In this document: piece after piece, positions 1 to 64,000 of the stretch
Layout of the letters: every line of letters starts with the position of its first letter
Position numbering within the stretch: position 1 is the stretch's first letter
DNA from: Nocardioides luteus
GTDB taxonomy: Bacteria; Actinomycetota; Actinomycetes; Propionibacteriales; Nocardioidaceae
Direction: 5' to 3'
DNA length: 64,000 nucleotides
Assembly: GCF_015752315.1 (NCBI RefSeq)
Contig: NZ_JADOVJ010000001.1
Coordinates: forward strand, 2,782,501-2,846,500
The notes under the pieces: generated by a model
Seen by the model: the letters and a program-made list of their open reading frames with translations, nothing else
Told to the model about the DNA's origin: nothing
The model's database searches: none
Program-made: the position numbers and the translations under genes

Positions 1-684
1 GACGACGGCCCGCTCCTCCTTGGCCAGCTTGTTGAGCAGCGAGGACTTGCCGACGTTGGGCTTGCCGACGAGCGCGATCCGACGCGGGCCACCGATCTCT
101 GTGCCCTCGGGGAGCGGCGGCGGGTCGGGGAGCACCGCGAGGATCGCGTCGAGCATGTCGCCCGAGCCACGGCCGTGGAGCGCAGAGACCGGCCAGGGCT
201 CACCGAGCCCGAGGTTCCACAGAGCGGAGGCCTCCGCCTCGGTGCGCATGTCGTCGACCTTGTTGGCAACCAGGACGACCGGCTTGCCGGACTTGCGCAG
301 GATGCGTACGACCGCCTCGTCGGCGTCGGTGATGCCGACGGTCGCGTCGACCACGAAGAGGACGGCGTCGGCCAGGGAGACCGCGATCTCGGCCTGGGCG
401 GCGATCCGCTCGGCCAGCCCCTGGGCGTCGGGGTCCCAGCCGCCGGTGTCGACCAGCGTGAACGCCTTGCCGTTCCAGTCGGCGTCGTAGGAGACCCGGT
501 CGCGGGTCACGCCGGGTACGTCCTGGACGACCGCCTCGCGGCGGCCGATGATCCGGTTGACCAGGGTCGACTTCCCGACGTTGGGGCGGCCGACGACGGC
601 CACGACGGGCTGTGGCCCGGCCGGGGTCTCGTCAGTCTCGTGCAGGTCTCGTACGTCCTCGTACGAAACGTCGGGGTCAGTCAT
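1..684 (-). CDS. der: Ribosome-assembly GTPase Der (EngA), 3' part outside window
   Basis: Double-domain GTPase needed for late 50S ribosomal subunit assembly. The first 228 residues are visible and the gene runs off the left edge. The first G domain has its P-loop at residues 32-40 (GRPNVGKST), a DTGG switch and an NKVD guanine-specificity motif. The second P-loop (GKPNVGKSS) begins near residue 208, and this tandem P-loop layout is diagnostic of Der. The C-terminal KH-like domain is not in view. The ATG start at 684 lies inside the end of plsC (8-base overlap), so the two are probably translationally coupled, downstream of cmk in a cmk-plsC-der operon. Confidence 0.97.
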
Positions 685-1387
685 TGTTCTCCTCGCTAGG
701 TAGCGGACCGGGCAGCTCGCGACCGGTCAACGCCAGGGCATGGTCCTGTTGGACCTGCATGTGCTTCTGGAGCAAACCCGAGACATGCCCGACTTGTTCC
801 CTGGTACGCGGCCAGCCTACGCGCTCGACGTGGAAAGGCTCGCCATAGACGATGTCGATCCGGGCACCTTTGTGCGGCAGCGACGAGACCCCGCCGCCCG
901 GGTCGCGGCTGCCGAGCATGGTCACGGGCACCACCGGAGCGCCCGAGGCGAGGGCGAAATAGGCGGCGCCGCGGTTGAAGCGGACCAGGTCGCCGGCACC
1001 CCGGGTGCCCTCCGGGTAGATACCCATCGCGTTGCCCTCGCGCAGCACCTTCAGCGCCGTCTTCACCGCGGCCGGGTCGCTGCCGAACCGGTAGAGCGGG
1101 ATCTGGCCCGCCCAGCGCAGGAACGGGCCGAGGAACCAGTGCTCGAACATCTCCAGCTTGGTCAGCGCGTGCACCGGACGCGGGGTGAAGATCGCCAGCA
1201 GCGGACCGTCGATGATGCCGATGTGGTTGGAGGCGAAGACGACCGCCCCCGTCGCCGGGATGTTCTCCGTCTCGTGCAGCCGGACGTCGTAACGGCGGCG
1301 GATCAGCCGCCGGGCGTGGACGTTGAGGTGATAGAGCGGCCAGCGGGTGGGGTGCTCGACACCATCCGTGTGTGGAAGGTCTCTCAC
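677..1387 (-). CDS. 1-acyl-sn-glycerol-3-phosphate acyltransferase (PlsC-like)
   Basis: Lysophospholipid acyltransferase, expected at the inner face of the membrane, that adds the second acyl chain to make phosphatidic acid. The 236-residue protein has the NHxxxxD catalytic motif (NHIGIID) and the PEGTR substrate-binding motif, with the usual family length. I chose the GTG at 1387 because it overlaps the cmk stop as GTGA. A longer upstream reading is possible but would run through cmk. It lies between cmk and der, where many actinobacteria carry such an acyltransferase. Which acyl acceptor it uses cannot be told from sequence. Confidence 0.9.
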
Positions 1388-2103
1388 TCCCCCGCCTTCT
1401 CGGCTGTTGCACGCACCGCGGTCTCGACGAGCTCGACCACCGATTCGATGACCTCGTCCAGCGTGTAAGGCGTCGTGTCGACGTGGATCGCCCCCTCCGG
1501 CACCGCCGCACCGCCCTTGGTGGAGTCGATCTTGTCCCGGTTCTCCAGAGAGGCGCGGACGGCTTCGGCGTCGCTGCCACCCTCCTCGGCGGCGCGGCGC
1601 GCAGCTCGGGCGGCCGGGTCGGCGGTGACGTACAGCTTCAGCTCGGCGGCGGGCCACACGGCAGTGCCGATGTCACGGCCCTCGACCACGATGCCGGAGC
1701 CAGCGGCCAGCGCCTGCTCGATCTCCTGCTGCTGGAGGGCGATCAGGCGGGCGCGGACCTCGCGGACGGTGGCGACCGGGGAGACGGCGGCGTTGACCCG
1801 GTCGCTGCGGATCTCGACCGAGACGTCGGCCCCGTCGAGGGCGATCGTGGGGCCGAGCGGGTCGGTTCCGGAGGTGATCACGGGCTTGCCGGCCGCGGCG
1901 GCGACGGCGTCGGCGTCGTGCACGTCGATGTCGTTGCTGAGCATCCACCAGGTCATCGCCCGGTACATCGCGCCGGTGTCGAGGTAGCGCATCCCGAGGC
2001 GATCGGCGACCCCACGCGAGGTGCTCGACTTACCGGAGCCGGAGGTGCCGTCGACGGCGATGACGATGCGGGCGGGGTCAGTGGTGGGATTGCTGCTGCT
2101 CAC
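1384..2103 (-). CDS. cmk: Cytidylate kinase
   Basis: Phosphorylates CMP and dCMP to the diphosphates with ATP. The 239-residue protein has an N-terminal Walker A loop at residues 19-26 (GTSGSGKS), the YLDTGAMYRA nucleotide-binding stretch and the GRDIGT motif, all typical of CMP kinase. The ATG at 2103 follows the tyrA stop by 10 bases, so it is likely cotranscribed with tyrA. Its own stop overlaps the GTG of the plsC-like gene. cmk next to der is a conserved actinobacterial arrangement. Confidence 0.97.
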   Translation of the reverse strand: MSSSNPTTDPARIVIAVDGTSGSGKSSTSRGVADRLGMRYLDTGAMYRAMTWWMLSNDIDVHDADAVAAAAGKPVITSGTDPLGPTIALDGADVSVEIRSDRVNAAVSPVATVREVRARLIALQQQEIEQALAAGSGIVVEGRDIGTAVWPAAELKLYVTADPAARAARRAAEEGGSDAEAVRASLENRDKIDSTKGGAAVPEGAIHVDTTPYTLDEVIESVVELVETAVRATAEKAGE

Positions 2104-2113
2104 GGGCGGGAGC

Positions 2114-3214
2114 CTACCGGTGAGCGACCCAACCCCGGGACTCCAGAACCGCCTGCATCCGATCGGCCGCGTCCTCGGCGACGATCAGCTCCATGACACC
2201 CACCGGGCGGCCCGGGTCGTGGTCGATGCGTACGTCCTCGATGTTGACGCCGCTCTCCCCCGCGTCCGCGAAGAGCCGGGCCAGGTTGCCGGGCTCGTCG
2301 GGCACGGTGACGTAGACGATCGCCTGTGCGGTCTGCGGCCGACCGTGCTTCCCGGGGATGGCCCGGGTGCCGGCCTGCCCCTCCTTGAGGAGTACGTCCA
2401 GGGCGGCCGCGTCGCCGCTACCGACGGCCGCGATCATCTCGTCGAGCTGGGCGCGCACCTCGGTGAGCAGGTCGGTCACGGCCCGGGCGTTGCCGGCCAC
2501 GATCTGGCCGTAGAGGCCCGGGTCGCCGGCGGCCACGCGGGTCACGTCGCGTACCCCCTGGCCGCTGAGGCCGAGGTGTCCCTCCGGCGCCACCGCGAGG
2601 CGGCCGGCCACGAGCGCGGCCATCAGATGCGGTACGTGGGAGGTGCGGGCGACCGCCTGGTCGTGATCCTCGGGGGTGAGGGTCAGCGGGACGCCGCCGC
2701 ACAGGGTGGCGAGCTCGCCGACGAGCTCGGTCGCCTCCGGGTCGGCCTCCGCGTGCGGCGTGACCGCCCACGGCCGTCCCTCGAACAGCGTCGCGGTCGC
2801 GGCCAGCGGTCCGGAGCGCTCGCTGCCGGCCATCGGGTGCCCGCCGACGTAGCGGTGGACCTCTGCGGGGCTGTGCTCACGCACGTAGGACAGCGGCGAC
2901 GCCTTCACGCTGCCGACGTCGGTGACGACCGCCTCGGGGCTGTCGGCGAGGGCTCGGGTGATCACCTCACCGAGATGCGCCGGCGGGACCGCGACGACGA
3001 CCAGCTGCGGCGTGTCGCCGGGCTTGCGCCGGCGGCCGGCGCCGAGGCCGGTCGCGGTCCGTACGTGACTGGCGACCGAGTCGCTGAGGAGCACGTCGAG
3101 ACCGGCCGCGGCGCACGCCAGCGCCACGGAGGTGCCCAGCAGCCCGACGCCGACGATCTCGACCGGGCCGGTCAGACTCGACGACCGTCCCCCTGCTTCC
3201 CCGGTCCGTGTCAT
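2114..3214 (-). CDS. tyrA: Prephenate dehydrogenase with C-terminal ACT domain
   Basis: Oxidative decarboxylation of prephenate to 4-hydroxyphenylpyruvate in tyrosine synthesis. The 366-residue protein has an N-terminal Rossmann NAD(P) motif (GVGLLG, residues 22-27) followed by the helical dimerisation part; GGHPMAGSERSGP is the classic TyrA substrate loop. Residues from about 295 to the end look like an ACT regulatory domain (VPDEPGNLARLF), consistent with feedback control by tyrosine. The first 15 residues are low-complexity, so the true start could be slightly later. It stands first in a tyrA-cmk-plsC-der run. Confidence 0.94.
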   Translation of the reverse strand: MTRTGEAGGRSSSLTGPVEIVGVGLLGTSVALACAAAGLDVLLSDSVASHVRTATGLGAGRRRKPGDTPQLVVVAVPPAHLGEVITRALADSPEAVVTDVGSVKASPLSYVREHSPAEVHRYVGGHPMAGSERSGPLAATATLFEGRPWAVTPHAEADPEATELVGELATLCGGVPLTLTPEDHDQAVARTSHVPHLMAALVAGRLAVAPEGHLGLSGQGVRDVTRVAAGDPGLYGQIVAGNARAVTDLLTEVRAQLDEMIAAVGSGDAAALDVLLKEGQAGTRAIPGKHGRPQTAQAIVYVTVPDEPGNLARLFADAGESGVNIEDVRIDHDPGRPVGVMELIVAEDAADRMQAVLESRGWVAHR

Positions 3215-3269
3215 GCGTCCAAGGCTAAACGGTCGGTGCCGCTCGACCCTCTTCGTCTCAGGCCTGTCG

Positions 3270-3308
3270 GTGCGCTATCGAGACCGGCGACCAGGATGTG
3301 CGATATCG
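3270..3308. promoter_or_regulatory. Paired motif, copy 1 (possible AraC-regulator site)
   Basis: GTGCGCTATCG at 3270-3280 and GTGCGATATCG at 3298-3308 lie 28 bases apart. The same pair at the same spacing occurs at 4549-4587, before the AraC-family gene. This copy lies between the VOC gene stop and the tyrA start. The second half is part of a 10-base palindrome at 3300-3309 (GCGATATCGC). A role as an operator is inference. Confidence 0.45.
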
Positions 3309-3316
3309 CCTTGCGA

Positions 3317-3715
3317 TCACGACGGCTGGTAGCTGCCGAACGACCAGGAGTTGCCCTCCGGATCGGTCACCGTGCCGCCGCGACCGCCGTAGTCCTGGTC
3401 GACCATCGGCCGGTCCACGGTGGCGCCCGCGGCGACCGCCTTGTCGAAGACGGCGTCGGGGTCGTCGGTGATCAGGTAGGCGGAGGACACACCGGTCTTC
3501 TTGATGCCGCCGTCCTCGCGTACCTGTCCGAACATCAGCCCGCCGCCACCGGGCCAGAGCCATTCCGCGTGGTGCACGATGCCGCCTTCGCGGTAGGTGG
3601 CGTGCTCGACGAAACCGATCGCGCTCAGCCACGCCATCATCGCCTCGGCGTCCCGGAACGCCATCGACTGCCAGTACTTGATCTTCGCTACGTCTCTGAT
3701 GGGTTCAGTGCTCAT
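3317..3715 (-). CDS. VOC (glyoxalase/bleomycin-resistance) family protein
   Basis: A 132-residue single vicinal-oxygen-chelate domain protein of the usual length. The C-terminal GGTVTDPEGNSWSFG stretch is the hallmark last strand of the family. The substrate is unknown; members include glyoxalases, antibiotic-binding proteins and PhnB-like proteins. The ATG at 3715 overlaps the end of the AraC-family gene by 11 bases, so the two form a coupled pair and the regulator probably controls this gene. A TTG four codons upstream is a less likely start. Confidence 0.85.
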   Translation of the reverse strand: MSTEPIRDVAKIKYWQSMAFRDAEAMMAWLSAIGFVEHATYREGGIVHHAEWLWPGGGGLMFGQVREDGGIKKTGVSSAYLITDDPDAVFDKAVAAGATVDRPMVDQDYGGRGGTVTDPEGNSWSFGSYQPS

Positions 3716-4514
3716 GCCTCGAGTCAACCGGCTGGCGGTCGGCGAGGTCTTGAACGAATGGGAACTCCTCGTGCAGCCAGGTCGTCGGCGTGCACCCCGC
3801 GAACTCCTGCCACTCCCGGGTCAGGTGCGCCTGGTCGGCGTAGCCGCAGATGCTTGCCGCCTGCGCCAGCGGCATCCGGCCGACGAGTCCGCGGGACCGG
3901 TCGAAGCGCGCCAGCCGCTGGAACTGCTTCGGCGCGACCCCGGTCTCGGCGCGCACCAGGTCGCTGATCCGCCGGCGGCTGTAGCCGACGTCGTCGGCCA
4001 CCTCCTGCACCCCCGCTCCCCCGGTCAGCAGCGCCAGCGCCCGCCCGACCTCCGCCCTCGGCCCGGGCTCGCCGTGGCGCGCCAGCGCGTCGACCAGCCC
4101 GGTGACGACCAACCGCTCCCACTGCCGCGGATCGGCCTCGGCCAGCTGCTCCGGCAGATGACGTACGCCGCCGGGTGCCGCGACCTCGTCGAGGGCCAGG
4201 AGTTCACCGCGCCAGGCCGCGGCCGGCATCCCGAAGAGCGCCCGCACCCCGACGGTCGTCAGTCCCAGCTGCACGCCGCGCTGGTAGCCGCGGTGATGGA
4301 TCGTCGCCGGCCGGGTGTGCAGCCCCGAGACCAGCGACCACGCCGTCACCGGCTCGCCGCCGCTCCCCCACGAGGTGACCAGAGGATCGTCGACCGAGAG
4401 GACGAACGTCACCTCGGTCGACGGCATCCCGCGGTGCATCCCCGGCGCGCCGAAGTCCACGTCGTAGGCGATCAGCGACGTGACATAGGGACGCAGCACG
4501 TCCGGCACGGCCAT
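3705..4514 (-). CDS. AraC-family transcriptional regulator
   Basis: A 269-residue regulator. The C-terminal 100 residues carry the two helix-turn-helix motifs of AraC/XylS proteins (VQEVADDVGYSRRRISDLVR, then a second HTH ending in REWQEFAGCTPTTW). The N-terminal 160 residues are a sensing region of unknown ligand. The ATG at 4514 was chosen; a second in-frame ATG at 4550 would overlap the motif pair at 4549-4587, which fits better as an upstream binding site. The downstream VOC gene overlaps it, so it is a likely target. Confidence 0.88.
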   Translation of the reverse strand: MAVPDVLRPYVTSLIAYDVDFGAPGMHRGMPSTEVTFVLSVDDPLVTSWGSGGEPVTAWSLVSGLHTRPATIHHRGYQRGVQLGLTTVGVRALFGMPAAAWRGELLALDEVAAPGGVRHLPEQLAEADPRQWERLVVTGLVDALARHGEPGPRAEVGRALALLTGGAGVQEVADDVGYSRRRISDLVRAETGVAPKQFQRLARFDRSRGLVGRMPLAQAASICGYADQAHLTREWQEFAGCTPTTWLHEEFPFVQDLADRQPVDSRHEH

Positions 4515-4548
4515 GTCTCGATGGTGCCACGGTCGGCGCGGGTTGCCC

Positions 4549-4587
4549 ATGCGCTATCGCCGCGAGCGGGTCCGGTGTGCGATAGGG
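4549..4587. promoter_or_regulatory. Paired motif, copy 2, upstream of AraC-family gene
   Basis: ATGCGCTATCG at 4549-4559 and GTGCGATAGGG at 4577-4587 are separated by the same 28 bases as the related pair at 3270-3308. The halves are also partly inverted (GCTATCGC and GCGATAGG). The position just upstream of the regulator suggests an autoregulatory operator, which is inference. Confidence 0.45.
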
Positions 4588-4633
4588 CTGCGCGGTGTAT
4601 GGACTTTCGGAGAGACAGCCCCTGAAGGAGCAG

Positions 4634-5869
4634 TCACCACGAGATCCCGACCACACGAGACGCATACGCCGCCTTCACAGCCTCGACCAGATCAGCCGCT
4701 CCGACGCGCCGCTCGACACCCGCAGCGACGTCACGTACCTGCACCTCCCCGGCCTCCGCCTCGACAGCCCCGATGACCGCGATGAGCGGCTCACGCCGAC
4801 GGCGGGACTCCCGGATCCGAGCGCCGAGCGAGCCCTCAGGATCCAGGCGCGGACGCAGACCCTCGGCGACGAGCGCGTCGACGAGCGCCCGCGCCGCCCG
4901 GTCCTGAGACGAGGAGACCGGCAGGACGGCGAGCTGGACGGGTGCGAGCCACAACGGGAGGCGCCCCTGGTAGCGCTCGAGCACCGCCGCGGTGACACGC
5001 TCCATGGAGCCGACGGTGCCGCGGTGGACCATCACGACCCGCTGCCGGGAGCCGTCGGCGGCGTCGTAGGTCAGGTCGAACCGCTCGGGCTGGTTGAAGT
5101 CGACCTGGACGGTGGCGATGGTCTCCTCGTGGCCACGCGGGTCGACGACCTGGAGGTCGAGCTTGGGTCCGTAGAAGGCGGCCTCACCCGGTGCCTCGAC
5201 GACCTCGACGCCCGCCTCGGAGGCCGCCTTCCTCAACGCACCCTCGGCACCGTGCCACTGCTCGGCGGAGCCGAGATAGGACGGCGAGGAGTCGCGGAGG
5301 GAGAGGCGTACGTAGTCGACCCGGAGACCGAGGATGTCCTGCGCCCTAAGCGCAGAGCTCAGTGCCTTCGCGGCCTCCTCGGCCACCTGGTCGGGGCGGC
5401 AGAAGACGTGGGTGTCGTCGAGGTTGATCTGACGTACCCGGCTCAGCCCGGACAGCACCCCGGAGCGCTCGGCACGGAACATCGGGGCGAGCTCGTGGAG
5501 CCGGACCGGGAGCTCTCGGTAGGAGTGTGGGCGCGCCCGGTAGACCAGCGCATGGTGCGGGCAGTTCGCGGGCCGCAGAACGAGGTCGTCCTCCTCCCCG
5601 GCCGAGCCCGACCCGACGGCCATCGGCGGGAACATGTCGTCGGCGAACTTCGCCCAGTGTCCCGACCGCTCGAAGAGCGCGCGTTTGCCGAGCACCGGGG
5701 TCTTGACCGGTACGCAGCCGTCGGCCCTGGCCAGGTCGGCGGCCAGCCGTTCCAGCTCGGCGAAGACGACAGCCCCGTCGGGCAGCCACAACGGCAGCCC
5801 CGAGCCGGCCAGCGGGTCGGTGGCGAAGATGCCGAGGTCGCGGTTGAGGTCGCGATGATCGAGGTTCAT
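4634..5869 (-). CDS. Shortened threonyl-tRNA synthetase (catalytic and anticodon-binding domains only)
   Basis: A 411-residue class II synthetase. It matches the ThrRS core but lacks the roughly 240-residue N-terminal TGS and editing domains. The zinc ligands appear conserved: C103 in PANCPHH, H154 in NLDDTHVFC and H282 in VHRGTVGSMER. Motif 2 is around residues 131-146 (FRAERSG...RVR) and the motif 3 arginine is R291. The C-terminal anticodon-binding fold follows PLWLAPVQ. The catalytic core therefore looks intact, but proofreading of Ser-tRNA(Thr) is absent. The ATG at 5869 has an AGGAG site five bases upstream, and the leader carries attenuator-like structures (5871-6020). A full-length ThrRS is presumably elsewhere. 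Stress-inducible or inhibitor-insensitive backup use is inference. Confidence 0.9.
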   Translation of the reverse strand: MNLDHRDLNRDLGIFATDPLAGSGLPLWLPDGAVVFAELERLAADLARADGCVPVKTPVLGKRALFERSGHWAKFADDMFPPMAVGSGSAGEEDDLVLRPANCPHHALVYRARPHSYRELPVRLHELAPMFRAERSGVLSGLSRVRQINLDDTHVFCRPDQVAEEAAKALSSALRAQDILGLRVDYVRLSLRDSSPSYLGSAEQWHGAEGALRKAASEAGVEVVEAPGEAAFYGPKLDLQVVDPRGHEETIATVQVDFNQPERFDLTYDAADGSRQRVVMVHRGTVGSMERVTAAVLERYQGRLPLWLAPVQLAVLPVSSSQDRAARALVDALVAEGLRPRLDPEGSLGARIRESRRRREPLIAVIGAVEAEAGEVQVRDVAAGVERRVGAADLVEAVKAAYASRVVGISW

Positions 5870-5870
5870 G

Positions 5871-5900
5871 GGTGCTCCTGGGGATGAGGCCCGGAGCACC
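5871..5900 (-). promoter_or_regulatory. Hairpin sequestering the ThrRS-like ribosome-binding site
   Basis: GGTGCTCC at 5871-5878 and GGAGCACC at 5893-5900 form a perfect 8-base inverted repeat. On the coding strand the 3' arm is the Shine-Dalgarno sequence itself (AGGAGCACCC before ATG 5869). The 5' arm (read TGCTCCGGG on the coding strand) can instead pair with the 5' arm of the upstream terminator, which would free the ribosome site. Confidence 0.65.
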
Positions 5901-5918
5901 ACCACCAGAGACGAAGAA

Positions 5919-5945
5919 CCGCCCCGGAGCACTGCTCCGGGGCGG
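5919..5945 (-). terminator. Attenuator terminator in ThrRS-like leader
   Basis: CCGCCCCGGAGCA and TGCTCCGGGGCGG are perfect 13-base arms about one central base. On the coding strand they are followed by TTCTTCGTCT. The hairpin lies between the stop of a 16-residue leader ORF (5970) and the ThrRS-like start. It is read as an intrinsic terminator that can be pre-empted by alternative pairings. Confidence 0.65.
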
Positions 5946-5969
5946 TCTGCGAAAGGGGTGGACAGCAGG

Positions 5970-6020
5970 TCAGCGCCGGAGTGGGTCCGGCGTCGCCGTG
6001 CTCATCGCGCGCTGCTGCAT
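5970..6020 (-). CDS. Putative leader peptide of the ThrRS-like gene
   Basis: A 16-codon ORF (MQQRAMSTATPDPLRR) opens with ATG at 6020 behind an AAGGTGA ribosome site and ends at TGA 5970-5972. It holds two threonine codons (ACG GCG ACG). Codons for PDPLRR overlap a 7-base hairpin (5974-5992) whose 3' arm CTCCGG can pair with CCGGAG in the downstream terminator. This is the 1:2 / 2:3 / 3:4 layout of amino-acid attenuators. Only two Thr codons is a modest signal, so the amino acid sensed is inferred from the downstream gene. Confidence 0.5.
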   Translation of the reverse strand: MQQRAMSTATPDPLRR

Positions 6021-6072
6021 GCCGCTCACCTTAACGGCTCGCCGTCGCGTACGCATCCACGATTCCGAGCCG

Positions 6073-6840
6073 TCAGAGCTCGGTGGTGTCGAGGAGCTCG
6101 CCGAGCTCCTCGCGGGAGAGGTCGCGCATGTCGCCGGGCTTCATGGTGCCCAGCCGGACCGGGCCGATCCGGGTGCGGGTCAGGCGGGTGACCGGGTGGC
6201 CGAGGTGATCGAGGAGGCGGCGCACGATGCGGTTGCGTCCCTCGTGGATGACCAGCTCGATGATCGACTTGTCCTTGCGGGTCTCCATGATCCGGGCCTT
6301 GGTCACCGTGACCGGGCCGTCCTCGAGGGTGACGCCGGCGAGGAGCCGCTTGCGTACGTTGGGGAAGATCTCGCCCTTGACCTCGGCGACATAGGTCTTG
6401 TCGACCTCGTAGCTGGGGTGGGCCAGCCGGTGGGCGAAGTCGCCGTCGTTGGTGAGGATGATCAGGCCCTCGGTGTCGGTGTCGAGACGGCCGACGTGGA
6501 AGAGGCGCTCCGGGCGGTCGGCGACCAGGTCGGAGAGGTTGCGCCGGCCTTCCGGGTCGCTCATCGTCGAGACCACGCCCCGCGGCTTGTTGAGGACCAG
6601 GTAGACCTTGCCGGAGATCGGCGGGAGCCGCTTGCCGCCGACGCGTACGACGTCCTTGCCCGGGTCGACCTTGGTGCCGAGGCGGGTGACGACCTCGCCG
6701 TTGACCTCGACCTCGCCGTTGAGCATCAGGATCTCGCTGCCGCGGCGCGACGCGACGCCGGCCAGGGCCAGCAGCTTCTGGAGCCGGATCAGGCCCTCGT
6801 CGTCCAGCGGCAGGTCGTCACGCTCAGGTAGGTCACTCAC
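6073..6840 (-). CDS. rluB: 23S rRNA pseudouridine synthase (RluB/RsuA family)
   Basis: A 255-residue pseudouridine synthase. An N-terminal S4 RNA-binding domain (LQKLLALAGVASRRGSE) is followed by the catalytic domain with the GRLDxDTEGL motif holding the nucleophilic aspartate. The length and S4 domain place it in the RsuA/RluB/E/F group; the exact uridine modified is not certain. The GTG start at 6840 overlaps the scpB stop (GTGA). scpA-scpB-rluB is a conserved actinobacterial order. Confidence 0.92.
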   Translation of the reverse strand: MSDLPERDDLPLDDEGLIRLQKLLALAGVASRRGSEILMLNGEVEVNGEVVTRLGTKVDPGKDVVRVGGKRLPPISGKVYLVLNKPRGVVSTMSDPEGRRNLSDLVADRPERLFHVGRLDTDTEGLIILTNDGDFAHRLAHPSYEVDKTYVAEVKGEIFPNVRKRLLAGVTLEDGPVTVTKARIMETRKDKSIIELVIHEGRNRIVRRLLDHLGHPVTRLTRTRIGPVRLGTMKPGDMRDLSREELGELLDTTEL

Positions 6841-7502
6841 GGATTCGATTCTCCCGCATCCTCGGAGTCGCGCCCATTCGCCGCAGCCTCCTCCGGCTGC
6901 GCGGCGAGCGCCTCCTGGCTGACCTGCTCGGTGAGCTCCTCCTCCATGTCGGCGAGGTCGGGCAGATAGGGAGCCAGCTCGGGCAGCTCGCCGAGGTCGG
7001 TGATGCCGATCCGCTCGAGGAAGTAGCCGGTGGTGCGGTAGAGGTTGGCGCCGGTCTCGTGGTCCTGGCCGGCCTCCTCGACGAGACCGCGGGTGAGCAG
7101 CGTACGCATCACGCCGTCGACGTTGACGCCACGGATCGCGGAGACCCGGGCCCGGGAGACGGGCTGCTTGTAGGCCACCACGGCGAGCGTCTCCAGCGCC
7201 GCCTGGGTCAGCCGAGCCTGCTGCCCCTCCAGCACGAAGCCTCCGACGACCTCGGCGTAGGCCTCGCGGGTGTAGAACCGCCAGCCACCGGCGACGTTGC
7301 GCAGGTCGAAGCCGCGGCCCTGCTCGGTGTACTCGGCGGCGAGACCCTCGAGCGACGCGACCACCTCGGCGGTCGGGTGGCCCACGGCCGAGGCCAGTGC
7401 GGCAGCCTCGAGCGGCTCGTCGGCGACCATCAGTACGGCCTCGAGCGCCGGGCGTAGATCAGCAAAATCGATTGCGAGCGTCTCGTCGGCGGCCTCAGTC
7501 AT
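6837..7502 (-). CDS. scpB: Segregation and condensation protein B
   Basis: A 221-residue winged-helix kleisin-associated subunit of the SMC-ScpAB condensin, which compacts and separates sister chromosomes. It carries the typical AALETLAVVAYKQPVSRARVS segment and GLVEEAGQ stretch of ScpB. The C-terminal 35 residues are acidic and alanine-rich. The ATG at 7502 overlaps the scpA end by 8 bases; a longer reading to 7532 is less likely. Confidence 0.95.
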   Translation of the reverse strand: MTEAADETLAIDFADLRPALEAVLMVADEPLEAAALASAVGHPTAEVVASLEGLAAEYTEQGRGFDLRNVAGGWRFYTREAYAEVVGGFVLEGQQARLTQAALETLAVVAYKQPVSRARVSAIRGVNVDGVMRTLLTRGLVEEAGQDHETGANLYRTTGYFLERIGITDLGELPELAPYLPDLADMEEELTEQVSQEALAAQPEEAAANGRDSEDAGESNP

Positions 7503-8409
7503 CGTCGTCCTTCTCCCCATCGTCGGCGCCACCCTCGGCAGGCGGCTGCCCCTCGAACTCGTCCTGGATCAGCTCATCGACATCGAGCGCCCCGTCGCCG
7601 GTCCAGCGCACGGTCAGCTCGCCCAGCGCGGTGACCTGGTCGAAGGCGACCGCTCCCTCACGGAACAGCTCCAGCAGCGACAGGAACCGGGCCACCGTGG
7701 TCAGCGTGTCGGGCGAGTCGGAGCACAGCCCGCGGAAGGTGATCTGGCCCGAGGCGCGCAGCCGCTCGATGACCAGCGCCGCCTGCTCCTTGACCGACAC
7801 CTTCGAGCCGTGGATGTGGGCCAGCCCGATCTCGGGCGGTCCGGGCTTGGGCGCCATCGCGGCCGCGGCGAGCTGGGCGAACTGCTCCAAGCCGATGCCG
7901 ATGAGCACTTCGGGCAGCAGGCCCGCGTAGCGCGGTTCGAGCTGCACCGAGCGCGGGTGGCGCTTGGACTCCTTCGCCAGCCGCTCCCCGAAGACGGCCG
8001 CCACCTGTTTGAACGCCTTGTACTGCAGCAGCCGCGCGAAGAGGAGGTCGCGCGCCTCGAGCAGCGCGAGGTCCTCCTCGTCCTCGACGTCGCCCTGCGG
8101 CAGCAGCCGGGCCGCCTTCAGGTCGAGCAGCGTGCTCGCGACCAGCAGGAAGTTGGAGGTCTGGTCGAGGTCCCAGGCGCCCTTCCCGCTGTCGGCGGCA
8201 CCCTTCTTGACGTACGCGATGAACTCGTCGGTCACCGTGGCCAGCGAGACCTCGGTGATGTCGAGCTTGTGCTTGGCGATCAGGCTGAGCAGCAGGTCGA
8301 AGGGCCCCTCGAAGTTGCCGAGGTGCACCTCGAATCCGCCGGCACCACCCGACTCCTGCTCCTCGGCCCCGTCCGGGGCTTGTGTCATCTGGGTGACCGT
8401 CACCGTCAC
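7495..8409 (-). CDS. scpA: Segregation and condensation protein A (kleisin)
   Basis: A 304-residue kleisin that bridges the SMC heads. The N-terminal FEVHLGNFEGPFDLLLSLI is the family signature, followed by KHKLDITEVSL. The C-terminal winged-helix part (VIERLRASGQITFRGL) binds the SMC head. The last residues are acidic. The GTG start at 8409 overlaps the stop of the upstream small gene (GTGA); an ATG at 8388 is an alternative. Confidence 0.95.
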   Translation of the reverse strand: MTVTVTQMTQAPDGAEEQESGGAGGFEVHLGNFEGPFDLLLSLIAKHKLDITEVSLATVTDEFIAYVKKGAADSGKGAWDLDQTSNFLLVASTLLDLKAARLLPQGDVEDEEDLALLEARDLLFARLLQYKAFKQVAAVFGERLAKESKRHPRSVQLEPRYAGLLPEVLIGIGLEQFAQLAAAAMAPKPGPPEIGLAHIHGSKVSVKEQAALVIERLRASGQITFRGLCSDSPDTLTTVARFLSLLELFREGAVAFDQVTALGELTVRWTGDGALDVDELIQDEFEGQPPAEGGADDGEKDDDD

Positions 8410-8771
8410 TCGGCGAGCCGGTGCACGAGGGCGCTGTCTTCCCCGTACTCCTCCAGATCGGCCAGCACGATCGCGAGCGCCTCACGCACCAGCCGGCCGC
8501 GGTCGACCGCGATGCTGTGCTTCGCCCGCAGGCTGAGCCGGGCGTGCTCGAGGTCGAGCAGCTCCTCGGAGGTGATGTAGACAGTCATCTTCTCGTCGTG
8601 CCGTACGCGGCCGCTGGACCGCTTCTTGGCCGCCGGCGCCTCCGCGTCGGGCTCGGGCACGGCGTGGACCGGACGGGCCTTCGCCTCGGCGGCGGCCGCC
8701 GGGGTGGCACCGTCGGACGTACGCCGGAAGAGGTCGTCGGCGGCGGGAACCCTCACTCGCCTCGTTGCCAT
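8406..8771 (-). CDS. Ribbon-helix-helix-like partner of the ParA-like ATPase
   Basis: A 121-residue protein with a disordered, alanine- and charge-rich first half. The second half (residues about 63-121) reads as a beta strand (KMTVYITSEELLDLE) followed by two helices, as in MetJ/Arc ribbon-helix-helix DNA-binding proteins. The ATG at 8771 has an AAGGAGGT ribosome site and overlaps parA by 19 bases; a GTG at 8756 overlapping the parA stop is an alternative. Its place between parA and scpA suggests a DNA-binding partner for the ATPase, which is inference. Confidence 0.75.
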   Translation of the reverse strand: MATRRVRVPAADDLFRRTSDGATPAAAAEAKARPVHAVPEPDAEAPAAKKRSSGRVRHDEKMTVYITSEELLDLEHARLSLRAKHSIAVDRGRLVREALAIVLADLEEYGEDSALVHRLAE

Positions 8772-9736
8772 CGGGCCAGCACCTCCTTGGCGAGCATCCG
8801 GTAGGAGTCGGCGCCGGTGGAGCTGGAGGCGTACTCGGTGATCGGCTCGCCGACCACGGTGGAGTCGGCGAACTTCACGGTGCGTCGGATGACGCTGTGG
8901 AAGACGCGGTCGCCCCAGCCGTTGACCAGGGTCTCCATGACCTCGCGGCTGTGCATGGTGCGGCTGTCGTACATCGTGCCCAGTATTCCGTCGATCTTCA
9001 GACGCGGGTTGAGCCGCTCCTGAACCTTGTCGATGGTGTCCTTGAGCAGGGCGACACCGCGCAGCGCGAAGTATTCGCACTCCAGCGGCACGACCACCGA
9101 GTCGGAGGCGGTCAGCGCGTTGACGGTCAGCAGGCCGAGGCTCGGCTGGCAGTCGATCAGGATCACGTCGTAGTTCGCGACGGCCGGGGCCAAGGCGCGG
9201 GCCAGGGTCTGCTCGCGGGCGACCTCTTGGACCAGCTGCACCTCGGCGGCGGAGAGGTCGATGTTGGCCGGGAGCAGGTCGACGCCGTCGATGCCGGAGG
9301 GCACGACCACGTCCTGGAGCGTGATGTCGCGCTCCATCAGCAGGTTGTAGACGGTCAGCTCGATCTCGTTGGGCTGGAGCCCGAGACCGACCGAGAGCGA
9401 CCCCTGGGGGTCGAAGTCGACGAGGAGCACCTTGCGGCCGTGCTCGGCCAGCGCGGCACCCAGGTTGATCGTGGTCGTGGTCTTGCCGACGCCACCCTTC
9501 TGGTTGACCATCGCGACCGTGCGCGCGGGGCCGCCGGTGGCGGGGCCGGGCTCGGGGAGGTTGGGCCAGGGGCGACCGGTCGGACCCATCTTGTTCTTGC
9601 CCGGGGAGTCGCCCGCGTCGGGCTCAGGGGCGTTGGCGCGCAGCCGGGCGGAGGGCGGATAGGCCGGCGGCGCCGACGTCTGCGGAGGCATCTGCGGCGC
9701 GGTCGCGCCACCTGCTCCGAAATAGCTGTCTTCCAT
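8753..9736 (-). CDS. ParA/Soj-like chromosome-partitioning ATPase
   Basis: A 327-residue P-loop ATPase. It has a deviant Walker A at residues 80-87 (KGGVGKTT), a DFDPQGS Walker A' region and LIDCQPSLG. The first 70 residues are a proline- and alanine-rich tail. This is the second-type ParA that sits upstream of scpAB in actinobacteria, not the parAB locus near oriC. It probably forms nucleotide-dependent dimers on DNA. Directly downstream is an RHH-like gene rather than parB. Confidence 0.92.
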   Translation of the reverse strand: MEDSYFGAGGATAPQMPPQTSAPPAYPPSARLRANAPEPDAGDSPGKNKMGPTGRPWPNLPEPGPATGGPARTVAMVNQKGGVGKTTTTINLGAALAEHGRKVLLVDFDPQGSLSVGLGLQPNEIELTVYNLLMERDITLQDVVVPSGIDGVDLLPANIDLSAAEVQLVQEVAREQTLARALAPAVANYDVILIDCQPSLGLLTVNALTASDSVVVPLECEYFALRGVALLKDTIDKVQERLNPRLKIDGILGTMYDSRTMHSREVMETLVNGWGDRVFHSVIRRTVKFADSTVVGEPITEYASSSTGADSYRMLAKEVLARWQRGE

Positions 9737-9994
9737 TCCTCCACCCCCGGTTCAGTTGCCGCGGCCCTGGGATGATCACGGCGTGCGGGTCTATATGTCG
9801 ACACGGCGACTCTAAGACCCAGATCTGCGCGACTCTAGGAGCCGCGCCGGGCGTGTCACAAGGCAAATCCTGGTGATTCTGCTACGCGATCCGAATCTGT
9901 TGATGACCTGTGCACTTGGCGCCGCGCCAGCCCCACAGGGAGGGCCTCCGATGTGGAGAAACCTGTGGATGGATCTCCGCCCGATCGGCCGGTG

Positions 9995-10141
9995 TCAGTG
10001 CGACTTACGGCGCTTCTGGAACTGGTCGTAGGCCTTGGTCGCAGCGTCCTTGATCTTCTTCTGGTTCTCGGGCTTGCGAGCCTCGTTGGCGATCTTCGCG
10101 ATGGCCGCGACGACGACGGGGTTCTTCAGTAGCTTGCGCAC
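9995..10141 (-). CDS. 48-residue basic protein of unknown function
   Basis: GTG start at 10141, stop at 9995. The protein has a hydrophobic/amphipathic N-terminus (RKLLKNPVVVAAIAKIANEA) and a strongly basic C-terminal helix (KPENQKKIKDAATKAY). It has no cysteines. Composition and codon use resemble a real gene, and it lies about 30 bases downstream of the helicase gene on the same strand, so it may be read through from it. No function is assigned. Confidence 0.6.
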   Translation of the reverse strand: MRKLLKNPVVVAAIAKIANEARKPENQKKIKDAATKAYDQFQKRRKSH

Positions 10142-10171
10142 GACGCAACGCTAGCGGACGCCGACAAGCAG

Positions 10172-12784
10172 TCACAGTCGGCGCATCGCCACCGTCGCCA
10201 GGACCAGCTCGCCGGCCTCGTCGCTCGCGTCCAGATCGGCCACCGCCTCGATCACCCAGTCGTGGTCGCCGGCCGGGTCGTCGATGGTCTGGGTGATCCG
10301 CCAGACCCGGGTGTCGTCGTACGTCTCGTCGCCCTCGTCCACCCCGGCCGGGGCGCCGCGCTCGGCGGTCCAGGTGAGCAGCTTGGGCGATCGCGAGTCG
10401 GCGGAGATGCCGACGTCGTCGTGCTCGGCGAAGTAGGCCTCCAGGGCGTCGTCCCAGCGGGACCTGGTCATCACCACCTCGCGTGCGGGGTCGAAGCGGT
10501 CGGCGGCCGCACGCTCGAGCCGCATCAGACCGTCGAGGTCGTCGCGCGAGACCGCGTCGACACGGGCCCACATCGCGTTGCGGACCATGATCTCGAAGGC
10601 CCGTTGCTGCTGGGACAGGGACCGCGGGGGCGGTGGCGCCTCGTGGTGGGCGACGGCCGACGGGATGTGCTCGGGGTCGGAGAGCGCCTCCCACTCGTCC
10701 AGCAGGCTGGAGTCGGTCTGCCGGATCGTCTCCCCCAGCCACTCGACCAGGTCCTCCACCTCGGGGCTCTTGTAGGTCTCGGGGACCGTGTGCCGGAAGG
10801 TGCGGTAGGCGTCGGTCAGGTAGCGCAGCACCAGGCCCTCGGAGCGGGCGAGCTGATAGCGGCGTACGACGTCGGTGAAGGTCATCCCCTGCTCGTACAT
10901 CTCGCGCAGGATCGACTTCGGGTCGAGGGCGTCCTCGGGCAGCCACGGGTGGGTGCCCCGGTAGACCTCGAAGAGCGCCTCGAGCCGCTCGGCCATCGGC
11001 CTGGGCCAGGTGATCTCCTCGATGAGCGCCATCCGCTCGTCGTACTCGACGCCGTCGGCCTTCATGTTCTCGATCGCCTTGCCGCGGGCCTCGTGCTGCT
11101 GGGCGAAGAGGATCTGGCGCGGCGGCTCGAGGACGGACTCGATCACCGAGACGATCTCCAGGGTGTGCTCCGGGGACTCGGGGTCGAGCGTGTCCAACGC
11201 GGCCAGGGCGAAGTGGGCCAGCGGCTGGTTGAGCGCGAAGTCGGCCGGGAGCGCCTCGGTGAGGACATAACGGCGCCCGTACGCATCGGGGTTCTCGAGC
11301 CGGGTGAGGACCCCGCTGTGCACCAGCGAGCGGGTCAGGCGCAGGGCACGGCGGGCGAGCTTGAGCTGGGTGCGGCGGTCCTCGTGGTTGTCCATGGTGA
11401 TCCGGCGCATCACCTCGAAGGCGTCCTCGTCGCGGGCGACGACGTTGAGGATCATCGAGTTGTCGACCTTCATCCGGCTCTGCAGCGGCTCGGGAGCGCC
11501 GTCGACGAGCTTGGTGAAGGTGGCCTCGGTCCACACGACGGTGCCCTCGGGCGGCTTCTTGAGCTGGGCCTTGGAGTTCTTCTTGCCGGCCTTGCGGCGC
11601 TCCTCGGACTTCGCCTTGGCCTTCTCGTTCTCGATGATGTGCTCGGGGGCCTGGACGACGACGTAGCCCTGGGTGTCGAAGCCGGCGCGGCCCGCCCTTC
11701 CGGCGATCTGCAGGAACTCCCGGGTGCGGAGGATGCGCTGGCGGCGGCCGTCGAACTTGGCCAGGCCGGTGAAGAGCACCGTGCGGATCGGGACGTTGAT
11801 GCCGACCCCGAGGGTGTCGGTGCCGGCGATGACCTTGAGCAGGCCGGCCTGGGCGAGCTGCTCGACCAGCCGTCGGTATCTGGGGAGCATGCCGGCGTGG
11901 TGGACGCCGATGCCCTTGCGCAGCAGCTTGGCCAGGGTCTTGCCGAAGCCCGCGGCGAAGCGGACCGGCTCGAGCCGCCTGGCGATCTGGTCCTTCTCCT
12001 CGGTGGAGAGCTTCAGCCAGCCGGCGTTGAGCAGCGAGGTGCCGTGGGTGACGGCGTCCTTCTGGGTGAAGTGGACGACGTAGACGGGCGCCTGTCCGGT
12101 GGTGACGAGCTCCTCGAGCGTCTCCGGCAGCGGCGTCAGGCGCCAGTCGAAGGTGAGCGGAACGGGTCGTTCCGCCTGGTCGACGAGGACGGTGTCGCGG
12201 CCGTTTCGCCTGGTCAGGTCCTTGGCGAGGACGCTGGTGTCGCCGAGCGTCGCGGAGAGCAGCAGGAACTGCGCCTGCGGGAGCTCGAGCAGCGGCACCT
12301 GCCAGGCCCAGCCGCGGTCGGGTTCGCCGTAGTAGTGGAACTCGTCCATGATCACGAGCCCGACGTCGGCGTGACTGCCTTCCCTGAGCGCGAGGTTGGC
12401 GAGCACCTCGGCGGTGCAGCAGATGATCGGGGCGTCGGCGTTGACCGACGCGTCGCCGGTGAGCATGCCGACGTTCTCGGCGCCGAAGGTCTCGACCAGG
12501 TCGAAGAACTTCTCGCTGACCAGGGCCTTGATCGGCGCGGTGTAGAAGGAGACCTTGTCCTGGGCCAGCGCCGCCGCGTGGGCCGCCGCGGCGACCAGCG
12601 ACTTACCCGAGCCTGTCGGCGTCGCCAGGATGACGTTGTCGCCGGCGAGGATGGACATGATCGCCTCGTCCTGGTGCGGGTAGAGGCTGCGGCCACTCCC
12701 CTCGACCCACTCCGCGACCGCCTCGTAGACGTCGTCCGGGCTGGATCCGACCTTCGGCACCCATGCGCCCGACTGTTTACTCAT
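10172..12784 (-). CDS. Ski2/Mtr4-like DExH-box RNA helicase with C-terminal DUF3516
   Basis: An 870-residue superfamily 2 helicase. Walker A lies at about residues 54-62 (ATPTGSGKS), with a DExH box in VIMDEFHYYGEPDRG, motif III SATLGD, and the QIAGRAGRAGFD motif VI. The VHHAGMLPRYRRLVE segment is typical of the Ski2/Mtr4 branch. The last 450 residues match the DUF3516 extension seen in actinobacterial members. A role in RNA turnover or ribosome metabolism is inferred from family. The ATG at 12784 was chosen over an upstream frame that lacks family similarity. Confidence 0.9.
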   Translation of the reverse strand: MSKQSGAWVPKVGSSPDDVYEAVAEWVEGSGRSLYPHQDEAIMSILAGDNVILATPTGSGKSLVAAAAHAAALAQDKVSFYTAPIKALVSEKFFDLVETFGAENVGMLTGDASVNADAPIICCTAEVLANLALREGSHADVGLVIMDEFHYYGEPDRGWAWQVPLLELPQAQFLLLSATLGDTSVLAKDLTRRNGRDTVLVDQAERPVPLTFDWRLTPLPETLEELVTTGQAPVYVVHFTQKDAVTHGTSLLNAGWLKLSTEEKDQIARRLEPVRFAAGFGKTLAKLLRKGIGVHHAGMLPRYRRLVEQLAQAGLLKVIAGTDTLGVGINVPIRTVLFTGLAKFDGRRQRILRTREFLQIAGRAGRAGFDTQGYVVVQAPEHIIENEKAKAKSEERRKAGKKNSKAQLKKPPEGTVVWTEATFTKLVDGAPEPLQSRMKVDNSMILNVVARDEDAFEVMRRITMDNHEDRRTQLKLARRALRLTRSLVHSGVLTRLENPDAYGRRYVLTEALPADFALNQPLAHFALAALDTLDPESPEHTLEIVSVIESVLEPPRQILFAQQHEARGKAIENMKADGVEYDERMALIEEITWPRPMAERLEALFEVYRGTHPWLPEDALDPKSILREMYEQGMTFTDVVRRYQLARSEGLVLRYLTDAYRTFRHTVPETYKSPEVEDLVEWLGETIRQTDSSLLDEWEALSDPEHIPSAVAHHEAPPPPRSLSQQQRAFEIMVRNAMWARVDAVSRDDLDGLMRLERAAADRFDPAREVVMTRSRWDDALEAYFAEHDDVGISADSRSPKLLTWTAERGAPAGVDEGDETYDDTRVWRITQTIDDPAGDHDWVIEAVADLDASDEAGELVLATVAMRRL

Positions 12785-12913
12785 CCCCTGCACCTTACCC
12801 AGCGAGACGGTCCGAGATGTCGGTGGTCTGTGATGTTGGTTTCGAGGACTGTTCATGTTGCCACCTGAGAGGCCGTCCGTCTCCCAAGCGCCCAGTGCAC
12901 CGGCAGGGCGCGA

Positions 12914-14257
12914 TCAGGGACCACCTATGAACTCGTCACGGCCCTCGACGACAAGCATGTCGGCGATGACCACAGCGATATCTCCAGCCGCATCGCGACC
13001 CAGCCATACCGGATACGCACCGTCACCGAAGCCTGAATGCCACATCACCATCGCATGCTCACCGACTTCGGCGGAGTAAGCGTCGAGACTCGCCGAGGCT
13101 TCGTCGGCGGCGTCAGCGAGGCTGTACGCGACCGACGCATCAGTGAACGACGCGGTGCCAGTGTCAACGCCGAAGCCCGCGAAGTGCCCGTCCTGGAGCT
13201 CCGCCAAACTCTGATCCGGGCCGAGTGCCATCTCCCAGCGCCGAACCGGACGCTCGGAGATCGTCAACCGGGCCGCAGCGACCGTCTTGTCTGCGATGGC
13301 GAGGTCTACCGGGTACGTCCCTGGAGGCACGCTCACAGGTTGTCCGTCGAGCGGCGTGCTGTCGTCGCCAGGCCAGAGGTAGCCGGGGTCCATGACGATC
13401 AACTTGCCGCTGGGCAGAGCGAGTTGACCAGCTGCTACGACTGCAATCTCCGCTTCCCTCTCGAACACTTGTACGGCGGCACCGTTCGTGAACAGCTTCG
13501 TGAGGTCACCGGGGGCGAAAGGCCCCTTGGGGCGCCACGGCTCGCCACTACCGAGAGGGAGAGCATCGGCAGCCGTTGCGCCGTTCAGCGAGGTCGCCGA
13601 GATTCCGGCTAGAGCGATGACTTCCTGCCAGTCACCGAACATGGGTCGGCCCACCGAAGGCTGGGTCGCCTGTCCAAACGTCTGGTAGCTTCCGCCACCT
13701 TCGCCATTCGGCTCATGGGTCGTCACGCACCTTCCGTCGCGTCTGTAGGTGACAGAACGGTAGGTGGCGTCGGCATCAGAACTACCCGTCCGGTAGCCCC
13801 ATGCCTCAACCATCCGCACGACCATCACTTCGCCTCCCCCACGAAGATCCAGTTGCGCGCTCCTTCTCCCCTCCTCGTCGTGCGCAACGACCTCGATCCG
13901 GTCGGCCTCCCTCGATACCCGAACCTGTGCCACCAGACGCGGGCCGTCATGGATCAATGTGACGTATGGGCTGCCACCTCGGTCCCGGCTCCGAGCTCGG
14001 TCGGGGGTCATGCGGCCGATGACTCCGCCGTCCCAACCGTCGGCGTATGTGACTTCGAGGTCCATGGAGAACGACTTTCTGGCAATCGGCGCCGTGCACG
14101 CGGGGTGAGGCGCGCCTGGTTCTGGGGGTGCCGAGGCTGACGAAGGAAGGTACCAACCACTGAACATCGCTCGGCTGGCATGCCCGATCGCGACGCTGCC
14201 CGCCAACACCGCGGCGAGGGCAACCGCCGTCCAGACGGCCCACCGAGGAATGCTCAC
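12914..14257 (-). CDS. Membrane-anchored protein with C-terminal DUF4241-like domain
   Basis: A 447-residue protein starting at GTG 14257 with one transmembrane segment near residues 5-25 (AVWTAVALAAVLAGSVAIG). The middle part (about 60-200) has no recognised family. Residues from about 265 onward fit DUF4241: DPGYLWPG, a PVSVPPGTYPVDLAI strand, then VMWHSGFGDGAYPVWLGRD near the end. DUF4241 proteins are often found in polymorphic-toxin immunity settings, but no toxin is adjacent. The predicted topology puts the large domain outside the membrane. The start is only 25 bases after the xerD stop. Confidence 0.7.
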   Translation of the reverse strand: MSIPRWAVWTAVALAAVLAGSVAIGHASRAMFSGWYLPSSASAPPEPGAPHPACTAPIARKSFSMDLEVTYADGWDGGVIGRMTPDRARSRDRGGSPYVTLIHDGPRLVAQVRVSREADRIEVVAHDEEGRRSAQLDLRGGGEVMVVRMVEAWGYRTGSSDADATYRSVTYRRDGRCVTTHEPNGEGGGSYQTFGQATQPSVGRPMFGDWQEVIALAGISATSLNGATAADALPLGSGEPWRPKGPFAPGDLTKLFTNGAAVQVFEREAEIAVVAAGQLALPSGKLIVMDPGYLWPGDDSTPLDGQPVSVPPGTYPVDLAIADKTVAAARLTISERPVRRWEMALGPDQSLAELQDGHFAGFGVDTGTASFTDASVAYSLADAADEASASLDAYSAEVGEHAMVMWHSGFGDGAYPVWLGRDAAGDIAVVIADMLVVEGRDEFIGGP

Positions 14258-14282
14258 GGGGAGAAGGTACAGACCAGCAGTG

Positions 14283-15230
14283 TCAGATGGCGCGGGGATG
14301 CGCGGTCGCGAAGACCTCTCGGAGATTGTCCACGGTGACAAGAGTGTAGATCTGCGTCGTGGTCACCGACGCATGGCCCAGCAGCTCCTGCACGACACGT
14401 ACGTCGGCACCCCCGTCCAGCAGGTGGGTGGCGAAGGAGTGGCGAAGGGTGTGCGGGGAGACGTCCTTGTCGATCCCGGCGCGCTCGGCGGCGCGGGTCA
14501 GGACCGTCCAGGCGGACTGGCGGGAGAGACGGCCACCTCGGGCGTTGAGGAAGAGCGCACCTCCCGAGCGGGCGGAGGCGAGATCGGGACGGGCGCGGGT
14601 GAGGTAGGCCTCGACAGCCTCGATGGCGTAGGAGCCGACCGGGACGATCCGCTCCTTGCCGCCCTTGCCCCTCAGCAGGGCAACGTGGTCGACCCGGTCG
14701 AGGTCGTCGACGTCGAGGCCGACGGCCTCGGAGATCCGGGCACCGGTGCCGTAGAGCACCTCCAGGAGTGCGCGGTCACGTAGGGCGAGCGGGGTGCCGG
14801 GCGCGCCGGCCGCCTCCAGGATCGCCTCGACGTCGGACAGCGGGAGCGCCTTCGGCAGCCGCTTCTCCGCGCGCGGCGGCTTCACATGGCCGGCCGGGTT
14901 GGCCTCGACCAGCCCGTCGGCGACCGCGAACTTGTGGAACCCGCGCACCGCCACGACCGTCCGCGCCGCCGAGGTCGCGCTCAGAGCCGGGTGCTCCTCG
15001 CTGCCTTCGCGCAGGTGTGCCAGGAACCCCGACACGGTCGCCTCCGAGACCGCGGTGAGGTCATCGACGTCCTGTTGCGCCAGGAACTCGGCGTACCGCC
15101 TCAGGTCGCGCCGATACGACGACAGCGTGTTGGCAGCGAGCCCGCGTTCGACCGTGAGGTGGTCGAGGTACGTGCGCATCGCATGCTCCACCGCGGAAGT
15201 GGAGTTCGAAGCAACCGATGCCGACGTCAC
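14283..15230 (-). CDS. xerD: Tyrosine recombinase XerD
   Basis: A 315-residue tyrosine recombinase that, with XerC, resolves chromosome dimers at dif near the terminus. An N-terminal core-binding SAM-like domain ([20 protein letters not shown]) is followed by the catalytic domain. Visible active-site residues are R in [10 protein letters not shown] in [16 protein letters not shown], the H of [11 protein letters not shown], and the nucleophile Y in IYTLV. Several GTG/TTG starts are possible; 15230 avoids the palindrome at 15268-15295. The position beside ald and the pyrG cluster is conserved in mycobacteria. Confidence 0.93.
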
Positions 15231-15267
15231 GTCCCCATCCAACCAGGGGTGATGGATGCCGACGGGT

Positions 15268-15295
15268 AGGAATACCCGGTCAACCGGGTATTCCT
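15268..15295. repeat. 28-base palindrome upstream of xerD
   Basis: AGGAATACCCGGT (15268-15280), two bases CA, then ACCGGGTATTCCT (15283-15295): a perfect 13-base inverted repeat. Its last five bases (TTCCT) are shared with the hairpin at 15291-15334, so both structures cannot form at once in RNA. It could be an operator for xerD or part of the ald terminator region. Confidence 0.6.
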
Positions 15296-15334
15296 GCACT
15301 TCTCTGGCATGGCAACACCCGAGAAGTGCAGGAA
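15291..15334 (-). terminator. Hairpin downstream of ald
   Basis: TTCCTGCACTTCTC (15291-15304) and GAGAAGTGCAGGAA (15321-15334) are perfect 14-base arms around a 16-base loop, 39 bases past the ald stop. There is no strong T-run, so termination is likely but not certain. Confidence 0.5.
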
Positions 15335-15372
15335 CACCCTGAACGGTGTGACTCCTGTGACTCCTGAGTCGA

Positions 15373-16488
15373 TCAGCCGAGCACGTCGGCGAGGGCGACC
15401 GTGTCGATCCCGACGGCCTCGCCGACCGGGGCGTTGGTCAGCTCACCGGCATGGGTGTTGAGACCCTTGGCCAGCGCCGCATCCTCACGCAGCGCCTGCT
15501 TCCAGCCCTTGTTGGCCAGCGCGACCGCGTACGGCATGGTCGCGTTGGTCAGCGCATAGGTCGAGGTGTTCGGCACCGCACCCGGCATGTTCGCCACGCA
15601 GTAGAACGTCGAGTTGTGCACCTGATACGTCGGGTCGGCATGGGTGGTGGCGTGGGAGTCCTCGAAACAACCACCCTGGTCGATCGCGATATCAACCAGC
15701 ACCGAACCCGGCTTCATCCGCGAGACCAGATCATTCGAGACCAGCTTCGGCGCCGCCGCCCCCGGAATCAGCACCGCACCGATCACCAGGTCGGCCTGCA
15801 GCACCTGCTCCTCCAACACCAGCTTGTTCGACGCCAACCCGTGGACCTGGTTGGAGTAACGCCAAAACGACATCCGCAGCTTCTCCAGATCCGTGTCCAG
15901 CAACGTCACATCCGCACCCATGCCGAGGGCAATGTTGGCCGCGTTCTGCCCCGAGACACCAGCACCGATGATCACGACCTTGGCGTTGGCCACACCACCG
16001 ACACCACCCATCAACACACCGCGGCCACCCTGTGCCTTCATCAGGTTGTACGCACCCACCTGCGGCGCCAGACAGCCGGCGACCTCCGACATGGGGTAGA
16101 GCAGCGGCAGCGCCCGGTTGGGCAGCTCGACGGTCTCGTAGGCGATCGCGGTCACCTTCTTCGCCAACAACTCCTGCGTCAGCGGCTTGTCCGCGGCCAG
16201 GTGGAGATAGGTGAACAGGGTCAGACCCTCCCGCAGGCGGTGGTACTCCTCCGCGACCGGCTCCTTGACCTTCAACACCATCTCGGCGTTGCCCCAGGTC
16301 TCATCGGCATCACCCAGGATCTTGGCACCCACCGCCGCATACTCACCATCGGTGATCGAGGAACCGAGACCGGCACCGGCCTGCACGAACACCTCATGGC
16401 CGTTGGCCACCAGCTCGTGCACACCCGACGGGGTGATCGCCACCCGATACTCGTGGTTCTTGACTTCCTTGGGAACGCCGATCTTCAT
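15373..16488 (-). CDS. ald: Alanine dehydrogenase
   Basis: NAD-dependent interconversion of L-alanine with pyruvate and ammonia. The 371-residue protein starts [20 protein letters not shown], the family signature. The dinucleotide site is [20 protein letters not shown], and the conserved FTYLHLAAD segment contains the active-site histidine. Length is as expected. The gene stands alone with its own upstream region of 150 bases. No AldR/Lrp-type regulator is next to it in this window. Confidence 0.97.
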
Positions 16489-16638
16489 TGCTCTGCCTTC
16501 ATGTCATGGCCCCAGAATGTGGTGGTCCGTGGGTTGTTACGGGTTCAGCCGGATGTTCGCCGCCTGATGCGGCATGTCTAACCCGGTGTGGCGCACGTCA
16601 CCAAAACCACGTAGATCGGTCATGACCAGGCGCCTGGT

Positions 16639-17280
16639 TCAGACTCTGCCACGCGCTTTGAGGGCGGCGTACGCAAGCACCGCCTGAACGATCGGCGAGT
16701 CGGTCGCCTTGCCGGTGAGCACGGCGTCGAGGAGCTCCTCGAAGGGCACCCAGTGGACGCTCATCTCGGCCTCCTCGTGCTCGAGCTCGAAGCCGTCGCG
16801 GTCGGTGGCGGTCAGGCCGCGGGCGAGGAAGAAGTGGTGGATCTCCTCGGAGATCCCGGGCGAGGTGTAGGTCGAGAGCAACGGCGTCCACTCGGCCGCC
16901 TCGTGGGCGACCTCCTCACGCAGCTCGCGCACGGCGACGTCGAGCGGGTCCTCGCCGGGGTAGTCGATCAGGCCGGCGGGGAGCTCGACGAAACGTCGCT
17001 TGGCCGGGTGGCGGTACTGAGTGATCACCAGGGCGCGCTCCTCCTCGTCGAGCGCAAGCACGACCGCCGCTCCCGGGTGCTCGACGACGAGGCGGCGGAA
17101 CGGCTCCTCGTTCTCGTGGCCGGGGCGGTTGATCCGGTCCGCACGCAGCGCGACCACCCAGCCGTCGCGGTGGAGGTCCTCGCTCGAGGCGACCGGCCAG
17201 CTCTCCGGTACGTCCCACTCGGTGAGGGGGCCTTGGTCCAGCGGCACGGGCGTGTCGGAAATTCGTGCGTCCGATGTCAT
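16639..17280 (-). CDS. Nudix hydrolase, ADP-ribose pyrophosphatase type
   Basis: A 213-residue protein with a Nudix box ending GEDPLDVAVRELREEVA. The metal-binding REUxEE core is present, but the final glycine is alanine and the first loop has one extra residue. The upstream ELPAGLIDYPGEDP context is that of ADP-ribose pyrophosphatases (Rv1700-like). It probably hydrolyses ADP-ribose to AMP and ribose 5-phosphate. It is divergent from pepN with only 22 bases between start codons, and those bases form a palindrome. Confidence 0.9.
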   Translation of the reverse strand: MTSDARISDTPVPLDQGPLTEWDVPESWPVASSEDLHRDGWVVALRADRINRPGHENEEPFRRLVVEHPGAAVVLALDEEERALVITQYRHPAKRRFVELPAGLIDYPGEDPLDVAVRELREEVAHEAAEWTPLLSTYTSPGISEEIHHFFLARGLTATDRDGFELEHEEAEMSVHWVPFEELLDAVLTGKATDSPIVQAVLAYAALKARGRV

Positions 17281-17302
17281 GGCCCGAGGCTACCCTCGGG
17301 CC

Positions 17303-17305
<3 letters not shown>
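17278..17305. promoter_or_regulatory. Palindrome covering the whole Nudix/pepN divergent gap and both start codons
   Basis: CATGGCCCGAGG (17278-17289), CTAC, CCTCGGGCCATG (17294-17305): perfect 12-base arms. The two outer triplets are the Nudix ATG (complement of 17278-17280) and the pepN ATG (17303-17305). No ribosome site fits in the gap, so both transcripts may be leaderless or begin inside the opposite gene. Confidence 0.6.
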
Positions 17306-19734
<2,429 letters not shown>

Positions 19735-19741
<7 letters not shown>

Positions 19742-19764
19742 GATCGCGGGCTGTGAGATCGCGG
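19735..19764 (+). repeat. 15-base tandem repeat across the pepN stop codon
   Basis: GCTGTGAGATCGCGG occurs twice without a gap (19735-19749, 19750-19764). The first copy contains the pepN TGA and the second copies it into the 3' flank. It looks like a slippage duplication. Confidence 0.75.
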
Positions 19765-19847
19765 CTGGATCCGGGTCGAGAAGGTATGGCCCGGGAAGTC
19801 GCCGGGTACCCCCTGTGTCGTACGCAATCGAGAGGAGACGCGAGGAC

Positions 19848-20321
19848 ATGAGCACCATCGAGAAGAGCGTCCAGGTCGGGGTTCCGATCAGCACCGCGTA
19901 TGACCAGTGGACGCAGTTCGAGTCGTTCCCGCAGTTCATGGAGGGCGTCGAGTCCGTCCGGCAGCTCGACGACAAGCACCTGCACTGGAAGGCCGAGATC
20001 GGCGGCGTGACCCGTGAGTGGGACGCCGAGATCGTCGACCAGGTTCCCGACGACCGCATCACCTGGCGAGCCGTCGAGGGCACCAAGAACCAGGGCACCG
20101 TCTCGTTCACCGAGGACCCGATGAACAGGTCCACGAAGGTGACGCTGCACCTCGAGTACGAGCCCGAGGGCGCGGTCGAGAAGACCGGCGACGTCCTCAA
20201 GATCGTCGACATGAGGGCGAAGGGCGACCTCGAGCGGTTCAAGGACTTCATCGAGCACCGCGGCACCGAGACCGGCGCCTGGCGCGGCGAGGTGAAGCCG
20301 ACCGGCGAGGTCGACCACTGA
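19848..20321 (+). CDS. SRPBCC (START/Bet v1-like) cyclase/dehydrase family protein
   Basis: A 157-residue single-domain protein starting MSTIEKSVQVGVPISTAYDQW, a typical first strand and helix of the polyketide cyclase/dehydrase group. The FESFPQFMEGV segment follows, and the last third has a long helix (KGDLERFKDFIEHR). Members bind hydrophobic ligands; the ligand here is unknown. GAGGAGA precedes the ATG. It is a single-gene unit ending in the strong terminator at 20337-20368. Confidence 0.85.
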   Translation: MSTIEKSVQVGVPISTAYDQWTQFESFPQFMEGVESVRQLDDKHLHWKAEIGGVTREWDAEIVDQVPDDRITWRAVEGTKNQGTVSFTEDPMNRSTKVTLHLEYEPEGAVEKTGDVLKIVDMRAKGDLERFKDFIEHRGTETGAWRGEVKPTGEVDH

Positions 20322-20336
20322 GGGACCCGAAACGCC

Positions 20337-20368
20337 GAGCCCCTGGGACCGACAGGTCCCAGGGGCTC
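20337..20368. terminator. Bidirectional terminator between SRPBCC gene and pyrG
   Basis: GAGCCCCTGGGACC (20337-20350), loop GACA, GGTCCCAGGGGCTC (20355-20368): a perfect 14-base stem, followed on the + strand by GTCTCGTTCTTG. It lies between convergent genes and can serve both. Confidence 0.85.
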
Positions 20369-20396
20369 GTCTCGTTCTTGCTCAGCTCTGTGCTGC

Positions 20397-24070
<3,674 letters not shown>

Positions 24071-24130
24071 GTCCCGCCAATCCTCCCCCGGTATCCCGGC
24101 ACGTCCCCGGATCTCTCATCCGGCGAGTCG

Positions 24131-24205
24131 GTCGTCGTGGCGGCCGAATGCGTACGTTTGGTGGCCGAATCTGTCGTTGTGGCGTGTGTCGTTCGCCACA
24201 ACGAC
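24131..24205. repeat. Cluster of direct and inverted repeats between recN and steAB
   Basis: GTCGTTGTGGC (24173-24183) and GCCACAACGAC (24195-24205) are an 11-base inverted repeat with an 11-base loop. A near copy GTCGTCGTGGC lies at 24131-24141. GGCCGAAT follows twice between them (24142-24149 and 24163-24170). Possible terminator of recN or protein-binding array. Confidence 0.5.
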
Positions 24206-24240
24206 GGACTCGGCCGCCACAACTGAGGTCTCAGCTCGGC

Positions 24241-26004
24241 TCAGGCCTTCGCGGAGCGGGCGACCTCGAGGAGCTCGCGGGCGTGCGCGATGGCGGTGTC
24301 GGAGGCGGTCAGTCCCGCCAGCATCCGGGAGAGCTCTCGCTCGCGGGACTCGTCGTCGAGGACGGTGAGGCCGGAGCTGGTGACCACCCCGTCGCTGGTC
24401 TTCTCGACAGCCACGTGATGGTCGGCGAAGGCGGCGACCTGAGGCAGGTGGGTGACCACCAGGACTTGCGCCGTACGGGCCAGGTGGGCGAGGCGGCGGC
24501 CGATCTCGACCGCTGCGGTGCCACCGACACCTGCGTCGACCTCGTCGAAGACGAAGGTCGGGACCGGGCTGGTGGCGGCCAGGACCACCTCGATGGCCAG
24601 CATGACTCTGGAGAGCTCACCGCCGGAGGCGCCCTTGTGGAGCGGGCGGGGCTCGGAGCCGGTGTTGGCGGCCAGCAGCAGCTCGACCTCGTCCAGGCCG
24701 TTGGAGCCGTAGCGCAACCACCGACCTGTCTTGCCCGATCCGACCTTCAGCGGCGCGTGCGGCTCGTCCTCGGAGGCCGGCGCGTCGGTCTCCTTCTGCC
24801 GTACGTCGACCACCAGCCGGGCGTGCGGCATGGCCAGTCCGGTGAGCTCGTCGCTGACCGCCTTGGCCAGGGCGCCGGCGGCGTCGGTGCGGGCCGCCGA
24901 CAGCGCGAGGCCGGCCTCGGCGAGGGCGGCTCGCAGCCGCGTACGCTCGCTGCGGAGCTCCTCGATGCGGTCATCGTCGGAGTCGAGCTCGAGCAGGCGC
25001 TTGGCGCCGGTCTCGGCCCAGGCGAGCACCTCGTCGATGGTTTCGCCGTACTTCCGGGTCAGCGCGGTCAGGGCCGCGCGGCGCTCGGAGACCACGGACA
25101 GCCGGGCCGGGTCGGTCTCGATCGCGGTCGCGTAGGAGGCGACATCGGCGGCCAGGTCGGAGAGCAGGTAGGAGACCTCGGCGAGGCGGTCGGCCAGGGA
25201 GGCGGCCTCGGGGTCGTGGTCACGGACGCCGTCGAGGGACTGGCGGGCGGCCGAGATCGCACCCAGCGCGTCGGGGGCGTCGACCTCGGAGGAGAGCGCC
25301 TCGCGGGCCTGCTCAGCGGCGGTGCGCAGCGTGTCGGCGTAGCCGAGCCGCTCCTCCTCCTGGGCGAGGGTGACGTCCTCGCCGGGCTCGGGCGTCACCG
25401 CTTCGACCTCGCCGAGGCCGAAGCGGAGCAGGTCGGCCTCCTGTGCCCGCTCACGGGCATGGGTGGTGACCTCGTCGAGCTCGCGCTCGACCTTCTGGAG
25501 CTGGCTGTGGAGGTCGCCGTAGGCGGCGAGAAGCTTGGCGACGGGCTCGCCACCGAAGCGGTCGAGCGAGTCGCGCTGGGCGCGTGGCTGCAGCAGCCGG
25601 TGCTGGTCGGACTGGCCGTGGACGGCGACGAGCGGCGAGGTCACCGAGCCCAGGGTGGCGACCGGGACGGTCGCTCCCCCGACGTAGGCCCGGGCACGTC
25701 CTTCGGCGGCCACGGTGCGGGCGACGAGGACGCGGCCCTCCTCGACCTCTCCCCCGGCCTCCTCGGTCGCGTCGACGACGGCGGGCAGCGACCGGGCGTC
25801 GATGACGCCCTCGACCCGGGCCGCCTTCTTGCCCTTGCGGACCGAGCCGGCATCGCCTCGGCCACCGAGCAGCAGCCCGAGCGCGGTCACGATCATCGTC
25901 TTGCCGGCACCGGTCTCGCCGGTCACCACGGTCAGTCCTGGTCCGAGCTCCAGGGTCGAGGACTCGATGATCCCGAGTCCGGAGATCCTGATCTCCTCAA
26001 GCAT
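24241..26004 (-). CDS. recN: DNA repair protein RecN
   Basis: A 587-residue SMC-like ATPase for double-strand break repair. Walker A is in VTGETGAGKTM near the N-terminus. A long coiled-coil middle (about 150-350) is followed by the ABC signature (GASGGELSRVMLA) and Walker B (FVFDEVDAGVGG). Length is normal. The ATG at 26004 overlaps the nadK end by 8 bases, the conserved tlyA-nadK-recN arrangement. Confidence 0.97.
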   Translation of the reverse strand: MLEEIRISGLGIIESSTLELGPGLTVVTGETGAGKTMIVTALGLLLGGRGDAGSVRKGKKAARVEGVIDARSLPAVVDATEEAGGEVEEGRVLVARTVAAEGRARAYVGGATVPVATLGSVTSPLVAVHGQSDQHRLLQPRAQRDSLDRFGGEPVAKLLAAYGDLHSQLQKVERELDEVTTHARERAQEADLLRFGLGEVEAVTPEPGEDVTLAQEEERLGYADTLRTAAEQAREALSSEVDAPDALGAISAARQSLDGVRDHDPEAASLADRLAEVSYLLSDLAADVASYATAIETDPARLSVVSERRAALTALTRKYGETIDEVLAWAETGAKRLLELDSDDDRIEELRSERTRLRAALAEAGLALSAARTDAAGALAKAVSDELTGLAMPHARLVVDVRQKETDAPASEDEPHAPLKVGSGKTGRWLRYGSNGLDEVELLLAANTGSEPRPLHKGASGGELSRVMLAIEVVLAATSPVPTFVFDEVDAGVGGTAAVEIGRRLAHLARTAQVLVVTHLPQVAAFADHHVAVEKTSDGVVTSSGLTVLDDESRERELSRMLAGLTASDTAIAHARELLEVARSAKA

Positions 26005-26986
26005 GCTCGCCTCCGTTCATCCTGAACGGACGCCGTTCCGCGGCGCCTCGCCATCCCTCCACAGACAGTCCGAACTTCCGCACCAGGCGATCCGTGAACG
26101 GGGCCTGGTGCAGGCGGACGAGTCTGACAGGCTCCACCCCCCGGGTGACCTCGATCCGGGCACCCGGGCCCAGGTCGTAGGAGCGCCGGCCGTCGCACCA
26201 GAGCACCCCGGCGCCGTCGGCCCGGGTGATCACCTCGACGGCGAGGACCGAGGTCGGCGCGACCACCATCGGCCGCGCGAACAGCGCGTGGGCGCTGATC
26301 GGGGTCAGCAGCAGCGCCTCGACGCCGGGCCACACGACCGGGCCGCCGGCGGAGAAGTTGTAGGCCGTCGAGCCGGTCGGGGTCGCGCAGACGACGCCGT
26401 CGCAGCCCCACCTCGACAGCGGCCGGCCGTCGATCTCGACGACGACCTCGAGCATCCGCTCCCGCGAGGCCTTCTCGACGCTGGCCTCGTTGACCGCGAA
26501 CGTACGGAACACCTTCTGACCGTCCTCGAAGACGCTGACCTCGAGCGCGAGCCGGTCCTCGGAGGTGTAGCGGCGCTGCACGATCGCCTCGATCGTCGAC
26601 TCGACGTCGTCGTACTCCGCCTCCGCGAGGAACCCGACATGTCCCAGGTTGACCCCGAGCACCGGGGTGCGGTGGGGCTGGACGATCTCGGCGGCGCGCA
26701 GGATGGTGCCGTCACCGCCGATGACCAGCGCCAGCTCGCAGTCGCTGCTGGCGTCGTGCTCGTCGGCGGCCAGCTCGAGCTTCGGCTCGTAGGCGGCCGG
26801 GTCGATGCCGAGGTCGGCGGCCTCGGTGGCCAGCATCCTCACCACGATGCCGTGGACCGCGAGCGACTTGGCACAGGCGAGACCGACCTCGCGGGCCTCC
26901 TCGCGCCCGGTGTGGATGAGCATGAGGACACGCCGGACCTCGGCTGGGTCCACAGGCGCTGGGTCCACGGCGGAGGTATCGGTCAC
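25997..26986 (-). CDS. nadK: NAD kinase
   Basis: ATP- or polyphosphate-dependent phosphorylation of NAD to NADP. The 329-residue protein has the GGDG motif (VIGGDGTILRAA), the NE motif (VNEASVEKASRER), and CATPTGSTAYNFSAGGP, all diagnostic. The first 18 residues are acidic and variable. The GTG start at 26986 overlaps the tlyA stop as GTGA, and its end overlaps recN. Confidence 0.97.
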   Translation of the reverse strand: MTDTSAVDPAPVDPAEVRRVLMLIHTGREEAREVGLACAKSLAVHGIVVRMLATEAADLGIDPAAYEPKLELAADEHDASSDCELALVIGGDGTILRAAEIVQPHRTPVLGVNLGHVGFLAEAEYDDVESTIEAIVQRRYTSEDRLALEVSVFEDGQKVFRTFAVNEASVEKASRERMLEVVVEIDGRPLSRWGCDGVVCATPTGSTAYNFSAGGPVVWPGVEALLLTPISAHALFARPMVVAPTSVLAVEVITRADGAGVLWCDGRRSYDLGPGARIEVTRGVEPVRLVRLHQAPFTDRLVRKFGLSVEGWRGAAERRPFRMNGGEHA

Positions 26987-27846
26987 GGATCAACCTTCTC
27001 AGACGGCACCGACACTTCCCGGACGGCATGGTTCTCCAGGCCGCGCTGTTCGCGCACGGCCTCCTCGATCTCGGCCTCGCCGACGGCGGCCTCGCCGCGG
27101 CGCAGCCAGAGGAAGAACTCCACGTTGCCCGAGGGGCCCGGGAGCGGGCTGGTGGTGACCGCGCGCGCACCCCAGCCGCGCTTGGCGGCGGCCGCCGCCA
27201 CGGCGTTGACGGCCTCGGCCCGCAGCACCGGGTCGCGGACCACGCCGCCCTTGCCGACCCGGTCCTTGCCGACCTCGAACTGCGGCTTGACCATCAGCGC
27301 GAGGTCGCCGTCGGGACTGGTGACCCCGATCAGCGCGTCGAGGACGAGCTCGAGGGAGATGAAGGAGAGGTCGCCGACGACGACGTCGACGGGTTCGCCG
27401 ACCACGTCGAGGGAGAGGTCGCGGATGTTGGTGCGGTCGTGGACGACGACCCGCTCGTCCTGCTGCAGCCTCCAGGCGAGCTGGCCGTAGCCGACATCGA
27501 CGGCGACGACCTCTCGGGCGTCGTTGCGAAGCAGTACGTCGGTGAACCCGCCCGTCGAGGCGCCGGCGTCCAGGCAGCGGCGGCCCGCGACCGAGAGCCC
27601 GAGCGGCTTGAACGCGGCGAGCGCCCCGGCCAGCTTGTGGCCCCCGCGGGAGACGAAGTCGGGGCGGTCGGGGTCCTCGGTGACCACGATGGCGACGTCG
27701 GTGGTGACGCCGGTGGCCGGCTTGGTGGCGCGGTTTCCGGAGACGGTGACGCGGCCGGCGGCGATCAGCTCGCTGGCGTGCTCACGGGATCGGGCCAGCT
27801 TGCGGCGGACCAGCTCGGCGTCGAGACGCAGGCGGCGAGGAGGCAT
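26983..27846 (-). CDS. tlyA: TlyA-type 16S/23S rRNA 2'-O-methyltransferase
   Basis: A 287-residue protein that methylates cytidines in 16S and 23S rRNA (the modification that sensitises mycobacteria to capreomycin). An N-terminal S4 domain (RLDAELVRRKLARSREHASELI) is followed by an FtsJ-like methyltransferase domain with its SAM motif in CLDAGASTGGFTDVLL and later VVGDLSFISL. The ATG at 27846 lies 11 bases after the upstream small gene. It couples to nadK. Confidence 0.95.
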   Translation of the reverse strand: MPPRRLRLDAELVRRKLARSREHASELIAAGRVTVSGNRATKPATGVTTDVAIVVTEDPDRPDFVSRGGHKLAGALAAFKPLGLSVAGRRCLDAGASTGGFTDVLLRNDAREVVAVDVGYGQLAWRLQQDERVVVHDRTNIRDLSLDVVGEPVDVVVGDLSFISLELVLDALIGVTSPDGDLALMVKPQFEVGKDRVGKGGVVRDPVLRAEAVNAVAAAAAKRGWGARAVTTSPLPGPSGNVEFFLWLRRGEAAVGEAEIEEAVREQRGLENHAVREVSVPSEKVDP

Positions 27847-27857
27847 GCGCTCGCCTC

Positions 27858-28124
27858 TCAGGGCTGGTCGGTCGGCCGCGGATCACCGGACGCCGCGGCG
27901 ATCCGGGCCATCGCGTCGTGGGCCTCGGTGTCGGGGTCCAGGGCGCGGCGCAGCTCGGTGTGGGCGGCCTCGAAGACGCTGACGTGCTCGGTCAGGGGCA
28001 GCTCGTCGAGCCGGTCGAGCGACTCGAGGACCGCGTCGACGCGCGCGACACCGGTGTGCGGCGCCGTGCCGGCGCCACCCAGCCCGGCCGGGGCCGGAGT
28101 CTCGTCGAAGTGCTGCTCGCTCAT
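27858..28124 (-). CDS. 88-residue protein conserved in position between HAD phosphatase and tlyA
   Basis: The ATG at 28124 overlaps the HAD stop as ATGA. The first 28 residues are low-complexity. The rest reads as one long amphipathic helical region (VDAVLESLDRLDELPLTEHV, then FEAAHTELRRAL). Its site matches that of the small gene Rv1693 in M. tuberculosis; sequence similarity was not tested. It may be a coiled-coil protein. Function unknown. Confidence 0.75.
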   Translation of the reverse strand: MSEQHFDETPAPAGLGGAGTAPHTGVARVDAVLESLDRLDELPLTEHVSVFEAAHTELRRALDPDTEAHDAMARIAAASGDPRPTDQP

Positions 28125-29170
28125 GGGGCTGAGACTACCGTCCCGCCGTCGGCATCCGGGCGAGGCGGCACGGCCTGTGCGCCGATCGTGACCGCCGTCC
28201 CGGTGGCGTCCAGGTGTGACCAGGCGCTGGTCGCGGCGACCCGCCACCAGTCGTCGGTGCTTCCCTGGCCGGTGACGCGCAGCTCGCCGTCGCGTACCTC
28301 TGCCGTCCAGCCGGCGAGCCGTGCCGTCGTGCCGTCGCTCTCCGGGGCGGCGTGGGGCTCCAGCAGCCCGCGCAGGTCGGAGGAGATATAGGCCGGCCGC
28401 CGCTGCGGCTCGGCCGCGACCAGATCTTCGAGTCCGGTCACCCCGGTGAGCACGAGCAGCGTGTCGATGCCGGCGTTGTGGCCGCCCTCGATGTCGGTGT
28501 CGAGCCGGTCGCCGACCATCAGCGGGCGCTCGGCCTCGGTGCGCCGGATGGTCTCCTCGAGCAACGGCCGCGACGGCTTGCCCGCCACCACGGGCTCGAC
28601 ACCGGAGAATCGGCGCAGGGTGTCGACCAGGACGCCGTGGCCCGGCGCGATCCCGAAGGCGGCCGGGAAGGTCATGTCGGTGTTGCTGGCGACCCAGAAG
28701 AGACCGTCCTTGATCCGGACCGCCGCCCGCAGGATGTCCTTCCACAGCAGCTCGGGGTTGTAGCCCGTCACGATCGCCTCGGCGTCCTCGTCGACGGCCA
28801 CCGGCACCAGGCCGACTGCCTCGATCGGCTCGCGGAGCCCGGCTGCACCCAGGTTGACCACCTTCGCACCCGGGTCGAGACGCTCGGCGAGAACATGAGC
28901 GGCGGCCTGCGCCGAGGTGACCACGTCCTCGGCGGTCGCCTCGATCCCCAAATTCTGGATGTTCGCGGCGACCTTGGCCGGAGTCCTGGCGGCGTTGTTG
29001 GTGATGAACGCCAGGTGCAGCCCGGCCTCACGCGCCGCGGCGAGCGCCTCGGGGGCGCGCGGGACCGCGGCACCACCGATGTAGACCACTCCGTCGAGGT
29101 CGAGCATCGCCACGTCGTAGACCGAGGCGAGCGTCTGTTCTGAGCCCTTCAACTGATGGCCGGTCAGCAC
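28121..29170 (-). CDS. HAD-IIA sugar/glycerol-3-phosphate phosphatase
   Basis: A 349-residue NagD-like HAD phosphatase. The nucleophile motif is DLDGV (MLDLDGVVYIG), motif II is FITNNAARTP, the lysine lies in AGKPSRPLLEE, and motif IV is MVGDRLDTDIEGGHNAG. About 80 extra residues at the C-terminus (TARLAGWTAEVRDGELRVTG onward) correspond to the GNAT-like extension described for the M. tuberculosis homologue Rv1692, a glycerol-3-phosphate phosphatase in lipid recycling. GTG 29170 was chosen for its AAGGA site six bases upstream; a GTG at 29212 would leave little room for the divergent neighbour. Confidence 0.87.
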   Translation of the reverse strand: MLTGHQLKGSEQTLASVYDVAMLDLDGVVYIGGAAVPRAPEALAAAREAGLHLAFITNNAARTPAKVAANIQNLGIEATAEDVVTSAQAAAHVLAERLDPGAKVVNLGAAGLREPIEAVGLVPVAVDEDAEAIVTGYNPELLWKDILRAAVRIKDGLFWVASNTDMTFPAAFGIAPGHGVLVDTLRRFSGVEPVVAGKPSRPLLEETIRRTEAERPLMVGDRLDTDIEGGHNAGIDTLLVLTGVTGLEDLVAAEPQRRPAYISSDLRGLLEPHAAPESDGTTARLAGWTAEVRDGELRVTGQGSTDDWWRVAATSAWSHLDATGTAVTIGAQAVPPRPDADGGTVVSAP

Positions 29171-29235
29171 ACGGAGTTCCTTACTCTGAGTCGGGGGTTC
29201 GGCGAATGGCACCAGTGTGACCCTACGATGTGCGG

Positions 29236-30396
29236 ATGGACGATACGGGTGTGGTCAGGGCGCCGTACCTGGGGCGTCCGCTGCGCCTGGAGCCTTTTCG
29301 AGCACTCTCGCTGGCGCCGTCCCGGATCGGTGACCCGACCTCGGCACGGCTCTACTCACGGCCCTATCGCGGCGTCGCGTCCCGGATCAGCTCATGGCTG
29401 GCACGTGGCGACCTGCGCGAGCATCGCGACCTGGCGCTCTACCTGCACGAGTACACCGCGGCCGGGATCACCGTGCGTGGCGTCGTCGGGATCCTCGACG
29501 TCTCGCACCGCACCGACGAGCCCGGCGAGGCCGCCGTGCTCCCCCACGAGGGCGTACGCACCGCGCAGGCCGAGCAGCTCGCCTCTCGGATGCGGCAGAT
29601 GAGAGTGCACCCGGCTCCGATCCTGCTCACCTACCACGCGCCCGACGGCGTCGCCGCGCTGCTCGACCGGGTGCAGACCAGCCCTCCCGAGGAGCAGTAC
29701 GACGACCACGGCGGTCAGCACCATCGGGTCTGGGCGATCACCGACGAGGCGCTGATCGGGCAACTGCGCACGGCCTGGGCGAGTCAGCAGGCGCTGATCG
29801 CCGACGGACACCACCGTTACGCGGCGTACGCCGAACTCCAAGGGGTCGCCGAGCCGGGCGGCTCCACCGCGACGGACTTCGGTTTGGCGATGCTCATCGA
29901 CCAGGACGACACGCCGTTGCAGCTCGGAGCGATCCACCGCGTGCTCGCCGGGGTGAACCTGCGCGACCTACGGGCCGCGGCCGAGGCCGTCGGAGCCGAG
30001 TGGACCGCTGGTGGCCGTGACGCCGCGCTGGGCAGGCTCGGGCCGGGCGTGATCGTGGTCAGCGACGGCCGTGGCTGGGCCACGCTCGAGGTCGACACCT
30101 CCGAGAGCCCGATCACCGGCGACGTCGGCTACCTGCACGACCGAGTCCTCCCGGAGCTGCGCCGGCAGCCGTCGCGGGTGCTGCACGCCCATCAGGTCGA
30201 TGCCGCGCTGAAGCGGGCCCGCCCGGGTCGCGACGTCGCGGTGCTGCTGGCGGCGCCCACGTTCGACACCATCCTCTCCTCCGCCTCGATCGGTCAGCTG
30301 CTCCCGGAGAAGGCGACCTCCTTCCAGCCCAAGCCGCACCCCGGCGTGCTCATCCGGCTTCTCGATGCCGTCCGGCTGGAGAAGTCGCGGCACTAG
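29236..30396 (+). CDS. DUF1015 family protein
   Basis: A 386-residue protein of the DUF1015 family (HTH-containing/SerK-like fold). Hallmarks are the N-terminal PFRALSLAPSRIGDPTSARLYSRPY, LIADGHHRYAAYAEL in the middle, and the C-terminal ATSFQPKPHPGVLIRLL. The archaeal relative SerK is an ADP-dependent free-serine kinase; whether this protein is a kinase is unknown. ATG 29236 was chosen over GTG 29230; neither has a ribosome site, suggesting a leaderless message. It is divergent from the HAD gene and convergent with the OB-fold gene, overlapping it by 4 bases. Confidence 0.82.
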   Translation: MDDTGVVRAPYLGRPLRLEPFRALSLAPSRIGDPTSARLYSRPYRGVASRISSWLARGDLREHRDLALYLHEYTAAGITVRGVVGILDVSHRTDEPGEAAVLPHEGVRTAQAEQLASRMRQMRVHPAPILLTYHAPDGVAALLDRVQTSPPEEQYDDHGGQHHRVWAITDEALIGQLRTAWASQQALIADGHHRYAAYAELQGVAEPGGSTATDFGLAMLIDQDDTPLQLGAIHRVLAGVNLRDLRAAAEAVGAEWTAGGRDAALGRLGPGVIVVSDGRGWATLEVDTSESPITGDVGYLHDRVLPELRRQPSRVLHAHQVDAALKRARPGRDVAVLLAAPTFDTILSSASIGQLLPEKATSFQPKPHPGVLIRLLDAVRLEKSRH

Positions 30397-30812
30397 CTCG
30401 CCTGCCTCGTCGCCGCGGCGGCACGACTCACCCGTCTGGCGGTCAGCACCTCGACCTCGGTCATCGACTGCAGACGTCCGCCGGTCTTGAAGAACCGGCG
30501 GCGCAGGGAGCCGTTGACCTCGATCACGTCACCGACCTGCCAGGTCATCGCCGCCCGCCGGACGCGGGCGACCCAGGTGTGACATTCGAGCGCATCGATC
30601 TGCACCCGGCTCCCCCGGCGTTTGTCGCGTGGCCTGTTCACCACCACCCGGAACGCGGTGAGCTGGTCACCGCTCGGCAGATCCCTCTCCTCCGCGGCCA
30701 GCGACAGCCGGCCGATCAGCCGCACCTCGTTGACCGTCGCCAGCCCGCCGGCCGGCCCCATCCGCTCGCCATCGTCCGGTGATGGCTCCTTCTCTACCCT
30801 TGCGACCGTCAT
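30393..30812 (-). CDS. Single-stranded DNA-binding (OB-fold) protein
   Basis: A 139-residue protein with an SSB-type OB fold from about residue 25: VNEVRLIGRLSLAAEERDLPSG, then LTAFRVVVNRP and WQVGDVIEVNGSLRRRFFKTGG. It lacks the acidic DDDIPF-type tail used by SSB to recruit partners, ending instead in a basic/alanine tail, so it is not the housekeeping SSB. It may be an accessory SsbB-like protein. ATG 30812 has GGAGG eight bases upstream. Confidence 0.78.
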   Translation of the reverse strand: MTVARVEKEPSPDDGERMGPAGGLATVNEVRLIGRLSLAAEERDLPSGDQLTAFRVVVNRPRDKRRGSRVQIDALECHTWVARVRRAAMTWQVGDVIEVNGSLRRRFFKTGGRLQSMTEVEVLTARRVSRAAAATRQAS

Positions 30813-30914
30813 CTCGATCACCTCCGACCACCAGCCTGGTCGGGAGCACCGACAGTTCCGCCCGGGTCCACGCGGCCTGTGGACAACCTCGGTCCGAACC
30901 GGGCCTGTGGATGG

Positions 30915-32093
30915 TCATCGGCCCGTCCGATGAGCTCTGAGCGGCCGCAGGCCGGTGCGGATCTCGTCGACCAGGATGTCCGGCTGCTCAAGGGCGGCGA
31001 AGTGACCGCCCTTGTCCGCCTCGGCGTAGTGGATCAGGTCGGTGTACTTGTCCTCGATCCAGGTGCGCGGCAACACGGGGATGTCCTTGGGGAACACCGT
31101 CACTGCGACCGGCAGCGTGAGAGTCGGACCAGCCATGGTCGCAGCACGGTTCTCCCAGTAGATGCGTGCTGAAGACGCGGCGGTGTTGGTGAACCAGTAC
31201 AACGAGATGGTGTCGAGGATGGTGTCAAGATCGATCGCGTCCTCGGCGAGGCCTCGGTTGTCGGTCTTGGAATGGTACTTCTCGTAGATCCACGCTGCCT
31301 GACCGGCGGGCGAGTCAGCGAGGGCGAATCCAAGGGTCTGGGGCCTCGTTCCCTGGAGGTGGTTCGACCCGCCGAGAGGGCCGCCATAAAGGGCAAGGGT
31401 GTCCACGGCGTACTGCTCCTCCGGCGAAAGGCTCTCGGGGATCGTCTCGGGAAACGCGTACGGGGTGTTGAGATGGATGCCGAGCAGTCCTTCGGGCCGA
31501 AGGTTCGCGAGCGTGGTCGTCACGACGGAGCCCCAGTCGCCGCCCTGAGCAGCCCAGCGGGTGTATCCGAGCCGACGCATGAGCTCCGCCCATGCCCGAG
31601 CGATGCGCTCGACGTTCCAACCGGTGCTCGTCGGCTTGCCGGAGAACCCGAACCCCGGCAAGGAGGGGATCACGACGTCGAAGGCGTCGGCGGCACGGCC
31701 TCCGTGCGCCACCGGGTCGGTGAGCGGGCCGATCAGCTGCAGGAAGTCCAGGATCGAGCCCGGCCAGCCGTGGGTCAGGATCAGCGGCATCGCGTTCGGG
31801 TGGCTCGATGCGACATGGATGAAATGGATGTCGAGACCGTCGATCCGCGTCACGAACTGCGGATGACGGTTCAGCGCGGCCTCCAACCGACGCCAGTCGT
31901 AGTCGTGCTCCCAGTAGCGGATCAGTGTCCTCGCGTGCTCCAGCCGCACTCCCTGCGACCAGTCGGCGACGGTCTCTCGATCCGGCCAGCGGGTCCGGGC
32001 GAGCCGGGACTTCAGGTCGTCGATGTCGGCATCGGGGATCGCCACGGCGAAGGGCCGGATGGCGTCCGATGCGACAGCGGGTGTTTCAGGCAC
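30915..32093 (-). CDS. Epoxide hydrolase (microsomal-type, EHN plus alpha/beta hydrolase)
   Basis: A 392-residue hydrolase. The N-terminal EHN region (IDDLKSRLARTRWPD, then VRLEHARTLIRYWEHDYDWR) is followed by the alpha/beta hydrolase core. Key parts are the oxyanion HGWPGS, the nucleophile Asp in QGGDWGS, and the catalytic His in KGGHFAALEQP. It likely opens epoxides to diols. GTG 32093 has GAGGAG eight bases upstream. It is divergent from a TetR gene with two operator-like sites between, so substrate-induced derepression is likely (inference). Confidence 0.9.
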   Translation of the reverse strand: MPETPAVASDAIRPFAVAIPDADIDDLKSRLARTRWPDRETVADWSQGVRLEHARTLIRYWEHDYDWRRLEAALNRHPQFVTRIDGLDIHFIHVASSHPNAMPLILTHGWPGSILDFLQLIGPLTDPVAHGGRAADAFDVVIPSLPGFGFSGKPTSTGWNVERIARAWAELMRRLGYTRWAAQGGDWGSVVTTTLANLRPEGLLGIHLNTPYAFPETIPESLSPEEQYAVDTLALYGGPLGGSNHLQGTRPQTLGFALADSPAGQAAWIYEKYHSKTDNRGLAEDAIDLDTILDTISLYWFTNTAASSARIYWENRAATMAGPTLTLPVAVTVFPKDIPVLPRTWIEDKYTDLIHYAEADKGGHFAALEQPDILVDEIRTGLRPLRAHRTGR

Positions 32094-32135
32094 GATGCGT
32101 CTCCTCGGCGGCGGCTTCCACCGCACAGCTCTTGC

Positions 32136-32155
32136 GATGCACACAGGTGTGCAAT
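32136..32155. promoter_or_regulatory. TetR operator-like site 1
   Basis: GATGCACA, four bases CAGG, TGTGCAAT. It matches the palindrome at 32180-32199 with one mismatch; the centres are 44 bases apart. It is upstream of the epoxide hydrolase start. Confidence 0.7.
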
Positions 32156-32179
32156 GACATGCAGCAGTGACCGTACTCC

Positions 32180-32199
32180 ATTGCACATGTCTGTGCAAT
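32180..32199. promoter_or_regulatory. TetR operator-like site 2
   Basis: ATTGCACA, four bases TGTC, TGTGCAAT: a perfect 8-base inverted repeat just upstream of the TetR start at 32210 (overlapping an alternative ATG at 32198). Probably bound by the adjacent TetR protein. Confidence 0.72.
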
Positions 32200-32209
32200 G
32201 ATTGGATGC

Positions 32210-32815
32210 ATGGCGACTCAGACAGCCCGCGAGCAGGCGATGGAGGAGACTCGAGCGCGCATCATCGACGTCGCACGCGAGCTGCTGGGGCAGCGTCCGG
32301 ACGCGGGGATGGGGGACGTCGCGGCTGCCGCGGGCGTGGTGCGACGGACGGTGTACGGACACTTTCCCGCGCGAAACGACCTGGTGCGAACGCTCGCCGA
32401 GCAGGCGGCGGGCGAGATCGCTGCCGTGCTGGAAGAAGTCGACGTGGCCGAGACGCCGGCGGACGAGGCCTGGGCGCGGTTCGTTCATCGGTTGTGGCCG
32501 TTGGCGCACCGATACCGAGTGCTGCTCGCGCTGCGCCGGGGCGAGTATGGCGACGAGATCCACGAGCTGTTGGGCTCCGTCGACGCGATGCTCGCGACCC
32601 TCATCCGGCGGGGGCAGAACGCCGGCGAGTTCGGAACCCATCTTCCTCCGGACGCTCTTGGACGGATCGGTTACGCGGCGGTGTTCGCGATCGCCGACGA
32701 TCGACGCGGCGATCCCGCGCTCGACGTCCGGGCAGCCGCCATCACGAGCCTCCTCGTGCTCGGCGTGTCGGCTGAGCGCGCCCACAGCCTGGCCGACACA
32801 TCCCTCTCCGACTGA
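32210..32815 (+). CDS. TetR-family transcriptional regulator
   Basis: A 201-residue one-component repressor. The N-terminal HTH is in ARIIDVARELLGQRPDAGM, then VAAAAGVVRRTVYGHFPARNDLV. The C-terminal ligand-binding part is all-helical with no recognised subfamily. ATG 32210 was chosen over ATG 32198, which sits inside the operator palindrome. It is divergent from the epoxide hydrolase gene, its probable target, and probably autoregulated. Confidence 0.88.
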   Translation: MATQTAREQAMEETRARIIDVARELLGQRPDAGMGDVAAAAGVVRRTVYGHFPARNDLVRTLAEQAAGEIAAVLEEVDVAETPADEAWARFVHRLWPLAHRYRVLLALRRGEYGDEIHELLGSVDAMLATLIRRGQNAGEFGTHLPPDALGRIGYAAVFAIADDRRGDPALDVRAAAITSLLVLGVSAERAHSLADTSLSD

Positions 32816-32866
32816 ACACAGAAGCGGCGCTACGCACCCCGGTGGTCCTCATCGGTGAAAGCGAAA

Positions 32867-33435
32867 TCAGAGAGCTTTCGCCGGCCGGTAGCGCGAGACC
32901 GTCGGGTCGCCGGCGACCCAGAACCGCCACGGACGCTCCGGGGCGAGACGCAACCCGACCCGTGGCCCGGCGGCCACCTCGATGCCCGCCCACGCCTCGG
33001 CCGGCGCCAGGTCCAGCTCGAAGTCGGTCGTCCCGTTCATGGTGAGGTCGATCCCGACGGCCGAGGCGAGCCGGGCCGGGCCCCGGGCGAGATCGACGTC
33101 GCGTACCGTTCCGCGTCGTTCCCGGGCCACCTCGATGCCCTCGACCACCTCTCCAGCGCGGAGCAGGATGCCGCCGGGTTCGCCCTCCGGGTGGCAGACC
33201 AGGTTGGCGCAGTAGTGCATGCCATAGGTGAAGTAGACGTAGAGCCGCCCCGGCGGACCGAACATCACCCGGTTGCGGTTCGTCTCGCCGCGGAAGGCGT
33301 GCGATCCGGGGTCGTCGGCGGCGTACGCCTCCACCTCGGTGAGCCGCACCTTCACCCCGTCGAGGGACAGCGTCGCCCCGAGGAGCCGCGGAGCGGTCAC
33401 CTCGGGGCGCTGGTTCAGCAGTTCCGTGAGTCGCA

Positions 33436-33436
<1 letters not shown>
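32867..33436 (-). CDS. mpg: 3-methyladenine DNA glycosylase (AAG/MPG family)
   Basis: A 189-residue base-excision glycosylase that removes alkylated purines. The TEVEAYAADDPGSHAFRGET segment carries the catalytic glutamate, with GRLYVYFTYGMHYCANLV and ILLRAGEVVEG as further family blocks. The GTG start at 33436 shares a base with the argH TAG stop, so it is coupled to the end of the arginine operon. Functionally it is unrelated to arginine synthesis; its position is conserved in mycobacteria (Rv1688 region). Confidence 0.94.
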
Positions 33437-37333
<3,897 letters not shown>

Positions 37334-37337
<4 letters not shown>

Positions 37338-38257
37338 CGTCGCTCCCACAGGAACGCCAGGATCGCCTTCTGGGCGTGGCGCCGGTTCTCCGCCTCGTCC
37401 CACACCAGGCTCCGCGGGCCGTCGAGCACCTCGGCCTCGATCTCCTTGCCACGGTAGGCCGGCAGGCAGTGGAGCACGACCGCGTCGGGGTCGGCGTGGC
37501 CCAGCAGCTCGGTGGTGAGCGCGTAGGGCGAGAACACCGCGACCCGGGCGGCCGCCTCGCTCTCCTTGCCCATCGAGACCCAGGTGTCGGTGATGAGTAC
37601 GTCGGCCCCGGCTGCCGCCGCGACGGGGTCCGAGGTCACCGTGACCGAGCCGCCGGTCTCCTGGGCGATCTCCTTGGCCCGGACGAGCACCTCCGCGTCG
37701 GGGGCGTAGCCCTCCGGCGCGCCGAACCGGACGTGCATCCCGGCCGTGGCCCCGGCGAGCGCCCAGGAGTTGCCCATGTTGCAGGCCGCATCGCCGAGGA
37801 AGGCCGCGGTCACGCCGGCGAGGGATCCCTTGTGCTCCTGCAGCGTCTGCAGGTCGGCGAGCAGCTGGCAGGGGTGGAACTCGTCGGTCAGCGCGTTGAC
37901 GACCGGGACGCCGGAGTGGGCCGCCATCTCCTCGAGGTCGCTCTGCGCGAACGTACGCCACACGATCTCACCCGCCTGACGACCGAGGACCCGGGCGACG
38001 TCGGCGACCGACTCCCGCTCGCCGATCCCGGCCAGGCGGCCGTCGACGAGCATCGAGTGGCCGCCGAGCTCGGCGATGCCGGAGGAGAACGACGCCTGGG
38101 TGCGCAGCGTCGGCTTGTCGTAGATCGTGGCCACGGTCACCGGGCCGGCCAGCGGCTTGGCGGCGTACGGCTCCTGCTTCATCGACGCCGCGAGCGCGAG
38201 CACCTCGGCCTGCTCGGCCGGGGTGAGGTCGTCGTCGCGGAGGAAGTGTCTGGTCAT
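37334..38257 (-). CDS. argF: Ornithine carbamoyltransferase
   Basis: Makes citrulline from ornithine and carbamoyl phosphate. The 307-residue protein has [11 protein letters not shown], the ornithine-binding SMG loop (DTWVSMGKE) and HCLPAYRG. The carbamoyl-phosphate loop reads [10 protein letters not shown] where most relatives have STRTR; Arg and the second Thr are kept. ATG 38257 overlaps the argD stop (ATGA). Confidence 0.96.
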
Positions 38258-39425
38258 CTCGCCTCCTCCGCTGAGTCGAGGATCCCCGGCCACGCGGCCA
38301 GCAGCGCCTCGGCGTCGTCCTCGGTGAGGACGAGCGGCGGCACGATGCGGATCCGCTCGGGGGTGGCGTTGTTGAGGATGAAGCCCGCCTCGAGAGCAGC
38401 CGCGGCGACGGCGGCCGAGTCGAGACCGGCGAGGACCACGCCGATGAAGAGACCCTCACCGTCGACGCGCACGACCCGCGGGTCGGCGGCGAGACCGTCG
38501 CGCAGCTTCTGGCCGAGCACGGTGACGTGCTCGAGGAGCTTCTCGGACTCGATCGTCTCGATCACCGCGAGACCCGCGGCGCAGGCGACCGGGTTGCCAC
38601 CGAACGTGGTGCCGTGGTTGCCGGGCTCGAAGAGCGTCGCCGCGCGGCCCAGACCGATGCAGGCGCCGATCGGGAAGCCGCCGCCGAGGCCCTTGGCCAG
38701 GGTGACGATGTCGGCGGTGACGCCGGAGGTCTCGTGGGCGAACCAGCGGCCGGTGCGGCCGATGCCCGACTGGACCTCGTCGAGCCACAGCAGCGCGCCG
38801 TGCTCGTCGGCCACGGCCCGCGCGGCTGCCAGATAGTCGGCCGGGGGCACGACGACGCCTGCCTCGCCCTGGATCGGCTCGAGGATGATGGCCGCGGTCT
38901 CGTCGGTCACGGCGGCCGCCAAGGCCGAGGCGTCGCCGTAGGGGACGAAGGTGACCTCGCCCGGGAGCGGCTCGAACGGCGCCCGGTAGGCCTCCTTGGC
39001 GGTCAGCGCCAGGGCACCCATCGAGCGGCCGTGGAAGGCGCCCTGAGCAGCCACGATGTGCGTACGGCCGGTGCGCCGGGTCAGCTTGAAGCCGGCCTCG
39101 TTGGCCTCGGTGCCGGAGTTGGTGAAGAACACCCGTCCGGTCTCTCCGCCGGGAACCCGGGCGAGCAGGGCCTCGGCCAGCTCGACCTGCGGGTGGGAGG
39201 TGAAGAAGTTGGAGACGTGGCCGAGCGACTGCATCTGGGACGTCACCGCGGAGACCAGCGCCGGGTGGGCGTGGCCGAGGGCGTTGACGGCGATGCCGGC
39301 CAGCAGGTCGACGTACTCCTTGCCGTTCTCGTCCCACACGTGGGCGCCCTCGCCTCGGGTGAGGACCAGCTTGGGGGCGCCGAAGGTGTTCATCAGGGAG
39401 GCGGCGTAGCGCTCTCCATAGGTGC

Positions 39426-39429
<4 letters not shown>
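38254..39429 (-). CDS. argD: Acetylornithine aminotransferase
   Basis: PLP-dependent transamination of N-acetylglutamate semialdehyde to N-acetylornithine. The 391-residue class III aminotransferase has [17 protein letters not shown], the aspartate in [15 protein letters not shown], and the Schiff-base lysine in [17 protein letters not shown] 39429 overlaps the argB stop. Confidence 0.97.
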
Positions 39430-41422
<1,993 letters not shown>

Positions 41423-41479
41423 TATGTCGCAAAGCGTGTTCGACCCCTGAGACGGCCGTGAAGGAAACCCGGAGGAAAT

Positions 41480-42337
41480 GTGTCAGCGGTGACGCTTAAG
41501 GTTCCCTCCATGACTCGTCTCACCCCCGCCGCCTACCTCGACCACATCCGGTCGGAGTCGGCGCGTTTCCGTGCCGTGCTGGCCGACACCGATCCCGCCG
41601 CCACGGTCCCGACCGCCCCGGACTGGACCGCCGCCGACCTGCTGTGGCACGTCGCCGCCGAGGTGCAGCACTTCTGGACGTACGTCCTGGAGAGCCGTCC
41701 CGCGGAGCCGACCGAGGAGACCTATACCGAGCTCGAGCGCCCGGAGGGCGCGAGCTACCAGGACCTGCTCGCCCGCTTCGACGAGCTCAACGCCCGATTC
41801 ATCAAGACCCTCGAGCAGACCGCGCCCGAGGAGCCCACCTGGTCCTGGTCGCAGGACAACACCGCCGCCTTCACCTACCGCCGGCAGGCCCACGAGATCC
41901 TCATCCACCGCCTCGACGCCGAGCTCACCGCCGGCGCGGTGACGCCGCTCGACCCCGCGCTCGCCGCGGACGGGATCGACGAGCTCCTCGACGTCTTCTA
42001 CGGCGGGAAGCCCGACTGGGCGACCTTCGCGGGCAGCGACCAGTACGTGCGCGTCGACGCCATGGACACCGACACCCAGACCTGGGTCCAGCTGGGCGTC
42101 GTCTCCGGCACCCGTCCCAACGGCGACCGGCTCGAGGACGAGCCCGACCTCAGCGTCGTCCCCGCCGAGGAGATCCCGGCCGGCACCGAGCCGGACGTCG
42201 TCATCGAGGGTCCGGCGGCGGACCTCGACGCCTGGCTCTGGCGTCGCCGCGACGACGAGGGCATCCAGGTGACCGGGGACGAGGACATCTACGAGCGCTT
42301 CCGCGCGTTGACCAACCAGGCGATCACGGACGACTAA
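41480..42337 (+). CDS. DinB-like / maleylpyruvate isomerase N-terminal family protein
   Basis: A 285-residue protein. The N-terminal four-helix DinB-like domain (TPAAYLDHIRSESARFRAVL, DWTAADLLWHVAAEVQHFW, then RRQAHEILIHRLDAE) holds three histidines positioned as metal ligands (in LWHVA, AHEI and IHRLD). The C-terminal SCP2-like half ends with GPAADLDAWLWRRRDDEGI. Many actinobacterial members are mycothiol-dependent transferases; the substrate is unknown. GTG 41480 follows GGAGG by four bases; ATG 41510 is a plausible alternative. Confidence 0.82.
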   Translation: MSAVTLKVPSMTRLTPAAYLDHIRSESARFRAVLADTDPAATVPTAPDWTAADLLWHVAAEVQHFWTYVLESRPAEPTEETYTELERPEGASYQDLLARFDELNARFIKTLEQTAPEEPTWSWSQDNTAAFTYRRQAHEILIHRLDAELTAGAVTPLDPALAADGIDELLDVFYGGKPDWATFAGSDQYVRVDAMDTDTQTWVQLGVVSGTRPNGDRLEDEPDLSVVPAEEIPAGTEPDVVIEGPAADLDAWLWRRRDDEGIQVTGDEDIYERFRALTNQAITDD

Positions 42338-42347
42338 CCTTCGCCGC

Positions 42348-42902
42348 ATGATCAAGCACCTGGCGGTCTTTCTCGGCTCCCGCGACGGCAATGACCCGGC
42401 GCTCGGGAAGAAGGCCTACGAGGTCGGCGCAGGGCTCGCCGAGCGTGGCATCGAGCTGGTCTACGGTGCGGGCGGCGGCGGGCTGATGGGTCAGATCTCC
42501 CAGGGCACCATCGACGGCGGCGGCCGGGTCTTCGGCGTGATCCCGCGCTTCATGATCGAACGAGAGTGGGGTCGCGTCGAAGGCGCGCCGGGGATGCAGA
42601 CGATCGTGGTCGACACGATGCACGAGCGCAAGGCGCGCATGGCCGAGCGCGCCGAGGCGTTCCTGGTCCTCCCCGGCGGGATCGGCACGCTCGAGGAGCT
42701 CTTCGAGGTCTGGACCTGGCAGACCCTGTCGCTGCACGGCAAGCCCGTCGGACTGTTCAACATCAACGGCTTCTGGGACCCGCTCGTGGAGATGATGGAA
42801 CGCATCGCCGAGGCCGGGTTCATGCACGGCTCCCCCGGCGAGTCGCTGGTGGTCGGCGACGACCTCGACGACGTCCTCGCCCGCCTCGACGCCGCCCGCT
42901 GA
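42348..42902 (+). CDS. LOG-family protein (cytokinin riboside monophosphate phosphoribohydrolase type)
   Basis: A 184-residue Rossmann protein with the two LOG signatures: ERKARMAERAEAFLVLPGG (R and the loop before PGGxGTxxE) and PGGIGTLEEL. The N-terminus VFLGSRDGNDPALG and GAGGGGLMGQIS are also typical. Such proteins release adenine from AMP-like substrates. It starts 10 bases after the preceding gene, so the two are probably cotranscribed. Confidence 0.92.
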   Translation: MIKHLAVFLGSRDGNDPALGKKAYEVGAGLAERGIELVYGAGGGGLMGQISQGTIDGGGRVFGVIPRFMIEREWGRVEGAPGMQTIVVDTMHERKARMAERAEAFLVLPGGIGTLEELFEVWTWQTLSLHGKPVGLFNINGFWDPLVEMMERIAEAGFMHGSPGESLVVGDDLDDVLARLDAAR

Positions 42903-42949
42903 AACCGGCCCGAGGGTCGTGAAACCGCGGTGAAGGCGCGCTGAAACCG
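42900..42949 (+). repeat. Three TGAAACCG direct repeats before the ABC exporter
   Basis: TGAAACCG begins at 42900, 42920 and 42942, spacings of 20 and 22 bases, just upstream of the exporter start at 42970. SARP regulators bind direct repeats at about one- or two-turn spacing, and a SARP-type gene lies downstream. Confidence 0.5.
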
Positions 42950-42969
42950 GCGCCCTTCACCGTGGGAGC

Positions 42970-43983
42970 ATGACAACCACCGAACTGGCCGTATCGGCCT
43001 CAGGTCTGGTCAAGACCTTCGGAGACTTCACCGCGGTCGACGGGATCGACCTCGAGATCCGCCGCGGCGAGGTCTTCGGCGTGCTGGGGCCCAACGGCGC
43101 CGGCAAGACCACGACCCTCAAGATGCTCGCGACCCTGCTCCCGATCGACGCCGGCAAGGCGGAGATCTTCGGGGTCGACGTCAAGGCGCACCCCCACCAG
43201 GTGCGTCAGCTCGTCGGCGTGACGGGGCAGTATGCCTCGGTCGACGAGAACCTCACCGCCACCGAGAACCTGGTCCTCTTCGGCCGCCTGCTCGGCATGT
43301 CCGGCAAGGCCGCCCGCGCCGCCTCGGAGGAGCTCCTGGAGTCCTTCGGGCTCCAGGAGGCGGCCAAGCGGCAGATCTCGAAGTTCTCCGGCGGCATGCG
43401 CCGCCGCCTCGACCTGGCCGCCTCGCTCCTGTCCCGTCCCCCGCTCATCTTCCTCGACGAGCCGACCACCGGCCTGGACCCGCGCACCCGCGGCCAGATG
43501 TGGGACACCATCCGTACGCTGGTGGCCGGCGGCTCCACGGTCCTGCTGACCACGCAGTACCTCGACGAGGCCGACCAGCTCGCCGACCGGATCGCGGTCA
43601 TCGACCGCGGCGTCAAGGTCGCCGAGGGCACCTCCGAGCAGCTCAAGACCTCGGTCGGGAACTCGACGCTCCACCTGCGGCTGAGCGACAAGACGCAGGT
43701 CGCGACCGCCGCGGCCGTGGTCGAGAAGGTCACCGGCGAGCGTCCCGTGCTCACTCCCGAGGCCGGCGGGGTCAACGTATCGCTGGCCGATGCCGACCGG
43801 GCCGCCGACGTGCTCATCGGCCTGCGCCACGCCGGCATCTCCATCACGACCGCCAACGTGCAGCAGCCGACCCTCGACGAGGTCTTCCTCGCCCTGACCG
43901 GCCACGGCACCGAGAGCTCCGAGAACCCCGCCGAGAACCCCGCCGAGACCCGCACCGACATCCGCACCGAGGAGGTGGCCTGA
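42970..43983 (+). CDS. ABC exporter ATPase, DrrA-type
   Basis: A 337-residue ATPase. Walker A is GPNGAGKTTT, the signature is SGGMRRRLDLAASLL, Walker B is LIFLDEPTTGLDPRTRG, and the switch histidine is replaced in LLTTQYLDEADQLAD, as is normal for the DrrA group. A C-terminal DUF4162-type domain follows (about 230-310). The tail has a 12-base tandem repeat encoding ENPA twice. It partners with the permease two bases downstream and likely exports a drug or lipid. Confidence 0.93.
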   Translation: MTTTELAVSASGLVKTFGDFTAVDGIDLEIRRGEVFGVLGPNGAGKTTTLKMLATLLPIDAGKAEIFGVDVKAHPHQVRQLVGVTGQYASVDENLTATENLVLFGRLLGMSGKAARAASEELLESFGLQEAAKRQISKFSGGMRRRLDLAASLLSRPPLIFLDEPTTGLDPRTRGQMWDTIRTLVAGGSTVLLTTQYLDEADQLADRIAVIDRGVKVAEGTSEQLKTSVGNSTLHLRLSDKTQVATAAAVVEKVTGERPVLTPEAGGVNVSLADADRAADVLIGLRHAGISITTANVQQPTLDEVFLALTGHGTESSENPAENPAETRTDIRTEEVA

Positions 43984-43984
43984 G

Positions 43985-44803
43985 ATGGCTGCACTGATCT
44001 CGACGTACGCCGTCGCCGACCGCCCGCTCAAGCCCCACCCCGGTATCGGCGAGACGGTCTCCCAGACACTCACCATGGCCCGGCGCGCACTGATCAAGAT
44101 GATGCGCAACCCCGAGCAGTTCTTCGACGTCACGATCCAGCCGCTGCTGTTCACCGCGATGTTCGCCTACATCTTCGGCGGCGCGATCTCCGGTGACGTG
44201 AAGGCGTACCTGCCCACCATCATCACCGGCATCCTTGCCCAGACGGCGCTGACCGCCTCGATGGCTCGCGGTACCCAGCTGCGCGAGGACATGGACAAGG
44301 GCGTCTTCGACCGGTTCAAGGCGCTCCCGATCGCCCGGATCGCGCCGTTGGCCGGACCCGCCGTCGCCGACCTGCTCCGCTACGGGATCGCGGCAACACT
44401 GACGATCCTGGTCGGCCTGTTGATGGGCTACCGGCCCGGCGGCGGCGTCGGCGGAGTGCTCGCCGGCTGGGCGTTGACCATCTTCGCCGGCTGGTCGCTG
44501 AGCTGGATCTTCACCTGGCTCGGCACGGTCCTGAAGACCGCGGGCGGAGTGCAGGGGCTGGGCATGATGATCATGTTCCCGCTGACGTTCCTCTCCCCCG
44601 CGTTCGTGCCGAAGGAGACCATGCCGAGCTGGCTGCAGCACTTCGTCGACGTCAACCCGGTCACCCTGGTCATCAACGCCACCCGCGACCTGATGAACGC
44701 CGGCGACCTCACCCTGAGCGTCGTGTGGGCGCTGGTCGGCTGTGCTGCGGTCGTCGCGATCTTCGCGCCGATCTCGGTGTGGAGCTACAGCAAGAAGCTC
44801 TAG
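43985..44803 (+). CDS. ABC-2 type exporter permease, DrrB-type
   Basis: A 272-residue membrane protein with about six hydrophobic segments, including PLLFTAMFAYIFGGAI and GLGMMIMFPLTFLSPAFVP; the latter contains the NPV-type ABC-2 block downstream (FVDVNPVTLVINATRDLM). It overlaps the convergent SARP gene by 4 bases. It works with the DrrA-type ATPase. Confidence 0.92.
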   Translation: MAALISTYAVADRPLKPHPGIGETVSQTLTMARRALIKMMRNPEQFFDVTIQPLLFTAMFAYIFGGAISGDVKAYLPTIITGILAQTALTASMARGTQLREDMDKGVFDRFKALPIARIAPLAGPAVADLLRYGIAATLTILVGLLMGYRPGGGVGGVLAGWALTIFAGWSLSWIFTWLGTVLKTAGGVQGLGMMIMFPLTFLSPAFVPKETMPSWLQHFVDVNPVTLVINATRDLMNAGDLTLSVVWALVGCAAVVAIFAPISVWSYSKKL

Positions 44804-47802
44804 CCCGCGGGCACCAGACGCGCGATGACGCCGCGGGCCTCGTCCACCAGGGCGAGCCCGCGGCGTTCGCCGTACTCGGCCGAGACGCGTTCGAGCACGC
44901 CCGGTGCGAGCCGCGCCGCGTCGGCGACGGCGAGCTCCCAGCGCATGTCGAGGAAGGACCGGGAGTAGCCGAACCGGTCGGCCAGGACCAGCAGCCTCAC
45001 CGACTCCTCGCGCGGAAGCGCGTCCCTGAGGAGGCCCCACACGCCCAGCGCGAGCAGCAGCATGCCGGTCACCGGATAGTCCTGGGAGCGGCGCTCCCGG
45101 GAGACGAGCCGGGGCGCCTTCGCCATGAGTACGTCGAAGAGGTCGGCGCCGTCGGATGCCTCGCCGTGGCGGGCGCAGCTGACCACGGTGACGGCCTCGG
45201 CCGCGACCCGCCACGGGACCAGGTCGGGGTCGTCGGTGAACCCGGGGAACGGCAGCTCGCCCATCGTCGCCACCACCTCGCCGAACAGCGCCAGGCCCTC
45301 TTGGACCCGCCCCTGGGCGAGGAGGAGCTGCGCCTTGGCGCCATGGACGGCACCACGGGAGCCGAAGCCACCGCGAGGCTGCTTCTCGGAGAGCTCGGCG
45401 AGGATCTCGGCGGCCTCCTCGAGGCGCCCCTGCTCCACCGCGTACGTCACCAGGACGGCGTGGGTCTGGATGAGGTCGTCGTCGGCGCCGAGACGGCGCA
45501 GGACCGGGACGGCCTCGCGGGCGTGGTGGGCGGCCTCGCCGAGACGGCCGAGCTGGGCGTAGAGACCGCTGAGCTGGGCGTGCAGCATCGCGCGCGGCCA
45601 GGGTCCGCCCGCAGTGCCGGTCAGGCGCAGCGCCTCCGTCCCCGCGGCAAGCGCTCCCTCGGGATCGCCGAGGTTCTCCCGCTCGTGGCTGAGGAAGGTG
45701 TAGGCGCGGGCGCGCACCTCCGGGTCGGGATCGGCGATCAGCTCGGTCAGCTCGTCCTCCAGCGGCCGGCCGGGCTCGTCGGCGCCCGCCCGGGCGACGG
45801 TGCCCGCCATCGCCTGCATGACCTTCAGCATCACCCTGAGCTGCGGGTCCGCGGCCTCGATGCCGACCCGGTCGAGGATCGCCATCAGCCGCTCCAGGCC
45901 GCTGCCACCGGTGACCGCCGCGCCGAAGAGCAGCAGCGCCAGGACGAGCCGGGTCTTCTCCAGCATCTCGGCAGGCGGCTCCCACTCGGCCAGGAGGTCG
46001 GCGACGGGCCCGGCCAGCATGATCACGCGCTGGTGCTCGCCCGCGATGGTCCAGAAGACGCCCAGCGCGCAGAAGAGGCGGATCACGGACTCGGCCTCGT
46101 CGTCGGCCAGCACCTGACGCAGGATGTCGGCGAGGTTGCTCTCCTCCGCCCGCAGCTCGTCCATCGCCTCGAACTGCGCCGGGGAGTAGATCCGGCCCGC
46201 CCCCGCGTCCGCGTAGGCCGTGGCCCAGGCTCGCTGCGCCGCCCGGGCGGCGCCCTCCTCGCCGGAGTCGATGAGCTGCATGCGGCCGAACTCACGCACG
46301 GTCTCGAGCATCCGGTAGCGGAACCCGAGCGGTGCCTCGACGACCGTCAGCAGGGACTGGTCGACCAGCTCCTCGATCGCGGCGAAGGCATCGGTACCGA
46401 GCATCGCCTCGGCGGCAGCGAGGGTGAAGCCGTCGTGGAAGACCGAGAGCCAGCGCATCGCCCGGCGCTCCCGTTCGGAGAGCAGGTTCCAGGACCAGTC
46501 GATGACCGCGACGAGCGTCTGATGCCGGTCGGGGGCGTTTCGGTCGCCGCCGCGCAGCAGCTCGAACCGGTTCTCCAGCCGCCGGGCGATGTCGGCGACC
46601 GACATCGCCCGCACCTTGACCGCGGCCAGCTCGATCGCCAGCGGCAGCCCGTCGAGCCGGGTGACGATCTCGTCGACGCGGTCCTCGTCGAGCTGGACGC
46701 CGGGCCGCGCGGCGACCGCTCGCCGCCGGAACAGCTCACTACCGTCGTACGCCCCCAGCCGGCCGAGCGGGTAGACCCGCTCCGCTCCGATAGCGAGCGG
46801 GCTCCGGGAGGTCGTCAGGACCGTCAGGTCGCGCACCGTCGCGACCAGGAAGGCGACCAGGTCGGCGACGGCGGCCACGATGTGCTCGCAGTTGTCGAGC
46901 ACGATCAGGGTGGGCGCGCCGTCGAGCTGCTGGGCGATCCGCGACCGCACGTCGGCGCGCTGCTCGGGGGTGAGCCGGTCACGGCGGGCGACCGAGTCAC
47001 GTACGCCGAGCGCCGAGCCGACCTCGCTGACCAGGTCGTCGGGAGCAGTCACGCCGACCAGCTCGACGAAGTGGACCACCGGCTGCTCGGCGCCATGCGC
47101 GATCACCTGGGCCAGGCTGGTCTTTCCCAGACCACCCGGCCCGAGGATGGTGACGACGCGCGAGCTCTTCAGCAGTGCGGAGACCTCGGCGGTGTCCTGC
47201 TCGCGACCGATCAGCAGGTCGGCGTCGTGGCGCAGCCCCGAGCGCACCGGACGGTCGCGCGCGAGCAGCTCGGCATGGACCGCCCGCAGCCGCGGGCTCG
47301 GGTCGACGCCGAGGCCGTCGGCCAGCCCGGACCGGTACGCCGCGAACCGCTCCAGCGCCGCCGGCACACCGTGCACCGCGGCGACCGCCCGGAGGATCGC
47401 CTCGGTGACCTCCTCGTCGGGATCGAGCCGGTCGAGCCGTTCGAGGAGCGGCAGCGCCTCCGCGTACCGCATCTCCGCGGCCAGTCGCAGCGCGTGCGGC
47501 CGCAGCGACCAGGCGTCGACCTCGCCCGCCTCGAGGCCGAGGCGGTAGCCCCGCGGCGTACGTTCGATCGCGTCGGACGCGGTCGCCGTCCGAGCCCGGG
47601 AGACGACCACCTGGAGCGCCTTGGCGGGGTTGGCCGGGACGTCGTCGCGCCCCCAGATCTCCTCGACCAGAGCAGCCTCGGAGGCACCTCGCGGACCGGC
47701 ATCGACCAGCGCGCGCAGCAGCGCCCGGGTCCGCTCGCCGGCCACCGGCGCCCCCGCCCAGGTGACCTCGTCCAGCACACTCAGTGTCGTCACAGCCGCC
47801 AT
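44800..47802 (-). CDS. SARP-type regulator with BTAD and STAND ATPase domains (AfsR-like)
   Basis: A 1000-residue regulator. The N-terminal OmpR-like winged helix (about 1-95; ASEAALVEEIWGRDDVPAN, ALQVVVSRAR) is followed by a bacterial transcriptional activation domain (about 100-195; ERFAAYRSGLADGLGVDPS). An NB-ARC/STAND ATPase comes next, with Walker A GPGGLGKTS near residue 220 and Walker B LIVLDNCEH. The C-terminal half is TPR-like helical repeats. It is convergent with the exporter genes and divergent from a lyase gene. A role in controlling the exporter through the repeats at 42900-42949 is inference. Confidence 0.88.
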   Translation of the reverse strand: MAAVTTLSVLDEVTWAGAPVAGERTRALLRALVDAGPRGASEAALVEEIWGRDDVPANPAKALQVVVSRARTATASDAIERTPRGYRLGLEAGEVDAWSLRPHALRLAAEMRYAEALPLLERLDRLDPDEEVTEAILRAVAAVHGVPAALERFAAYRSGLADGLGVDPSPRLRAVHAELLARDRPVRSGLRHDADLLIGREQDTAEVSALLKSSRVVTILGPGGLGKTSLAQVIAHGAEQPVVHFVELVGVTAPDDLVSEVGSALGVRDSVARRDRLTPEQRADVRSRIAQQLDGAPTLIVLDNCEHIVAAVADLVAFLVATVRDLTVLTTSRSPLAIGAERVYPLGRLGAYDGSELFRRRAVAARPGVQLDEDRVDEIVTRLDGLPLAIELAAVKVRAMSVADIARRLENRFELLRGGDRNAPDRHQTLVAVIDWSWNLLSERERRAMRWLSVFHDGFTLAAAEAMLGTDAFAAIEELVDQSLLTVVEAPLGFRYRMLETVREFGRMQLIDSGEEGAARAAQRAWATAYADAGAGRIYSPAQFEAMDELRAEESNLADILRQVLADDEAESVIRLFCALGVFWTIAGEHQRVIMLAGPVADLLAEWEPPAEMLEKTRLVLALLLFGAAVTGGSGLERLMAILDRVGIEAADPQLRVMLKVMQAMAGTVARAGADEPGRPLEDELTELIADPDPEVRARAYTFLSHERENLGDPEGALAAGTEALRLTGTAGGPWPRAMLHAQLSGLYAQLGRLGEAAHHAREAVPVLRRLGADDDLIQTHAVLVTYAVEQGRLEEAAEILAELSEKQPRGGFGSRGAVHGAKAQLLLAQGRVQEGLALFGEVVATMGELPFPGFTDDPDLVPWRVAAEAVTVVSCARHGEASDGADLFDVLMAKAPRLVSRERRSQDYPVTGMLLLALGVWGLLRDALPREESVRLLVLADRFGYSRSFLDMRWELAVADAARLAPGVLERVSAEYGERRGLALVDEARGVIARLVPAG

Positions 47803-47812
47803 TCTGTCATAA

Positions 47813-47832
47813 CGATATATCGCGTACGTACG
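47813..47832. promoter_or_regulatory. Two adjacent palindromes in the SARP/lyase divergent gap
   Basis: CGATATATCG (47813-47822) is followed directly by CGTACGTACG (47823-47832). The first is the most AT-rich stretch of the neighbourhood. A promoter or operator is plausible. Confidence 0.4.
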
Positions 47833-47884
47833 GGATTTCGGCCCTCCCTCCGAGGAGTGGAGCCGTCATGGCGAGAATAGGACC

Positions 47885-48913
47885 GTGACCGTCGAACTGC
47901 GCTCTGACAACGCCGCCTCCGTCTCCCCCGCGATCCTGGAGGCGATGGCCGCCGTCAACTCCGGCTCCGCGCTCGCCTACGGAGGTGACGAGGTGACCGC
48001 CGCGCTCGAGAGCCGGGTGCGCGAGGTCTTCGAGCACCCCACGGCCCGCGTCTTCCCGGTCCTGAGCGGCACCGCCGCCAACGCCCTCTCGCTCTCCGCG
48101 ATGACCCCGCCGTGGGGCTCCGTGGTGTGCCACGAGACCGCGCACATCCTGGGCAGCGAAGGCGGCGCCACCTCGTTCCTCAGCGGCGGCGCGGTGATGA
48201 CGGGCATCGCCGGCGACGACTACAAGATGGCGCCCGAGGCGCTGCAGGCCCACCTGGACGGCGTACGTTGGGGCGACCCGCACCACTCCCAGCCGGCCGT
48301 CCTCTCGCTGACCTCACCGTCCGACTACGGCACGGTCTACTCGGTCGCCGAGATCGCCGAGCTCACCGGGATCGCCAAGACCCGTGACCTGCGCGTGCAC
48401 CTGGACGGTGCCCGGTTCGCGAACGGTGTGGTGGCCACCGGTGCGTCGCCGGCCGACCTCACCTGGCGGGCCGGTGTCGACGTACTCTCCCTGGGCGCGA
48501 CCAAGAACGGCGCCCTCTCGGCCGAGGCGATCGTCTGCTTCACCGACGCCCCCGCCGACGAGCTGGTCTACCGCACCAAGCGCAGCGGCCACGTCACCTC
48601 GAAGATGCGCTACCAGTCGGCCCAGCTGCTGGCCTACCTCACCGACGACCTCTGGCTCCGCAACGCCCGCAACGCCAACGAGCGGATGGCCGAGCTCGCC
48701 GCGGGCCTGGAGAAGGAAGGGGTACGCATCACCAACTCCGTCGACGCCAACCTGGCCTGGGTCGACCTGCCGGAGGAGACCGCCGACCGCCTGGAGGCCG
48801 CCGGGGTGCTCTTCTACCGCCTCGACGGCCAGGTCCGGTTCGTGACGTCGTGGGAGACGACCCCCGAGCAGATCGACTCGGTTCTCACCCTCCTGCGCGA
48901 GGATCGCGGCTGA
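47885..48913 (+). CDS. Threonine-aldolase-type beta-eliminating lyase
   Basis: A 342-residue PLP enzyme of fold type I. The N-terminal ELRSDNAASVSPAILEAM, the LSGTAANALSL phosphate loop, the aspartate in LRVHLDGARFANG, and the Schiff-base lysine in LSLGATKNGAL all fit the low-specificity threonine aldolase group. It probably cleaves threonine or allo-threonine to glycine and acetaldehyde. It is monocistronic with a strong terminator at 48921-48958. Confidence 0.9.
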   Translation: MTVELRSDNAASVSPAILEAMAAVNSGSALAYGGDEVTAALESRVREVFEHPTARVFPVLSGTAANALSLSAMTPPWGSVVCHETAHILGSEGGATSFLSGGAVMTGIAGDDYKMAPEALQAHLDGVRWGDPHHSQPAVLSLTSPSDYGTVYSVAEIAELTGIAKTRDLRVHLDGARFANGVVATGASPADLTWRAGVDVLSLGATKNGALSAEAIVCFTDAPADELVYRTKRSGHVTSKMRYQSAQLLAYLTDDLWLRNARNANERMAELAAGLEKEGVRITNSVDANLAWVDLPEETADRLEAAGVLFYRLDGQVRFVTSWETTPEQIDSVLTLLREDRG

Positions 48914-48920
48914 GCCGGAC

Positions 48921-48958
48921 CCGCGTCAGGACCCCGCGCGTGCGGGGTCCTGACGCGG
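48921..48958. terminator. Bidirectional terminator between lyase gene and pheT
   Basis: CCGCGTCAGGACCCCGC (48921-48937), loop GCGT, GCGGGGTCCTGACGCGG (48942-48958): a perfect 17-base stem between convergent genes, eight bases from each stop. T-runs are weak, as usual in high-GC genomes. Confidence 0.85.
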
Positions 48959-48965
48959 TGAGGAC

Positions 48966-51461
48966 TCAGCGCTGGACGGCGCCGGTGAGCTCGGCCGCCT
49001 TGGCCACGGCCGCATCGCGAGCGGCCGCGGTCTCCTCGGCCTTCAGCGTGCGGTCGGGAGCGCGGAAGCGGAGCGCGAAGGCGAGCGACTTCTTGCCCTC
49101 GCCGACCTGGTCGCCCTCGTAGACGTCGAAGAGCCGCACGGTCTCCAGCAACTCGCCGGCACCCGCACGCAGGGCCGCCTCGACGGCCGCGACGGTGACG
49201 TCGGTCGACACGGTGAGCGCGACGTCCTCCTTCGCGACCGGCATGGTCGAGAAGACTGGGCCGACAGCGGTGGCGGGCACCTTCGAGATCAGGAAGTCGA
49301 GGTCGATCTCGACCGCGGCCGAGCGGGCGGGCAGCCCGAAGGCCTTGCACACGTTGGGGTGCAGCTCGCCGGCGTGGCCGAACTCGACCCCGTCGACGGA
49401 GACGACCGCGCAGCGACCCGGGTGCCACGGCGCCCGCGACGCCGAGGCGACCTCGACCGGAACCCCGAGCTCGGCGCCCAGGCGGCGGACGACGTCGATG
49501 GCATCGGCCCACGAAGCGGTCTCGGCCGAACCCCACCAGCCACCCCGCGTACGCTCCCCGGCGAGGACGACGGCGAGGTGCAGCGGCTGGCGCGGGATCG
49601 CGGCGAGGAGCTTCTCGAGCTCCTCCGCCGACGGCCGCCGGTCGACGCCGTAGATCGGCGCGGCCTGGTCCACCGGGAACGCGACCGTCGCGGTCTCGAA
49701 CAGGGAGACCCCGTCCTGACCTCGGGAGACGTTGCGGGCAGCCACCTTCAGCAGCCCGGGCAGCAGGGTCGTCGTGTAGCCGGGCTCCTCGCTGCTGAGC
49801 GGGTTGGCCAGCTTGACGGTGTGGCGACGGACGTCGTCGGCGGCAAGCCCGAGCCGGTCGAAGTCGGCCTCGCCCACGAACGGGAAGTCGACGACCTCCA
49901 CCAGCCCGGCACCGGCCAGCGCCCGCCCGATCCGGCGGCGCAGCTGCTGGGCGCGGGTCAGGCCACGGCCGGTCGCCCGGCGCGGCAGCACCGAGGGGAC
50001 CTTGTCGTAGCCGACGATGCGGGCGACCTCCTCGATCAGGTCGTAGGGGTCGACCAGGTCGGTCCGGTAGGTCGGGACCTTCGCGGTCAGCGAGTCACCC
50101 TCGACGCTCACCTGGCAGCCGACCAGCTCCAGCGACTTCACGACCGTCTCGACGGATACGTCGATACCGATGATCCGGGCCGGCAAGTCGGCGGCGATGG
50201 TGATCTCGGTGAGCGGCGCGCGCGTCTGCGGCGAGGCGGTGGGGCCGACCGCGGTCACGCCCTCCTCGACCACGCCGCCGCCGTGCTCCACGAGCAGCTC
50301 GACCACACGCTGGGCCGAGACCGGCGGCAGCAGCCGGTCGGTGCCGCGCTCGTTGCGCTTGCCGGCCTCGGAGGTCAGCTTGTGGCGGCGCCCGGTGCGG
50401 AACATCGAGCGCGGCTCCCAGTGAGCGACCTCGATGAGCAGGTCGGTGGTGGACTCGGAGATCTCGGTCGTGGCACCGCCCATCACCCCGCCCAGGCCGA
50501 TCGGGCCGGAGTCGTCGCAGACGACCAGGTCCTCGGGATCGAGGACGCGGACCGTCCCGTCGAGCGTCTCCAGCTTCTCCCCCGCATTCGCACGACGGAC
50601 CACGATCGGGCCCTGCAGCTTGGCGCGGTCGTAGGCGTGGATCGGCTGGCCGAGCTCGAACATCACGTAGTTGGTCACATCGACGGCCAGGGAGATCGAC
50701 CGCACGCCGACGGCCTCGAGCCGCTTCTTGATGAAGTCGGGCGTCGGGGCAGCCGGGTCGAAGCCGGTGATGGTGCGGGCGACGAAGAAGTCGCAGCCGT
50801 CGGTGTCCTCGATCTGGACCGGGTAACCGGCCTCGTTCGCCACCGGTGTGTCCCGCTGGGCCGGGTCGTGGAACGGCACCTCGAAGCCGAGCGCAGCGTC
50901 GCGCGCGATGCCCCGCATCGAGAGCGCGTAGGCACGGTCGGGGTTGATCTCGAACTCGATGATCTCCTCACCGAGCCCGAGCACCTCGCGTGCGTCGGTA
51001 CCGGGTGCGGGAGCGTCGGCCGGGAGCACGATGATGCCGTCGGCCTCCTCCCCCAGCCCGAGCTCACGCGCGGAGCAGATCATGCCGGCCGACATGTGGC
51101 CGTAGGTCTTCCGCGCCGAGATCTGGAAGTTGCCGGGCAGCACGCCACCGGGAAGGATCACGACGACCTTGTCCCCGGGCACGAAGTTGTGCGCGCCGCA
51201 GACGATCCCCTGCGGCTCCCCCGTGCCGTTGGCAGCACCGACGTCGACGGTGCACCAGTTGATGACCTTGCCGTTCTTCTGCGGCTCCTTCTCGGCGGTG
51301 AGCACCTGGCCCACCACGAGCGGGCCCTCGATGCCGGCACCGGAGGTCTCGATCGCCTCCAGCTTGAGGCCGAGCGCGGTGAGCCGGTCGGTGATCTCCT
51401 CGATGCCGAGCTCGGCGGGCAGGTCGACGTACTCCTTGATCCAGGAGAGGGGGGCCTTCAC
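48966..51461 (-). CDS. pheT: Phenylalanyl-tRNA synthetase beta subunit
   Basis: An 831-residue subunit. The N-terminal tRNA-binding EMAP-II-like domain (about 45-155) is followed by B3/B4 editing (GITGFDP-type region), the B5 domain, the catalytic-like core, and the C-terminal ferredoxin-like anticodon-binding domain ([15 protein letters not shown] to the end). Length is normal. The GTG at 51461 overlaps the pheS stop (GTGA). It forms an alpha2-beta2 enzyme with PheS. Confidence 0.97.
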
Positions 51462-52579
51462 AGTTCACTCCCGAATGCAGTAGTAAGCCGGACGTCACCC
51501 TCGAACAGGGTGCGCAGGTCGGACAGGCCGGTGCGGAACATCAGGGTGCGGTCGATGCCCATCCCGAACGCGAAGCCGCTGTACTTCTCGGGGTCGACGC
51601 CGCACGCCACCAGCACGCGCGGGTTCACGATCCCGCAGCCGCCCCACTCGATCCAGCCCTCGCCCTTGCAGGTGCGGCAGGTGACGAGCTGACCGTCTCC
51701 GGCGTCGACGACCTGCGCGCCACGGCAGACGAAGCAGGTCAGGTCGACCTCGGCCGAAGGCTCGGTGAACGGGAAGTACGACGGCCGGAACCGGGTCACG
51801 ATGCCCTCGCCGAACATCTGGGTGGCGAAGTGGTCCAGGGTGCCCTTCAGGTTCGCCATCGAGATGCCCTCGTCGATGGCCAGCCCCTCGACCTGGTGGA
51901 ACATCGGCGAGTGGGTCGCGTCGTACTCGTCGGTGCGGAAGACGCGGCCGGGGCACACCACGTAGATCGGCGCCTCGCGGGTGAGCATGGTGCGCGCCTG
52001 GACGGGGCTGGTGTGGGTGCGGAGGACCACGTGGTTCTCCGCGGGCTCGGTCCAGAAGGTGTCCTGCATGGTGCGGGCCGGGTGGTCCGGGCCCAGGTTG
52101 AGAGCGTCGAAGTTGAGCCACTCGGCCTCGATGAGCGGGCCCTCGGCGACCTCCCAGCCCATCGCCACGAAGATGTCGGCGATGTATTCGGCGCCGGTGG
52201 TCAGCGGGTGGCGGCCGCCGGCGGGGACCCGGTCGGTCGGGAGCGTCACGTCGACGGTCTCCTCGACCAGCATCCGCGCCTCGTGCTCGGCCTCGAGGAC
52301 CTTCTGGCGCGCCGCGAGCGCCTGGTTGACGGCGCCGCGGGCCTTGCCGACGCGCTGGCCGGCCTCCTTGCGCGCGGCCGGTGGCAGCGCGCCGATCTCG
52401 CGGTTGGCCAGGGCCAGCGGCGAACGGTCGCCGGCGTGGTCGAGCCGTGCCTGCTTGAGCTCCTCGAGACTGTTCGCGGCGTCGATGGCTGCCAGCGCAG
52501 CATCGCGCGCGGCCTCGACCTCCTCAGCCTTCAAGGGGGTGACCTCTACCGGGTCATAGTCGGTGTTGGGACCGGACAT
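51458..52579 (-). CDS. pheS: Phenylalanyl-tRNA synthetase alpha subunit
   Basis: A 373-residue class II catalytic subunit. An N-terminal coiled coil (about 15-90) is followed by motif 1, motif 2 ([10 protein letters not shown]...[20 protein letters not shown]) and motif 3 ([19 protein letters not shown]). ATG 52579 was chosen; a GTG one codon earlier is possible. It shares a TGATG junction with an 11-codon upstream frame of doubtful meaning. Confidence 0.97.
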
Positions 52580-52711
52580 CACTGGCTTTCGTCGTCTGAT
52601 GACTCAGTTGTCATGAATGAACGACAGTCTAGGAACCCCACACCTCCCCGCGCGAACCGGACATCCGGGCGCGCCGGGACCGAATTCGCGGACCCCCTGA
52701 GACAGGCGAGC

Positions 52712-52730
52712 CTTAGTTAGGCTAGCCTCA
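52712..52730. promoter_or_regulatory. Iron-box-like site before the siderophore transporter
   Basis: CTTAGTTAGGCTAGCCTCA agrees at 14 of 19 positions with the DtxR/IdeR consensus I recall (TTAGGTTAGSCTAACCTAA) and is centred on a 10-base palindrome AGGCTAGCCT (52719-52728). It lies four bases before the importer ATG at 52735. Confidence 0.65.
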
Positions 52731-52734
52731 CCTC

Positions 52735-53532
<798 letters not shown>

Positions 53533-53557
53533 CGCCGGCGGACACGAAGAGGAAGAC

Positions 53558-54577
53558 ATGATTCGACGTACGACGACGGCTGCCCTGGCAACGGCTTGCG
53601 CAGCCCTGCTGCTCGCCGCCTGCGGGCAGACCACCACCGCCGCCGAGACCGACACGTCCGAGAAGAAGGCCTCCGCGGGCTGCGAGGGGGTCGAGACCTC
53701 GACCGGCGCGGTCAGCCTGACCGACTCCTTCGGCAACAAGGTCGAGCTCGACAAGCCGGCCGAGCGGGTCGCGGTCCTCGAGTGGCAGCAGACCGAGGAC
53801 CTCCTCAGCCTGTGCGTGGACCCGGTCGCCGTGGCCGACGCCAAGGGCTACCGCACCTGGGACACCGCCGAGGAGCTCGGCGAGGACGTCACCGACGTCG
53901 GCACCCGGGGCGAGCCGAACCTCGAGACCCTCTTCGGCACCAACCCCGACCTGATCGTCGTCGAGGCCTACACCGCCGAGGACGAGATCCTCGAGCAGCT
54001 CGCCAAGTACGACGTCCCCGTCCTCGCCACCAAGGGCGCCGACGCCAAGGACCCGGTCGCCAACATGGTGACCACCTTCGAGATGATCGCCGAGGCCACC
54101 GGCCGCGAGGCGCAGGCCGAGGCCGTCGTCGGTGACTTCGAGGACAAGCTCGCCGCCTCCAAGAAGGCGGTCGCCGACGCCGACGCCGCAGGCACCGAGT
54201 TCGTCTACTTCGACGGCTGGATCGACGGCGCCAACGTCGCGATCCGCCCGTTCGGCCAGGGCTCGCTGATCGGTGAGCTCGGCGAGGAGATCGGACTGAA
54301 GAACGCCTGGACGGGCGAGGTCGACCCGGCGTACGGCCTCGGGCAGACCGACATCGAGGGCATGACCACGCTCGGCGACGCCACCTTCTTCCACACCGGC
54401 ACCGTCGACCCCGCCGGTGACATCAACGCCGAGCTGGCCAAGAACAACGTCTGGAAGTCGATCCCCGCCGTGAGCGAGGGCCGCACCCACGCCTTCCCCG
54501 AGGGCATCTGGACCTTCGGTGGCCCGCGCTCCGCCGAGCAGGTCCTGGACGCGTACGTCGACCTGCTCAGCAAGTGA
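53558..54577 (+). CDS. Iron-siderophore-binding lipoprotein
   Basis: A 339-residue periplasmic-binding (FecB/FepB, class III) protein. The signal peptide MIRRTTTAALATACAALLLAAC ends in a lipobox (LAAC), so the mature protein is lipid-anchored at about C22. The TSFGNKVELDKPAERVAVLE-like start of the mature domain, the long interlobe helix and EGIWTFGGPRSAEQVLDAYV at the end are typical. It sits 25 bases after the ATPase gene. Confidence 0.92.
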   Translation: MIRRTTTAALATACAALLLAACGQTTTAAETDTSEKKASAGCEGVETSTGAVSLTDSFGNKVELDKPAERVAVLEWQQTEDLLSLCVDPVAVADAKGYRTWDTAEELGEDVTDVGTRGEPNLETLFGTNPDLIVVEAYTAEDEILEQLAKYDVPVLATKGADAKDPVANMVTTFEMIAEATGREAQAEAVVGDFEDKLAASKKAVADADAAGTEFVYFDGWIDGANVAIRPFGQGSLIGELGEEIGLKNAWTGEVDPAYGLGQTDIEGMTTLGDATFFHTGTVDPAGDINAELAKNNVWKSIPAVSEGRTHAFPEGIWTFGGPRSAEQVLDAYVDLLSK

Positions 54578-56673
54578 CCGATGCCGTCAAGGCCCCGCGG
54601 GCAGGCGCAGGAGGCGCCTCTGTCGTCCTCCTGTGCCTGCTCGTCGGGCTGCTGCTGACCGCCTGCTGGCACCTCACCCAGGGCACCTCGGGCGTCGGCC
54701 CCGCAGACTTCCTCGACGCGCTGCTCGGACGTGAGCAGTCGCACGGCGCCACCGCGTCGACCATGGAGATCATCACCGGCTCGCGGATCCCCCGGCTCGC
54801 CGCGGGCATCGCGGTCGGGTTCGCCCTCGGTGTCGCGGGGGCGCTCCTGCAGTCGCTCGCTCGCAACGCGATGGCCGCCCCCGACACCCTCGCGGTGACC
54901 GGCGGCGCCTACTTCGCGATCACGCTGGTCGCCGCCTTCGGCCTGTCGGTCCCGCTGTGGGCCTCCGGCATCACGGCCTTCCTCGGCGGCCTCGTCGCCG
55001 CCGGCATCGTCCTCGCCCTGGCCGGTGGCGCCGGTACGTCGACGACCCGGCTGATCCTCGCCGGGTCGGCCGTCGCGCTCGCGCTCCAGGCCGCCACCTC
55101 GACGCTGCTCATCCTCTACTCCGAGGAGACCACGAGCCTGTTCGCCTGGGGCAGCGGTTCGCTGAGCCAGCTCGGGCTGCGGGCGTTCTGGCAGGTGGCG
55201 CCGGTGGTCCTGGTGGCGACGGTCTGCGGCCTGCTGCTGGCCCGCCGGCTCGACCTGCTCTCCGCCGGCGACGACGCCGCCTCGGTCCTCGGCGTACCGG
55301 TCCGCTCGACACGTGCGATCGGGACCGTGCTCGCGGTGCTGCTCACCTCTGCCTCGGTGACGCTGGCGGGCCCGATCGGCTTCGTCGGGCTGTGCGCCCC
55401 GGTCCTGGTCCGCCTGCTCGGCCGGCTCGTGCCGACGCTGAACCGGCACGCGGTGCTGCTTCCGGCCGCAGGTCTGGTCGGCGCCCTCGTCGTCGTCGCG
55501 GCCGACGTCATCGTCCGCGCCGTGCTCGGCGCCGACGAGGCCATGTCCGTGCCCACCGGGGTCACCACGACGATCGCGGGTGCGGTCGTGATGGTGCTCC
55601 TCGCCCGTGGCGGTCGTGACTCCGGCCCCACCCGCCGCCCACCGGGCGCCACCGTCACCATCCGCAGCCGGCTGCGCTTCCTGGTGGTGCTCGTCCTCCT
55701 GCTCGCCCTGACGGTCGGGGCCACCGTCGTCGGCCTGCTCGCGGGCCACCAGTGGCTCTACACCGGCGACATCGTCGCCTGGCTGCAGAACCAGGGCATC
55801 CCGCTGGTCCAGTTCGCGCTCGACGAGCGCGCACCCCGGGTCGGCGCGGCCGTGCTCGCCGGTGGCGCCCTCGCCCTGGCCGGCACGTTCGTCCAGGCGA
55901 CGTGCCGCAACCCGCTGGCCGAGCCGGGGATCCTCGGCATCACCGGCGGAGCCGGGGTCGGCGCGGTCATCGTGGTGACCGGGCTGTCCTCCGGCTGGAG
56001 CGGCGGCAGCTCGGCGGCCGCCTCGACGACTACGATGCTCGTCGCCGCGACGATCGGATCGCTGGTCGCCTTCGGCCTGGTCTACGGCCTGGCCTGGCGG
56101 CACGGGATCGACACCGACCGGCTGGTCCTCATCGGGATCGGCGTCTGGTACGGGTCGGTCTCCCTCAGCACCTTCCTGCTGGTGCGCTCCAATCCCTGGG
56201 ACACCCCGCGGATCTACACGTGGCTGTCCGGCTCGACCTACGGCCGCAGCTGGGAGCAGGTCGTCCCGGTCGCGGTCGCCCTGGCCGTCGCGATCCCGAT
56301 CGCCTTCATGGTGCGCCGCGAGCTCGACCTGCTCACGCTGGACGAGGACACCCCACGGCTCGTCGGGGTCTCCTCGGAGCGGGTACGGCTGCTGATCCTG
56401 CTGACCGCCGCGGTGCTCACCGCGATGGCCGTCTCCGCGGTCGGCGTCGTCGGCTTCGTCGGCCTGGTCGCGCCGCACATCGCGCGCGCTCTCGTCGGTG
56501 GCCGGGCCGTACGCGTCGTCCCGGTCGCCATCCTGGTCGGGGCGCTGCTCCTCGTGGTCGCCGACGCCGTCGGTCGCACCGCGATCAGTCCCGCCCAGAT
56601 CCCCGCGGGTCTCGTGGTCGCGCTCATCGGCGCGCCGTACTTCATCTTCCTGCTCGCCCGGTCCAGGCCGTGA
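54574..56673 (+). CDS. Fused FecCD-type permease (two permease units in one chain)
   Basis: A 699-residue membrane protein made of two tandem FecCD permease units, about residues 1-340 and 355-699, each with about ten hydrophobic helices. Unit 1 shows GSRIPRLAAGIAVGFALGVAG...ARNAMAAPDTLAVTGG and unit 2 DERAPRVGAAVLAGGALALAG...CRNPLAEPGILGITGG, the same family blocks twice. Most systems use two separate permeases; FhuB is a known fused case. The GTG start overlaps the binding-protein stop (GTGA). Confidence 0.92.
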   Translation: MTDAVKAPRAGAGGASVVLLCLLVGLLLTACWHLTQGTSGVGPADFLDALLGREQSHGATASTMEIITGSRIPRLAAGIAVGFALGVAGALLQSLARNAMAAPDTLAVTGGAYFAITLVAAFGLSVPLWASGITAFLGGLVAAGIVLALAGGAGTSTTRLILAGSAVALALQAATSTLLILYSEETTSLFAWGSGSLSQLGLRAFWQVAPVVLVATVCGLLLARRLDLLSAGDDAASVLGVPVRSTRAIGTVLAVLLTSASVTLAGPIGFVGLCAPVLVRLLGRLVPTLNRHAVLLPAAGLVGALVVVAADVIVRAVLGADEAMSVPTGVTTTIAGAVVMVLLARGGRDSGPTRRPPGATVTIRSRLRFLVVLVLLLALTVGATVVGLLAGHQWLYTGDIVAWLQNQGIPLVQFALDERAPRVGAAVLAGGALALAGTFVQATCRNPLAEPGILGITGGAGVGAVIVVTGLSSGWSGGSSAAASTTTMLVAATIGSLVAFGLVYGLAWRHGIDTDRLVLIGIGVWYGSVSLSTFLLVRSNPWDTPRIYTWLSGSTYGRSWEQVVPVAVALAVAIPIAFMVRRELDLLTLDEDTPRLVGVSSERVRLLILLTAAVLTAMAVSAVGVVGFVGLVAPHIARALVGGRAVRVVPVAILVGALLLVVADAVGRTAISPAQIPAGLVVALIGAPYFIFLLARSRP

Positions 56674-56687
56674 CTAGAAGGTGAGCC

Positions 56688-57731
56688 TCAGGCCGACGGC
56701 GGATTCCGGGGCCAGCCGACCTCGATGCGAGCCCCGCCGCCGTCGGCATCGGCGATCCTGACCGAGCCGCCGTGGGCCTTGGTCAGGCCCCCGACGATGT
56801 AGAGACCCAGGCCCGAGCCGCCGCGGGCGCCGTGCTTCCAGAACTTCGTGAACACGCGCTGTCGCAGCTCCGCGGGGATGCCCTCACCGCGGTCCTCGAC
56901 GACCAGCAGGACCTGGTCGGGGTCGTCGGGACAGACGCCCAGGCTCACGGTGACGACGCCGTCGCCGTGACGTACGGCGTTCTCGACGAGGTTGGTGACG
57001 ACCTGGGTGAACTTGTCCGGGTCGGCGTGGATCTCGAGCTCCTCGGGGTCCGCGGAGACGTCGAGCTCGATCGGCCGCGAGGTCGCCGAGCGCACCGACT
57101 CGACCACGCGGGTGACCAGCACCGTCGCGTCGCTGGCGCGCGGGTAGAGCTGGAGCCGGCCGGTGTCGATCCGGGCGACGTCGAGGAGCTCGGCGATCAG
57201 CCGGGAGAGCCGGTCGGAGTCGGAGGCGACCGTCCTGAGCATGAGCTTCTTCTGGTCGTCGTTGAGCTTGTCCCACCGGTTCAGGAGCGCCTGCACGAAC
57301 CCCTTGACCCCGGTCAGCGGCGAGCGCAGCTCGTGGGCGACGGTGGCGACGAGGTCGGACCGCTCCCGGTCCAGGCGCTTGCGGCCACGTCCCGAGCGCA
57401 GCGAGATCGAGACCTGGTCGACGGCAGCGTCCAGCGCCGGGCGCCGGATCGTCGAGACGACGAGCACCTCGGTGCCGTCGGGCAGCAGCCAGGCCTGCTC
57501 CGGGGTGCCGGTCACGGTCGGCAGGGTCTCGTAGGGCCGGTTGACCTTGGTCCAGGTGTGTCCGTCGGTGTTGCTCAGCGTGAGTACGTCACCCAGCGGC
57601 CGCCCGAGGCTCGTGTCGGGGTCCACGCCGAGCATCCGCCCGGCCAGGGCGGAGACCAGGACGACCGTGCCATCCGCATCGGCGACGACGACACCGTCGG
57701 GCAGGGCATCGGCGAGTTCTCTGGCGTCCAC
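56688..57731 (-). CDS. Soluble PAS-domain sensor histidine kinase
   Basis: A 347-residue kinase without membrane segments. A PAS domain (about 1-100; LPDGVVVADADGTVVLVSALA) is followed by HisKA with the phosphorylated His in VATVAHELRSPLTGVKGF, then an HATPase domain with the N box (VTNLVENAVRHGDG), G1 (VEDRGEGIP) and G2 (GGSGLGLYIV). No response regulator is adjacent, so it is an orphan kinase here. GTG start at 57731. Confidence 0.9.
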   Translation of the reverse strand: MDARELADALPDGVVVADADGTVVLVSALAGRMLGVDPDTSLGRPLGDVLTLSNTDGHTWTKVNRPYETLPTVTGTPEQAWLLPDGTEVLVVSTIRRPALDAAVDQVSISLRSGRGRKRLDRERSDLVATVAHELRSPLTGVKGFVQALLNRWDKLNDDQKKLMLRTVASDSDRLSRLIAELLDVARIDTGRLQLYPRASDATVLVTRVVESVRSATSRPIELDVSADPEELEIHADPDKFTQVVTNLVENAVRHGDGVVTVSLGVCPDDPDQVLLVVEDRGEGIPAELRQRVFTKFWKHGARGGSGLGLYIVGGLTKAHGGSVRIADADGGGARIEVGWPRNPPSA

Positions 57732-57768
57732 GCCGCCACCTTAGACCGACGAAACCTGCGCCGGGCCG

Positions 57769-58971
57769 CTACTCCGGCCGATTGCTCAGTGGCAGCGTGA
57801 TCGGCGCACGGTCGCCGGGCGAGAAGTAGATCTTGATGAAGGTGTGCACGGCCTCGGGGAGCAGATTGGAGACGAGCGGGATGTCGGGGACGGTGCTCTG
57901 GTAGGAGCGGACCAGCAGCGGCACGGCGCCCGCCCAGACCCGCGCGAGTACCGGATCCCTGTCGAAGGCGATCATGTCGGCGTACGCATCCCCGATCACG
58001 TAGCGTCCCAGTGACTCCAGCTCGTGGCGCAGCAGCGGGTTGCTCTCGCCGATCACCGCGTCGAGGAGAGCCTGGGCGAGCTCGACGCCCTCGCGGGTGC
58101 CGCCGGTCGCCGGCCCCATCACCTGGTCGTACTGCGCGTACGCCGCGGCCCAGTCCTTCGGCAGGTACTGGTCCTGCACGCCGAGGAGGTGGAGGTCGAC
58201 GTTCCAGGCGTGCAGGAACGCGTCGGCGAGCTCCGCGCCCGGCGCGATGTCCCACTCGGTGAACTTCTTCATCACCCAGGTGCCGAGGCTGTGGAAGGTG
58301 ACCAGGATGTCGGCCTGGCTGATCGGGATCTCCTGGCCGGCACCGATGCTCGCCCAGTGGGGAGACTGCGGGAGCAGGTGGCGTACGGCGGCGTGGACCA
58401 TCCTGGTCTTGACCGAGTTGACCAGCAGACTGCCGGACGCGGTCCAGCCCTGGGCGTCCATCACGTCGTAGCCGAGCACGGTGGTCTTGGCGATCCGCTC
58501 GCGCATGTTCGCGCCGCCGTAGGAGTAGTAGACCGACCACGCCTCGCGCTTGATCGCGCAGCTGATCAGGCCGCTGCCGAGGGTGTAGAGGAGGGCGAGG
58601 AAGAAGCCGTACCTCTCCTCGTTGAACGTGCCGGCCAGCTTCAGCCTCCCCTGGTCGGCCCAGGCCGGGACGCTTCTCGCCTCCTCGATGAAGTCCTCGA
58701 GGTAGCCGGGCAGGCCCGCGGGGAGCGGCTGGTCGTTGGTGGTCCAGCTCGTCAGGATCTCGTTGACCTCGGCGACCTTGCCGAGGCCCTCGCCGTAGAG
58801 GCGCGCGATGACCGGGTCGGCGCGGACGTCCCAGATGTACTCGGGGTCGAGCCCGTCGCCCGCACCCGCGATCGACGCGCTCGGCGCCCACGTCCACAGC
58901 GGGAGGGTCGCCCCCGCTGCGGCCGCCGCGCCGCCCGAGGCCAGCAGCCGTCGTCTGCTCACGTTCGTCAT
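57769..58971 (-). CDS. Tat-exported DUF2236 (MpaB/Lcp-like) oxygenase
   Basis: A 400-residue protein beginning MTNVSRRRLLASGGAAAAAG, a twin-arginine signal. The rest fits DUF2236: ADPVIARLYGEG near the start and SVKTRMVHAAVRHLLPQS in the middle, where a histidine would be the haem ligand by analogy with the rubber oxygenase Lcp. The length equals that of Lcp. Whether it cleaves polyisoprene or another substrate is unknown. It stands 34 bases downstream of the MFS gene. Confidence 0.8.
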   Translation of the reverse strand: MTNVSRRRLLASGGAAAAAGATLPLWTWAPSASIAGAGDGLDPEYIWDVRADPVIARLYGEGLGKVAEVNEILTSWTTNDQPLPAGLPGYLEDFIEEARSVPAWADQGRLKLAGTFNEERYGFFLALLYTLGSGLISCAIKREAWSVYYSYGGANMRERIAKTTVLGYDVMDAQGWTASGSLLVNSVKTRMVHAAVRHLLPQSPHWASIGAGQEIPISQADILVTFHSLGTWVMKKFTEWDIAPGAELADAFLHAWNVDLHLLGVQDQYLPKDWAAAYAQYDQVMGPATGGTREGVELAQALLDAVIGESNPLLRHELESLGRYVIGDAYADMIAFDRDPVLARVWAGAVPLLVRSYQSTVPDIPLVSNLLPEAVHTFIKIYFSPGDRAPITLPLSNRPE

Positions 58972-59004
58972 ACCATCGAGTGAAACAGATTTACCTTTCG
59001 TGTA

Positions 59005-60210
59005 TCAGGCCCGGTGGGGTATCGACTCCGGCAGTCGGGCGACCCGGACCGCGGCCGGGACGGTCGCCAGGAGCAGCGCTCCCACGACAGCCAGTGCCAG
59101 CCGTACGTCGACCCCGGCCGCCACGCCGAGCAGCGGCGTCGCGACCAGCACCGGGCCGGTCTGGGCCAGCTGGGTCAGGCTCGAGAACCGGGCCAGCATC
59201 TCGGGCGGGGTGCGGCCGACGTAGGCCGGCAGGAGGTAGGTGGTCAGCATCGTGGTGCCGACGCCGACCAGGCCGACCGCGAGCACCCCCGCCCCGACCT
59301 CCGTACGCAGCGCCAGCAGGCCCACACCTCCGGCCGCGATCACGGGGCCGGCGACCGCGACCGGCGCGCGGGGCGCACCCCAGCGGGCGACCGTCAGCGT
59401 CATCACCAGTCCCCCGGCCACCCAGGCGCCGGAGACCAGACCGGTCTCCGCCGCCGTCCAGCCGCGCTCGCGGCCGGCGAGAGGCAGCGCGAGCATGACC
59501 AGCGGGAGCACGGACGCTGCGAGACCGCTGATGGCGACGAGGACCGGGACGACCCCGGGGGTGCGTCGAGCCGCGCTCGCGCCGTCGGCCAGGCTGCGCC
59601 AGACCGACCCTCGGGCGGGCTCGGGAGCCGGCTCGTGCGGTGGACGGACGAGGAGGAGCGCGACGAGCACGAGCGCGAACGTCGCCGCGTCCAGCCCGGC
59701 AGTCAGCGGCAGTCCGCCGTGGCCCATCAGGAAGCCGCCGGCGGCGGGCCCGGCGGTGCGGGCGACCTGGTGGGCCGACCCGACCAGCGCCATCCGGCGG
59801 TCGAGATCCTCGGCGCCGAACAGCCGCGGGAAGACCCCCTCGGCCGGTCGTCGCAGTGCTTGGAGGGTGCCCGAGAGAGCCCCGACGGCGACCAGCATCC
59901 ACAGCTCCGCGCCACCGATCGCCCCGACCGCGAACGCGGCCATGACCAGCACCATCGCGGCGTCGCACGCGGCCATCGTCCGCCGGATGCCGATCCGATC
60001 GGCCAGCACTCCCCCGGCCAGCACCAGCACGGCCAGCGGGATGCCCTCGACGGTCAGCACAAGGCTGGCCGCGTCGGCTCCGAAGCCCGCCGCCGCCCAG
60101 CCGATCGCGAAGAAGGTCACCGAGTCGCCGAAGACCGAAGCGGTCGACGCTGCCAGCCAGGGGCGGAACCCCCGAGCCATCGGTGGTCGAGCCTGTCGAG
60201 ACCCTGCCAC
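59005..60210 (-). CDS. MFS transporter
   Basis: A 401-residue permease with about 12 hydrophobic helices and the loop 2-3 motif AGGVLADRIGIRRTM (GxLaDrxGrr type). It resembles the enterobactin exporter/TetV-like group of small drug or metabolite exporters; the substrate is unknown. The GTG at 60210 has GAGGA seven bases upstream and follows the MerR-clamp gene by three bases, so the regulator and transporter form one unit. Confidence 0.9.
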   Translation of the reverse strand: MAGSRQARPPMARGFRPWLAASTASVFGDSVTFFAIGWAAAGFGADAASLVLTVEGIPLAVLVLAGGVLADRIGIRRTMAACDAAMVLVMAAFAVGAIGGAELWMLVAVGALSGTLQALRRPAEGVFPRLFGAEDLDRRMALVGSAHQVARTAGPAAGGFLMGHGGLPLTAGLDAATFALVLVALLLVRPPHEPAPEPARGSVWRSLADGASAARRTPGVVPVLVAISGLAASVLPLVMLALPLAGRERGWTAAETGLVSGAWVAGGLVMTLTVARWGAPRAPVAVAGPVIAAGGVGLLALRTEVGAGVLAVGLVGVGTTMLTTYLLPAYVGRTPPEMLARFSSLTQLAQTGPVLVATPLLGVAAGVDVRLALAVVGALLLATVPAAVRVARLPESIPHRA

Positions 60211-60213
60211 GGC

Positions 60214-61257
60214 TCAGTCCTCGGCGTCGTGGCGCACCGGCATGACCAGCGCGGTGAACCCGGGCTGGTAGGGCGAGGTGAGGACCACCGGCCGGTCGGG
60301 AGCGGTCACCGCCAGATGCACCTCGTCACCCAGGCACGCCGCCAACGCGCGGCCGAGGAGGGCCGTGCCGAGCCGGAGCCGGGCCGGCGGACCGGTCACC
60401 ACGCCGCGTACGTCGCTCTGCTCGGCGGTGTGCGGCGAGCGGAGCCGGGCCTGGTCGCCGAGGAAGAGGTCGACCTCGGCGTAGGCGGCCGCGTCGAGAC
60501 CGGCGAGCAGATCGGCCCTGGACAGCACCGCACGGGTGCCGGCCGGCTCCAGACCGGCGAGCACGAGGCGGTGAGCCGGATAGGTGGCATCGCGCCCGAG
60601 CGAGCGGCCGGCGAGGGTGAGGGTGCCGTCGGCGATCCGCAGCTCGGCGGTCGTGATCGCGTCGAGCCGGACGGCGAGCGCGGCGGCGTCGGGCAGCGCC
60701 AGGACCGCTCGGCCGCCGTCCCCCTCGGCGGCCGCCGGCAGCTCCCGCACCGCCATCCAGTAGCGGTTGGTGGCCACCACGTCCACACCGGCGCCGTCGA
60801 CGTCGATGAGGACGGAGGCGAGCTCGGAGGCCGGATCCGACTCGGCGGCGTGCCGAACCTGCCGGATGGCGGCGGCCAGCACGGGACCGGGCAGGTCGAC
60901 GATCGCCGGCCGGGCGGCAGGGCCGGCGTCGACGACGGCGAGCACGCCGCGTACGGCCTCCTCGGCGCGCCCCGTGCGCGCCGTCTGCTCCTCGAGGAAC
61001 GCCGCCAGCGCGGCCCGAGCCTCTGCCGCCGAGGAGTCGAGCACCACCCGCATGGTCTCGATCGGCACCCCGGCCTCGCGCATCCCGACGATCAGCCGGG
61101 CCCGCTCGGCCAGCTCGGGCGTGTAGTAGCGATACCCGGTCCCCGAGTCGACCTCGGCCGGCACCAGCAACCCGCACTCGTCGTAGTGGCGCAGCGCGCT
61201 CGCGGTCAGGCCCACGGCGCGCGCGAACGCCCCGATCGTCAGCAGTGGCTCATCCAT
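60214..61257 (-). CDS. MerR-type regulator fused to a DNA sliding-clamp-like domain
   Basis: A 347-residue protein. Residues 1-70 are a MerR winged HTH (LTIGAFARAVGLTASALRHYDECGLL, then YRYYTPELAERARLI), with a helix about 75-105. From about 120 it resembles the bacterial beta clamp (DnaN): GVDVVATNRYWMAVRELP matches a clamp block and the end, PGFTALVMPVR, matches the DnaN C-terminus. The clamp-like part is about 225 residues, enough for two of the three DnaN domains. It could be a ligand or DNA-binding sensor. ATG 61257 was chosen; an ATG at 61269 is possible. Couples to the MFS gene. Confidence 0.85.
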   Translation of the reverse strand: MDEPLLTIGAFARAVGLTASALRHYDECGLLVPAEVDSGTGYRYYTPELAERARLIVGMREAGVPIETMRVVLDSSAAEARAALAAFLEEQTARTGRAEEAVRGVLAVVDAGPAARPAIVDLPGPVLAAAIRQVRHAAESDPASELASVLIDVDGAGVDVVATNRYWMAVRELPAAAEGDGGRAVLALPDAAALAVRLDAITTAELRIADGTLTLAGRSLGRDATYPAHRLVLAGLEPAGTRAVLSRADLLAGLDAAAYAEVDLFLGDQARLRSPHTAEQSDVRGVVTGPPARLRLGTALLGRALAACLGDEVHLAVTAPDRPVVLTSPYQPGFTALVMPVRHDAED

Positions 61258-61272
61258 GCCGGCAACCATCGG

Positions 61273-61291
61273 CCTTCAGGTGAGATGAAGG
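61273..61291. promoter_or_regulatory. MerR-type inverted repeat upstream of the MerR-clamp gene
   Basis: CCTTCA, seven bases, TGAAGG. On the coding strand TTGACC begins at 61295 and overlaps one arm, as in MerR-type promoters where the regulator binds within the promoter spacer. No clear -10 was found. Confidence 0.45.
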
Positions 61292-61633
61292 TCAACCGAT
61301 CTGAGCCGCCCGCAGGCGGACGAGCTCGGCGAAGACTTCGTCGGGCAGCGGGCGCTCGACGGTGCAGTAGAGCGAGCCACCGCCCTCGGAGACCTCGAAG
61401 TCGCCCGCGACCTGGGCGTTGAGGCTCCCGCTGAACGGGATCACCGACAGGCCGGCCTTGGTCGCCATCACCGAGACCAGCCCTTTCCCGCGGAGCGTGT
61501 AGCACGCCATCGCGTACTTCGTGCCGGGGGCAGCCTCCGGGAACAGCTCGAGCACGAGGTCGTAGTAGTGCTCGATCAAGGCCCGCTTCGCCGGCTCGAC
61601 GCCGGCGAGATAGTCCATCACGGGGTCGCTCAC
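61292..61633 (-). CDS. DUF1801 family (YdhG-like) protein
   Basis: A 113-residue protein of the DUF1801 fold: ALIEHYYDLVLELFPEAAPGTKYAMACYTLRGKGLVS is the conserved core. Some relatives are labelled iron chaperones, but no ligand can be inferred here. The GTG start at 61633 is 19 bases downstream of the methyltransferase gene. Confidence 0.78.
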   Translation of the reverse strand: MSDPVMDYLAGVEPAKRALIEHYYDLVLELFPEAAPGTKYAMACYTLRGKGLVSVMATKAGLSVIPFSGSLNAQVAGDFEVSEGGGSLYCTVERPLPDEVFAELVRLRAAQIG

Positions 61634-61652
61634 GATCCCACTCTAGGCGGGT

Positions 61653-62426
61653 TCAGCGCTGCGCGCGGGCGCTCGCGTAGAGGCAGAGCGCTGCGGCGGT
61701 GGAGAGATTGAGCGACTCGGCCTTCCCGAAGATCGGGATGCTCACGATCTCGTCGGCCTCGGCGGCCAGCTCCGGCGGGAGCCCCCAGGCCTCGTTGCCC
61801 ATGAGCCAGGCGGTGGGCCGGGCGAGGAGATCGTCGGCGGAGAACAGGTCCGCGGTGCCGTGCATGTCGGCCGCCAGGACGGTCAGGCCCGCGGCCTTGG
61901 CGGCCTTGACCGCAGCCACCGGGTCACGCTCGACGGCGACCGGGAGGTGGAAGGCCGAGCCGACCGAGGCCCGGATCGTCTTGGGGTTGTAGAGGTCGAC
62001 CGAGTCGCCGGCCAGGATCACCCCGGACGCGCCGGCGGCGTCGGCGCAGCGGATGACCGTGCCGGCGTTGCCGGGATCGCGTACGTCGGCACAGATCACC
62101 ACGAGCGGACCGGCGATGTCGGCGAGCGGGACGTCGAGGAACCGGCACAGCGCCACCACACCGGCTGGTGTGACCGAGTCGGACAGGCCGGCCATGGCCC
62201 GGTCATCGACGAGCGTCACCGACGAATCCGCCAGCAACGCGGCGTACGTCTCCGCCCCCGCCTCGGTGGCGAAGATCTCCTGTACGCAACCGCTCACCCC
62301 GAGCGCGCCCTCGACCGCCTTCGGGCCATCGGCCAGGAAGAGACCTCGCTCCGCACGAACCGAACGGCGGGCGAGCTTACGGATCTCTTTCAAGCGGGAG
62401 TTCCCCGACGACAGCAAATCACTCAC
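61653..62426 (-). CDS. TrmH/SpoU-family rRNA 2'-O-methyltransferase
   Basis: A 257-residue knotted methyltransferase. An N-terminal substrate-binding domain (SRLKEIRKLARRSVRAERGLFLADG) is followed by the SPOUT domain with motif 1 (DVRDPGNAGTVIRCADAAG), motif 2 (WLMGNEAWGL) and motif 3 (IPIFGKAESLNLSTAAAL). It is next to rplT-rpmI-infC, where relatives carry tsnR; the target 23S rRNA site is not certain. Confidence 0.9.
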   Translation of the reverse strand: MSDLLSSGNSRLKEIRKLARRSVRAERGLFLADGPKAVEGALGVSGCVQEIFATEAGAETYAALLADSSVTLVDDRAMAGLSDSVTPAGVVALCRFLDVPLADIAGPLVVICADVRDPGNAGTVIRCADAAGASGVILAGDSVDLYNPKTIRASVGSAFHLPVAVERDPVAAVKAAKAAGLTVLAADMHGTADLFSADDLLARPTAWLMGNEAWGLPPELAAEADEIVSIPIFGKAESLNLSTAAALCLYASARAQR

Positions 62427-62455
62427 CCCGTGATCGAGTACGCATGCAAATGGAA

Positions 62456-62498
62456 CGTGGGAGTCCCAGTGCCACCAGGTGACACCAAGACTCCCACG
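62456..62498 (-). terminator. Terminator after rplT
   Basis: CGTGGGAGTC (62456-62465) and GACTCCCACG (62489-62498) are perfect 10-base arms with a smaller hairpin in the loop. On the coding strand they are followed by TTCCATTTG. Confidence 0.75.
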
Positions 62499-62511
62499 AT
62501 CGGAGTCAGAC

Positions 62512-62895
62512 TCAGGCGTTCGCCGGGGCGTTGACGTCCTCCGGCAGCGCAGCCTTGGCCTGGGCGACGAGCGCGTTGAACGCGGTCACGTCGTTGACGG
62601 CGAGGTCGGCCAGGATCTTGCGGTCGACCTCGATGCCGGCCAGGTTGAGACCCTGGATGAAGCGGTTGTAGGTCATGCCCTCGGCGCGCGCCGCGGCGTT
62701 GATCCGCTGGATCCACAGGCGACGGAAGTTGCCCTTGTTCTTGCGGCGGTCGTTGTAGGAGTAGACCAGCGAGTGGGTGACCTGCTCCTTCGCCTTGCGG
62801 TAGAGGCGCGAGCGCTGGCCCCGGTAACCGGAGGCCCGCTCGAGGGTGGTGCGACGCTTCTTCGCAGCGTTCACTGCGCGCTTGACGCGTGCCAT
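62512..62895 (-). CDS. rplT: 50S ribosomal protein L20
   Basis: A 127-residue primary-binding r-protein of the 50S subunit. The [21 protein letters not shown] start and the [19 protein letters not shown] segment are diagnostic. The last residues are an alanine-rich tail. In many bacteria L20 represses the infC-rpmI-rplT message; the operon order here is the standard one. Confidence 0.98.
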
Positions 62896-62943
62896 TTCAG
62901 TGCTCCTTGAATGCTCTGGGGAAAGTTCGGGTGATCAGCGGTC

Positions 62944-63156
62944 TCAGCGACCGAGCAGCTTCTTCGCGCGCTTGACGTCGGCGGGGGCGAGCTCCACCAG
63001 ACCGGCGTTGCGACGGTGCTTCTTGCGCGAGCCGGTCGTCGGCGCGGAGGCGAACGCAGCGCCGGACTTACGGCCGGCCTGCAGGCGCTGGATCTTCCCG
63101 GAACCGGTCACCTTGAAGCGCTTCTTGGAACCGGAGTGGGTCTTGTTCTTCGGCAT
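62944..63156 (-). CDS. rpmI: 50S ribosomal protein L35
   Basis: A 70-residue basic protein (MPKNKTHSGSKKRFKVTGSG). ATG 63156 has AAGGAAGA upstream. It lies between infC and rplT. Confidence 0.97.
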   Translation of the reverse strand: MPKNKTHSGSKKRFKVTGSGKIQRLQAGRKSGAAFASAPTTGSRKKHRRNAGLVELAPADVKRAKKLLGR

Positions 63157-63226
63157 AGTTCTTCCTTCTCTCGTCGTCCGGCCGGTCACGGGGCGCCGCG
63201 GCGGCGGAAGTCAGTGGATCGACCGG

Positions 63227-63910
63227 TCAGAGGTCGATGTCGGGGTCGAGGTTCTCCGAGCGGCGCTTGACCTTGGGGGTCGATGCCGGACGGGCGGCGT
63301 TCGCGGCCGTACGCTCCGCCTTCTCGGCGGCCTCGTCGGCGGCACGCTCGGCGGCCTTCTCCTCCTTGGCCGTCTTCGCCTCCACCTTGGCGTCGGCCTT
63401 CTTCTTGTGGGGGCCGAGCACCATGATCATGTTGCGGCCGTCCTGCTTCGGCGAGGACTCGACGAAGCCCAGGTCCTGGACGTCGTCGGCCAGCTGCTGC
63501 AGCAGGCGGAAGCCGAGCTCGGGACGGTGCTGCTCACGACCGCGGAACATGATCGTGATCTTGACCTTGTCCCCGGCGTTGAGGAACCGCACGACGTGAC
63601 CCTTCTTGGTCTCGTAGTCGTGCTTGTCGATCTTCGGACGAAGCTTCATCTCCTTGATGATCACGTTCGTCTGGTTTCGACGGGCTTCACGGGCCTTCTG
63701 GGCGTTCTCGTACTTGAACTTCCCGTAGTCCATGAGCTTGCAGACCGGCGGCTTGCCCTGCGGGGCGATCTCGACCAGGTCGAGGTCGGCCTCCTGGGCC
63801 AGGCGCAGCGCGTCAGGGGTCGGCACGATGCCGACCGTCTCTCCGTTGGGACCAACGAGGCGGACCTCGGGAACCCGGATCCGGTCGTTGATACGAAGCT
63901 CAGTGCTGAT
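63227..63910 (-). CDS. infC: Translation initiation factor IF-3 with ATC start codon
   Basis: A 227-residue factor that keeps the 30S subunit free and checks the start codon. The N-terminal domain ([19 protein letters not shown]) and C-terminal domain ([20 protein letters not shown]) are both complete. The C-terminal extension of about 50 residues is charged and alanine-rich, common in actinobacteria. No ATG, GTG or TTG precedes the conserved N-terminus; an ATC at 63910 sits four bases after GGAGG. IF-3 genes commonly use ATT/ATC starts so that IF-3 represses its own translation. Confidence 0.95.
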
Positions 63911-63984
63911 GTGTCCTCCAGTTGTTTGGCTGCGGAGGCTCTGGATCTTGCTTTCCGGGCCGCGTGCACGGGCGGTCCGGAAAT

Positions 63985-64000
63985 GAAAAAGGGCTTCCGC
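63985..64000 (-). terminator. Part of an infC leader terminator (cut by window edge)
   Basis: On the coding strand GCGGAAGCCC followed by TTTTTC looks like the 3' arm and U-run of an intrinsic terminator whose 5' arm would lie beyond base 64000. An attenuator in the leader is likely. Confidence 0.5.

Follow-up and report, generated by a model that had tools for sequence, protein, structure and literature searches.

A conserved leader with the predicted anatomy of a threonyl-tRNA attenuator ahead of short threonyl-tRNA synthetase genes in actinobacteria

Described attenuators and the thrS leader of the window

In Firmicutes, T-boxes are found on thrZ and thrS, and a T-box is used for the second threonyl-tRNA synthetase (ThrRS). 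Amino-acid attenuators of actinobacteria are known at trp, trpS, leuS and ilvB, and a translational T-box is known at ileS (PMC1262725). The main text of that study has no occurrence of 'thrS' or 'threonyl' and presents no thrS case; its passages on the attenuators mention no case in which a terminator arm enters into exchange with a hairpin over the Shine-Dalgarno (SD) sequence as well. In Streptomyces lividans TK24, a leader gene, thrL (SLIV_19412), precedes thrS (SLIV_19410) and encodes the peptide MKRVRPFLETTPGFVPAR; the passages on thrL report leaderless transcription and one hairpin, and describe termination as unclear (PMC8079986). In Bacillus subtilis, the sections on the vmlR leader present an upstream ORF within an anti-antiterminator hairpin, an antiterminator, an intrinsic terminator, and an SD sequence partly sequestered by a hairpin. 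There, a pairing in the read-through RNA is predicted to break the SD hairpin, and both kinds of attenuation are reported; the idea that a single stalled ribosome attenuates transcription and translation together has been put forward for individual genes, vmlR among them (PMC9226507).

The stretch of DNA analyzed here (the window) is 64,000 nt long. It carries, on the minus strand, a gene for a short ThrRS preceded by the leader elements collected in Table 1. The 411-aa protein scores above the cut-off for NCBIfam TIGR00418 thrS, and a Pfam search found no TGS or tRNA_SAD (editing-domain) match in it. Because the 5.82-Mb genome has a second ThrRS match elsewhere in a much longer frame (862-aa open frame), the short enzyme looks like a spare. 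The nearest named relative found was Nocardioides luteus, whose ThrRS is 91% identical. Of 215 genomes of the genus, 10 have a short ThrRS (E <= 1e-90), as do 62 of the 394 class genomes sampled (E <= 1e-92), the window genome being counted in both cases. The threonyl-tRNA synthetase SCO3778 of Streptomyces coelicolor is one that we take to be a short ThrRS. In the statements on SCO3778 in a published account, a sigma-E binding site is present only under ethanol stress (PMC10771440).

Table 1. Features of the thrS leader region, in positions of the window
Feature	Position	Strand	Remarks
-10-like box TAAGGT	6028..6033	-	7 nt ahead of leader ATG; predicted transcript start at or near leader start codon
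Leader ORF MQQRAMSTATPDPLRR*	5970..6020	-	16 codons, ATG 6020 to TGA 5970; regulatory codons ACG GCG ACG at 5999-5991
Segment 1, CGCCGGA	5986..5992	-	Directly 3' of Thr codons; near-invariant columns in alignments A1 and A2
Segment 2, TCCGGCG	5974..5980	-	Partner is 1, or 3 (as CTCCGG 5981-5976)
Segment 3, 5' arm of terminator-like hairpin	5934..5947	-	3b, 5941-5931, comprises the apical part and the loop
Segment 4, 3' arm of terminator-like hairpin	5917..5930	-	Followed by T-rich tail
Segment 5, GGTGCTCCGGG	5890..5900	-	Partner is SD strand 6, or 3b; basis, strand-swap test
Segment 6, AGGAGCACC	5871..5879	-	Includes thrS Shine-Dalgarno sequence
Short ThrRS, 411 aa	4634..5869	-	Class II core and anticodon-binding domain only; Pfam, NCBIfam TIGR00418
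Pseudouridine synthase gene, upstream neighbor (named rluB here)	ends 6073	-	S4 and PseudoU_synth_2 domains

All leader elements claimed in a preliminary description of this DNA were located on the minus strand, at or within 2 nt of the positions given there. They include the 16-codon ORF with ACG GCG ACG and the 7-base hairpin at its end, formed by segments 1 and 2; the last threonine codon supplies the first two bases of segment 1. The terminator-like hairpin, with the loop AGT, is likewise present, but its arms are 14 nt long and extend beyond the 13-base arms at 5945-5919 first assigned to it. The 8-base hairpin said to lie over AGGAG (GGTGCTCC/GGAGCACC, 5900-5893/5878-5871) covers the GGAG of that sequence. 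Of the alternative pairings, that of CTCCGG (5981-5976) with CCGGAG (5940-5935), here called 2:3, exists as proposed, as does that between the terminator arm and the last hairpin, in which CCCGGAGCA (5941-5933) meets TGCTCCGGG (5898-5890), here called 3b:5.

When the leader stretch 6020-5865 (156 nt) was folded, as the same description had suggested, it reached -86.3 kcal/mol (z = -5.1), and 0 of 200 dinucleotide shuffles folded as low. The sequence CAGCAG at the start of the leader ORF (6018-6012) is complementary to CTGCTG after the stop codon (5967-5961); this stem is present in the minimum-energy fold, and a further alternative pairing is possible there. A generic terminator scan found 0 terminators in the window, the terminator-like hairpin thus going unreported. 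No Rfam family matched the window at its gathering score, and a relaxed search of 5800-6100 gave three matches at E <= 1, none of them a T-box or a related family; the best (E 0.0024, 23.5 bits against a cut-off of 43) lies on the opposite strand and was rejected.

The leader is similar to thrL of S. lividans in that a threonine leader peptide stands ahead of a ThrRS gene, the VPAR-ending type of peptide being seen in many of the loci described below. The published passages on thrL, however, concern one species and mention neither an antiterminator nor an SD hairpin nor a 3b:5 exchange (PMC8079986). As laid out in the sections on vmlR, that leader also has an SD-sequestering hairpin whose upstream strand can pair with a freed terminator arm (5:6 and 3b:5 here), but it is induced by antibiotic-stalled ribosomes, serves an ABCF resistance gene, involves NusG-dependent pausing and belongs to Bacilli (PMC9226507). 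With the trp, trpS, leuS and ilvB attenuators the leader shares runs of codons for the regulated amino acid, predicted mutual exclusion of antiterminator and terminator-like hairpin, and service to synthetase genes. As with a T-box, a synthetase would be induced when its tRNA is uncharged; a T-box binds the tRNA directly, whereas here a threonine leader ORF would do the sensing. A T-box reading of the locus was rejected, there being no T-box model match at the Rfam gathering score in the window or at E <= 1 in 5800-6100.

The view in the preliminary description that no identical design was known is not supported. As far as the passages on these leaders go, the thrL leader peptide (S. lividans) and a transcription-plus-translation layout of the same logic (vmlR of B. 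subtilis) are already in print. What is new here is the wide conservation, the evidence for coevolution of the coupling strand, and the near-exclusive use of rare ACG codons. In the literature covered, to which the likeliest earlier source of a thrS attenuator (the survey of Lopatovskaya et al. 2010, Mol Biol 44:128) does not belong, we found no antiterminator or SD exchange for thrS, no account of its actinobacterial spread and no comparative evidence on the coupling strand.

The leader peptide, its promoter and its link to thrS

For comparison, 118 short-ThrRS loci were chosen, L020 and L022, whose match to short ThrRS is split, having been omitted before the counts. L003 and L076 were dropped for lack of upstream DNA, which left 116 loci, the window included, with 110 distinct leaders. 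Some genomes are in two collections and so occur twice among the 116 loci, and for this reason tests were run over clusters. Among the loci are ones from Nocardioides, Kribbella, Nocardia, Rhodococcus, Promicromonospora, Saccharopolyspora, Intrasporangium, Acidimicrobiia and Nitriliruptoraceae.

A threonine leader ORF was found in all 116 loci. Its peptide has the motif TTTP in 111 of them, TTP in 3, TTAP in 1 and TATP in 1; TTTP leaders arose by chance in 2 of 1160 shuffled regions. The Thr-Ala-Thr of the window is the sole TATP case, and the other Nocardioides leaders of its type have three ACG codons; the window leader has lost one of three threonine codons. In general, the codon of the threonine run is ACG (101, 108 and 115 of the 116 loci at positions 1, 2 and 3), in contrast to the thrS genes themselves, where 973 of 1082 threonine codons are ACC (90%) and 47 are ACG (4%). 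Since only the third threonine codon overlaps hairpin 1, the ACG at the first two positions suggests that a codon read slowly or rarely has been selected for. Given that the leader threonines are nearly all encoded by ACG and those of the thrS genes mostly by ACC, the tRNA-Thr decoding ACG may be what the switch senses.

In every one of the 116 loci, a TAnnnT box lies 6-8 nt ahead of the in-frame leader start (6 nt in 39 loci, 7 nt in 70 and 8 nt in 7). The same scan on shuffled upstream DNA gave a mean of 5.2 and a maximum of 11 of 116 over 200 rounds. This spacing matches that of a leaderless transcript and puts the predicted start on the leader ATG. Initiation downstream of 5940, named in the preliminary description as evidence that would speak against the design, is opposed by the conserved -10 box and the start predicted from it. 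In L008 and L016, a TTGACG motif is found 7 nt ahead of the -10 box, too near for a usual -35 element.

Full-length thrS genes served as controls. Scanning of the whole upstream stretch of 24 such loci, 7 of which have less than 400 nt ahead of the thrS frame opening, found a TTTP leader in none and any TTP, TATP or TTAP ORF in 1, as did a narrower scan; ACGACGCCGG was present in none of the 24. The full-length thrS of the window genome itself has no TTTP leader.

A covariance model built from 45 leader loci had 74 matches at E <= 1e-4 in the 394 class genomes, spread over 70 of them. For 60 of the 62 short thrS genes, there is a model match 36-270 nt upstream on the same strand; at least 9 of these 60 loci are training rows, and others may come from training genomes listed under different names. 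The two short thrS genes with no model match lie at contig ends, with 54 and 109 nt of DNA ahead of them. Fourteen of the 74 matches are not upstream of a short thrS. Of these, 12 were viewed: 3 precede a full-length ThrRS (L176, L177 and L178, from three genomes and one family, with domains confirmed for L176), 1 has no thrS seen downstream and 8 are chance-like; the remaining two are both in genome G427. Ten of the 14 are weak, all below 40 bits, and the 8 viewed resemble chance hairpins, although some genuine thrS-linked matches likewise score below 40 bits. Since 60 of 62 short thrS genes and three full-length ThrRS genes carry a model match, the element is assigned to ThrRS genes, usually short and occasionally full-length. 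L187 (G455 contig 18, bases 116-202), the leader for which no thrS was seen, is a strong match and lies close to the end of its contig; a rearrangement or a break in the assembly may have orphaned it.

Coevolution and folding of the alternative pairings

At 75% identity, the leaders fall into 31 clusters. In a strand-swap test, the duplex energy of each pairing with its own strands was compared with that obtained when one strand was swapped between clusters (2000 permutations, 114 of the 116 loci; in the other 2, segment 5 is too short). Among the seven pairings tested, 3b:5 had the strongest coevolution signal, with -16.76 for own strands versus -12.97 swapped (z -7.0; 0 of 2000 permutations as low) and a value better than the cross mean in 30 of 31 clusters. 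Rescoring of 3b:5 with the loop plus three bases, with the longest exact match including the loop, or with strand 5 alone gave 0 of 2000 each time. The 5:6 pairing (z -4.1; 0 of 2000 as low) beat the cross mean in 25 of 31 clusters and was no better than it in 6; for 2:3 (z -3.1; 4 of 2000 as low) these figures were 24 and 7. Strand 5 with the last 8 nt ahead of the start codon gave 13 of 2000 as low. The control pairings 4:6, 3b:6, 4:5 and 2:5 had no signal (821, 900, 1644 and 254 of 2000, respectively). The 4:6 pairing, which would shut the ribosome site in the antiterminated state and seems possible in Nocardioides, was rejected on this absence of coevolution.

Examples come from the 3b and 5 strands, which read GGAGCA/TGCTCC in Nocardioides loci, GGCGAGTG/CACTCGCC in L008, CCGGAACAG/CTGTTCCGG in Nocardia (L091), and GGAGCAGA with TCTGCTC plus wobble in Prescottella (L087). 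In the window, the 3b:5 duplex (-19.1) is better than that with any of 100 strand-5 regions of other clusters, and the 5:6 pairing is equalled or bettered by 5% of foreign SD strands.

Two alignments were also used, A1 (plain MAFFT, 66 of the 116 loci) and A2 (45 of 116), the long-leader families lying outside both. RNAalifold on A1 picked the 2:3 pairing and, in addition, a helix joining 1 to 4; one of the 2:3 pairs is UA in 44 rows and CG in 16. In A2, 97.8% of 2:3 cells pair, and double-change cells number 13 as against 3.9 in shuffles; two of the five measures of this count test, double-change pairs (284 of 500) and further pair types (499 of 500), were not above shuffles. The 2:3, 3b:5 and 5:6 pairings are supported by coevolution at this level, and the 110 distinct leaders in 31 clusters show the signature of selection on the coupling strand itself. 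The chain of mutually exclusive pairs put forward in the preliminary description is borne out by the swap test, RNAalifold and the count test as conserved and co-varying across actinobacteria, and the check that it had proposed in related genomes finds conserved arms and co-varying pairings in the 31 clusters.

These data bear on a simpler reading, that of an attenuator of transcription only, in which 1:2, 2:3 and 3:4 would set termination, 5:6 would be unregulated or a constant feature that keeps translation low, and 3b:5 would have no role. The covariation of 2:3 agrees with it, as do the T-enriched tails and the weak release of the SD sequence in equilibrium folds (both below). Such a plain attenuator predicts no coevolution of 3b:5, however, and the signal there is the strongest of the seven and survives scoring on loop bases or on strand 5 alone; we regard this reading as unlikely.

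Folding was examined with parts of the leader masked. With a ribosome on the threonine codons and segment 4 absent, the end of the ORF and arm 3 share more than 3 expected pairs in 30 of the 31 clusters. In folds with the ribosome stalled, 4 held off and the SD strand absent, the mean expected pairs are 8.6 for 3b:5 and 2.5 for 2:3. These pairings share overlapping bases in the window and so compete; both exceed 2 expected pairs in 15 of 31 clusters only. The preliminary description proposed that pairing of the terminator arm with the last hairpin can release the ribosome site; the complementary strands are present, but the computed release is small at equilibrium. When 4 was masked and 3b offered, mean SD accessibility rose from 0.30 to 0.39 (p 0.001), with an increase in 25 of 31 clusters and one above 0.2 in 8, while in the window 5:6 still wins and accessibility goes from 0.2 to 0.2. 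The difference between own and foreign 3b (0.39 vs 0.34) is not significant (20 of 31 clusters, p 0.07). Whole-leader folds with ribosome masks gave 0.31-0.32 in all states, and they cannot separate the states because 3:4, being very stable, folds in either one. These model folds support the order of events rather than the final opening of the SD sequence. Because 5:6 often wins at equilibrium, a switch of this kind would rely on kinetics, segment 5 being made before segment 6.

The tail behind the terminator-like hairpin has a median of 5 T in 12, compared with 15% T overall. In 14 of 114 loci, the tail has at most 2 T in 12, and in 11 of these 14 (L038 and L126 being one sequence present twice) the 3b:5 duplex is in the best 10% of foreign partners. 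That 11 of 14 keep a strong 3b:5 suggests that regulation rests mainly on translation in the T-poor-tail lineages. L004-L007 and L010 have a long leader peptide reaching near the hairpin and long 3b:5 complementarity, with a T-poor tail in some, and are possibly a mainly translational version.

Such loci are what one would expect if the leader were mainly a translational attenuator, 3:4 serving for strand exchange and not as an effective terminator, and thrS being controlled by a stalled ribosome that frees the SD sequence. The thrL hairpin of S. lividans, described in its passages as one hairpin without a uridine-rich sequence, fits this as well (PMC8079986). The tails are, however, T-enriched on the whole, and 2:3 is conserved, as antitermination would need. 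Terminators of actinobacteria are, in addition, often U-poor. We place this reading second among the alternatives, as an improbable one. That there is no regulation at all, the hairpin serving only as terminator for the pseudouridine synthase gene, with ORF and pairings as chance products of GC-rich DNA, is consistent with the 52 nt between the end of that gene (6073) and the leader ATG, but is hardly credible when leader, -10 box and pairings accompany thrS in distant genera, the pairings co-vary between the 31 clusters, and TTTP leaders are so rare in shuffles.

Proposed mechanism and its significance

The leader is, in its predicted elements, a conserved one with the anatomy of a Thr-tRNA attenuator. 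The reading that we favor, and consider reasonably likely, is that of a ribosome-operated attenuator which responds to charged tRNA-Thr and controls both transcription and translation at once; the attenuator is probably coupled in this way. The switching steps (termination choice, antitermination and SD freeing) and the physiological signal are what we infer from the conserved elements, as follows. The transcript would begin at the leader ATG, as the conserved -10 box implies, and the leader peptide would be read from a leaderless message. When Thr-tRNA is ample, the ribosome would reach the stop codon and cover segment 2, so that 3:4 would pair and termination would be favored; in any read-through RNA, 5:6 would pair and hide the ribosome site. 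When Thr-tRNA is short, the ribosome would stall on the ACG codons and cover segment 1, leaving 2:3 to pair, and RNA polymerase would read on because this pairing would stop 3:4 from forming in time. The freed 3b would then pair with the emerging segment 5 and hold it off the Shine-Dalgarno strand, and thrS would therefore also be translated. The product, a spare ThrRS, would restore Thr-tRNA.

More tentatively, and at somewhat less than even confidence, we suggest that these leaders belong to one family of Thr-tRNA switches spread over the phylum, where 3b would signal twice, first in its release by antitermination and then in its capture of the SD-hiding strand. One stall on rare ACG codons of a leaderless message would in this way gate both transcription and translation of a spare ThrRS, and the species sensed would be a rare-codon tRNA-Thr.

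The selection seen on the coupling strand makes the idea of coupling directly testable by compensatory mutation, and the codon usage points to the ACG-reading tRNA-Thr as the sensed species. The leaders also supply an RNA family with no match in our Rfam search. If the proposed mechanism is true, they would be an actinobacterial leader-peptide counterpart to the Firmicutes T-box of the second ThrRS.
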